Shown here one piece after another: positions 1 to 38,728 of a stretch of 38,728 nt of DNA. Source of the DNA: Lachnospiraceae bacterium (GTDB lineage Bacteria; Bacillota; Clostridia; Lachnospirales; Lachnospiraceae). The stretch is taken from NCBI GenBank assembly GCA_024698885.1, contig JAILQQ010000256.1, positions 1 through 38,728 on the forward strand, in the 5' to 3' direction. The position numbers and the translations under genes were made by a program. Every line of letters starts with the position of its first letter. The stretch's first letter is position 1. A model generated the notes under the pieces. The model searched no databases. It was not told the origin of the DNA and saw nothing but the letters and a program-made list of their open reading frames with translations.

Positions 1-31
1 TAGTAAACGCAATAAGTAATTGCGTTTACTA
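1..31. repeat. Perfect 13-bp inverted repeat upstream of glnN
   Basis: The arms TAGTAAACGCAAT (1-13) and its exact reverse complement (19-31) flank a 5-base spacer. It may be a terminator of a gene left of the window or part of the palindromic intergenic region before glnN. No clear T-tract follows on the plus strand, so its role is unknown. Confidence 0.6.
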
Positions 32-46
32 TAACGCTCCGCGAGG

Positions 47-138
47 ATGCGCACGGATTTTGTAAGGAAATATGCCGCAGGAAGCGGCCAAAATCCGGCG
101 CAGCAAACGACAAAACGAAAAGAGTTTTGTCGTTTGCT
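47..138. repeat. Compound palindromic block (REP-like) upstream of glnN
   Basis: Two nested palindromes are visible. The first pairs 49-62 with 89-101 (CGGATTTTG with CAAAATCCG, GCGC at the base, one bulged A) and carries an inner GCCGC/GCGGC stem at 74-88. The second is a perfect 15-bp stem, 102-116 with 124-138, with a 7-base loop. The 16-bp sequence at 47-62 is repeated exactly at 210-225, on the other side of the glnN leader hairpin. This looks like a dispersed extragenic palindrome rather than a protein gene. Confidence 0.6.
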
Positions 139-153
139 ATAAAATTGAATCAT

Positions 154-207
154 TAAAAGGCAAAGGTGTCTGTTACGTATGAACGTTACGGATGTCTTTG
201 CCTTTTA
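154..207 (+). promoter_or_regulatory. glnN leader hairpin, candidate attenuator
   Basis: A long stem pairs 154-177 with 184-207, closed by a 6-base TATGAA loop. The outer 12 bp (TAAAAGGCAAAG) are perfect; the inner part has G-U pairs and one mismatch. The 3' arm ends in CCTTTTATTAT, so it could act as an intrinsic terminator in the leader, 55 bases before the glnN start. The arm begins with GCAAAGGTGTC, similar to GCAAGGGCGTT at the asnB terminator (13118-13128), which hints at shared control of nitrogen genes. Regulation by readthrough is an inference. Confidence 0.45.
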
Positions 208-261
208 TTATGCGCACGGATTTTGAAAACAAACAAACCGGTGCAGAGAAAGGAGAATACT

Positions 262-2370
262 ATGAAAAAAGAAGGAATGAACAGTGTACCGTCGTATTTC
301 GGAAGCCTTGTATTTGATGACAGGGTCATGCGTGCCACGCTTTCAGGGGAGGTATATCATTCTCTGAAAAAGACGATCCGGGAGGGAGCAAAGCTCGATG
401 TCTCCCTGGCGAATCAGGTCGCGGCAGCCATGAAGGATTGGGCCGTGGAAAACGGTGCTACGCATTATACGCACTGGTTCCAGCCTCTTACGGGCTTTAC
501 GGCGGAAAAGCACGACAGTTTTATTTCCCCTTCGCCGGATGGCGGTGTCATCATGGAATTTTCGGGAAAAGAGCTGATCCAGGGAGAGCCGGATGCTTCT
601 TCCTTCCCTTCGGGCGGTATCCGCGCAACCTTTGAGGCCAGAGGCTATACCGCATGGGATCCGACCTCCTATGCCTTTATCAAAGGAAAGACTCTCTGCA
701 TCCCGACGGCTTTCTGTTCCTACAGCGGGGAAGCGTTAGATAAAAAGACGCCTCTGTTACGTTCCATGGAAGCGCTCAACAAACAGGCGCTCAGGATACT
801 GAAGCTGTTTGGCAATGAGGATGTCAAAAGCGTGCGTACCTCGGTAGGACCGGAGCAGGAGTATTTCCTGATCGACAAGGAGATGTATGAAAAGCGCAAG
901 GACCTGGTCTATACCGGCAGAACCCTGTTCGGGATGAAGCCGCCGAAGGGCCAGGAGATGGAGGATCATTATTTCGGTGTGATCCCGCCCCGGGTGACGG
1001 CCTATATGGAGGACCTGAACGATGAGCTCTGGAAGCTTGGGATCCTCGCGAAGACCGAGCACAATGAGGTGGCGCCGGCCCAGCACGAGCTGGCTCCGAT
1101 CTATACAACGACCAACATTGCCGCGGATCATAACCAGCTGATGATGGAGATCATGCAGAAGGTAGCCCTGAAGCATGATCTGGTATGCCTTCTGCATGAA
1201 AAGCCCTTTGCCGGTGTCAACGGAAGCGGCAAGCACAATAACTGGTCCATGGCGACGGATAAGGGCATGAATCTCCTGTCGCCCGGTGAAACACCGTATG
1301 AAAACGCGCAGTTTTTACTGTTCCTCTGCGCGGTGATCAAGGCAGTGGACGATTATCAGGATCTGCTGCGCCTTTCGGTCGCAACCGCCGGTAATGACCA
1401 CAGGCTGGGAGCCAACGAAGCACCGCCTGCTGTTATCTCCATTTTCCTGGGCGATGAGCTTACGGCGATCCTGCAGGCCATCGAGAGCGGCAAGCCCTAC
1501 GCGGGTACCACAAAGAAGATCATGAAGCTCGGCGTGGATGTGCTTCCGAAATTCCCCCGCGACAATACGGACCGCAACCGGACCTCCCCGTTTGCCTTTA
1601 CCGGCAACAAATTTGAGTTCAGGATGCTCGGCTCAAGCAACAGCATTTCCTGTGCCAATATGATGCTGAACGCAGCGGTGGCGGAATCGTTAAAGATCTT
1701 CGCGGATAAGCTGGAAACAGCGAAGGACTTTGAAAAGACCTTAAACGATATGATCAAAAAGACCATTAAGGAGCACAAGCATATCCTGTTTAACGGAAAC
1801 GGATATGATGAGTCCTGGATTAAAGAGGCGGAAAAACGGGGACTTCACAACCTGAAGACGACACCGGATGCGATGCCGCATCTTTTAGATGAGCACAATG
1901 TGAAAATGCTGACGGCCCATGGCGTGTTTACGGAAGCGGAATTAAAATCCCGTCATGAGATCATGCTGGAGAATTACTGCAAAACCGTGATCATTGAAGC
2001 CCAGACCATGGTGGATATGGCACGCAAGGAGATCATCCCTGCCGTGGAAGGCTACGCCTCGAAGATGGCAGCGGCGGCAGCGCGCAAAAAGGCACTGGAC
2101 AAGAGCATCGCCTGCAGCTATGAGATCGGTATCGTGAAGAAGCTTTCCGCTCTTTCGGATGAGATGGAGCAGAAGACGGAAGAACTGGAAAAGGAGACCG
2201 ATGGCTTAAAGGCCGTTGAGGAGATCAAGGAAAAAGCCTTTGCCATAAGGGATCATATCCTTCCGAAAATGGATGCCTTAAGAGAAGCGGCAGATGAAGC
2301 GGAGCGGCTGACCGCAAAGAGCGAATGGCCCTTCCCGACCTACGGGGATCTGCTGTTTGGCGTAAGGTAA
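262..2370 (+). CDS. glnN: Glutamine synthetase type III (GlnN)
   Basis: This enzyme makes glutamine from glutamate, ammonia and ATP in the cytoplasm. The 702-residue length fits the dodecameric type III family (about 700) and is too long for type I. GSIII signatures visible are SVGPEQE (194-200), [13 protein letters not shown] (264-276), [10 protein letters not shown] (320-329), [10 protein letters not shown] (377-386) and [16 protein letters not shown] (439-454). The ATG at 262 is chosen because AGGAG lies 6 bases upstream; an upstream in-frame start at 166 falls inside the leader hairpin and lacks a ribosome binding site. gltB follows 26 bases downstream, so the ammonia-fixing and glutamate-forming steps are probably co-transcribed. 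The C-terminal part has a charged helical region, as is usual for the family. Confidence 0.97.
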
Positions 2371-2396
2371 ACCACACTTGGATGCTGGAGGCTGTT

Positions 2397-5300
2397 ATGA
2401 AACAGGATTATCGGGAAAATATCAAAAATCTGCAAAAGGAACGGGATGCCTGCGGGATCGGCGTTGTCGTGAACATAGACGGGCATAAGGACCGGACCGT
2501 TGTGGAGGATGCCTTAAAGATCGTGGAAAAGCTTGAGCACCGCGCCGGAAAGGATGCCGACGGAGAGGTTGGCGACGGCGTCGGGATCACGCTGCAGATC
2601 TGCCATTCCTTCTTTATGGAGGCCTGCAGCGTAGCCGGCATCGATACCGGGGTCAGGGAACCGGGAGACCTGGGCGTGGGCATGTTTTTTATGCCGACGG
2701 ATCCCATGAAGCGCAGATTCGCGGAGCGTATGTTCGAAGTGATCTGCGAGAAAAACAAGGTCAGCCTCCTTGGCTGGCGGGAGGTTCCTGTTCATCCGGA
2801 AATACTCGGAAAGAGAGCCCTCCAGTCCATGCCCTGCATCATGCAGGCGATCCTGTGCCGTCCGGCGGATATTCCGGCCGGAAAGGCCTTTGACCGCAGA
2901 CTCTATATTATCCGACGGGAATTTGAACAGGGGGCGGAGGATACCTACGTCTGCTCCCTGTCCTCCCGGACGATCGTATATAAGGGCATGTTTCTGGTGG
3001 GACAGCTGCGGCGCTTCTACGAGGATCTGACGAGGGAAACGTATCAGAGCGCCATCGCTGTGGTGCATTCCCGTTTTTCCACCAATACAACGCCGAGCTG
3101 GGAACGGGCGCATCCCTACCGTATGATCGCCCACAATGGTGAGATCAATACGATCCGGGGCAATATCGACCGGATGCTAGCAAGGGAAGAGACCCTTGCT
3201 TCGCCGTTAATTGACAGTGAGGCAGATAAGATCTTCCCGGTGATCCCGCGGATCGCCTCCGATTCCGCGATGCTTGACAATACGTTGGAGTTTCTCTATA
3301 TGAACGGGATGGAGCTGCCTCTTGCCATGATGGCGATCATCCCCGAGCCCTGGAAGCATGATAAATTCATGAAGCAGGAGCGGAAGGACTTTTATCATTA
3401 CTATGCGACCATGATGGAGCCCTGGGACGGCCCGGCGGCGATCCTGTTCACGGACGGAGAGCTGGTGGGGGCGACCCTTGACCGAAACGGGCTCAGGCCC
3501 GCCCGGTATTATGTTACGGATACTGGAAAGCTCATTCTTTCCTCGGAGGTAGGGGTTTTAGAGATCCCGGATTCCCATATCGTAAAGAAGGGGCGGCTGT
3601 CACCGGGACGGATCCTGCTTGTCGATACGGTTTCCGGCAAGCTGATCCCGGATGAGACCTGCAAGGATGATTACGCGAAGAGACAGCCCTACGGGGAATG
3701 GCTTGACCGGAATCTGAAGCACTTAAAGGACCTGACGATCCCGAACCATAAGATCCCGAATTATGATCAGGAAACGCGGGATAAGATGTATAAGGTCTTC
3801 GGGTATACCTATGAGGATATTAAAACCCAGATCCTGCCGATGGCCGGAAACGGTACGGAGCAGATCGCGTCCATGGGAACCGATGTCCCGCTCGCGGTCC
3901 TTTCGGAGAGCCATCCGTGCCTTTCGCATTATTTCAAGCAGCTGTTTGCGCAGGTAACAAACCCGCCGATCGATGCGCTGCGGGAGAGGATCGTGACGGA
4001 TACGACGGTATATATCGGTTCGGACGGCAACCTTCTGTGTGAAAAAAGCGATAACGCCAGAATGCTTCAGATCGAGAATCCGATCCTGACGGGCGTAGAC
4101 CTGATGAAGCTGAAGGCGTTAAAGGAGCCGGGCTTTACGGCCGCTGTGGTTCCGATCCTTTATTATAAGCATACGTCTTTGGAAAAGGCGCTCGATGCCC
4201 TCTGCATCGCCGTAGACCGGGCGTACAGACAGGGCGCCAATATCATCATCCTCTCCGACCGCGGCGTGGATGAGAACCATGTGCCGATACCGGCGTTACT
4301 GGCGGTCTCCTGTACCGAACAGCATCTGGTCACGACGAAGAAACGGACGCAGGTCTCGCTGATCCTTGAGAGCGCGGAGCCCCGGGATGTGCATCAGTTC
4401 GCGGTACTCTTAGGCTTTGGTGCCAGAGCGGTCAATCCGTATCTGGCGCATGAATGTATCAGCGAGCTCATTACCTTAGGCATCCTTGACAAGGATTACC
4501 ACACGGCTATTGAGGATTACAACATCGCGATCTTAAACGGGATCGTAAAGATCGCGGCGAAGATGGGCATCAGTACGCTGCAGTCCTATCAGTCCGCGAA
4601 GATCTTTGAGGCGGTTGGCCTTTCCCGGGAATTTACAGACCGGTATTTTACGGGGATCGTAAGCCGCGTCGGCGGCATCGGGATAAGGGAGCTGGATGAG
4701 CAGGTAACGGCAAGGCATGACAGAGCCTTTGATCCCCTCGGTCTTTCGACGGATACGACGCTTGATTCCGTAGGACTTCATCAGCTGCGGAGCAATGACC
4801 TGGCAGAAAGCCATCTCTACAGCCCGGAAACGATCGTTCTTTTGCAGCAGGCGGTTCGGGAGGACAGCTATGAACTCTTCAGACAGTATACCGCTTTAGT
4901 GGATGATCCGAAAAGGCATCATACCCTGCGGAGCTTTTTCGATCTTGTTCCGGCTGAAAAGCCGATCCCCCTTGAGGAGGTGGAGCCGGTTTCCGAGATC
5001 GTCAGACGTTTCAAGACGGGGGCCATGTCCTACGGTTCTATTTCAAAGGAAGCGCACGAGACCCTGGCGATCGCGATGAACCGCCTCGGCGGGAAATCCA
5101 ACACCGGTGAAGGCGGCGAGGATCCGGTGCGGTTCGGAACGGAAAAGAGCAGCGCGATCAAGCAGGTAGCTTCGGCCCGCTTCGGCGTTACGATCGAATA
5201 CCTGAACAATGCGCAGGAGATACAGATCAAAATGGCTCAGGGAGCCAAGCCCGGCGAGGGCGGACATCTGCCGGGAAGAAAGGTTTACCCCTGGATCGCG

Positions 5301-6920
5301 CATACCCGCCATTCCACGCCGGGAGTTGCCCTGATCAGTCCGCCGCCGCATCACGATATTTATTCGATCGAGGATCTGGCGCAGCTGATCTACGATCTGA
5401 AAAACGCGAACCACGACGCGCGGATCGCGGTCAAGTTAGTTTCCGAGGCCGGCGTCGGAACCATCGCTTCGGGCGTGGCCAAGGCCGGCGCCCAGGTCAT
5501 CCTGATCTCCGGACATGACGGCGGAACGGGGGCAGCGCCCCTTTCTTCGATCCATCACGCGGGACTGCCCTGGGAGTTAGGGCTGTCTGAAGCGCACCGG
5601 ACGCTTACGGAAAACGGGCTCAGGGAGCGGGTGATCTTGGAAACCGACGGAAAGCTCATGAGCGGACGGGACGTGGCCATCGCAGCGATACTCGGTGCGG
5701 AGGAGTTTGGCTTTGCAACTTCTGCCCTGGTATGCATGGGCTGTATGATGATGCGGGTCTGCCATAAGGATACCTGTCCGGCCGGCGTGGCAACGCAGAA
5801 TGAACTGTTAAGAAAGCGCTTTGCCGGAAAGCCGGAGCATGTGATGCGCTTCATGACCTTTATCGCAGAGGAGCTTCGGGAGATCATGGCATCCCTCGGA
5901 ATCAGGAGCATAGAGGAAATGGTCGGACATACAGAGCTTTTGCGTCCGAGACAGGATAAGGACCGGTACGGCCTTGAGCTTTCGGAGATTTCGGGAACGC
6001 CGGAGACAAGACATTTTGAGCCGGAAAAGATCTATGATTTTCATTTGCAGGATACGCTTGATGAGAGCCTTCTGATACCAAGACTTCTCGGGAAAGAGGC
6101 GGAAGCCGGCGTCCATGAGCTTTCGACAAAGGTTTCCAGCGTGAACCGGACCTTCGGGACGCGTTTCGGTGCCGAGGTGAGCAGACGGTACGGGAATTCC
6201 CTTCCGGAGGATGCCTTTGTGATCCGTGCTTTCGGCGGCGGCGGTCAGTCCTTTGGTGCTTTTCTGCCGAAGGGCGTTACGATCCGGCTGACGGGAGATG
6301 CCAATGACGGCTTCGGCAAAGGTCTTTCCGGCGGCAAGCTCGTCCTGACGGTGCCGGAGGGAACCGGAAACGGCGGTTTTGTAGCGCAGGACAATATCAT
6401 TGTCGGGAACGTGGCTCTTTACGGCGCGACTTCAGGCAAGTGCTATATCGACGGCGTTGCGGGAGAACGCTTCTGCATCCGGAATTCGGGGGCCGTGGCT
6501 GTGGCACTGGGCTGCGGAGATCATGGCCTTGAGTACATGACTGGCGGCCGGGCGGTGATCCTCGGCGATACCGGAAAGAACTTCGCGGCCGGTATGAGCG
6601 GCGGTGTCGCATATGTCTATGACAAACGGCATGATCTCTACCTGAAGCTGAACAAGGACATGGTCGAGCTTTCGGAGGTGACGGAAAAGTACGATGTACA
6701 GGAGCTTGAGACCATTCTGAAGGATTTTGTGCGGGAGACGGGTTCGGCTTACGGGAAGAAGCTGCTTGAGAATTTTGCCGGAGAGCTCCCCTTCTTTAAA
6801 AAGATCATCCCGCATGATTATAAAAAGATGTTAATTGCTGTCGCACAGTTCGAGGAAACCGGACTTTCGCCGGAAAAGGCGGAGTTGGAGGCATTTAAGG
6901 CATTGCACGGAGGTGTTTGA
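2397..6920 (+). CDS. gltB: Glutamate synthase large (alpha) subunit
   Basis: The large subunit of GOGAT hydrolyses glutamine, channels ammonia and reductively aminates 2-oxoglutarate to give two glutamates. The protein is 1507 residues, normal for the bacterial alpha subunit. An 18-residue propeptide precedes the expected catalytic Cys19 (context ERDACGIG), which becomes the N-terminal nucleophile after cleavage. The amidotransferase domain has HNGEINTIRGN near 246. The FMN synthase domain includes GAMSYGSISKEAHE near 875, and the 3Fe-4S ligands are C1116, C1122 and C1127 (C-x5-C-x4-C). A C-terminal GXGXG beta-helix domain follows. GGAGG lies 5 bases before the ATG at 2397, which decides this start over longer in-frame extensions into glnN. 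gltD begins 1 base after the stop. Confidence 0.97.
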   Translation: MKQDYRENIKNLQKERDACGIGVVVNIDGHKDRTVVEDALKIVEKLEHRAGKDADGEVGDGVGITLQICHSFFMEACSVAGIDTGVREPGDLGVGMFFMPTDPMKRRFAERMFEVICEKNKVSLLGWREVPVHPEILGKRALQSMPCIMQAILCRPADIPAGKAFDRRLYIIRREFEQGAEDTYVCSLSSRTIVYKGMFLVGQLRRFYEDLTRETYQSAIAVVHSRFSTNTTPSWERAHPYRMIAHNGEINTIRGNIDRMLAREETLASPLIDSEADKIFPVIPRIASDSAMLDNTLEFLYMNGMELPLAMMAIIPEPWKHDKFMKQERKDFYHYYATMMEPWDGPAAILFTDGELVGATLDRNGLRPARYYVTDTGKLILSSEVGVLEIPDSHIVKKGRLSPGRILLVDTVSGKLIPDETCKDDYAKRQPYGEWLDRNLKHLKDLTIPNHKIPNYDQETRDKMYKVFGYTYEDIKTQILPMAGNGTEQIASMGTDVPLAVLSESHPCLSHYFKQLFAQVTNPPIDALRERIVTDTTVYIGSDGNLLCEKSDNARMLQIENPILTGVDLMKLKALKEPGFTAAVVPILYYKHTSLEKALDALCIAVDRAYRQGANIIILSDRGVDENHVPIPALLAVSCTEQHLVTTKKRTQVSLILESAEPRDVHQFAVLLGFGARAVNPYLAHECISELITLGILDKDYHTAIEDYNIAILNGIVKIAAKMGISTLQSYQSAKIFEAVGLSREFTDRYFTGIVSRVGGIGIRELDEQVTARHDRAFDPLGLSTDTTLDSVGLHQLRSNDLAESHLYSPETIVLLQQAVREDSYELFRQYTALVDDPKRHHTLRSFFDLVPAEKPIPLEEVEPVSEIVRRFKTGAMSYGSISKEAHETLAIAMNRLGGKSNTGEGGEDPVRFGTEKSSAIKQVASARFGVTIEYLNNAQEIQIKMAQGAKPGEGGHLPGRKVYPWIAHTRHSTPGVALISPPPHHDIYSIEDLAQLIYDLKNANHDARIAVKLVSEAGVGTIASGVAKAGAQVILISGHDGGTGAAPLSSIHHAGLPWELGLSEAHRTLTENGLRERVILETDGKLMSGRDVAIAAILGAEEFGFATSALVCMGCMMMRVCHKDTCPAGVATQNELLRKRFAGKPEHVMRFMTFIAEELREIMASLGIRSIEEMVGHTELLRPRQDKDRYGLELSEISGTPETRHFEPEKIYDFHLQDTLDESLLIPRLLGKEAEAGVHELSTKVSSVNRTFGTRFGAEVSRRYGNSLPEDAFVIRAFGGGGQSFGAFLPKGVTIRLTGDANDGFGKGLSGGKLVLTVPEGTGNGGFVAQDNIIVGNVALYGATSGKCYIDGVAGERFCIRNSGAVAVALGCGDHGLEYMTGGRAVILGDTGKNFAAGMSGGVAYVYDKRHDLYLKLNKDMVELSEVTEKYDVQELETILKDFVRETGSAYGKKLLENFAGELPFFKKIIPHDYKKMLIAVAQFEETGLSPEKAELEAFKALHGGV

Positions 6921-6921
6921 A

Positions 6922-8400
6922 GTGGGGAAAGCAACTGGTTTTTTGGAATATCAGAGAGAAGAAAACGAATGCATACCGCCGGCCATACGCCTGAAGAGCT
7001 TTGAGGAATTCCATAAGCCGATGGATGAAGAAGCAAGAAGAAAGCAGTGCGCCCGCTGTATGGACTGCGGCGTTCCCCTCTGCCAGTCCGCGATGGTGCT
7101 TGCGGGAATGGTAACGGGATGTCCGCTGCATAATCTGATCCCGGAATGGAATCATGAGATTTATTCGGGACACTATGAACATGCGCTGGCACGGCTGTTA
7201 AAAGCAAACAATTTCCCGGAATTCACCGGAAGGGTCTGTCCGGCTCTCTGCGAAAAGGCCTGCGTGCTGGGCCAGTACGACAAACCGGTCACAAGCCATG
7301 ACAACGAGCTGTTCATCATCGAAACGGCCTTTGCCGAAGGGACGATGAAGCCGAGGATCCCTTCCATCCGCTCCGGTAAGCGGGTGGCCGTGATCGGCTC
7401 CGGGCCTTCGGGCCTTGCGGTGGCCGATCAGCTGAACCACAGGGGACATCTGGTAACGGTTTATGAAAGAGATGACCGCATCGGGGGACTGTTGATGTAC
7501 GGGATCCCCAATATGAAGCTTGACAAGAGCGTACTGACCAGACGCCAGAAGCTTATGGAGGAGGAGGGCGTGACCTTCCTCTGCAATACGGACGTAGGGA
7601 GAGATATCGGGGCCGAGGAGCTGTTAAAAGACTATGACGCTGTGGTGCTCTGCTGCGGGGCGAAGAAGCCGCGGGGCCTTGCCTGCGGAAGCCCCGATTC
7701 GGTCAAAGGCATCTGTTTTGCGGTAGATTTTCTGAAATCGGCAACAAAGAGCCTTCTTGGCGGGGAAACTGCCGGGCCGGCAAAGAGCGCGGCTACTTTC
7801 AGTGCAAAAAACAAACATGTCGTGATCGTCGGCGGCGGAGATACCGGAAACGATTGTATCGCAACGGTTTTACGGCAGGGCTGTAAATCCGTAACGGCGC
7901 TTGAGATGATGCCGAAGCCCCCTGCAGAACGGACACCGGACAATCCCTGGCCGCAGTGGCCGAAGACCTTAAAGACGGATTACGGGCATGAGGAGGCTGC
8001 GGCAGTGTTTGGCAGCGATCCGCGGGTATTTTCCACCACCGTAAAGGAGTGCGTCACGGGGAAAAAGGGAGAGCTTAAGAAGATCCGGACCGTGGAGGTC
8101 TGCTTTGAAAAAGGGAAGCTTAAGGAGATCGAAGGCACCGAAAAGGAGCTTCCCTGCGATCTGCTTCTGATCGCGGCCGGGTTTACCGGCTGTGAACCAT
8201 ATACGGCGGAAGCCTTTCAGACAGCGCTCACGGAGAGGGGCGTTGTGAAGACCGACGGGGCTTATGCCACGGACCGGGAAAAGGTTTTTTCCGCGGGAGA
8301 TATGCGAAGAGGTCAGTCCTTAGTGGTCTGGGCTATCGCCGAGGGGCGGGCCTGTGCCAGAGAGGTAGACCGGTTCCTAATGGGATACACGTCGCTGTAA
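6922..8400 (+). CDS. gltD: Glutamate synthase small (beta) subunit, NAD(P)H oxidoreductase
   Basis: The small subunit takes electrons from NADPH through FAD and iron-sulfur clusters and passes them to GltB. It has 492 residues, as expected. The N-terminal cysteine-rich region (C43, C46, C49, C54, then GCPLH and GRVCPALCEKAC) binds 4Fe-4S clusters. GSGPSG at 159-164 is the FAD-binding loop and GGGDTG at 304-309 the nucleotide-binding loop. The GTG at 6922 is chosen as start: GGAGG lies 8 bases upstream at 6909-6913, within the end of gltB, and the resulting N-terminus (MGKATGFLEY) matches the family. The tight spacing implies coupled translation with gltB. Confidence 0.97.
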   Translation: MGKATGFLEYQREENECIPPAIRLKSFEEFHKPMDEEARRKQCARCMDCGVPLCQSAMVLAGMVTGCPLHNLIPEWNHEIYSGHYEHALARLLKANNFPEFTGRVCPALCEKACVLGQYDKPVTSHDNELFIIETAFAEGTMKPRIPSIRSGKRVAVIGSGPSGLAVADQLNHRGHLVTVYERDDRIGGLLMYGIPNMKLDKSVLTRRQKLMEEEGVTFLCNTDVGRDIGAEELLKDYDAVVLCCGAKKPRGLACGSPDSVKGICFAVDFLKSATKSLLGGETAGPAKSAATFSAKNKHVVIVGGGDTGNDCIATVLRQGCKSVTALEMMPKPPAERTPDNPWPQWPKTLKTDYGHEEAAAVFGSDPRVFSTTVKECVTGKKGELKKIRTVEVCFEKGKLKEIEGTEKELPCDLLLIAAGFTGCEPYTAEAFQTALTERGVVKTDGAYATDREKVFSAGDMRRGQSLVVWAIAEGRACAREVDRFLMGYTSL

Positions 8401-8529
8401 CGGTTTACAGCCGCGTATCACAATATAACACTATGCCGGAAGCGGAAATCCTTCGGCCCGAAAACAGGCCGGATCTGCGCAGAGGAGGACGGCAGGCGGG
8501 TAGTGTGAGAAAGAGGGAGGAGAAATATT

Positions 8530-10311
8530 ATGAGTGATTTATCAACTGTCTTGGAAAGTGTCAACACACAAATCTACGGCGTCTGGTTTTTAGCGGGCGC
8601 GGCACTCGTGTTCTGGATGCAGGCAGGCTTTGCCATGGTGGAGTCCGGCTTTGCAAGAGCCAAGAACGCGGGCAACATCCTGATGAAGAACCTGATGGAT
8701 TTCTGCATCGGAACGGTTATGTTTATCCTGATCGGTTTCGGCCTGTTTCTGGGAGAGGATATCCTGGGCGGATTTCTGGGAAAACCCAATTTTGATATTT
8801 TTTCCCATTACGCGGAATTTGACTGGTCAAATTTTGTCTTTAACCTGGTATTCTGCGCAACGACCGCAACGATCGTATCCGGGGCTATGGCGGAACGCAC
8901 GAAGTTTTTATCCTACTGTGTCTATTCTGCCGTGATCTCGGCGCTGATCTACCCCATTGAGGCGCACTGGACCTGGGGCGGCGGGTGGCTGGCCCAGATG
9001 GGCTTTCATGATTTCGCCGGTTCCAACTGCATCCACATGGTGGGCGGCATCTGCGCGCTGATCGGCGCGATCATTGTCGGCCCCCGTATCGGAAAATTTA
9101 CGAAGGGTAAGGACGGCAAGATCGAAAAGATCAACGCCTTCCCGGGACATAACATTCCTCTCGGCGCACTGGGTGTTTTCATCCTTTGGCTTGGCTGGTG
9201 CGGCTTTAACGGCGCTGCCGCCACGGATCTGTCCCAGCTTGGCGCGATCTTTGTGACGACGACAATCGCCCCCTCGGTGGCGACTGTGGTCTGCATGATC
9301 TTTACCTGGGTGAAATACGGAAAGCCAGATGTTTCCATGTGTCTGAACGCTTCTCTGGCGGGTCTTGTGGCTATTACGGCACCCTGTGATACCGTGGATG
9401 CCTTCGGCGCAATCATCGTCGGCGCGGTAGCAGGCGTTCTGGTCGTCTTCGGTGTCTGGTTCCTTGATAATGTGATCCATGTCGACGACCCCGTCGGCGC
9501 GGTGGCGGTCCATATGATGAACGGTATCTGGGGAACGCTTGCGGTAGGTCTTCTGTCCACGAATACGGTACCCGGCTACTGCCTTGCGGACAGAGAAGGC
9601 AATGAGTTAGTGGGTCTGTTCTACGGCGGCGGATTTAAGCTCCTTGGGATACAGTTTGTAGGCATGCTTGCGACGGCTGCCTGGACAACGGTTACGATCA
9701 TCATTGCGTTCCTTATGATCAAGGCTATCTTCGGCCTGCGCGTCAGTGAGGAAGAGGAGATCACAGGCCTGGATATTACGGAACACGGCCTGACCTCCGC
9801 TTATGCGGGCTTCTCCATCATGGACGTGACGGGAATGGAAATGCAGGCTAACGAAAACACGGATCTGGGCGTGCCGGAATTTGAGAATGCATCGCCGGCG
9901 CTGCGCAACGCGGCGGTCCCTGTGGAACAGGCTCCCACGGCGCCGATGTTCGACAGCGGTATGTACAAGGTGGCGATCATCGCGAAGCTTTCCCGCTATG
10001 ACCAGCTGAGAAAGGCTCTTAATGATCTCGGCGTGACCGGCATGACCGTGACCCAGGTAATGGGCTGCGGCATCCAGAAGGGCGCGGGCGAGAAGTACAG
10101 GGGCGTTGAGATCGATGCGACACTGCTGCCTAAGGTAAAGGTTGAGGTAGTGGTCAGCAAGATCCCCGTGAAGTCTATCGTCGAAACGGCGAAAAAGGCG
10201 TTATATACCGGACACATCGGCGACGGAAAGATATTTGTCTATGATGTCCGCAATGTAGTGAAGGTACGTACCGGAGAGGAAGATTACGCGGCTCTCCAGG
10301 ACGTAGAGTAG
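8530..10311 (+). CDS. amt: Ammonium transporter fused to a PII (GlnB/GlnK) domain
   Basis: Residues 1 to about 415 form an Amt channel with many hydrophobic helices; the twin pore histidines are H169 (IHMVGG) and H328 (VHMMNG). After a linker of about 60 residues, residues 478-593 form a PII domain with the T-loop and the KVKVEVVV strand. PII proteins normally block the channel according to ATP/ADP and 2-oxoglutarate; here gate and channel are one polypeptide. The tyrosine uridylylated in enterobacterial PII (RGAEY) is I528 here (RGVEI), so uridylylation control is unlikely. The ATG at 8530 follows GGGAGGAG. The 129-bp gap after gltD contains a small GC-rich hairpin around 8442-8474 and no convincing promoter; cotranscription with gltBD is possible. 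Confidence 0.96.
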   Translation: MSDLSTVLESVNTQIYGVWFLAGAALVFWMQAGFAMVESGFARAKNAGNILMKNLMDFCIGTVMFILIGFGLFLGEDILGGFLGKPNFDIFSHYAEFDWSNFVFNLVFCATTATIVSGAMAERTKFLSYCVYSAVISALIYPIEAHWTWGGGWLAQMGFHDFAGSNCIHMVGGICALIGAIIVGPRIGKFTKGKDGKIEKINAFPGHNIPLGALGVFILWLGWCGFNGAAATDLSQLGAIFVTTTIAPSVATVVCMIFTWVKYGKPDVSMCLNASLAGLVAITAPCDTVDAFGAIIVGAVAGVLVVFGVWFLDNVIHVDDPVGAVAVHMMNGIWGTLAVGLLSTNTVPGYCLADREGNELVGLFYGGGFKLLGIQFVGMLATAAWTTVTIIIAFLMIKAIFGLRVSEEEEITGLDITEHGLTSAYAGFSIMDVTGMEMQANENTDLGVPEFENASPALRNAAVPVEQAPTAPMFDSGMYKVAIIAKLSRYDQLRKALNDLGVTGMTVTQVMGCGIQKGAGEKYRGVEIDATLLPKVKVEVVVSKIPVKSIVETAKKALYTGHIGDGKIFVYDVRNVVKVRTGEEDYAALQDVE

Positions 10312-10327
10312 AGGAAAGGAGGAGAAT

Positions 10328-11437
10328 ATGAGGTATTGTAAGAGGTGTGTGATGCCGGACACGAGGCCCGGTATCCGGTTTGACGAGGAAGGGATCTGTT
10401 CGGCCTGCCGTTCATATGAAGCGCAGAAGACGGTGGACTGGGACAAAAGATGGAAGGAATTTGAGAGCCTCTGTGACAAGTACAGGGGAATGAACGGGGA
10501 TGGCTATGACTGCATGATCGCCGTCAGCGGCGGCAAGGACAGTCATTTCCAGACGGATCTGATGAAGAACCGGCTGGACATGAATCCGATTTTAGTCAGC
10601 GTAGAGGATAATTTCCCCATGACAGACGCCGGCATGCACAATATCAAAAATCTTTCGGAGGAGTTTGGTTGCCCGATCATCAGCCTGAAGCCGGATATCA
10701 AGGCGCAGAAGACGGTGATGCGCCATACCTTTGAGAAGTACGGAAAGCCGACCTGGTTCGTAGACCGGCTGATCTATACCTTCCCGATGATCATGGCCCT
10801 GCGTTTCAATACGCCGTTACTTGTATATGGGGAAAACGTGAGTCATGAATACGGCGGGGTAGAGGATGAGGAAACCTATTCGGCCAGAGCGCAGATCAAT
10901 AACGGCGTGGCCGCCGAGATCGATTTTGACGAGCTCTGCAGCCTGCCGGGGATCGACAGAAAGGTGCTTTCCCTGTTAAAGGCACCGGAACCGGAGGAGA
11001 TCAATAAGCTCGATCCGATCTATGTGTCCTATTTTGTTCCCTGGAACAGTGTGGCAAACTATCAGTTCGCAAAGAAGCACGGCTTCCATGACCTGACCCA
11101 TGAATGGCGCCGGACGGAAGAGGTTCAGGACTTTGACCAGGTGGACAGCAGAGCGTATATGGTACATCCCTGGATGAAATATCCGAAATTCGGACATGCT
11201 TCCGGCACCGATCACGCGTCGCGCCTCGTGCGCTATGGCATCCTGAGCAGAGATGAGGCCGTCGCTCTGGTAAAGGAAAGAGACGGGAATCTGGATCCGC
11301 TTTGCGTAAGGGATTTCTGCGATTTCTGCGGATATACGGAAACCGAGTTCTGGAAGGTCGTTGACAGCTTTTATAATCCGGAGATCTTTGAGCGCAATGA
11401 GCGCAATGAATGGGTGCTGAAGGAGCCTTTGCAGTAG
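10328..11437 (+). CDS. N-acetyl sugar amidotransferase-like ATP-pyrophosphatase (PseA/WbpG type)
   Basis: The 369-residue protein has the N-type ATP-pyrophosphatase loop SGGKDS at 67-72, an N-terminal four-cysteine knuckle (C4, C7, C24, C27) and a second cysteine group near the C-terminus (C326, C331, C334). This pattern, starting RYCKRCVMPDTRP, is typical of the PseA/WbpG/WbuX family, which adenylates a sugar or related substrate and replaces oxygen with ammonia, usually with HisH/HisF-like partners as ammonia source. No surface-polysaccharide genes or HisH/HisF partners are near. It sits 16 bases after the ammonium transporter with GGAGG 5 bases before its ATG, so it is surely co-transcribed and is likely part of ammonium handling. 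The true substrate cannot be read from the sequence. Confidence 0.8.
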   Translation: MRYCKRCVMPDTRPGIRFDEEGICSACRSYEAQKTVDWDKRWKEFESLCDKYRGMNGDGYDCMIAVSGGKDSHFQTDLMKNRLDMNPILVSVEDNFPMTDAGMHNIKNLSEEFGCPIISLKPDIKAQKTVMRHTFEKYGKPTWFVDRLIYTFPMIMALRFNTPLLVYGENVSHEYGGVEDEETYSARAQINNGVAAEIDFDELCSLPGIDRKVLSLLKAPEPEEINKLDPIYVSYFVPWNSVANYQFAKKHGFHDLTHEWRRTEEVQDFDQVDSRAYMVHPWMKYPKFGHASGTDHASRLVRYGILSRDEAVALVKERDGNLDPLCVRDFCDFCGYTETEFWKVVDSFYNPEIFERNERNEWVLKEPLQ

Positions 11438-11467
11438 GTAAAGGGATAGCGGAAAGATGAAAAGGGG

Positions 11468-11491
11468 GAGGGCCGGCGGCCCTCCTTTTTC
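11468..11491 (+). terminator. Rho-independent terminator of the amt operon
   Basis: An 8-bp perfect GC-rich stem GGAGGGCC/GGCCCTCC with a 3-base loop is followed by five T residues. It lies 30 bases after the stop codon of the upstream amidotransferase-like gene and is preceded by an A-run that may extend the stem. Confidence 0.9.
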
Positions 11492-11542
11492 GGCTTCAGA
11501 GCAGCGCACGGTCTGCAGGCAGACCGGCGAAAAAGAGGAAAT

Positions 11543-11568
11543 GATCCGGTCGGAGAACCGACCGGATC
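11543..11568. repeat. Perfect 11-bp hairpin, GATCCGG-type dispersed repeat
   Basis: The arms GATCCGGTCGG and CCGACCGGATC are perfect around an AGAA loop. The 15-bp sequence starting 6 bases earlier (11537-11551, GGAAATGATCCGGTC) recurs exactly at 12099-12113 in the lysR leader, and a related GATCCGGCC unit lies at 12061. This is a small local family of GATCCGG repeats of unknown role. Confidence 0.55.
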
Positions 11569-11600
11569 GGCATGAACAGGTTTATATGGTGACAAAGAGA

Positions 11601-11632
11601 GGGGGCTGCCTGCCTTTGGCAGAACAGCCCCC
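11601..11632 (-). terminator. Probable terminator of the minus-strand small-peptide unit
   Basis: GGGGGCTG (11601-11608) pairs with CAGCCCCC (11625-11632), with an inner TGCC/GGCA stem. On the minus strand the hairpin is followed by TCTCTTTGT, a modest U-rich tail; on the plus strand no T-run follows. It therefore fits as the end of a transcript reading leftward from about 11,969. Confidence 0.45.
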
Positions 11633-11815
11633 ATCCCGCTTAAGTATGTATTGAGATAACTGTTTAGGACAGCCCGAAGCACTTGCTGCTGAGGGCGTAC
11701 CAAAATGTGGGTTTTGCGATGCGGTCCGTCCTTTTGCGAAGCAAAACCTTCCATGACGGGCCGCATATCAGTTCAGAGCCCAGAGGGTTCTGAACTGATA
11801 TGTATTGAGATTTTT
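11633..11815 (-). ncRNA. Structured 3' region downstream of the small peptide, candidate regulatory RNA
   Basis: Between the 24-codon ORF and the probable terminator, the minus strand can form strong hairpins but shows no gene. A perfect 14-bp stem pairs 11764-11777 with 11789-11802. A compound stem pairs ATGCGGTCCGTC (11719 region) with GACGGGCCGCAT ending near 11766, and carries an inner TTTTGC/GCAAAA hairpin. The 13-bp sequence TATGTATTGAGAT (plus strand) occurs at 11645-11657 and 11799-11811, outside the main stems. This resembles a structured untranslated region or a dual-function small RNA; expression is not shown. Confidence 0.3.
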
Positions 11816-11890
11816 TTAGTGGAACGCATGCTCACATTCGATGTAGTATTCCTCTAAGAACTCGGTGATCGCCATAAGTATTTTCTTCAT
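11816..11890 (-). CDS. 24-residue small protein, divergent from lysR
   Basis: A short reading frame runs from ATG at 11890 to TAA at 11816, encoding 24 residues: it begins MKKILMAITEFLEEYY and ends IECEHAFH. AAAAAGGAGG lies 8 bases before the ATG, as strong as any site in this window. The peptide is amphipathic, acidic in the middle and has one cysteine followed by two histidines. It has no signal-peptide cleavage site and no recognised family. It is divergent from a LysR regulator, the usual position of the regulator's main target, and the shared LysR box is about 66 bases upstream of its inferred transcription start. It may be a small regulatory protein, a membrane-surface peptide or the coding part of a dual-function RNA. 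Confidence 0.6.
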   Translation of the reverse strand: MKKILMAITEFLEEYYIECEHAFH

Positions 11891-11975
11891 GATCGTTGCC
11901 TCCTTTTTCTGAATGTTTTTTATTTTTTTTCTCTCAAACTTTTTTGAAATTCTTTTGTTTTCTCTTTCTGGTTAT

Positions 11976-11981
11976 AAGATA
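11976..11981 (-). promoter_or_regulatory. Candidate -10 element of the small-peptide promoter
   Basis: On the minus strand TATCTT (11981 to 11976) would place the transcription start near 11969, leaving a leader of about 79 bases. The -35 region at 12004-11999 reads TTTATT, which is poor. A weak -35 together with a LysR box centred about 66 bases upstream is the usual layout of an activator-dependent LysR target promoter. An overlapping TATAAC at 11976-11971 is an alternative. Confidence 0.35.
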
Positions 11982-12016
11982 GCACAAAGTTTTTTAAAAA
12001 TAAAATACATATATTA

Positions 12017-12045
12017 TTGCAACTATGATACCTTTTTGATATGAT
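12017..12045 (+). promoter_or_regulatory. lysR promoter, overlapped by its own LysR box
   Basis: TTGCAA (12017-12022) and TATGAT (12040-12045) are separated by 17 bases and would start transcription near 12052. The LysR box core at 12028-12042 occupies the spacer and reaches the -10, so binding there should repress lysR. Confidence 0.55.
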
Positions 12046-12049
12046 AAAT
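12023..12049. promoter_or_regulatory. LysR-type binding site in the divergent promoter region
   Basis: The core ATACCTTTTTGATAT (12028-12042) has the T-N11-A form of LysR-family boxes. The 27-base stretch is 21/27 identical to the sequence at 13036-13062 upstream of asnB. Its position suits repression of lysR and activation of the divergent small ORF. Confidence 0.6.
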
Positions 12050-12144
12050 TCGGACCGCATGATCCGGCCTGAAAAGTGGATCGGATCGGCGCGGAAACGG
12101 AAATGATCCGGTCTGAAAAGCAGACTGGCGCAGGGAGGGTTACT

Positions 12145-13035
12145 ATGGATCTGCGTGAAATACGTTATTTTCTGACGGTGGCGGAGGAGCTGAATATTAC
12201 CAGAGCCGCTGAAAAACTGCATATCTCTCAGCCGCCCTTAAGCCGGGCCATTATGGACCTGGAGGAGGAGCTGAACTGCACGCTGATGGTCAGGGGCAAG
12301 CGGAAGATCACCCTTACCCCGGAGGGGCTTGCGCTCAAACGGAGAGGGGCCCAGCTGCTGTCTCTCGCGGAGATGACAAAGGAAGAGATCACCGAAATGG
12401 AAAACGGTATCAACGGTACGCTCTATCTGGGACTGGTTGAGGGCGCGGGACCTTTTCTGGCGGCTGACTGGCTTGCGGGATTCAAACAGCTTTATCCCCG
12501 GGTGAGTTATGAACTGTGGAACGGAAACGCGGACGACCTGACCGACCGGCTGAAGGAAGGGATGATCGAGCTTGCGATCACGATGGAGCCCTTCAACCGG
12601 GAGATCCTGGACGGCTTTCCTGTTAAGGAGGAGCCCTGGGTCGCGATCATTCCCGGCGATCATCCGCTTTCGAAGATCCGCAGGAGGACCATTTCACCGG
12701 CAGAGCTTTCCGACGTTGACCTGATCATCCCCTCGAGACGATCCAGACGTGCGGAGATCGATGAACTGTTCAGGCGCAGCGGTGCGGAACCCGTCTACCG
12801 GGTGATGATCGCGCACTCCTCAAACGCGCTGGAGCTGGCGGCCCACGGCATCGGCATTGCCATTTTCCCGGCGTCTGTGGGCATGGATCTGAGCAATACG
12901 GTAAACGTGACGGTAAAGGAACTGCGTCCGCTCATTAAGGCGACATATCTTTTAGCCTGGGATAAAGAGAAGACGTTAAGCAGTCTGGCGGCAAAGTTCA
13001 TCGAATTTGTCCAAATGTCTTCTGTGACCGAATGA
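12145..13035 (+). CDS. LysR-family transcriptional regulator
   Basis: The 296-residue protein has the family's N-terminal winged helix-turn-helix (LREIRYFLTVAEELN, then ITRAAEKLHISQPPLSRAI, residues about 3-40) followed by a two-lobed effector-binding domain. The ATG at 12145 is preceded by GGGAGGG; a longer in-frame start at 12076 has no ribosome binding site. It lies between a divergent small ORF and asnB, and near-identical LysR boxes sit at both places, so the expected roles are autorepression and control of both neighbours. The effector is unknown; glutamine, asparagine or ammonium status would fit the setting. The upstream leader (about 12052-12144) contains GATCCGG repeats. Confidence 0.93.
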   Translation: MDLREIRYFLTVAEELNITRAAEKLHISQPPLSRAIMDLEEELNCTLMVRGKRKITLTPEGLALKRRGAQLLSLAEMTKEEITEMENGINGTLYLGLVEGAGPFLAADWLAGFKQLYPRVSYELWNGNADDLTDRLKEGMIELAITMEPFNREILDGFPVKEEPWVAIIPGDHPLSKIRRRTISPAELSDVDLIIPSRRSRRAEIDELFRRSGAEPVYRVMIAHSSNALELAAHGIGIAIFPASVGMDLSNTVNVTVKELRPLIKATYLLAWDKEKTLSSLAAKFIEFVQMSSVTE

Positions 13036-13062
13036 TTATCATACCTTTAAGGTATGGTAAAT
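13036..13062. promoter_or_regulatory. LysR-type binding site upstream of asnB
   Basis: The core ATACCTTTAAGGTAT (13041-13055) is a perfect palindrome with T-N11-A spacing. It begins directly after the lysR stop codon. Its centre is about 64 bases before the inferred asnB transcription start, the classic recognition-site position for LysR activators. Confidence 0.7.
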
Positions 13063-13076
13063 GGATATTTATTCAC

Positions 13077-13105
13077 TTGACAGCGAAACAGAATCGTTTT
13101 ATATT
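13077..13105 (+). promoter_or_regulatory. asnB promoter
   Basis: A consensus -35 TTGACA (13077-13082) is followed after 17 bases by a near-consensus -10 TATATT (13100-13105). The start would be near 13112, giving a leader of about 240 bases that contains a terminator hairpin and a palindromic repeat element. Confidence 0.75.
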
Positions 13106-13122
13106 CTTTAGTAATGAGCAAG

Positions 13123-13173
13123 GGCGTTCATTTAAGCTGAGAGGTTTCGGCTTAAGTGAATGCCTCTTTTTTT
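13123..13173 (+). terminator. Terminator hairpin at the start of the asnB leader
   Basis: A 15-bp stem with two G-U pairs joins 13123-13137 and 13150-13164 around a 12-base loop, followed by TC and seven T residues (13167-13173). It lies only about 11 bases after the inferred asnB transcription start, so it could be an attenuator for asnB, the end of a short RNA of about 60 bases, or a terminator for lysR readthrough. Confidence 0.8.
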
Positions 13174-13182
13174 GTTAAGGAG

Positions 13183-13330
13183 CTGTGCAGAAATAACATT
13201 ACAAGATTACGCAGGATTTTTCTTCGAGATCGTTTTGCAAGATGAAGGAGCATAGCGGGCTATGTGACTGAATCTTGCAAGATGAGATCGGAGGAAAAGA
13301 CAAGCAAGATGTAAGGTTATTTCTGCACAG
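13183..13330. repeat. 148-bp imperfect palindrome, MITE-like element in the asnB leader
   Basis: The ends CTGTGCAGAAATAAC (from 13183) and their reverse complement (to 13330) match with one difference over about 20 bases. The centre is CATAGC/GCTATG at 13251-13264, with TTGCAAGAT/ATCTTGCAA arms around it, so the symmetry runs through the whole element. It has no gene. The right end stops 5 bases before the asnB ribosome binding site. It resembles a non-autonomous miniature transposable element or a large dispersed palindrome. Confidence 0.7.
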
Positions 13331-13351
13331 ATCCGAAAGGAGGATAGTGGG

Positions 13352-14950
13352 ATGTGTTCCGTCATGGGTTATTTGGGAGAGCAGTTCTCCTTTGATGCGT
13401 TTAAGGAGGGGCTGTTAAAGACAAAATCAAGGGGGCCGGATGATACCCGGATCGCTTCTCTGACTGATGCCGGGGAAACCATAGGATATCTGGGCTTTAA
13501 CCGCCTGTCCATCATGGGCCTGACGCCTTCGGGCATGCAGCCTTTTCAGTTTGAAGGGAATTATCTTTCCTGTAACGGAGAAATATACGGTTTTCAGGAG
13601 ATCCGAGAAGAGCTGATCGGGAAAGGCTACTCCTTTGAAAGCGACAGCGACTGTGAGATCCTGCTTCCTTTATATAAGGAATACGGTACCGGCATGTTTC
13701 AGATGCTGGATGCCGAGTATGCTCTGATCCTGTATGACGGGAAGAGCAAAAGTCTGATTGCGGCAAGAGACCCGATCGGTATAAGACCTCTATACTACGG
13801 GTATGACATTTTGGGTTCGATCATCTTTGCCAGCGAGCCCAAAAATCTTGCGGGCATGGTTGATAAGATCATGCCATTTCCTCCGGGGCATTACTACGAG
13901 AACGGCGCGTTTCACTGCTACCGCGATATTACCGCAGTAAAGACGGTATGCCGGGATGACCTGGAAACCGTTTGTCAGAATATTCATGACAAGCTGATTG
14001 CGGGTGTCAAAAAACGTCTGGTCTCGGATTCCAGGATCGGCTTCCTGCTGTCAGGAGGTCTGGACTCCTCTCTGGTGTGCGCGATAGCTGCCAGAGAGAG
14101 TAATGTCCCTATACATACCTTTGCTATCGGGATGAAGGCGGATGCCATCGACTTAAAGTACGCAAAGGAAGTGGCGGAATTTATCGACAGTGATCATACA
14201 GAGGTGATTATCACGCCGGAGGATGTCCTTGGGGCGCTTGAAGGTGTGATCCATCTGCTCGGAACCTATGATATTACGACGATCCGGGCCAGCATGGGCA
14301 TGTATCTGGTCTGCAAGGCGATCCATGAACAGACGGATCTCAGAGTGATACTGACAGGAGAGATCTCGGATGAGCTGTTTGGCTATAAATATACCGACTT
14401 TGCCCCAAACGCGGCGGAATTTCAGAAGGAAGCCGTCAAGCGCATTTCCGAGATCCATATGTATGATGTGCTGCGGGCCGACCGCTGCATCTCGGTGAAC
14501 TCTCTGGAGGCCAGGGTACCCTTTGGGGATCTTGACTTTGCGGCGTATGTGATGACTGTCGATCCGGAGCTTAAGCTGAATAAATATAATAAGGGAAAAT
14601 ATCTGCTGCGGCACGCTTTTGAGGCGGATGAGCTCCTGCCGCAGGATATCCTGTTTCGGGAGAAGGCAGCCTTTTCCGATGCGGTAGGACATTCAATGGT
14701 CGATCTGCTGAAGGACAGGGCCGCAGAGCTGTACTCGGATGAGGCTTATGAGGAGAAGCGGAAACAGTACAGCTTTGCGATGCCATTCACGAAGGAATCC
14801 CTGATGTACCGGGAGATCTTCGAAAAATTCTATCCCGGCCAGGCGGAGATGGTGAAGGATTTCTGGATGCCAAACAGGGAGTGGGAGGGCTGCGATGTGA
14901 ACGATCCTTCTGCGCGGGTACTGGCCAATTATGGCAGTAGTGGAGTATAA
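13352..14950 (+). CDS. asnB: Asparagine synthase (glutamine-hydrolysing)
   Basis: AsnB makes asparagine from aspartate, glutamine and ATP through an aspartyl-AMP intermediate. The 532-residue protein has the N-terminal nucleophile Cys2 (MCSVMGYLG; Met removal exposes it), NGEIYGF at 75-81 in the glutaminase domain, and the ATP-pyrophosphatase loop SGGLDSS at 234-240. Length and motifs match the bacterial AsnB family. AAAGGAGG lies 8 bases before the ATG at 13352. Its promoter carries a LysR box, so the adjacent regulator probably controls it. The last codons and stop lie in the first copy of a 27-bp direct repeat whose second copy precedes guaA. Confidence 0.95.
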   Translation: MCSVMGYLGEQFSFDAFKEGLLKTKSRGPDDTRIASLTDAGETIGYLGFNRLSIMGLTPSGMQPFQFEGNYLSCNGEIYGFQEIREELIGKGYSFESDSDCEILLPLYKEYGTGMFQMLDAEYALILYDGKSKSLIAARDPIGIRPLYYGYDILGSIIFASEPKNLAGMVDKIMPFPPGHYYENGAFHCYRDITAVKTVCRDDLETVCQNIHDKLIAGVKKRLVSDSRIGFLLSGGLDSSLVCAIAARESNVPIHTFAIGMKADAIDLKYAKEVAEFIDSDHTEVIITPEDVLGALEGVIHLLGTYDITTIRASMGMYLVCKAIHEQTDLRVILTGEISDELFGYKYTDFAPNAAEFQKEAVKRISEIHMYDVLRADRCISVNSLEARVPFGDLDFAAYVMTVDPELKLNKYNKGKYLLRHAFEADELLPQDILFREKAAFSDAVGHSMVDLLKDRAAELYSDEAYEEKRKQYSFAMPFTKESLMYREIFEKFYPGQAEMVKDFWMPNREWEGCDVNDPSARVLANYGSSGV

Positions 14951-14953
14951 TAT
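14927..14953. repeat. 27-bp direct repeat, left copy (end of asnB)
   Basis: This stretch (AATTATGG to TATAATAT) encodes the last residues and stop codon of asnB and recurs exactly at 15090-15116. After one mismatch, TGA is also shared. The two copies flank an inverted-repeat element. Confidence 0.85.
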
Positions 14954-14955
14954 AT

Positions 14956-15078
14956 GAACCGGGCGAAAAAAATCCGAGGATTTTTTTCGCTGTGTGGCTT
15001 CGCCACATGAAGACAGTTGAAAAAACAGTCCTGCGTGCAAGCCCGCGTCCTGTTTTCTCAACTGTCTTCGCCCGGCTC
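14956..15078. repeat. Inverted-repeat element between asnB and guaA
   Basis: The 12-bp ends match with one difference (14956-14967 with 15067-15078, CCGGGCGAA with TTCGCCCGG). Inside are three further stems: CGAAAAAAATC/GATTTTTTTCG, TGTGGC/GCCACA, and a long GAAGACAGTTGA/TCAACTGTCTTC arm pair. It has no gene and is bracketed by exact 27-bp direct repeats, like an insertion with a duplicated target. One internal arm contains a T7 run and could terminate asnB transcripts. Confidence 0.65.
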
Positions 15079-15089
15079 AGATTGATGCA

Positions 15090-15116
15090 AATTATGGCAG
15101 TAGTGGAGTATAATAT
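15090..15116. repeat. 27-bp direct repeat, right copy (guaA promoter region)
   Basis: This is the exact copy of 14927-14953. It contains TATAAT at 15109-15114, a perfect -10 hexamer, 7 bases before the guaA start codon, and GGAG at 15105-15108. It may supply the guaA promoter or a distant ribosome binding site. Confidence 0.8.
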
Positions 15117-15121
15117 CTGAT

Positions 15122-16669
<1,548 letters not shown>

Positions 16670-16729
16670 TAATAAAAAGCCTGTGGAGCCGCGTAAACGC
16701 TGCATTTCCATGTGGCCATTTCCGCTCCG

Positions 16730-16834
16730 TGAGATTCATATGAGATTACGAGCTCCGAAAGGTTTTTCGAGTCATATAAAACCGGATAATCCGCAGAACT
16801 ATTTCAGTCCTGCGGATTATTCCTTTTAATCTCA
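16730..16834. other. Candidate attachment-site region with TGAGATT repeats
   Basis: TGAGATT occurs at 16730-16736 and 16741-16747 in the same direction, and inverted at 16828-16834 inside the end of int. Three copies of a 7-mer in about 105 bases next to the integrase could be arm-type integrase or excisionase sites. The core crossover cannot be fixed without the right end of the element. Confidence 0.3.
16786..16820. terminator. Terminator between guaA and int (convergent genes)
   Basis: ATAATCCGCAG (16786-16796) pairs perfectly with CTGCGGATTAT (16810-16820) around a 13-base loop that holds the int stop codon. TCCTTTT follows on the plus strand, and CCGGTTTTAT on the minus strand. It can serve both converging genes. 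Confidence 0.7.
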
Positions 16835-17931
16835 CTATCTGCAGAGTATTTCGCTTCCTCGTGCAGGGTGTGGAGCCGATCTGCAACGGCGCGATCCTTG
16901 TTCGGGTACAGGTGGGCGTAGGTGTCCCAGGTCGTTTTGACGGATTCATGGCCAAGTCTGCGGGCGATTTCCATTATATCGACTCCCATCTCGATCAGCA
17001 TGGCCACGTTGGAATGGCGGAGATCGTGGAGTCTGATTTCCGGAAGGCCTGCCCTCTTTGCTCCGGTTTTTATATTATTTTCGAGAGCTGCTTTCGTAAA
17101 GTAGAAGATGCGGTCTTCTTTCTGGATGCCATACAGATTGGAAATGTATTCTTCTATTTCATCATATAGGAAGTCCGGAATGGATATCGTGCGTTTTCCT
17201 CTTTCCGTTTTCGGAGTCTGAATTACATATCCACCCTTGATCTTCACATAGTTTTTGTTGATGCTGATTTCCTTTCCCTGAAGAATATCGGCCGGAGTAA
17301 GAGCCAGGAGCTCCCCGCATCGGATCCCGGTCCAAAATAAAACCTCATATGCAATTCGCAGCCCTGTCTTTGTTGTTACCGCTATGAAAGCATTAAACTG
17401 TTCAACGGTCCAGAAATCCATCTCATCGGAGTTTTTCTTTCCGATGGTCCCGGCTAGATGGCATGGATTCACTGGTAGACCGTAATGCTTGACGGCATAA
17501 TTCATTATGGCCGACAGCTGATCGTTAATGGTTTTCAGATACGTCTGGCTGAACTTCTTTCCGTTCCTGTCCTTCATCTGAAGAAGGGAGTTTTGCCATT
17601 TCCGTACTGTAAGGACGTCTATGTCGCATACCTTCAGATCTTTAAAATACGGAAGAACTTTCTGATCAATAAGGAAATGCTTGCTCTCCATTGTGGTTGG
17701 CTTCAACCGGCTTTTCATATCCTCATAATAATTCTCCGTCAGACTGGAAAAGAGGATATCACTCTTATCCTTATTCCGATCCAGGAACGTCTTCTCGTAT
17801 TCTTTGGCCTCTCGCTGGGTAGAGAATCCCCTCTTGACGTGATGCTTCCGCTGGCCCGTCCAATCTACATAATAGAAAGCGGCGTACCACTGGGTACGGC
17901 CGCCCTTAAGGGTATATTTGTAAGCTGGCAT
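16804..17931 (-). CDS. int: Phage tyrosine integrase
   Basis: This site-specific recombinase integrates and excises the element. The 375-residue protein has an N-terminal arm-binding region (YKYTLKGGRTQWYAAFYYVDWTGQ context), a SAM-like core-binding domain and a catalytic domain with R204 (TGIRCGE), H302 and R305 (HDLRH), H328 (LGHESV) and nucleophile Y338 (DTYAH). The ATG at 17931 is chosen because GGAGG lies 4 bases upstream; a longer in-frame start at 17997 overlaps the preceding lipoprotein gene. It starts 10 bases after the ltp stop, so the two genes form one minus-strand unit. The gene lies convergent to guaA, the usual arrangement for elements inserted at a gene's 3' end. Confidence 0.95.
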   Translation of the reverse strand: MPAYKYTLKGGRTQWYAAFYYVDWTGQRKHHVKRGFSTQREAKEYEKTFLDRNKDKSDILFSSLTENYYEDMKSRLKPTTMESKHFLIDQKVLPYFKDLKVCDIDVLTVRKWQNSLLQMKDRNGKKFSQTYLKTINDQLSAIMNYAVKHYGLPVNPCHLAGTIGKKNSDEMDFWTVEQFNAFIAVTTKTGLRIAYEVLFWTGIRCGELLALTPADILQGKEISINKNYVKIKGGYVIQTPKTERGKRTISIPDFLYDEIEEYISNLYGIQKEDRIFYFTKAALENNIKTGAKRAGLPEIRLHDLRHSNVAMLIEMGVDIMEIARRLGHESVKTTWDTYAHLYPNKDRAVADRLHTLHEEAKYSADSEIKRNNPQD

Positions 17932-17941
17932 AGATCCTCCA

Positions 17942-18769
17942 TTAAAATCCTGATTCAGAAGCACCATATTCAGCTTGTTCAGAAGTAAAGCCATCATAAA
18001 TCAGCATATCAATCAGACTATCACGAGAATAAGAGGAATACTTAAGGTGAGACTGAGCTGCCAGGAGAGCCTGTTCATTCCAATCGGCTTTGCAGTTATC
18101 TGCTCCATAGGTTGCCTGATCTTCTGTGAATCCATCATGAATCAACATATCAATAAGGCCGGAGTAGGAGTATGCGCTATATTTCAAGTGATTTATAGCA
18201 GCACCTAGCGCTTGTTCGTTCCAATCGGCCTTGCAGTTGTCTGCTCCGTAAACAGCCTGCTCTTCAGAAAAACCGTCGTGGGTTAACATGCCGATAAGGC
18301 CGGAATATGAGTACGCGCTATATTTTAGATGGTTTTCAGCTGCTCCTAATGCCTGTTCATTCCAGTCAGCTCCGCAGTTGTCGGCGGCATAAGTGGCGGC
18401 TTTCTCTGGATACTCATCGTAAAGGAGCATCTCAATCAGACCATCATAGGAGTATGCAGAGTATTTCAAATGTTGTATTGCCGCTGAAAGGGCATTTTCT
18501 TCTTCAAGAGAAACATCTCCGCCAGAAGCGGCAATATCTTCTGAAGACGTTTCCACTTGGGCGTCCGTTGGAAGATCATCCTGGGAGGAAGCCTCATTCG
18601 TTAAATCAGGAGTCGGTTCCGCTACTTCCTCGGATTCCCGCTCATTAATAAGCGCTACATCTTCTTGAACCGGAGCTTCTTTTTCTTCTGTTGTAACTTC
18701 CGAACTTGTCTCGCAACCAACGGTACATATTGACAATATGAGCACGAGAATAAAAAATAACTTCTTCAT
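17942..18769 (-). CDS. Ltp-family lipoprotein, probable superinfection exclusion
   Basis: The 275-residue protein starts with a lipoprotein signal (hydrophobic segment 4-15, lipobox TVGC with C19 as the lipid site). An acidic, low-complexity linker follows (20-90), then four repeats of about 47 residues (about 94-140, 141-187, 188-234, 235-275), each with HLKYSAYS, a GLI-ML core, DGF and ADNC-ADWNEQAL. These are the host-cell-surface-exposed lipoprotein (Ltp, PF07553-like) repeats. In streptococcal phage TP-J34 such a protein, also encoded between int and the repressor, blocks DNA entry of other phages. Here that function is inferred. A perfect 8-bp hairpin at 18840-18861 lies between the repressor stop and this gene. 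The ATG at 18769 follows GAAGGGG. Confidence 0.82.
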   Translation of the reverse strand: MKKLFFILVLILSICTVGCETSSEVTTEEKEAPVQEDVALINERESEEVAEPTPDLTNEASSQDDLPTDAQVETSSEDIAASGGDVSLEEENALSAAIQHLKYSAYSYDGLIEMLLYDEYPEKAATYAADNCGADWNEQALGAAENHLKYSAYSYSGLIGMLTHDGFSEEQAVYGADNCKADWNEQALGAAINHLKYSAYSYSGLIDMLIHDGFTEDQATYGADNCKADWNEQALLAAQSHLKYSSYSRDSLIDMLIYDGFTSEQAEYGASESGF

Positions 18770-18866
18770 AGTAATGCCCCTTCCCATTATGAAAAAAAAT
18801 TCGATCTCATATGAACAATAACATCCTGGTTCTTGTATGCTTTCTCGCTGCAACGAGAAAGAACAT

Positions 18867-19550
18867 CTAGGCACCTTTCTTCGTGGGTCCTTCGGTACCA
18901 CTCGAAGGATATCCGTTTTCCGAAGAGGTAATATCACTTGAATCAACCCCTATGGATTCTGCCATTTGGAGAGTCTGACCTAAAATCATGATTTGATTCC
19001 TTCTATTCAGTGAACAGAAGGACTCTAGTAAAAACATCACGTTCTCTGGGTCGTTGTGATAATATCGTAGAATAAGATCCTCCTCCGGAGTGATCTTCTC
19101 CCGCTGCGACATATCCAATAAATAATCAATAGATACATCAAGGACAGTAGAAATACGGATCAATTCCTCGGCAATAGGCTGAGTTTTTCCCCACCACAGT
19201 TCCGACATCCGATTTGGATCTATTTCTGTTCTTTCGGTCAATTGCTCGTAGGAAATGCCTTTTGCTTCCGCAGTTCTTCGTATATACCAATTAAACTCTC
19301 CTTCTTCATACCATAGATTAGAGCAATCCCCTGAATCTAATCCGTATTTTTTGAGTCCAAGCAAATAATCGACGGAAATATTAAACAGTATTGCTATTTT
19401 TTTTAATACATCTGCTGGAGGAATCCGTTCTCCGCTTTCATAGTAAGATACATTCCTTTGTGTGATACCGAGTTTCTCCGCCAATTGAGCCTGGGTCATA
19501 TGTCGGAGCTCTCTATAATATTTTAATGCGTTTCCTATATCGTTATCCAT
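18867..19550 (-). CDS. CI-like repressor with two HTH domains
   Basis: The 227-residue protein has two XRE-type helix-turn-helix domains in tandem. The first (about 6-62) contains MTQAQLAEKLGITQRNVSYY, and the second (about 83-150) contains ISYEQLTERTEIDPNRMSEL. Each is followed by a similar SVDYLL or SIDYLL helix. The C-terminal third is helical and ends in a low-complexity tail; there is no LexA-type peptidase motif, so RecA-triggered self-cleavage is not expected. The ATG at 19550 follows GGGGAGG. It is divergent from a Cro-like gene across three operator-like palindromes and very probably maintains lysogeny. Confidence 0.88.
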   Translation of the reverse strand: MDNDIGNALKYYRELRHMTQAQLAEKLGITQRNVSYYESGERIPPADVLKKIAILFNISVDYLLGLKKYGLDSGDCSNLWYEEGEFNWYIRRTAEAKGISYEQLTERTEIDPNRMSELWWGKTQPIAEELIRISTVLDVSIDYLLDMSQREKITPEEDLILRYYHNDPENVMFLLESFCSLNRRNQIMILGQTLQMAESIGVDSSDITSSENGYPSSGTEGPTKKGA

Positions 19551-19573
19551 AATTATTTCCTCCCCATAAGAGA

Positions 19574-19579
19574 ATTGTA
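19574..19579 (-). promoter_or_regulatory. -10 of the repressor promoter (extended type)
   Basis: On the minus strand TACAAT is preceded by TGG, giving an extended -10 (TGn). No good -35 is seen 17 bases upstream. An operator-like sequence at 19576-19590 overlaps it, which suits autoregulation. Confidence 0.45.
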
Positions 19580-19590
19580 CCATAAGTTCT
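19576..19590. promoter_or_regulatory. Operator-like site 1 (weak)
   Basis: TGTAC-CATAA-GTTCT shares the right half and the 5-base spacing of the two better palindromes to its right. It overlaps the repressor -10. Confidence 0.35.
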
Positions 19591-19600
19591 AAAAAAATAC

Positions 19601-19629
19601 TTGACAATGAACAAATTGTTCTATATATT
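19601..19629 (+). promoter_or_regulatory. Early rightward promoter
   Basis: TTGACA (19601-19606) and TATATT (19624-19629) are separated by exactly 17 bases. It drives the Cro-like gene and the early operon. The spacer contains an operator palindrome. Confidence 0.75.
19608..19622. promoter_or_regulatory. Operator site 2, inside the early promoter
   Basis: TGAAC-AAATT-GTTCT is a near-perfect palindrome of the GAAC-N5-GTTC type, located between the -35 and -10, where repressor binding would block RNA polymerase. Confidence 0.65.
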
Positions 19630-19635
19630 ATAAAA

Positions 19636-19650
19636 AGAACTACGAGTTCT
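19636..19650. promoter_or_regulatory. Operator site 3
   Basis: AGAAC-TACGA-GTTCT has perfect arms. It lies just after the early promoter's -10, around the expected transcription start. Confidence 0.65.
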
Positions 19651-19674
19651 ACTACGTGTGAAAGGAGGTTGCCC

Positions 19675-19872
19675 ATGAAAACAAACGCTATGAAGGATAT
19701 CAGGGAAGGCAAGAAAATATCGATAAAAACAGTGTCGGAAGAAACGGGTCTCTCGTTGAGATACCTGTATTTTATCGAAAGTGGCCAGAGAAGTCCTTCA
19801 ATGAAAGCAGCAAAAAAGATTTCTACTGTTCTCGGAAAGAGCATAGATGAAATTTTTTTTACCCACGAATAG
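19675..19872 (+). CDS. Cro-like HTH regulator
   Basis: The 65-residue protein is a single XRE-type helix-turn-helix domain (ISIKTVSEETGLSLRYLYFI, then ESGQRSPSMKAAKKISTVLG). It is the first gene of the rightward early operon and faces the repressor, so it probably acts as the Cro-type or early switch protein. The ATG at 19675 is 6 bases after AAAGGAGG; an in-frame TTG two codons earlier touches the ribosome binding site and is unlikely to be used. Confidence 0.85.
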   Translation: MKTNAMKDIREGKKISIKTVSEETGLSLRYLYFIESGQRSPSMKAAKKISTVLGKSIDEIFFTHE

Positions 19873-19885
19873 AACTATATGTTCT
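19871..19885. promoter_or_regulatory. Operator-like site 4, downstream of the Cro-like gene
   Basis: AGAAC-TATAT-GTTCT has the same perfect arms and 5-base spacing as the promoter operators, followed at once by another GTTCT half site. It overlaps the stop codon of the Cro-like gene. Confidence 0.5.
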
Positions 19886-19920
19886 GTGTTCTATTTTACT
19901 AAATAAGGATGGATGAGAAA

Positions 19921-20397
19921 ATGTCAAATTTAGCAGAGAAAACAGCAGCCAACGCCTTTTATCAGGCGAGAATAAAGGCCTCAAAACACAATGAGATGCT
20001 TTCAAGCCGGGAAGGAGCTGCGGATATCATGTCGATTGATCGTGGCAGGCTTTACCGGATCGAAAGCGGGATCACCACCCCTTACCCTGAAGAGGTTCAT
20101 CTAATGGCGGATCTATATGGAGCTCCGGAGCTTCGGAACCATTTTTGCAAAGGATGCTGTCCGCTTGGATGCAATCTCCCAAAGGCGAAGGTACAGGATT
20201 TGGATCGGATAACGCTGAAAGCCCTTTCGATTTTCCGAAGGATAGAAGATACGCAGAACGCCTTGCTGGATATAGCGGAAGACGGAAAGGTCACGGAAGA
20301 GGAAAAGGAGGATATGCAGGAAGTTCTTAAAAATCTCGAAGAGTTAGAGGAGGTGGCGCAGAATCTGAAAATCTGGGTTACAAAGAATCAGAAGTAG
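19921..20397 (+). CDS. XRE-family regulator with C-terminal cysteine cluster
   Basis: The 158-residue protein has an N-terminal HTH (SREGAADIMSIDRGRLYRIE context, residues about 24-60), then a short cysteine cluster CKGCCPLGC near 79-87, and a C-terminal helical, acidic coiled segment (EEEKEDMQEVLKNLEELEEV). This combination is common in Lachnospiraceae phages as a second early regulator. The cysteines may bind a metal or sense redox. The ATG at 19921 is chosen because AAGGATGG lies about 8 bases upstream; an ATG at 19909 is in frame but touches that site. Confidence 0.75.
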   Translation: MSNLAEKTAANAFYQARIKASKHNEMLSSREGAADIMSIDRGRLYRIESGITTPYPEEVHLMADLYGAPELRNHFCKGCCPLGCNLPKAKVQDLDRITLKALSIFRRIEDTQNALLDIAEDGKVTEEEKEDMQEVLKNLEELEEVAQNLKIWVTKNQK

Positions 20398-20410
20398 AAA
20401 GGAGGACCAA

Positions 20411-20680
20411 ATGAAGGGAAGTACGATGGATGCTCCTGGTGTTATCGGAATTCCAACAAGAATCTATGTATCGGTTTCTGACGTAATGATGATCATGGGA
20501 TGCAAGAAGAGCAAGGCATCCGTTCAAATCAGGGAGGCGAACCACAAAGCCGAGCAAAACGGCATGCTACCGTTTTCTCAGGGCAAAGCCAACAAGTATA
20601 TTTTTGCAGAAATGTTCGGGGTACCGATCGACGAAGTTAACAGGGTGTTGGATTTCAATGATAGGAAGGGAGTGGTGTGA
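20411..20680 (+). CDS. Small HTH protein, excisionase or early regulator-like
   Basis: The 89-residue protein contains YVSVSDVMMIMGCKKSKAS followed by a basic helix and GKANKYIFAEMFGV, resembling the small winged-helix proteins that follow repressor genes in Firmicutes phages and conjugative elements. These act as excisionases or replication regulators. GGAGG at 20401-20405 lies 5 bases before the ATG. The stop overlaps the next start (TGATG). Confidence 0.55.
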   Translation: MKGSTMDAPGVIGIPTRIYVSVSDVMMIMGCKKSKASVQIREANHKAEQNGMLPFSQGKANKYIFAEMFGVPIDEVNRVLDFNDRKGVV

Positions 20681-20844
20681 TGTATTTCAGAGTATGTCCT
20701 TTCTGCCACAGCAATCTTGATCCGGGGGAGAGATGTGATTGCGAGGACAGAAGGGAAGATAAAGAAAAAGAAATTCTGGCTTCGATGCCGGAAATGGAAA
20801 TCGAAGAAGGGGGTCAGTATAAATGGTTAGATATGGTTTCATAA
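20680..20844 (+). CDS. 54-residue cysteine-rich small protein
   Basis: A short frame begins at ATG 20680, overlapping the preceding TGA, and ends at TAA 20844. It has CPFC at 6-9 and CDC at 19-21, a likely zinc knuckle, followed by an acidic and charged tail (EDRREDKEKE). The overlap with both neighbours (its end overlaps the next gene by 22 bases) and the lack of gaps support a real gene. The function is not recognised. Confidence 0.6.
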   Translation: MYFRVCPFCHSNLDPGERCDCEDRREDKEKEILASMPEMEIEEGGQYKWLDMVS

Positions 20845-21329
20845 AGGCGATCTTCGCAACGGTCATAACGGCGTCGCTGTTGACGGTAGATGTCCGTGCA
20901 GAAGAATCAGAAATCAGTTGTAAGGAACTTGTAGAAAGTTATATCGAGGCGAACTCGTTGCAGCTGATGGACACGACAGGTTACTGCTATGGTACGGTAT
21001 GCAGCCACGGAGACAAGCCGAGAGAAGGGATCGTTGCAGCGGCTCCGGAATGGTACGGAAAGACCTGCATCATCTATGAGGCGATTCCGACCGGGAACGG
21101 GTATACCGTTGGCCACAGCCTTGGAGTCTACGAGATATTGGACACCGGCTACGGAGCATCTACCGGAGACGGGATACACTCAAGGATCCGGAAGGATAAG
21201 GATAGCCGGGGAACTATAGAGGCAGGACTTTGCATTGACCGGTATTGCAGCACAAAGGAGAACGTAGAAGCCTGGGCAAAGGCCACCGGAGGAAAAGTAT
21301 TCTTTCAGCTATTAGAGGCAGAGGGTTAG
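20823..21329 (+). CDS. Secreted 3D-domain-like protein
   Basis: The 168-residue protein starts with a signal peptide (basic start, hydrophobic 8-21, probable cleavage after VRA at residue 26). The mature part has TGYCYG, GKTCIIYEAI, GVYEILDTGYG and GIHSRI blocks and ends in VEAWAKATGGKVFFQLL. This layout resembles the 3D or double-psi beta-barrel domain of peptidoglycan-cleaving RpfB/MltA-like proteins, including the DTG aspartate. Four cysteines could form disulfides outside the cell. GGGGG lies 7-11 bases before the ATG. Its place in the early operon, not among lysis genes, is odd. Cell-wall remodelling or entry exclusion is possible; the activity is inferred. Confidence 0.6.
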   Translation: MVRYGFIKAIFATVITASLLTVDVRAEESEISCKELVESYIEANSLQLMDTTGYCYGTVCSHGDKPREGIVAAAPEWYGKTCIIYEAIPTGNGYTVGHSLGVYEILDTGYGASTGDGIHSRIRKDKDSRGTIEAGLCIDRYCSTKENVEAWAKATGGKVFFQLLEAEG

Positions 21330-21331
21330 GC

Positions 21332-21634
21332 ATGGAGTTTGTAAGAAAAGAAGCAGAAAAGCTTATAGGGTTTCAAATCACGGATGATGCATTCGACAGG
21401 GCTTATATACAGGCTGAATGTAAGCAGATGTACATATATCTGCAGACGGAAGAAACCATGGTTCTGGAGCCGTGGTATCTCGCGCAGCTCATAGCGGAGT
21501 ATGTGAAAAGCAATGCATTTTCCGAATTTACGATTGAATTGAGCAGAGCACTTAGCAATATGGAAAAAGAGCACTCGTTCCAAAGAACAGAGCGCCCCAA
21601 AGCACTTCCTATTGTAAGCGTTTCCGCTCAATAA
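21332..21634 (+). CDS. Hypothetical phage protein, 100 residues
   Basis: No family is recognised. The protein starts MEFVRKEAEKLIGFQITDD and is mostly helical, with WYLAQLIAEYV and a C-terminal EFTIELSRALSNMEKEH segment. There is no signal peptide or membrane segment. The ATG at 21332 is 2 bases after the preceding stop, with GAGGG inside the preceding gene. It lies before the putative annealing protein and the SbcDC nuclease, so a recombination accessory role is possible. Confidence 0.65.
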   Translation: MEFVRKEAEKLIGFQITDDAFDRAYIQAECKQMYIYLQTEETMVLEPWYLAQLIAEYVKSNAFSEFTIELSRALSNMEKEHSFQRTERPKALPIVSVSAQ

Positions 21635-21664
21635 AGCAAGTGTTTTTTCAATAGGAGGTAGAAG

Positions 21665-22630
21665 ATGAACGAATTAAGCATCACAAAACAGTATCCGGCC
21701 GAGAAATACAATTTTCTCGGAAATACATCTGTAGTAACGCAGGTTCCGGATATCATGTCGCCGGTCATTCAGACCGTACAATTGAACCCCGATCCGCAGG
21801 CCGGGGATGTCTATATCCAAAAGAAGGCCTGGAGAGACAGTAAAGGGGTTGCTCATCCCGATGCATATGCGATCACCAAAAACGGATTAAAGAAGCTGGC
21901 TGACGGAGCCGGGATCACGATGGTTTCCAGCGAGCACACGACACCTACGACCTGTGCCAAGTGCGTGGCCGTAAACCAGCATAGCGGGAAAATCGTTCAG
22001 TGCGGGAGCTGTTCTAATCGGGACGTGGCTTTCAAGGTCACGATCCGGGTCCCTCAGCTGACGGGTGTTGATCTTCTTGTGGATGATACGAAGGAGATCA
22101 TCCTGGATAACGAAACAGACGATATGTCGCCTGCACAGAGAAAGGAATTTTTGCGGCATTATCCCCAGATCTGCGAGGCAAAGGCTTTGAACGGAGCTAT
22201 CAGGACGGCTCTGCACATCAAAGGAACCTACTCCCTTGAGGAACTCAGGAAGCCTTTTATTGTGGCCTATCTGGTTCCGAACCTTAATCACGAGGACGTG
22301 AAGGAGGCTGCGATCAGCAGTATGTTTGATTCTTCAAACAGGCTGTTCGGAAAGGCTCCGACGATTCAGCAGATCGAAAGCCGCGTTCCGGAACAGGCCG
22401 CCATCGAAGCTGCAGACGGTGAGAACTTTGATCAGTATGTGGACGGTACTTATAAGGAGACGCCTGTAGCTGTCGAAGAACCAGTTCAGGAAGGAAGAAG
22501 CAGAGCGGAGGATTATTGCTGCGACAGGTGCGGTGCGCAGATCACACAGAAGGTTTGGGATTATTCCGTAGATAAGATGGGAAGGCCTCTTTGCTATAAG
22601 TGCCAGAAGCTGGAAAGGGGGAATGGATGA
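21665..22630 (+). CDS. Putative phage single-strand annealing protein with C-terminal zinc ribbon
   Basis: The 321-residue protein starts MNELSITKQYPAEKYNFLG. It contains YAITKNGLKKLADGAGI, a four-cysteine insert (CAKC and CGSC near 98-119) and a region CEAKALNGAIRTALHIKGTYSLEEL that is like the C-terminal helices of phage proteins encoded next to SbcCD-type nucleases. It ends with a CDRC/CYKC zinc ribbon. I infer a RecT-like or analogous annealing role mainly from position: it directly precedes an SbcD-SbcC nuclease, and annealing proteins are normally paired with exonucleases. The match to known RecT, Erf or Sak families is not clear by eye. A good AGGAGG precedes the ATG. Confidence 0.5.
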   Translation: MNELSITKQYPAEKYNFLGNTSVVTQVPDIMSPVIQTVQLNPDPQAGDVYIQKKAWRDSKGVAHPDAYAITKNGLKKLADGAGITMVSSEHTTPTTCAKCVAVNQHSGKIVQCGSCSNRDVAFKVTIRVPQLTGVDLLVDDTKEIILDNETDDMSPAQRKEFLRHYPQICEAKALNGAIRTALHIKGTYSLEELRKPFIVAYLVPNLNHEDVKEAAISSMFDSSNRLFGKAPTIQQIESRVPEQAAIEAADGENFDQYVDGTYKETPVAVEEPVQEGRSRAEDYCCDRCGAQITQKVWDYSVDKMGRPLCYKCQKLERGNG

Positions 22631-25600
22631 TGAAGATACTGCATACTGCCGACTGGCATATCGGATCGTTTAAAGGACCGGAAAAAGACGGCGTTAATCT
22701 CCGTTCTCTGGATACGATGAATTGCCTTGCAAGAATGGTTGATGTGGCCAGAGAGGAAAAACCGGAGCTGGTTCTGGTATCCGGAGATATTTTTGATCGT
22801 GCTGAGATCTGGCAGGGACGGAGTCATAAGGAGGTTCTTCAGGCCAGGCATATCATAATGGAACTGTCACAGATCGCAGAAGACGTGATCGTGATGCGCG
22901 GAACGCCCAATCATGATAGTTCAGAGGCTTTTGAGGAACTGGCCGCTCACTTCGAGCTTGTCCCAAATGTAAAGATTATCGTAACACCACAGGTTATATC
23001 CTTAAGGGATTTTGATATCGCGGTACTGCCAGGCTTTGAGCGCGGAACTTTCAGGGCAAAGAATCCAGGTTTGTCCAAGGAAAAAGAGCATGAAGTGTTT
23101 ACGAAGGAGCTGTCCAATATCGTCATGGGACTAAAAGCCGAATGTTATGCAGAGAAGGCGAGCATTCTTATGTCCCACTATACGATACCCGGATGCAATG
23201 CTGAGAGCGGTCAGCTCATGATGCTTACTCAGTTTGAGCCGATCCTGCCGCCAGACGTTTTGTCCGGAGCTGGCTTCGATCTGGTTGCCATGGGGCACAT
23301 TCATAGGCCACAGAAGTTAGACAATGTCCCGAACTGCTTTTATTCCGGAGCAATCAATGCTCTGAACTTTAATGATGAGGGCCAGGAGAGAGGCTTCTGG
23401 ATCCATGAGTTTGGAAACGATGTCGTTAGAAGGCGCCGCGTGTATTGGTCTTCGGAGTTCTTCAAAACTCCTTACAGAGAATTTATCACGTTTCATTTTA
23501 CGGATCCGGACATAACCGCAATCAACACAGGCGATATAGATGCGGTCGCCATGAAGTACTGGCGTTACGATGGATCGGTACAGGATAAGATCGTAAGGAT
23601 CTTTTATGAGTGCTCTTTGGAGAATCATAAGGCGTTTAAAGCGAATGAGAGTAAGCTCGACAGGGTGCTGTATGACGACGGAGCATTTCATATCTGGGAA
23701 ACTCTTCCAGAGAAGGTGGAGGAGAATGTAAACCGCACAGTGCTGTCCGGCACCGGGGATCCGGAAGAAAACCTTCGTCGGTATCTGGAAGAGAAGGAGG
23801 TTCCGGAAGAGAAGATACAGGAGCTGATCCTGAAGGCACGGCCGATCATAGCCAGGGCCGAAGCGGGATTGTCTGTTTCCAGTTCTTTCGGACTGTTCGA
23901 GCCTGTTGAGATTGAGGTCAGAAACTATCGCAACTATGAGTCCGAGAAGTTTAGTTTTGAGGACATAAACTTCTGCACGATCAACGGCGCAAATGGAGCA
24001 GGGAAAAGCAGCCTTTTTATGGACGCTATCGTTGACTGTCTCTATGAAGATTCCAGAGAGGGCGGAAAGAAGCAGGATGCTTTCTGGGTAAGGAATGACG
24101 AGAAAGCAAAATCCGGGGCCATTATATTTACCTTCCGCATTGGTGACAAAACTTTCCGTGTAACGAGGACAAGGGCGAAGTCCGGAAAAGCCACGTTAAA
24201 TATCTCCGAGCTTTTGGATGGAGAGTGGCAGGACCGTTCTATGGAAAAGATTGTAGACACACAGAATGAGATTGAAAACCTCATCGGTATGGACTGCCTG
24301 ACCTTCAAATCGTGCGCCCTGATTATGCAGGATCAGTATGGCCTTTTCCTTCAGGCACCGAAAGAGGACCGTATGGTTATCCTTGGTACTTTGCTGGGGC
24401 TCGGTGTATACGATCCCATGTATCGGAACGCCGCAGATCTGGCGAGGGAATGCGGAGCCAGAAAAAGGGATCTGGCCCAGAAGGCTGCTATTCATGAAGC
24501 AACGATCGTAAGCCTTGGAAATCCGGAGGTTGAACTGGAGGCCGAAAGGATACGCTTGCAGGAAAAGGAAGCAGGAGCAAAGGCGGTCACAGCCGCAAGG
24601 GACTCTAAAAAGGTAGAACTTCTCTCTTTGCAGGAGGCTCAGGAACGGGCTAACAGGTTGGCGGATAGTATTGCATCATTGAGCGGCAAGAAGGCTGATA
24701 CAGAGAAAAATAGAGGGTATCAGAAAGACATTATAGCGTCCTGCTCCGCAGCCTTGGAAAGGGAAGAGACGATCGCAGAAAAGGCTGCAAGATATCGGGA
24801 GCTGGACGGGAAAAAGAGAGACCTTCAGGAACAGACAACGCTCTTTACTTCGAAGCAGCTGGAAGTCGCGAAGCTGACCCGCACTGTTACTGCTTTAGAG
24901 GATGAATCGAAGCTCACAAAGGTCAGACTGGAATCTGAGAAGGCCAAGCTTCAGGCATATGATCCGGCGGCAGAGGAGGAGATCCTCCAAAAGGCCGAGG
25001 AGTATCAGGCCACAAAAGCTCTCCTTGATGAACAGATCTTACTGGAAATGAAGTACAGGGATGCCGACCGGGAAGTGATTGAGGCCAGGCTGGAATGTGC
25101 CAGGGTTCAGAGAGATATCAACAGCCTTGATGAGCATTTGGCGACCGTGAAGAGCTATTACGGGAAGCAGATCGGAATCCTTTCCGCAAGCGGGTGCATC
25201 AATATTGAAAATGCTGATTGCCTGTTCCTGAAGGAAGCAAAGGCCGCAAAGACGAATCTGGAGGCGGAGCAGGCAGATTACGACAGGAAGAGAGCAGCTT
25301 TTGAAAAGGAGCTGGCCGGTTGCATGGAAGCTGTCACAAGGGCAGAAGAAGAAAAGCAGGCAATACGGTATGATCCGGAAAAAAAAGCTGATATCGAAAG
25401 AAAATGTACAGAGCTCTATCCCTATGTCTCTAAAGCAAAGCAGGCCGAAAACAGATCGCGGGAAATGACAATGATCCAGCTGTCGATCGACAATCTGCAG
25501 ACAAAAGCGGCCGATCTTGATCTGAGACTCGAGGAAGCCATGCTGGAGAGAGGAACTTCGGAAACGGAATTGGAACAGTACCGTGCGGCATTTGATGAAG

Positions 25601-26496
25601 CGCAGAAGCTTGATGCTGAAATGGTTTCACTGGGTCCCTGGCTCGAACAGGAAAAGCAGCTTCCTGTTCTCAAAGAAAGGCTCTCCAATGCAACAACCAG
25701 AGTAGCAGAGTTGGAATTGCAGCTCGCCGAACAGGAGAAAGAAATCTCTGTAAAACAGCTGGAGCTTTCCCGGGAAATGATGAAGACCACAGGGCTGTCT
25801 GAAAAGGAGATGGAAGTCAATACATTGAACCGGCAGTTGGAAGTTCTGGATCAGGAGATTAAAGCGATCAATATGAGTATCGGAAGCCTGACTGAGAAGC
25901 TTACCCAGGCTGAGGCCCTGAAGAAAGAGAGAGAAGCGTTACAGGTTCAGATAATGGAAACTGCAAAGGAAACGGCTGATTACGATACGCTCAAAATGGC
26001 GTTCAGTCAGGACGGGATCCCGCATCAGATCATCCGGACGATCGTTCCTATACTGGAAAGCACTGCGAACAATATCCTCGGCCAAATGACCGGCGGCAAG
26101 ATGGGGGTTTCCTTCCGGACGGAAATGGTTCAGGAGAATGGGAAGGAGAAAGCTGCTCTGGATATCTTTATCGAGGAATACGGAAAAGCACCGCTCCCGT
26201 ATCTGTCGAAATCCGGAGGAGAAAAGGTCAAGGCGTCGTTGTCCGTTATCCTCTCTCTGGCCGAAATCAAATCATCCTCTGCAGGAATCCAGCTCGGAAT
26301 GTTGTTCATTGACGAGCCGCCGTTCCTTGACAGTGATGGCATTCAGGCGTACTGCGACGCTCTGGAAACGATCCAGAGGCGGTATGACGGCATAAAGATC
26401 ATGGCCATAACCCACGATCCGACGATGAAGGCAAGATTTCCCCAGAACCTGGACGTTATAAAGACGGAGCAGGGGAGCAAGGTTATTTACCAGTAG
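22630..26496 (+). CDS. Single-polypeptide SbcD-SbcC (Mre11-Rad50-like) nuclease
   Basis: The 1288-residue protein joins two usually separate subunits. Residues 1 to about 400 are an Mre11/SbcD phosphoesterase with D8 and H10 (HTADWH), G52-D53 and D56 (GDIFDR), GTPNHD at 91-96 (variant of GNHD) and GHIH at 222-225. Residues about 420-1288 are the SMC-like ATPase: Walker A GANGAGKS at 453-460, a long coiled coil, signature SKSGGEK at 1193-1199 and Walker B MLFIDEP at 1224-1230. The hook carries C856 and C864 (C-x7-C), not the usual CxxC. It should process DNA ends or hairpins during replication and recombination. The ATG at 22630 has GGGGG 8 bases upstream; an ATG at 22627 overlapping the preceding stop is equally possible. 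Confidence 0.93.
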   Translation: MKILHTADWHIGSFKGPEKDGVNLRSLDTMNCLARMVDVAREEKPELVLVSGDIFDRAEIWQGRSHKEVLQARHIIMELSQIAEDVIVMRGTPNHDSSEAFEELAAHFELVPNVKIIVTPQVISLRDFDIAVLPGFERGTFRAKNPGLSKEKEHEVFTKELSNIVMGLKAECYAEKASILMSHYTIPGCNAESGQLMMLTQFEPILPPDVLSGAGFDLVAMGHIHRPQKLDNVPNCFYSGAINALNFNDEGQERGFWIHEFGNDVVRRRRVYWSSEFFKTPYREFITFHFTDPDITAINTGDIDAVAMKYWRYDGSVQDKIVRIFYECSLENHKAFKANESKLDRVLYDDGAFHIWETLPEKVEENVNRTVLSGTGDPEENLRRYLEEKEVPEEKIQELILKARPIIARAEAGLSVSSSFGLFEPVEIEVRNYRNYESEKFSFEDINFCTINGANGAGKSSLFMDAIVDCLYEDSREGGKKQDAFWVRNDEKAKSGAIIFTFRIGDKTFRVTRTRAKSGKATLNISELLDGEWQDRSMEKIVDTQNEIENLIGMDCLTFKSCALIMQDQYGLFLQAPKEDRMVILGTLLGLGVYDPMYRNAADLARECGARKRDLAQKAAIHEATIVSLGNPEVELEAERIRLQEKEAGAKAVTAARDSKKVELLSLQEAQERANRLADSIASLSGKKADTEKNRGYQKDIIASCSAALEREETIAEKAARYRELDGKKRDLQEQTTLFTSKQLEVAKLTRTVTALEDESKLTKVRLESEKAKLQAYDPAAEEEILQKAEEYQATKALLDEQILLEMKYRDADREVIEARLECARVQRDINSLDEHLATVKSYYGKQIGILSASGCINIENADCLFLKEAKAAKTNLEAEQADYDRKRAAFEKELAGCMEAVTRAEEEKQAIRYDPEKKADIERKCTELYPYVSKAKQAENRSREMTMIQLSIDNLQTKAADLDLRLEEAMLERGTSETELEQYRAAFDEAQKLDAEMVSLGPWLEQEKQLPVLKERLSNATTRVAELELQLAEQEKEISVKQLELSREMMKTTGLSEKEMEVNTLNRQLEVLDQEIKAINMSIGSLTEKLTQAEALKKEREALQVQIMETAKETADYDTLKMAFSQDGIPHQIIRTIVPILESTANNILGQMTGGKMGVSFRTEMVQENGKEKAALDIFIEEYGKAPLPYLSKSGGEKVKASLSVILSLAEIKSSSAGIQLGMLFIDEPPFLDSDGIQAYCDALETIQRRYDGIKIMAITHDPTMKARFPQNLDVIKTEQGSKVIYQ

Positions 26497-26544
26497 AGCA
26501 ATGGGCGGTGTTGCAGCATCGCCCGAGAGAAGGGAAGTGATAGA

Positions 26545-27333
26545 GTGCCGAACAGAATTATTAAAGAAAGTATCTGTCGGAGTGAAGAAATTGATTCCCT
26601 GTCTTGGTTCGAAGAGGTTTTGTTCTATAGGCTGATAGTGAATTGCGACGATTATGGCCGCTATGATGCTCGCTTAAAAATTATAAAGAATACGTGTTTT
26701 CCGCTGAAAGACATAACAGAGAGGGATGTTGAGAAAGCTCTTAATAAGCTATCGGCGGTAGGGCTGGTCCGAGTGTATGAGGCACAGGGACGACCGACCC
26801 TGCAATTGGTAACTTGGGAGCGACATCAGAATGTCAGGGCGAAGAGAAGCAAGTATCCGGAATATGACAACACTTGCATACAAATGTATGCAAGTGACTG
26901 TAAATGTTCCCGTAATCCAATCCAATCCGAATCCAAATCGGAATCCAATGCGGATGGTTGCTCGGAGCCTTCTCCGAAAGCTCCCGAGCCGTTGGCAGAC
27001 GTCGAAGCCCTGCCCTTGAACAACGGAGATGAATACAGGCTTCCACAGTCCGATTATGATGAATTCGTACGACTGTATCCTGCCGTTGATATCAAACAGG
27101 AATTCCGGAATATGCGGGGATGGTGCCTGAAGAATCCGGCCAAGAGAAAGACCTCGAAAGGGATAGGCAGATTCATCAACAATTGGCTTTCTAAGGAACA
27201 GAACAAAGGGCACGTGAGAGGATATGCGACAGCCGGCGGAAACTCAAAATATGACCAGAGCACCTTGGACAGAATTGTAAACGAGACCAGGGAAGAGTTC
27301 CTGAATCGGACGGGAGGTGATCCCCGTGTATGA
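26545..27333 (+). CDS. Phage replisome organiser / DnaD-like replication initiation protein
   Basis: The 262-residue protein has an N-terminal winged-helix region (IKESICRSEEIDSLSWFEEV, then FYRLIVNCDDYGRY) typical of phage replisome organisers that bind the origin. After a serine- and proline-rich linker, the C-terminal block DEFVRLYPAVDIKQEFRNMR with WCLKNPAKRKTSKGIGRFI matches the segment that recruits the helicase loader. It probably acts with the DnaC-like ATPase encoded next. The start is GTG 26545, with AGGGA about 9 bases upstream. The linker contains a run of short SNPN-type repeats (NPIQSESKSESN) where a phage origin could lie in the DNA. Confidence 0.82.
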   Translation: MPNRIIKESICRSEEIDSLSWFEEVLFYRLIVNCDDYGRYDARLKIIKNTCFPLKDITERDVEKALNKLSAVGLVRVYEAQGRPTLQLVTWERHQNVRAKRSKYPEYDNTCIQMYASDCKCSRNPIQSESKSESNADGCSEPSPKAPEPLADVEALPLNNGDEYRLPQSDYDEFVRLYPAVDIKQEFRNMRGWCLKNPAKRKTSKGIGRFINNWLSKEQNKGHVRGYATAGGNSKYDQSTLDRIVNETREEFLNRTGGDPRV

Positions 27334-28075
27334 GGACATCTTCAATCAGATCCGGGATGTAAGACCGGAATCATTACCGAAGCAGGAACCGAAGTATGAG
27401 TGCTCCAAATGCAAGGATAGCGGCTGGCTTGAGTACACGGACGAAAAAGGATATCTGTACTCAAAAAGATGCGACTGCTGGGCGGTCCGAGAGAGCCGGA
27501 GGATGATACAGAACTCCGGAATATCTGAGGAATTCAGGAGAATGCGGTTCAGCTCCTTTGATACGAGAAACAGCGAGATCCTGACGCGGGCAAAGAAAAC
27601 GGCTATGAAGTATGTCCAGAGTTTTCCGGAGCAGGAGCATAGCCGGAACAATTCCATCCTGTTCTGCGGTCAGGTAGGAGCAGGAAAGACGCACCTCGGA
27701 ATATCGATCTGCAATAGCCTGTTGGCCACCGGTGTAGCGATTACCTATATGCCGTATCGGAATGCCGTCACGAAAATGAAGCAGAATATCACCGACGAGC
27801 AGGGGTACAGCAGGGAACTTGAAAGGTATTCGAAAGCGAGGGTGCTTTACATCGATGATCTGCTTAAAGGGAGAGTCACGGAATCGGATACCAATATCCT
27901 TTATGAGCTGATCAACCACCGGTATATGAACAGCCTTCCGCTCGTTATATCCACAGAGCTCATGACGGAGCAGCTTCTGGCCTTTGACGAGGCGATTGGG
28001 AGTAGGATCATTGAAATGTGCCGTGGAAACATCATCCAGCTTTTAGGCAAAGAGCTGAATTATCGGCTTAGGTAA
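27326..28075 (+). CDS. DnaC/DnaI-like helicase-loader ATPase
   Basis: The 249-residue AAA+ ATPase has an N-terminal zinc site (CSKC, then RCDCW), Walker A GQVGAGKTH, Walker B VLYIDDL, and the sensor region PLVISTELM. The arginine-finger region GSRIIEMC follows. It should load the host or phage replicative helicase at the origin together with the preceding organiser. The GTG at 27326 is preferred because GGGAGG lies 8 bases upstream; a GTG three codons earlier lies within that site. It overlaps the preceding gene by 8 bases, so translation is likely coupled. Confidence 0.88.
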   Translation: MYEDIFNQIRDVRPESLPKQEPKYECSKCKDSGWLEYTDEKGYLYSKRCDCWAVRESRRMIQNSGISEEFRRMRFSSFDTRNSEILTRAKKTAMKYVQSFPEQEHSRNNSILFCGQVGAGKTHLGISICNSLLATGVAITYMPYRNAVTKMKQNITDEQGYSRELERYSKARVLYIDDLLKGRVTESDTNILYELINHRYMNSLPLVISTELMTEQLLAFDEAIGSRIIEMCRGNIIQLLGKELNYRLR

Positions 28076-28088
28076 AGGGGGTGATGGA

Positions 28089-28946
28089 ATGGCAAAGATC
28101 AAAATGAACCGGATGGAGGACGGGGAAAAAGAATTCCTGAAGCTGTTTAAAAGCCTGACATACGCCCAGAGTAGCTGGCAGGTATGGGAAGACCTTATGA
28201 CAGTTATGGCCTGCAGTATCAGTAATGCGGTAGACCGAAGGGCAGAGCACTTTGAAAAGAGGGAGAAAGAGTACGAGAGAGCCATCAAAGACCTCGGAGG
28301 CGTGGATATACCGGCGCAGATGTTTGCGATCATTGTAAGGGAGCTTGACGATAACCCGGATCAGGATTTTCTCGGAAAGCTGTATATGAGCCTTGAACTC
28401 GGGAGCCATTGGCACGGCCAGTTTTTTACGCCATATCACGTTTGCGAGCTCATGGCAAAAATGCAGATCGGAGAGGAGTGCCGTGGAGTGATCGAGCAGA
28501 AAGGCTATATCTCGATCTGCGATCCCTGCATCGGCGCCGGGGCAATGATGATAGCAGCGGCGGAAGCCTTCAGGCAGATACGGGTCAATTACCAGAATTG
28601 CGTCGTATTTGCCGGTCAGGATCTGGATCCGGTGGTGGCCAAGATGGCATACATCCAGTTGTCGTTACTCGGATGTCCGGGCTACGTCACGATAGGGAAC
28701 AGCCTTACAAACCCTCAGACAGGGCACGTCCTTTTTCCGCAGGAGACAGGTGGACAGGATTTATGGCTGACACCGATGTTTTTCTCCCAGGTCTGGGAAA
28801 TGCTGAGAACAAAAGAGTTGTTTCTGGGATTGATGGGTGGAACCGGGACCACGGTAAAAACAGTGGAAAAAGAGCACTATACATTTTTCTTCGATTTCAA
28901 AGAACAGGAGGAGGAAACGGATGGAAGAGAACGTATTACAGCATGA
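28089..28946 (+). CDS. N6-adenine methyltransferase-like protein lacking the usual catalytic motif
   Basis: The 285-residue protein has the helical N-terminus and FFTPYHVCELM entry of type I-like (HsdM/N6_Mtase) enzymes, motif I DPCIGAGAMM and an acidic AGQDLDP motif II. Where an NPPY or NPPF catalytic motif would be expected, the sequence reads GNSLTNPQTG, so adenine methylation activity is doubtful. It may bind DNA or AdoMet without catalysis, or be a variant enzyme. AAAGGGGGTGAT precedes the ATG. The gene end overlaps pcfK by 26 bases. Confidence 0.75.
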   Translation: MAKIKMNRMEDGEKEFLKLFKSLTYAQSSWQVWEDLMTVMACSISNAVDRRAEHFEKREKEYERAIKDLGGVDIPAQMFAIIVRELDDNPDQDFLGKLYMSLELGSHWHGQFFTPYHVCELMAKMQIGEECRGVIEQKGYISICDPCIGAGAMMIAAAEAFRQIRVNYQNCVVFAGQDLDPVVAKMAYIQLSLLGCPGYVTIGNSLTNPQTGHVLFPQETGGQDLWLTPMFFSQVWEMLRTKELFLGLMGGTGTTVKTVEKEHYTFFFDFKEQEEETDGRERITA

Positions 28947-29517
28947 AACCGTCGCTCAGGCAGAAGAGGACTATAAAGCTCAGGCGGCCAAAAAGCTGAA
29001 CGGGGAATTGAAGGAGGCAAAGGATAAGAAGTTTGCAGAGCCTGTGATCGGATATCTCCTGAAGCGTTGCGATGAAGATAAAGGCCTGGCCGAGGATGTT
29101 ATGCAGGAGCATAAGACCTGGGAAAAATGCTACAGCTACATTTACGATCAGGCCAGGAAGCAGCAGAAGAATAACAGGGCTGTTGTCCGTGACGATACCG
29201 TCTATGAGTGGGCTGAGGATTATTACCACAAGGACGACAGGAAGGAAGAGGCGGAAAAGGCTGAGAGGCAAAAGAAACAGGAGGAAATCCGTAAGAAATC
29301 CGAGGAGCAGCGCAAAGCGCGTGAAGCAAAGGCAAAGAAATCCGGAAAGGCATCGAACGCAAATCAAAAGGCAGCGAAATCGGATAAAAAGGCAGCGAAC
29401 GCGGATCAAAAACCGGAAGATGTCGCACAAAAGCCAAAGGCAGAGCCGCAGAGGTCGAAGAGGGAACCCAAGGAGATTGAGGGTCAGATGGATCTCTTCT
29501 CGATGATGGGATTGTAG
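28921..29517 (+). CDS. PcfK-like protein with C-terminal clamp-binding-like motif
   Basis: The 198-residue protein has a helical N-terminal domain (about 1-100, with FAEPVIGYLLKRCDEDKG and CYSYIYDQARKQ and VYEWAEDYYH), matching the PcfK-like family first named in plasmid pCF10. A long, highly charged lysine-, glutamate- and alanine-rich linker follows (about 105-185). The last residues read GQMDLFSMMGL, a QxxLF peptide like those that dock to the bacterial sliding clamp. The prophage encodes its own clamp 4 kb downstream. It forms a pair with pcfJ 10 bases downstream. The molecular role of PcfK is not established. Confidence 0.78.
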   Translation: MEENVLQHETVAQAEEDYKAQAAKKLNGELKEAKDKKFAEPVIGYLLKRCDEDKGLAEDVMQEHKTWEKCYSYIYDQARKQQKNNRAVVRDDTVYEWAEDYYHKDDRKEEAEKAERQKKQEEIRKKSEEQRKAREAKAKKSGKASNANQKAAKSDKKAANADQKPEDVAQKPKAEPQRSKREPKEIEGQMDLFSMMGL

Positions 29518-29527
29518 GAGGGAAGAG

Positions 29528-31699
29528 ATGGACAAGAGAAAACTATCCGCCCTGCCAAGACAGGAGGCCACAGGCGATATGCTGGATATTGCGGATCGTA
29601 TTGGCGGCTTAAGACATATTATCACGGCAGAGCTTACGGAGGACGGGACTATCCTGGTGATATACGTCTACCCGGTAAAAGATCTGAAGAAAGGAAAACG
29701 GGAAGCGATATTCCGGACGTTCCTCTCAAAGGATGATTACATCACACAGAAGCTTGATACCGATAAGGTGAGGTGGCTTACATCATCGTTTTACAATATG
29801 CGGGATTTCAGCCTTTTTGAAAGCTGCTGGAACCACAAAACTCATTCCTGGGATCATGTGGAGCTGGTTTATATCCGGAGCAAAAAAGAAAAGAATGTGA
29901 TCCGTGAATTCTTTCGGGAGTTTGCCAAAAAAGAAGACATTCACGTGCCGTGGACTTCGATCTACAGATTTCAGGAGGCAGTCAAGGCCGATAGGCTGGC
30001 GAAGAAGCACAGAAAAGAGACTGATCCGATTGATGCGCTGATGGAAACAGTCAGCCCTGTCCCGGAGGAGTTTACGGACTGGATCCGGGAGGAAGGAATG
30101 AGCTTCAGCCAGTACCTGATTTACAGTCCATTCGGAAAGAAACTTGCACAGTGCACCTGCACCTGCTGCAAAGAGAAAATGGTTGTAGCCCGCGAAGAGG
30201 TCAGGCTTAGGAACAATGAAAAGGGCGTTTGTCCGAAATGCGGAAAGCATGTCACGTATAAGGCGAAGGGGAAGTTCCCAACGCACCTGAGAGATGAAAG
30301 GTATATCGGCTATATCGATCCGAGGGATGGAGGATTTATCTGGCGCTATTTTCATGTATCAAGGATATATCAAAGGGATGAACTTCCAAAGTCCCGGGAA
30401 TACATCGACGAGGTGTGCAGAACCTTTTACAGGTTCGGAGAAAATGGGGAAGCTGAAAGAGATTCCTACGAGTATACGGAGTTCAGGCAGTCAGGGAAAA
30501 TACGCTGGTGCCACGACATGGGGAAGATTCCCTGCCTTTCCAGCCTGCTTTATCCCGGAAACCTTCCGGAGGCTTGGTTCGATACCCCGATGAAATACTC
30601 CGCAATAGAGATTTTATCAAAGAATGATCCGACGGTTGTTGCCGAATATGAGAGGGCAGTAACGGCTCTTCAGGAGTTCCCGGCTATAGAATGGTTTTGC
30701 AAGATGGGACTAAATAACCTGGCAAGGTATGTTCTGGATTCCAGATATTTCAACAACAGCGATGCCATCAACTACAAAGGAAAGACCATCTATGAAATCC
30801 TCGGCCTTAATAAGGTCAATACAAGGATCTTTCAGGCGATAGACGGGGACGAAAGGGCGCTAAGGCTCTTACAGGCTGCTCAGCGCGATGGGATCCAGTT
30901 TAAACCGGAACAGCTGAAAGAGTATTATGAGGCCTTCGGATGCAACACGGAGCTCTTAAAGAAGGCTAAACGCAAGGTTTCCCTTCATAAGATTGTACGG
31001 TACATCGAGAAGGAAAGCGAGAATTATCCTATCGGGGAAAACGGGTGCTGGCAGTATTCCTATATGCGCTTCACGGAGCGGAAGGATCCGAGGATCGAGA
31101 GGAAGCAGAATCTGGCAAAGGACTGGGTGGAGTATATCGGTTGGTGCACAGAACTGAAATACGACCTCGATAACCTTTTTATCTACCTTCCGAAGAATTT
31201 CAAGAAGGTTCACGACAGAACAGCCGGGGAATATCAGGCATTGCAGGATAAAAAGAAGGCAGCGGAGAAAAAGCGCAGGGAGAGACAGGCACAGAAAGAA
31301 ATGGAGAAGACCAGGGCATTTCTCTCGGATATCCTTTCAGAGAACCATGGAACTACCGATGCTTTCTCGATCAAAGGTAAAGGACTGGTCCTGGTGGTTC
31401 CGAAAGATGCTCAGGATATCAAGAACGAAGGAGAGACCCTCCATCATTGCGTGGGAACCTATATTGAAAAGGTGGCCAGGGGAGAAACATCGATATTCTT
31501 TATTCGGAAGGAGAAAGAGCCGGAAAAGCCGTATTACACGATGGAATGGAAAAACGATCAGGTCTATCAGTGCCGCGGACTTCGCAATGTGGCCATGACG
31601 CCGGAGGTTAAGGCATTCACCCAAGCCTTTGAGCAGATCATGCACGATGCCGAAAATCGAAGGGCTGAACAGAGAAAGGCGGTGAGAGTAGGGGTATGA
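29528..31699 (+). CDS. PcfJ-like protein
   Basis: The 723-residue protein has a zinc-ribbon region (C209, C211, C213, C214 with C235 and C238) and a C-terminal PcfJ domain centred on LHHCVGTYIEKVARGE (638-653) followed by SIFFIRK and YYTMEWKN. PcfJ is found on plasmids, conjugative elements and phages next to PcfK. Its biochemical role is not settled; the domain carries conserved histidine and cysteine residues that suggest an enzyme or metal site. It starts 10 bases after pcfK with GGAGG upstream, and the next gene overlaps its stop (ATGA). Confidence 0.88.
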   Translation: MDKRKLSALPRQEATGDMLDIADRIGGLRHIITAELTEDGTILVIYVYPVKDLKKGKREAIFRTFLSKDDYITQKLDTDKVRWLTSSFYNMRDFSLFESCWNHKTHSWDHVELVYIRSKKEKNVIREFFREFAKKEDIHVPWTSIYRFQEAVKADRLAKKHRKETDPIDALMETVSPVPEEFTDWIREEGMSFSQYLIYSPFGKKLAQCTCTCCKEKMVVAREEVRLRNNEKGVCPKCGKHVTYKAKGKFPTHLRDERYIGYIDPRDGGFIWRYFHVSRIYQRDELPKSREYIDEVCRTFYRFGENGEAERDSYEYTEFRQSGKIRWCHDMGKIPCLSSLLYPGNLPEAWFDTPMKYSAIEILSKNDPTVVAEYERAVTALQEFPAIEWFCKMGLNNLARYVLDSRYFNNSDAINYKGKTIYEILGLNKVNTRIFQAIDGDERALRLLQAAQRDGIQFKPEQLKEYYEAFGCNTELLKKAKRKVSLHKIVRYIEKESENYPIGENGCWQYSYMRFTERKDPRIERKQNLAKDWVEYIGWCTELKYDLDNLFIYLPKNFKKVHDRTAGEYQALQDKKKAAEKKRRERQAQKEMEKTRAFLSDILSENHGTTDAFSIKGKGLVLVVPKDAQDIKNEGETLHHCVGTYIEKVARGETSIFFIRKEKEPEKPYYTMEWKNDQVYQCRGLRNVAMTPEVKAFTQAFEQIMHDAENRRAEQRKAVRVGV

Positions 31700-31890
31700 A
31701 ACGACAAAGATTCAGGATAAATAATCTGCTCTCGAAGCTGAATGATGAAGACCGGAGTGTCCTTGTAGGGCTTCTCGTAAAATCTGGATACGCGGTCAGA
31801 ATTGGAAAGGAACGGCCCGGGAATAAGGGACAGACAAAGTATTTCGTAGAATATTGGGAGGAAAAGGACGATGAACAGATCGAAAATTGA
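31696..31890 (+). CDS. Small phage protein, 64 residues
   Basis: No family is recognised. The N-terminus is helical and basic (RFRINNLLSKLNDEDRSVLVG), then LLVKSGYAVRIGKER and a YFVEYWEE strand. It could be a small winged-helix-like DNA-binding protein. Its start overlaps the pcfJ stop and its end overlaps the next gene by 20 bases, which supports translation as part of the operon. Confidence 0.65.
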   Translation: MKRQRFRINNLLSKLNDEDRSVLVGLLVKSGYAVRIGKERPGNKGQTKYFVEYWEEKDDEQIEN

Positions 31891-32944
31891 ATGGTGTGAT
31901 CATACGTTTAATCCGATCACCGGTTGCCGGCACGACTGCGAATACTGCTATGCCAGAAAAATGACGGCCAGGTTCGCTGGAGATGTAAGGCTCAATAAGT
32001 CAGCAAAGGCAGATTACAGAATGGTAGAGGCTGCAGACGGAGGGGATCCCGTTTATGTTCTCGATAAGCCGATGCTGAACGAAACGGGGAAACCGCTGGT
32101 ATATCCCTTCAATTTTGAACCGACATATCACAGTTACCGATTCGAGAGACTTGATGCCTTAAAGATGGGGAACAATATCTTTGTCGGGGCTATGGCTGAT
32201 GTTTTCGGAGAATGGGTGCCGGATTACTGGATCGAGGAGATTTTAGCGGAATGCGCAAAGCGATCGATGCATAACTATATGTTCCTCACCAAGAACCCGG
32301 GAAGACTGGTCAAGATGGCAAATGAAGGGAAGCTGCCGAGTGGTGATAACTTCTGGTACGGATCCAGCGTGACAAATCCGGGAAAACCCTATTTTTACGG
32401 CATTTCAAGAAAATACCACAGCTTTATATCCATAGAACCGATTCTGGCAGACTTTGGAGGTTATGGAGGATTAGGATATCCGGAGTGGATCATTATCGGA
32501 GCCGAGACGGGAAACCGGAAGGGAAAGGTTATCCCGGATGCAGGGTGGATCAGAAATATCGTGGAGATCGCTGACAGGAATAACATTCCTGTATTCATGA
32601 AGGACAGCCTTATCCGTATTGTCGGCGAGGATGAAATGCGCAGAGATTATCCTCCTGAGCTCCGGCACAAGGCAATAAGCGAGAAGATGGATCGGAAGTT
32701 GTATGGCTATTGTGAAGCCTGTAAGGCGAAAAAAAAGAAACGCGACATGGTAGGCCTTATGGCCAAAACAAAGAGAGGTCTCGGGGCGGCGCATTACTGC
32801 TACCTTTGCAGGGAATGTTTCGGAAAGCACTGTGACAGGTTGGGACTGAATGCAGCCGATATCCTGGCAACCGCAGATGGTATCGGGGAAAAGGAGGAGA
32901 AACAAAATGAAAAGAAGTTGCAGAAGGACAGCAGACGAGAATAG
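31871..32944 (+). CDS. DUF5131 (Gp37-like) radical-SAM-like phage protein
   Basis: The 357-residue protein starts MNRSKIEWCDHTFNPITGC and has C19-x3-C23-x2-C26 followed by YARKM, the iron-sulfur motif of radical SAM enzymes as seen in the DUF5131/phage Gp37 family. The core contains GAMADVFGEWVP and the end of the barrel IIGAETG. A C-terminal extension has a zinc-ribbon-like arrangement (CEAC and CYLCRECF near 279-317). The substrate is unknown; some relatives are linked to DNA modification or repair of photoproducts, but nothing here proves either. GGAGG lies about 9 bases before the ATG. Confidence 0.85.
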   Translation: MNRSKIEWCDHTFNPITGCRHDCEYCYARKMTARFAGDVRLNKSAKADYRMVEAADGGDPVYVLDKPMLNETGKPLVYPFNFEPTYHSYRFERLDALKMGNNIFVGAMADVFGEWVPDYWIEEILAECAKRSMHNYMFLTKNPGRLVKMANEGKLPSGDNFWYGSSVTNPGKPYFYGISRKYHSFISIEPILADFGGYGGLGYPEWIIIGAETGNRKGKVIPDAGWIRNIVEIADRNNIPVFMKDSLIRIVGEDEMRRDYPPELRHKAISEKMDRKLYGYCEACKAKKKKRDMVGLMAKTKRGLGAAHYCYLCRECFGKHCDRLGLNAADILATADGIGEKEEKQNEKKLQKDSRRE

Positions 32945-33173
32945 GATCCACGAAAGAGCTGTCAGGCTCCGGAAAATGACTGATAAGCAGCTGGTTGAAT
33001 ATGTGGAGACCTGCCATACGGCTCCTACAGTGATCCGGCCGGAGACCCCAAAAGATCCGGTAGATATTGAAGGGATCATTGAGGATATCGGGAAAATCCG
33101 TGGCGTAGGCATCACAAAGCTGCACTATATCCGGGAGATCCTGAAAGCCAGGTTGGAGGTATGCGATGGCTGA
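32907..33173 (+). CDS. Small protein with helix-hairpin-helix-like motif
   Basis: The 88-residue protein is basic at the start (MKRSCRRTADENRIHERA), then has ADENR and KQLVEYVETC helices. The end reads IGKIRGVGITKLHYIREIL, which fits a helix-hairpin-helix DNA-binding motif (hydrophobic-x-GxG). The ATG at 32907 has AAGGAGG 9 bases upstream. It overlaps both neighbours and precedes recU, so a role as a junction-binding partner is possible. Confidence 0.6.
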   Translation: MKRSCRRTADENRIHERAVRLRKMTDKQLVEYVETCHTAPTVIRPETPKDPVDIEGIIEDIGKIRGVGITKLHYIREILKARLEVCDG

Positions 33174-33702
33174 TGCTAGAAGGCAGATAACAGGAGCCAG
33201 GAACAGAGCGTCCGGCGAGATTTTTGAGCGGTATATTTCACAGTCTTGCAATTATTACTGGGACAAAGGATATGCCTGCATTGAGAAAACTCCGGAGCCG
33301 ATGCATCCGATCAGGCCATACGGAAATCGTGGGACAGGGCAATTTATAGCCTATTACATGAAGCAGGCCCAGCCTGATTTCAAGGGAACGCTCTGCGACG
33401 GTTCCTGTATCATCTTCGACGCGAAGCATACAGACAAAGACCGGATAAAACAGTCCGCCATTACGGAGGCACAGTGGGAGACGTTCGACAGATACGAGGC
33501 TATGAAAGCGCGATGCTTTGTGATCGTTTCGATCAATCTGGAACGATTCTACCGTGTGCCGTGGGCGGTCTGGAAGCAGATGAAGGAGCTTTACGGACAT
33601 AAGTATATGGCAGAAGGTCGGGAACTGGATCCTTACAAGGTTCCCGACCAGAACCGGACAATCCTATTTCTGGAAGGAGTGACAATCAATGAAGATAGAT
33701 AA
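33166..33702 (+). CDS. recU: RecU-like Holliday junction resolvase
   Basis: The 178-residue protein has the RecU-type order: NRASGEIFERYI near the N-terminus, IEKTPEPMHPI, AQPDFKGTLCDGSCIIFDAKHT carrying the catalytic D-x(n)-D-x-K (PD-(D/E)xK fold) and the QWETFDRYEAM helix. RecU cleaves four-way DNA junctions formed in phage recombination and replication. The usual glutamate of the EAK motif is replaced by aspartate (FDAK), which is still acidic. It overlaps both the upstream small gene and the clamp gene downstream. Confidence 0.88.
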   Translation: MADARRQITGARNRASGEIFERYISQSCNYYWDKGYACIEKTPEPMHPIRPYGNRGTGQFIAYYMKQAQPDFKGTLCDGSCIIFDAKHTDKDRIKQSAITEAQWETFDRYEAMKARCFVIVSINLERFYRVPWAVWKQMKELYGHKYMAEGRELDPYKVPDQNRTILFLEGVTINEDR

Positions 33703-34756
33703 ATCAGAGCTGGCAAGGAAGATCAACAGAATCAAGAGCACGGTACCGAAGAAAACGCCTCTGGAAGCCATACAGGGAGTTTTGGTTGAAGATGGTTATT
33801 TAATAGCTAACAATATGGAAACAGCCGTCAAGGTGAAATTAGAGGCCTCTGCGGGCGAGACTTTTATCATCCCCGCCCGTGCATTTGACCTGATCAACAA
33901 TTTGCCGAATGGCGAGGTGGAGATCAAGGCAGATGAAGCATCCATAACGATCAGGATCGGCAGCATAAAAAACAAATTTGCATCGACCGGAGCAGATCAA
34001 TATCCGAGACCGAGTGTCACGAAGTCGGAGGGGACACAGTCCTTCGAACTTGACAGTGAGAGCTTTGTGGCTTCACTGCGTAGAGTGGCATTCGCAATAG
34101 CGGACACGGCCCACAACACTATGAACGCTCTTTGTCTGAGGGCGAAAGACGGAAAGCTGAACTATATTGCGTTGGACGGGCATATCATCGCTTGGGACAA
34201 GGTGGAATATGACGGAGATTTTGAGCTTCTTATCCCGAAAAACGCAGTAGAAAAGCTGGTATCCATCGGCTTGACCGGAAAGCTCACGATAGAACACAGC
34301 GAATTCGGGGCACTTTTCATTACGGATGAATGCGAGGTATCTACCAGACTGGTAAACGGGGAATTCTTCAATGTCGAAAAGGCTGTAACAGAAGGAACCA
34401 TGAAGACGGTAGCAGAAAGAGCCGGTCTGGTTGATGCGATCAACAGAGCGCGTGCCTGCATGACGGCTGGAACCAATACTCCGGTCAGGATGGAGCTGGC
34501 CGAGAAGGCTGTCAGTATCAGCATAGCAGTTTCAACGGTTAATTACAGTGAATCGGTACCGCTGATCAGAGATATGGAAAACCCATTGACGATTGCCTTT
34601 GATTCCCGCCTGCTGACGGAGTGCCTGAAGGCTTTTGACAGCGAAGAGGTAGAGCTTTCCTTTTCGGGACCGAAAATGCCCTTAATTATCCGCGACGGTG
34701 AATCAGATTTCCTAACTCTGATATTACCGGTTGCATTGGCAGCAGCAGGGAAATAA
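33689..34756 (+). CDS. dnaN: Phage DNA polymerase III beta sliding clamp
   Basis: The 355-residue protein has the length and three-domain pattern of a bacterial beta clamp: KSTVPKKTPLEAIQGVLVE, FIIPARAFDLINNLPNGEVEI, the domain 2 segment around TAHNTMNALCLRAKDGKLN and the final strand FLTLILPVALA, where host clamps end in a PMRL-type motif. It should tether a polymerase or partner proteins to DNA. Its start overlaps recU by 14 bases. No phage DNA polymerase is seen in the window. Two other prophage proteins carry QxxLF motifs that could bind it. Confidence 0.9.
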   Translation: MKIDKSELARKINRIKSTVPKKTPLEAIQGVLVEDGYLIANNMETAVKVKLEASAGETFIIPARAFDLINNLPNGEVEIKADEASITIRIGSIKNKFASTGADQYPRPSVTKSEGTQSFELDSESFVASLRRVAFAIADTAHNTMNALCLRAKDGKLNYIALDGHIIAWDKVEYDGDFELLIPKNAVEKLVSIGLTGKLTIEHSEFGALFITDECEVSTRLVNGEFFNVEKAVTEGTMKTVAERAGLVDAINRARACMTAGTNTPVRMELAEKAVSISIAVSTVNYSESVPLIRDMENPLTIAFDSRLLTECLKAFDSEEVELSFSGPKMPLIIRDGESDFLTLILPVALAAAGK

Positions 34757-34781
34757 TCCCGTTTCACTAAGGAGGTGCGAT

Positions 34782-35000
34782 GTGAAGAAATGCCCGAAGT
34801 GCGGAAAAGAATATGAAAGGCTCCTGGCTCTGTCCCGGAGGGACAACAAGACAATGATCTGCGATGTCTGCGGGATGAAGGAGGCTCTGGAAGATTTCGC
34901 AAAGTACCGAAAGGCCACGCCGCAGGAGCGAACGAAAGCAGCAGTATACGCGACCGGAAATAAATGGGCTATCGAGAATTATGAGGCAACGCATAGTTAA
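34782..35000 (+). CDS. Small zinc-ribbon protein, 72 residues
   Basis: The protein has CPKC at 4-7 and CDVC near 29-32, a four-cysteine zinc ribbon, then a helical, basic tail (FAKYRKATPQERTKAA). The start is GTG 34782, with AAGGAGG 6 bases upstream; the ATG at 34780 is followed at once by a stop. It is likely a small DNA- or RNA-binding or adaptor protein. It is not assigned to a family. Confidence 0.65.
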   Translation: MKKCPKCGKEYERLLALSRRDNKTMICDVCGMKEALEDFAKYRKATPQERTKAAVYATGNKWAIENYEATHS

Positions 35001-35010
35001 GGAGGATCTT

Positions 35011-35232
35011 ATGAATATTAAGATATGGCCGAGGTGTGAGGACGAACAGGGCGGGATCCTGATGATGCCGATGAAAAAGAATGTCCCGTATGGACGCTCC
35101 GGATGGACAACATTTACGTGTCCGAAATGCAAAGCAAAGTGCTGGAAACCGAAGGGAACCGACGAATTGGCCCGGACGCAGAAAATGACGCTGCTTTGTA
35201 CGGAATGTGCTTTAAAGGAGGGATTGTCTTGA
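35011..35232 (+). CDS. Second small zinc-ribbon protein, 73 residues
   Basis: The protein has CPKC with a nearby CW and CTEC near its end, separated by 20-odd residues, like the preceding gene. AAGGAGG lies 6 bases before the ATG at 35011; a longer in-frame ATG at 34981 lies in the preceding gene and has no ribosome binding site. Function unknown. Confidence 0.65.
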   Translation: MNIKIWPRCEDEQGGILMMPMKKNVPYGRSGWTTFTCPKCKAKCWKPKGTDELARTQKMTLLCTECALKEGLS

Positions 35233-35675
35233 ATGAACCTGTGCAAATAAATCTGTTTGATTACCTCGAAAGCCTCCAGGGGAAAGATGATCCGGTTGAG
35301 ATCACCGGTGTAATCAATCTGAAATCAAGGCCTATCTCACATTATGAGGTATCCCTTCCATATGGAGATCTTGTCCTGATAGTTGCTATGCTTCGGGATT
35401 ATGTCAGAGGACTTGATGAAGTCAAACGGGATGATATTCAGTGGCATGCGTACTACCGGAACAGATTCCTGGGTATGGCAGACAGAATCTCTCAGCAGAT
35501 TGAATATGATTACGACAAGGCTATGCAGAAATGCCTGAAAAAGCAAGCAAAGGAAAGTGATATAGGAGAAGATGCGCTGATCCTGGCTTTAAAGAAAGGG
35601 TCTGCAACACAAAAAAATGAAGGAGTAGATCCGAGCGAAAAGGAGGAAAAAGATGAAAACAATGGAGGATTGTAA
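35229..35675 (+). CDS. Unknown phage protein with N-terminal clamp-binding-like motif
   Basis: The 148-residue protein begins at TTG 35229, overlapping the preceding stop, with AAAGGAGGG about 7 bases upstream. Residues 6-13 read QINLFDYL, close to the QLxLF clamp-docking peptide. The middle part (SHYEVSLPYGDLVLIVAMLRDY, then WHAYYRNRFLGMADRISQQI) is helical, and the C-terminus is acidic and lysine-rich. It has no known family. With the clamp gene 0.5 kb upstream, a clamp-binding accessory factor is a testable idea. Confidence 0.65.
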   Translation: MNEPVQINLFDYLESLQGKDDPVEITGVINLKSRPISHYEVSLPYGDLVLIVAMLRDYVRGLDEVKRDDIQWHAYYRNRFLGMADRISQQIEYDYDKAMQKCLKKQAKESDIGEDALILALKKGSATQKNEGVDPSEKEEKDENNGGL

Positions 35676-35850
35676 ATTCAAAAATATGAGCGACCTGAAT
35701 CTTGCAAGATTCTTACGTGACTATGCAAAGACCAGAGGTGGGGAGCTGCGGTCACTGACTCTTGCCGCAGCGGATCGGATCCTTGATCTGAAGGACAAGA
35801 TAAAGAAAATGGAGGATGAGATTGCGAGAGGGGAGGATGACGGAAAATGA
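35653..35850 (+). CDS. Small helical phage protein, 65 residues
   Basis: No family recognised. The sequence is basic and helical (LARFLRDYAKTRGGELRS, then AAADRILDLKDKIKKMEDEI), possibly a coiled coil. AAGGAGG lies 6 bases before the ATG, and the gene overlaps both neighbours. Confidence 0.65.
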   Translation: MKTMEDCKFKNMSDLNLARFLRDYAKTRGGELRSLTLAAADRILDLKDKIKKMEDEIARGEDDGK

Positions 35851-36164
35851 GCCAAAAAGCAGATAAGAACTGGGGTCGCGTTTGGAGCAAAGAAGCCGAA
35901 ATGGATGCCAGGATCGCCTTGCAAGTGGTCGCAAGTTCGATTTACACGCATTGGAAGTACACTATCAATCAGGAAAGCAAGACTTCTAGTGGCGAATGGA
36001 TTGAAGGTGTCGGACTAGGGCAGATACATGATATCTGGAACCTGATGTATACGGATATGAAAGCCCTTTACACGTTGGAGCAGATTGTCGGGACTCATTA
36101 TCGAACTAAGATTATAGAGGACGAGTCGCCGGGAGAAGGTGAAGAAGATGGCAACGATGATTGA
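35847..36164 (+). CDS. Hypothetical phage protein, 105 residues
   Basis: No family recognised. It starts MSQKADKNWGRVWSKEAEM and has a tryptophan-rich centre and an acidic tail (SPGEGEEDGNDD). There is no signal peptide or membrane segment. The start overlaps the preceding stop (ATGA), and the next gene starts within its end. Confidence 0.6.
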   Translation: MSQKADKNWGRVWSKEAEMDARIALQVVASSIYTHWKYTINQESKTSSGEWIEGVGLGQIHDIWNLMYTDMKALYTLEQIVGTHYRTKIIEDESPGEGEEDGNDD

Positions 36165-36378
36165 AAACAGAAAGTCAACGGCGACTATGCGGTGCGAGAA
36201 GCCGGATGCGGAGGTCTGGCAGAAGAAGATAGACAATTATAAGCAGGAATTGAATAGCGCATTATCGCTGGGATTCCGAGACCGCGACCTCGAAAGCATA
36301 GAGAGGGACGCGAAAGACATCCAGAGGAGGATCGAGGAGATCAGGAAAGAGAGGTGCAAGGATGGGGAAAGTATATAG
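36148..36378 (+). CDS. Small coiled-coil protein sharing a module with the MmcB-like protein
   Basis: The 76-residue protein consists largely of EVWQKKIDNYKQELNSALSL, then RDLESIERDAKDIQRRIEEI. This is clearly related to residues about 253-300 of the MmcB-like protein at 37280-38203 (EIWQKKIDRYKQELDAALSA, then LDTLERNAQVIMRTVERI), and the DNA is also similar (36211 and 38036 onward). The ATG at 36148 is chosen because GGGAGAAGG lies 8 bases upstream. Confidence 0.65.
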   Translation: MATMIENRKSTATMRCEKPDAEVWQKKIDNYKQELNSALSLGFRDRDLESIERDAKDIQRRIEEIRKERCKDGESI

Positions 36379-36676
36379 TGAATGGGCTTTCAAGGAAAAC
36401 GAGAAAGAAAAGGCCGCCACAAACCGGGAGACCTACAAAGAGATCACGGAGAAGTGGCGCGTAAACCGGCACGAGCATTTCAACAATAAAGAGATAAACG
36501 AGGAGGATTTTGACCTCATCATCGAGAGGACGGCAGGCTACAACCACGCCACATACCGCATAATCAAGAACGAGACGGATTTAACGCAGGATGAAATAGC
36601 TCTTGTGTGCGATAACGGAAACCTTTGTTTCGGGTACATGATGCAGGGCAAACAATACTACGTGTTTGAGGATTAG
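36362..36676 (+). CDS. Hypothetical phage protein, 104 residues
   Basis: No family recognised. The N-terminal half is charged and helical (WAFKENEKEKAATNRETYKE), and the C-terminal half has short strands (ALVCDNGNLCFGYMM and QYYVFED). It is cytoplasmic by sequence. It overlaps the preceding gene by 17 bases. Confidence 0.6.
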   Translation: MGKVYSEWAFKENEKEKAATNRETYKEITEKWRVNRHEHFNNKEINEEDFDLIIERTAGYNHATYRIIKNETDLTQDEIALVCDNGNLCFGYMMQGKQYYVFED

Positions 36677-36687
36677 AGGAGGCACGA

Positions 36688-37095
36688 ATGTCAACGAGAG
36701 GATTTGAGCCTGTATGCACAAATGATGAAGCACGAGCTTATTTTTGCAACAAAGGTCTTACATACAAAGATGTAACCGAGGGTGATGTCCTGACGCTCGT
36801 TATGCTCCTTAACAGAGAATTAAAGAAAAGCAACAAGGCCGGGGAGACTTCCGTAAGTACCATGAGCCTAAGCCGAAAGGTAGACATAAGGAAAGCGACA
36901 AACGGAACGCTGATAACCTGTTTTCTGTATATGAACTCACAATATTTTCAGCGCCGGGAGTGTATAAGCTTCAACAGAGACGGGTTTATAGGGTTTGCAG
37001 GATGGGCGGATGATGGGAACCTAAACCCGATCAAAAGAGCTTTTTTACAGTGGTGCGACATAATCGAGCAGGACAAAAAGGAGGGGCAAACGTGA
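36688..37095 (+). CDS. Hypothetical phage protein, 135 residues
   Basis: No family recognised. It starts MSTRGFEPVCTNDEARAYF, has a helical middle (LTLVMLLNRELKKSN) and a C-terminal part with FIGFAGWADDGNLNP and a WCDIIEQDKK helix. GGAGG precedes the ATG by 6 bases. Its stop overlaps the next gene's GTG start. Confidence 0.6.
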   Translation: MSTRGFEPVCTNDEARAYFCNKGLTYKDVTEGDVLTLVMLLNRELKKSNKAGETSVSTMSLSRKVDIRKATNGTLITCFLYMNSQYFQRRECISFNRDGFIGFAGWADDGNLNPIKRAFLQWCDIIEQDKKEGQT

Positions 37096-37283
37096 ATCAC
37101 GGAAAAGCAGCGGCGATATTTTACAACATCAACAGCCCGGAGTACACGGACGAAGAAAAAGGAACAGCAATAAAGATAATAGCCGGGATGGAAACCCACA
37201 ACGGAGTGACGAAAGCGGCAATGCTGGGCGTGATCAGATACCTTTGGAACATGATTTTTCAGATGGAGGATGATGGGAAATGA
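37092..37283 (+). CDS. Small phage protein, 63 residues
   Basis: No family recognised. It starts at GTG 37092 (GTGA overlap with the previous stop), with AAGGAGGGG upstream. The sequence is helical, with THNGVTKAAMLGVIRYLW near the end. It is followed by an ATGA overlap with the MmcB-like gene. Confidence 0.55.
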   Translation: MNHGKAAAIFYNINSPEYTDEEKGTAIKIIAGMETHNGVTKAAMLGVIRYLWNMIFQMEDDGK

Positions 37284-38203
37284 GCGTTGATGTATCTGAG
37301 ATCATCGAGAAAGAGGAAAAGAAGCGCATAACATCCACGGAGATTAAAAGAGCGTTGGCAGAAAGTCACGACAAAGATTTCTTTCTAACAGAGGTTAAGA
37401 ACGGCTCGACCTACTTCCCGCCGGCGCAAGGGTTACTGATGTTTGACGGCTTTGCAATGACCCGGAGCTACACGAAACCATGCATAAAGATTTACGAAGT
37501 AAAGGTGAGCCGGAGCGACTTTTTAAGAGACAACAAGTGGAACCTTTACAAGCAATATTGCAACGAATTATATTTCGTCGTTCCTAAAGGATTGATAGAA
37601 AAGACAGAATTGCCGGATGACGTAGGGCTGATTTATTACAACCGGGAGGGAACACGAAAGCTCGTAACAAAGCAGAAAGCACGCTGGAGGGATATTGAGG
37701 AACCGATAGACGTCTACAAGTATTTGATATATAGCCGGTTGGAACAGGATCGGATACCGTTTTACAACAGTCGTAAAGAGTATGCAGCGGATTACCTGCA
37801 AGATAAAAGAGACAGGAAAGGGATAGGGTACGCACTTGGATCCAAAATGGCGGAGCGACTACAAGAGGCAGAAAAGAAGCTTGCGGAACTGCAAAGCCGG
37901 GAACACCAGTTAGAGGTGCTGAACGCAATCAGGGAGGTGTTAAGAGACCACGGGCTCGATCCATTTGACTGGAATTGGGACTTAGACTGGATGAGACACG
38001 TTTGGAGCAATGGCAGACGGGAAAAGCCCGATCCAGAGATCTGGCAGAAAAAGATAGACAGGTACAAGCAGGAACTCGATGCCGCACTATCGGCGGGAAT
38101 TCTGTTAAGCGATCTTGATACCCTCGAAAGAAACGCACAGGTGATAATGCGGACTGTCGAGCGGATCAGGAAAGAGAGGGGCGAGGATGAAGAAAACACA
38201 TAA
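37280..38203 (+). CDS. MmcB-like DNA repair protein with C-terminal coiled-coil module
   Basis: Residues about 15-150 (GLLMFDGFAMTRSYTKPCIK, YEVKVSRSDFLRDNKW, QYCNELYFVVPKG and DDVGLIYYN) match the MmcB family, a restriction-endonuclease-like fold with a likely active-site E-x-K (YEVKVS). Family members are linked to DNA repair or to translesion synthesis. A long helical region follows, then a C-terminal module (about 253-300) homologous to the small protein at 36148-36378. The 307-residue length is longer than typical MmcB (about 150-200). It starts in an ATGA overlap with the preceding gene. Confidence 0.75.
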   Translation: MSVDVSEIIEKEEKKRITSTEIKRALAESHDKDFFLTEVKNGSTYFPPAQGLLMFDGFAMTRSYTKPCIKIYEVKVSRSDFLRDNKWNLYKQYCNELYFVVPKGLIEKTELPDDVGLIYYNREGTRKLVTKQKARWRDIEEPIDVYKYLIYSRLEQDRIPFYNSRKEYAADYLQDKRDRKGIGYALGSKMAERLQEAEKKLAELQSREHQLEVLNAIREVLRDHGLDPFDWNWDLDWMRHVWSNGRREKPDPEIWQKKIDRYKQELDAALSAGILLSDLDTLERNAQVIMRTVERIRKERGEDEENT

Positions 38204-38720
38204 GATAAAACTGAATAAGGAGTTCGGCGCGAGAAGAAACCCGTGGACTGTACACCTTGCGGCCATAATCGGAGCGCATTACTGCTGTCAGAGTTACCGG
38301 CAGCATAGAAAAGGGAGGCAGACTAATAACATCTGCTTCGTAGGGCTTGACGAAGATGCGGAGGTGTGTACGGAGATTTTCAAATATGCCTATAACTATG
38401 TTATTGCCGGAACGAAAAGGGTTAGGCTGGAAAACTTGGAATATCCACAAAGGTACATCACGAAATTTTGCAACAGCTATGGATACGGATTCGTCAAAGG
38501 GTTGGATGATGCCTACAGGGAACAGGAGGCAGAGAAAGAAGCCGGATGGGGATTGGTGATGTCAATCCCGAAAGAGGTCACGGAGGAGACGGAGGGCATG
38601 GAGAACGGTCATTTCAGAGCGAAAGCTGAAAAGGAATTATACAGCGACGATTTTGCGACAGGATACAAGGACGGGAAAGAGTTCACCCCGGGCCGGAGAT
38701 TGAAGGAGGCGACGGCATGA
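38187..38720 (+). CDS. DUF7168/DUF2786-type protein
   Basis: The 177-residue protein has WTVHLAAIIGAHYCCQSY, ICFVGLDEDAEVCTEIF, and YGYGFVKGLDDAYREQE, in the order seen in the C-terminal domain paired with DUF2786 in other bacteria and phages. It is of unknown biochemical role, and the usual N-terminal DUF2786 part is missing here. It overlaps the preceding gene by 17 bases. Confidence 0.5.
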   Translation: MKKTHKIKLNKEFGARRNPWTVHLAAIIGAHYCCQSYRQHRKGRQTNNICFVGLDEDAEVCTEIFKYAYNYVIAGTKRVRLENLEYPQRYITKFCNSYGYGFVKGLDDAYREQEAEKEAGWGLVMSIPKEVTEETEGMENGHFRAKAEKELYSDDFATGYKDGKEFTPGRRLKEATA

Positions 38721-38728
38721 GCAGCATT
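38717..38728 (+). CDS. Start of the next gene, cut by the window edge
   Basis: An ATG at 38717 overlaps the preceding TGA stop (ATGA), as in most genes of this operon, and reads MSSI before the window ends. Nothing more can be said. Confidence 0.4.

What the first reader, a model, noticed from the sequence alone, without database searches (positions are those of the whole stretch)
11816..13112. LysR regulator controlling a divergent 24-residue peptide and asnB, inferred from two matching boxes
A 27-base stretch with a T-N11-A core occurs between lysR and the small ORF (12023-12049) and upstream of asnB (13036-13062), identical at 21 of 27 positions. The first copy sits inside the lysR promoter (between TTGCAA and TATGAT) and about 66 bases before the peptide's start, the second about 64 bases before the asnB start. 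This is the standard layout for autorepression plus activation of two targets. The peptide gene is too short for normal annotation but has a strong ribosome binding site. A tiny protein co-regulated with asparagine synthesis in an ammonium cluster is a candidate new regulator, possibly of glutamine synthetase III, GOGAT or AsnB.
Basis: partly seen in the sequence, partly recalled or inferred. Interest (0 to 1): 0.75.

Follow-up and report, generated by a model that had tools for sequence, protein, structure and literature searches.

The report
A micropeptide with its own regulator
A 24-amino-acid peptide, too small for normal gene annotation, turns out to belong to a gene family conserved across a group of gut bacteria and apparently switched by one dedicated LysR-type regulator, possibly as part of how these cells handle nitrogen.

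Summary
Both boxes exist: 21 of 27 bases identical, reached by 0 of 300 shuffles. The 24-codon ORF belongs to an undescribed Lachnospiraceae family of 16-26 residue peptides with an EYYxxF-like core. Fourteen genus copies show pN/pS 0.13. Peptide and LysR co-occur: 21 of 37 genus genomes have both, 14 neither, 1 each alone, even where they lie on different contigs. Their shared operator is ATACC-N5-GGTAT, 15 bases, ATATGTATTT. Best model: the LysR represses itself and activates a single-gene micropeptide unit, its main conserved output; the peptide acts in trans, plausibly on nitrogen assimilation. The nitrogen link rests on gene neighbourhood only: 8 of 22 genus loci, 0 of 8 mapped outside the genus. 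The asnB half is weaker. Box 2 is the genome's only perfect box, but 0 of 22 relatives read have a box upstream of asnB, the second operator element is missing, and a terminator and an inserted repeat precede asnB. No expression or binding data exist.

The parts
11816..11890 (-). micropeptide gene, 24 codons: MKKILMAITEFLEEYYIECEHAFH
   Evidence: family alignment A2; selection on codons in relatives
11899..11903 (-). Shine-Dalgarno GGAGG of the peptide gene
   Evidence: Shine-Dalgarno sites listed for relatives
11962..11971 (-). conserved transcription-start motif CCAGAAAGAG of the peptide gene
   Evidence: CAGAAAGAGG 97% identical over 14 genus copies, window not among them
11972..11981 (-). 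-10 region TATCTTATAA of the peptide promoter
   Evidence: aligned position, by eye
12000..12012 (-). second operator element ATATGTATTTTAT (overlaps the presumed lysR -10 on the other strand), 15 bases from box 1
   Evidence: 100% identical in 14 genus copies, window not among them
12028..12042 (.). box 1, presumed LysR primary site (ATACCTTTTTGATAT)
12145..13035 (+). LysR-type regulator, 296 aa (HTH_1 plus LysR_substrate)
   Evidence: tree
13041..13055 (.). box 2, perfect primary site (ATACCTTTAAGGTAT), no second element at the fixed spacing
13077..13105 (+). TTGACA-17-TATATT promoter ahead of asnB
   Evidence: similar promoters ahead of asnB in 9 relatives
13116..13173 (+). asnB leader: GAGC[AAGGGC]GTTC hexaloop hairpin overlapping an intrinsic terminator (13122-13165 plus T-run)
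13176..13340 (.). MITE-like inverted-repeat element between leader and asnB
   Evidence: near full-length copies at 95% (C198) and 93% (C107) elsewhere in the genome, plus two short fragments
13352..14950 (+). asnB, asparagine synthase B
   Evidence: NF006949, above cut-off

Best explanation
A dedicated LysR-type regulator controls a single-gene micropeptide unit. The regulator binds ATACC-N5-GGTAT and, 15 bases further, ATATGTATTT. There it covers its own start region (autorepression) and activates the peptide promoter from a position centred about 65 bases before the transcription start. The peptide has 16-26 residues and in most members could form an amphipathic helix with an EYYxxF-like core. 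Apart from lysR itself it is the only conserved target found. The peptide most likely works in trans by binding and tuning another protein; a nitrogen-assimilation enzyme or transporter is the best candidate because of the lysR gene's neighbours. In this genome asnB may have been added to the circuit through box 2. Shown by sequence: gene, selection, operator, co-occurrence, single-gene layout in many relatives. Inferred: binding, activation, helix, target, nitrogen role.
For: Codon selection, on the 14 genus copies of 29 that align without gaps: pS 0.794, pN 0.105; diversity at codon positions 1/2/3 is 0.117/0.058/0.421, and 0 of 20,000 permutations reached the third-position value; shifted frames are open in 1 and 6 of 14. 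In the same 14: ORF 79% identical, 5' leader remainder 38%, 3' flank 38%, second operator element 100%, so the peptide rather than the RNA is what is kept. Operator: 26 of 29 genus peptide hits have a box within 350 bases; so do 13 of the 19 loci examined out of 33 family-level rows, and the other 6 look like chance hits. Searching by operator alone in 37 genus genomes gave 24 sites: 22 at peptide genes, 1 at a lone lysR, 1 apparently chance; reversed control 1. The strict box pattern gave 14 sites: 9 at peptide modules, 1 at a lone lysR, 1 box 2 and 3 strays with GC-rich centres; reversed control 3. Co-occurrence in 37 genus genomes: 21 both, 14 neither, 1 lysR only (its contig ends upstream of lysR), 1 peptide only (59% complete genome); Fisher 3.5e-8, ignoring relatedness. 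An HTH query in 47 chosen genomes matched 0 of 35 without the module, and 10 of 12 others. The two genes lie on different contigs in 9 genus genomes and in G365, G079, G317, G124 and G290. The regulators, including those beside peptides, form one group of 34 with support 97/92 against only 4 paralogues. Nitrogen neighbours at 8 of 22 genus lysR loci. Helical moment above 95% of shuffles in 23 of 30 distinct peptides.
Against: No expression, binding or translation data exist. Peptides away from lysR sit among unrelated genes, and 0 of 8 mapped lysR loci outside the genus have the nitrogen cluster. The window's own peptide is not among the strongly amphipathic ones (12% of shuffles as high). G408 and G425 peptides lack a clear start, and G305 has regulator and operator but no recognisable peptide. 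G405, G425 and the second G421 copy show no box. By pattern, no operator turned up in front of nitrogen genes other than box 2 (strict patterns could miss weaker sites). The hairpin behind the peptide gene in the window lacks a T-run in the peptide's direction.
Confidence: 0.6

Rival explanations
1. The peptide is the regulator's own partner: it binds the LysR protein and closes a feedback loop instead of acting on an enzyme.
For: Near one-to-one co-occurrence of peptide and regulator even on different contigs, and almost no other conserved operator sites found by pattern.
Against: LysR regulators usually take small-molecule ligands in the LysR_substrate domain, which is present here (family knowledge). 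G365 has four peptide copies and one regulator match. Nothing tests binding.
Confidence: 0.2
2. The transcript is a regulatory small RNA, and the short ORF is only part of it.
For: Short transcript unit, in many relatives with a hairpin close behind the stop codon (by eye); conserved first ten bases.
Against: Leader remainder and 3' region are at 38% identity, while the ORF keeps its amino acids through synonymous change. Peptides recur with unrelated flanks across genera.
Confidence: 0.07
3. asnB is a true second target: LysR bound at box 2 activates asnB together with the peptide. This can be true alongside the best explanation.
For: Box 2 is the only perfect match in 3.71 Mb, and it lies about 64 bases before a near-consensus promoter, the same geometry as at the peptide.
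Against: 0 of 22 relatives read have a box in up to 700 bases upstream of asnB. The second element is absent at the fixed spacing. The -35 is already consensus. A terminator and an inserted repeat lie in between. Relatives show the same promoter plus terminator leader without LysR boxes, so leader control alone may suffice.
Confidence: 0.4
4. The peptide is a small membrane-active toxin or a secreted signal.
For: Short, partly amphipathic, several copies in G365.
Against: Charged with no long hydrophobic stretch (sequence); no export or processing gene was noticed beside it, but neighbours were compared only by clustering and by eye.
Confidence: 0.05

Closest known systems
WatR and its WatS small ORFs in Methylomonas (PMC10355033; abstract and passages seen)
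   Same: A LysR-type regulator with a palindromic N11 site that autoregulates and controls previously unannotated small ORFs.
   Different: WatS proteins have about 50 residues, WatS1-4 with a predicted membrane segment; WatR also controls an efflux pump. Here the peptide has 16-26 residues, and it and lysR are the only conserved targets found.
Cyanobacterial glutamine synthetase inactivating factors IF7 and IF17 (PMC7760959; passages seen)
   Same: Small proteins made under control of a transcription regulator, tuning nitrogen assimilation in trans (the latter only proposed here).
   Different: 65 and 149 residues, repressed by NtcA, and shown to bind glutamine synthetase. No binding partner is known here.
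Methanosarcina mazei small proteins sP26 (glutamine synthetase) and sP36 (ammonium transporter) (PMC11456600; passages seen)
   Same: Small proteins acting on the kinds of targets found beside lysR here.
   Different: Archaeal, with partners shown by experiment; homology not tested.
ANTAR-target leader RNAs (PMC3369931; passages seen)
   Same: The asnB leader hairpin has a hexaloop with A at position 1 and G at position 4, overlaps a terminator, and similar leaders sit before nitrogen genes.
   Different: Only one hairpin seen; the dual hairpin described for ANTAR targets is absent and there is little room for it after the promoter.

Membership tests
LysR-type transcriptional regulators | N-terminal HTH_1 and C-terminal LysR_substrate domains | tested here: met
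   PF00126 78 bits, PF03466 132 bits, both above cut-off
LysR-type transcriptional regulators | T-N11-A palindromic site shared by own promoter and a divergent target | tested here: met
   (sequence only)
LysR-type transcriptional regulators | effector-dependent activation and autorepression | not testable with these tools
   geometry fits; no expression data
Named LysR groups with nitrogen or related roles (GltC, NAC, AlsR, CidR) | score above the curated NCBIfam cut-off | tested here: not met
   CidR 142 bits against 415; AlsR 139 against 430; GltC 122 against 350; NAC 89 against 309
EYYxxF-like micropeptide family (defined here) | 16-26 residues, EYYxxF-like core, Shine-Dalgarno, operator upstream | tested here: met
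   no Pfam or NCBIfam match (PHROGs and PADLOC not searched)
Glutamine synthetase inactivating factors or sP26/sP36 | binding to glutamine synthetase or ammonium transporter | not testable with these tools
   no binding data; peptide below the 30 residues accepted for structure prediction
ANTAR-target RNA (asnB leader) | hexaloop with A1 and G4 overlapping a terminator | tested here: inconclusive
   window loop AAGGGC fits; of 23 asnB loci placed (window included), 12 have loop plus terminator, all 12 form 4 of 4 stem pairs, but 5 of those 12 loops start with G
ANTAR-target RNA (asnB leader) | two hairpins P1 and P2 | tested here: not met
   the hairpin starts only a few bases after the expected start; no first hairpin seen by eye

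The most novel reading that the evidence does not exclude
An undescribed family of roughly 20-residue helical micropeptides is the sole conserved output of a dedicated LysR regulator. The peptide works as an allosteric modulator of the glutamine or ammonium machinery of Lachnospiraceae (type III glutamine synthetase, the ammonium transporter-PII fusion or a glutamine amidotransferase). It would be among the smallest genome-encoded enzyme regulators, a counterpart of cyanobacterial IF7 and archaeal sP26/sP36.
Probability: 0.25. Interest if true: 0.85.

Novelty: new variant of a known kind. Interest (0 to 1): 0.62.

Why it matters
Genes of 16-26 codons are normally not annotated, and few have a known regulator (general knowledge). 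Here one regulator group, one operator and one peptide family travel together in 16 genera by the handles, so the function can be tested in any cultivable Lachnospiraceae that carries them. If the peptide tunes nitrogen assimilation, it would show a new way to control nitrogen flow in these abundant gut bacteria.

Tried and rejected
Single-sequence search with the 24-residue peptide in 397 family genomes found only itself clearly; two places now known to be true relatives (G006, G233) stood there at E 0.14 and 0.74, and a profile was needed. Class-wide profile search: besides the window, 3 chance-looking matches in 2 of 391 genomes; only a small part of that sample is from the family, so this suggests but does not prove restriction to Lachnospiraceae. 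Rfam: nothing at gathering score; permissive matches in 11500-13400 (6, best E 0.00055) were microRNA or sRNA models far below cut-off on hairpins at 11763-11803 and 11533-11692, rejected as chance. A short box-2-driven small RNA of about 60 nt (start near 13112 to terminator 13173) was considered; relatives have the same promoter-terminator layout directly before asnB, so an asnB attenuator leader is preferred. Two-mismatch box search in the own genome gave 168 places on both strands against 106 for the control: not informative. A broader operator pattern matched 38 of 397 family genomes with 6 control matches; part of these belong to other LysR groups whose sites precede longer ORFs and not peptides; kept apart. 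G358 (weak peptide hit, no box), G482 and G656 were dropped as chance. Of the 33 family rows, 19 were examined (short frames or good E-values); the rest were not. The search of solved structures showed BenM, CatM and OxyR-type regulators as nearest, which does not tell the ligand. Literature: searches (the last with peptide strings) listed nothing that describes this peptide or module; supplementary tables could not be read, so it may be listed in a small-protein catalogue. Structure prediction was not used, because the peptide is under 30 residues.

Full report
OBSERVATION. The window is the whole contig C197 (38,728 bases) of a 3.71-Mb genome; I call it Lachnospiraceae because the closest LysR relative lies in a record of that name. 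The ORF at 11816-11890 (-) encodes MKKILMAITEFLEEYYIECEHAFH behind a strong Shine-Dalgarno. The two boxes are real, 21 of 27 identical, and beyond chance. Box 2 is the only perfect ATACCTTTNNGGTAT in the genome.

THE PEPTIDE IS A GENE FAMILY. A single-sequence search failed. Looking upstream of LysR relatives in 37 genomes of the same genus (22 with a match) showed divergent short ORFs with the same EEYY-type core. A profile from 11 (A1) and then 25 (A2) peptides gave 29 hits in 22 of 37 genus genomes. In 397 family genomes A1 matched 30 genomes, 33 rows, at E up to 0.1; of 19 loci examined, 13 have the operator upstream and 6 do not and look like chance. Four further peptides came from the operator search (G215, G290, G135, G177; G177 read by eye). 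Counting these and the window's genus, 16 genera carry a peptide. Outside the family nothing convincing turned up in 391 class genomes, few of them from the family. Fourteen of the 29 genus copies, those that align without gaps, give pN/pS 0.13, with diversity concentrated at third codon positions. Their ORF is 79% identical while the leader remainder and the 3' flank are at 38%. So the encoded peptide is what selection keeps. Of 30 distinct peptides, 23 have a helical hydrophobic moment above 95% of their shuffles; the window's own is not among them.

THE OPERATOR. The promoters of 33 peptide genes, 32 of them with a box, show ATACC-N5-GGTAT, 15 bases, ATATGTATTT(T/C)AC, about 22 bases, a TATNATAA-like -10, and a start motif (T)CAGAAAGAGG or (T)CAACAAGAGG (aligned by eye). 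G405 shows no box; G365 has the box but a changed second element. The second element is identical in all 14 genus copies tested. It stays in peptide genes that are not next to lysR, so it is not merely the lysR -10. Searching by operator alone in the genus returned 24 sites: 22 at peptide genes, one at a lone lysR (G428), one with odd spacing that looks like chance. The strict box pattern ATACCTNNNNGGTATGG gave 14 sites and 3 reversed-control sites: nine lie at peptide modules, one at the lone G428 lysR, one is box 2, and three (G397, G430 and one in G418) are strays with GC-rich centres. In the family sample the operator pattern matched 38 of 397 genomes, with six control matches. Part of these belong to other LysR groups placed before longer ORFs.

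REGULATOR AND PEPTIDE TRAVEL TOGETHER. In the genus, 21 genomes have both, 14 neither, one only the regulator (G402, whose contig ends about 200 bases upstream of lysR) and one only the peptide (G405, 59% complete). A 50-residue HTH query was run in 47 chosen genomes. It matched 0 of 35 genomes without the module. Of 11 genomes with a peptide hit or an operator hit it matched 9; the exceptions are G405 and the weak, box-less G358. It also matched G402, already known to hold lysR. In nine genus genomes (G401, G408, G409, G416, G418, G420, G425, G426, G428) and in five others (G365, G079, G317, G124, G290) the two lie on different contigs; these are draft assemblies, but the mapped peptide loci have other genes upstream. 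The regulators form one group of 34 that includes the window's, G402's and G305's (the last two without a seen peptide), with four paralogues outside; the rooting is by midpoint and the program warns of long branches near the window's pair. Further exceptions: G305 has regulator and operator without a recognisable peptide; the G408 and G425 peptides have no clear start.

NITROGEN LINK. In the window lysR lies between an ammonium transporter-PII fusion and asnB (with a sugar amidotransferase-like gene and the peptide in between), with type III glutamine synthetase and a glutamate synthase further left and guaA to the right. In G406 the order is purF, carA, carB, peptide, lysR, ammonium transporter-PII, glutamine synthetase III, asnB, pyrG (glutamine synthetase III in G406 is named by similarity to the window's, which matches GSIII_N; itself returned no family for it). 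Counting the window, 8 of 22 genus lysR loci have such neighbours within the mapped 7 kb, in several different arrangements. Outside the genus 0 of 8 mapped lysR loci do, and peptides away from lysR have unrelated neighbours. I read this as a real but modest hint. By pattern no operator was found before the nitrogen genes themselves other than box 2, so if the circuit touches nitrogen flow it would do so through the peptide.

asnB. No LysR box was found in up to 700 bases upstream of asnB in 22 relatives (27 given, 5 not placed; 32 relatives have asnB). Of 23 asnB loci placed (window included), 12 carry a terminator whose 5' part can instead form a four-pair hexaloop hairpin, and 10 of these 12 have a TTGAC/TATA promoter just before it; 11 do not show this leader. 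The 12 were taken by loop and terminator only, and all 12 keep all four pairs, with stems AAGC/GCTT, GAGC/GCTC, GAGC/GTTC, AAGC/GTTT and GAGC/GCTT. The same leader type precedes glutamine synthetase III, ammonium transporter, purF and carA genes in related clusters (that scan required pairing, so it cannot be used as evidence for pairing). This resembles ANTAR targets but lacks the second hairpin. The window's asnB has this leader and, in addition, a repeat element with other copies in the genome. Box 2 may therefore be a local addition to an asnB gene already controlled in its leader.

MECHANISM. Best-supported: LysR binds the two-part operator, represses lysR and activates the peptide; the peptide acts in trans. 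The first half follows from geometry and conservation plus what is known of LysR regulators; the second half is inference. Rivals are feedback on LysR itself, a small RNA, asnB co-activation as an additional output, and a toxin or signal.

COMPARISON WITH WHAT IS KNOWN. LysR control of small ORFs has a precedent in WatR/WatS. Small proteins acting on glutamine synthetase or the ammonium transporter have precedents in cyanobacteria and Methanosarcina. The peptide matches no Pfam or NCBIfam model, and paper searches listed no description. I file it as a new variant of a known kind: a LysR regulator dedicated to a previously undescribed micropeptide family.

Noticed in passing
window 13116-13173; L112 104, 7224 and 9280; L115 5654; L124 4949 and 7224; L126 9444; L132 6026 and 15085; L133 16612: Short promoter-proximal leaders with a hexaloop hairpin overlapping a terminator precede asnB, glutamine synthetase III, ammonium transporter, purF and carA genes: a possible single-hairpin antitermination regulon for nitrogen genes, ANTAR-like but without the second hairpin.
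   Followed up: partly
window 13176-13340: MITE-like 165-base inverted-repeat element, near full-length copies at 95% and 93% elsewhere in the genome plus two short fragments.
   Followed up: partly
L233, L236, L239, L246, L256, L260: Another LysR group (MDIRVLQYF-type) goes with ATAC(T/C)TTTCAAGTAT, the same 15-base spacing and ATATGTATTTG upstream of longer ORFs (not annotated), so the two-part operator layout is wider than the peptide module.
   Followed up: partly
window 16804-38728: Integrase gene directly behind guaA, then an Ltp-repeat lipoprotein and further right a DNA polymerase beta clamp gene: probably a prophage or integrative element at the guaA 3' end.
   Followed up: partly
window 10328-11437: N-acetyl sugar amidotransferase-like gene (TIGR03573) placed between the ammonium transporter and the peptide, odd company for a nitrogen cluster.
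   Followed up: no
window 11763-11803: Near-perfect 18-base inverted repeat just behind the peptide gene without a T-run in the peptide's direction.
   Followed up: no
start of peptide transcripts in G418, G422, G413, G426, G399 (alignment): The conserved start AGAGG is often followed about 6-8 bases later by its complement (such as CCCTC or TCCTC), which suggests a 5' hairpin; seen by eye only.
   Followed up: no
G365 (L096-L099): Four near-identical peptide copies in one genome, each with its own box and none beside lysR.
   Followed up: partly
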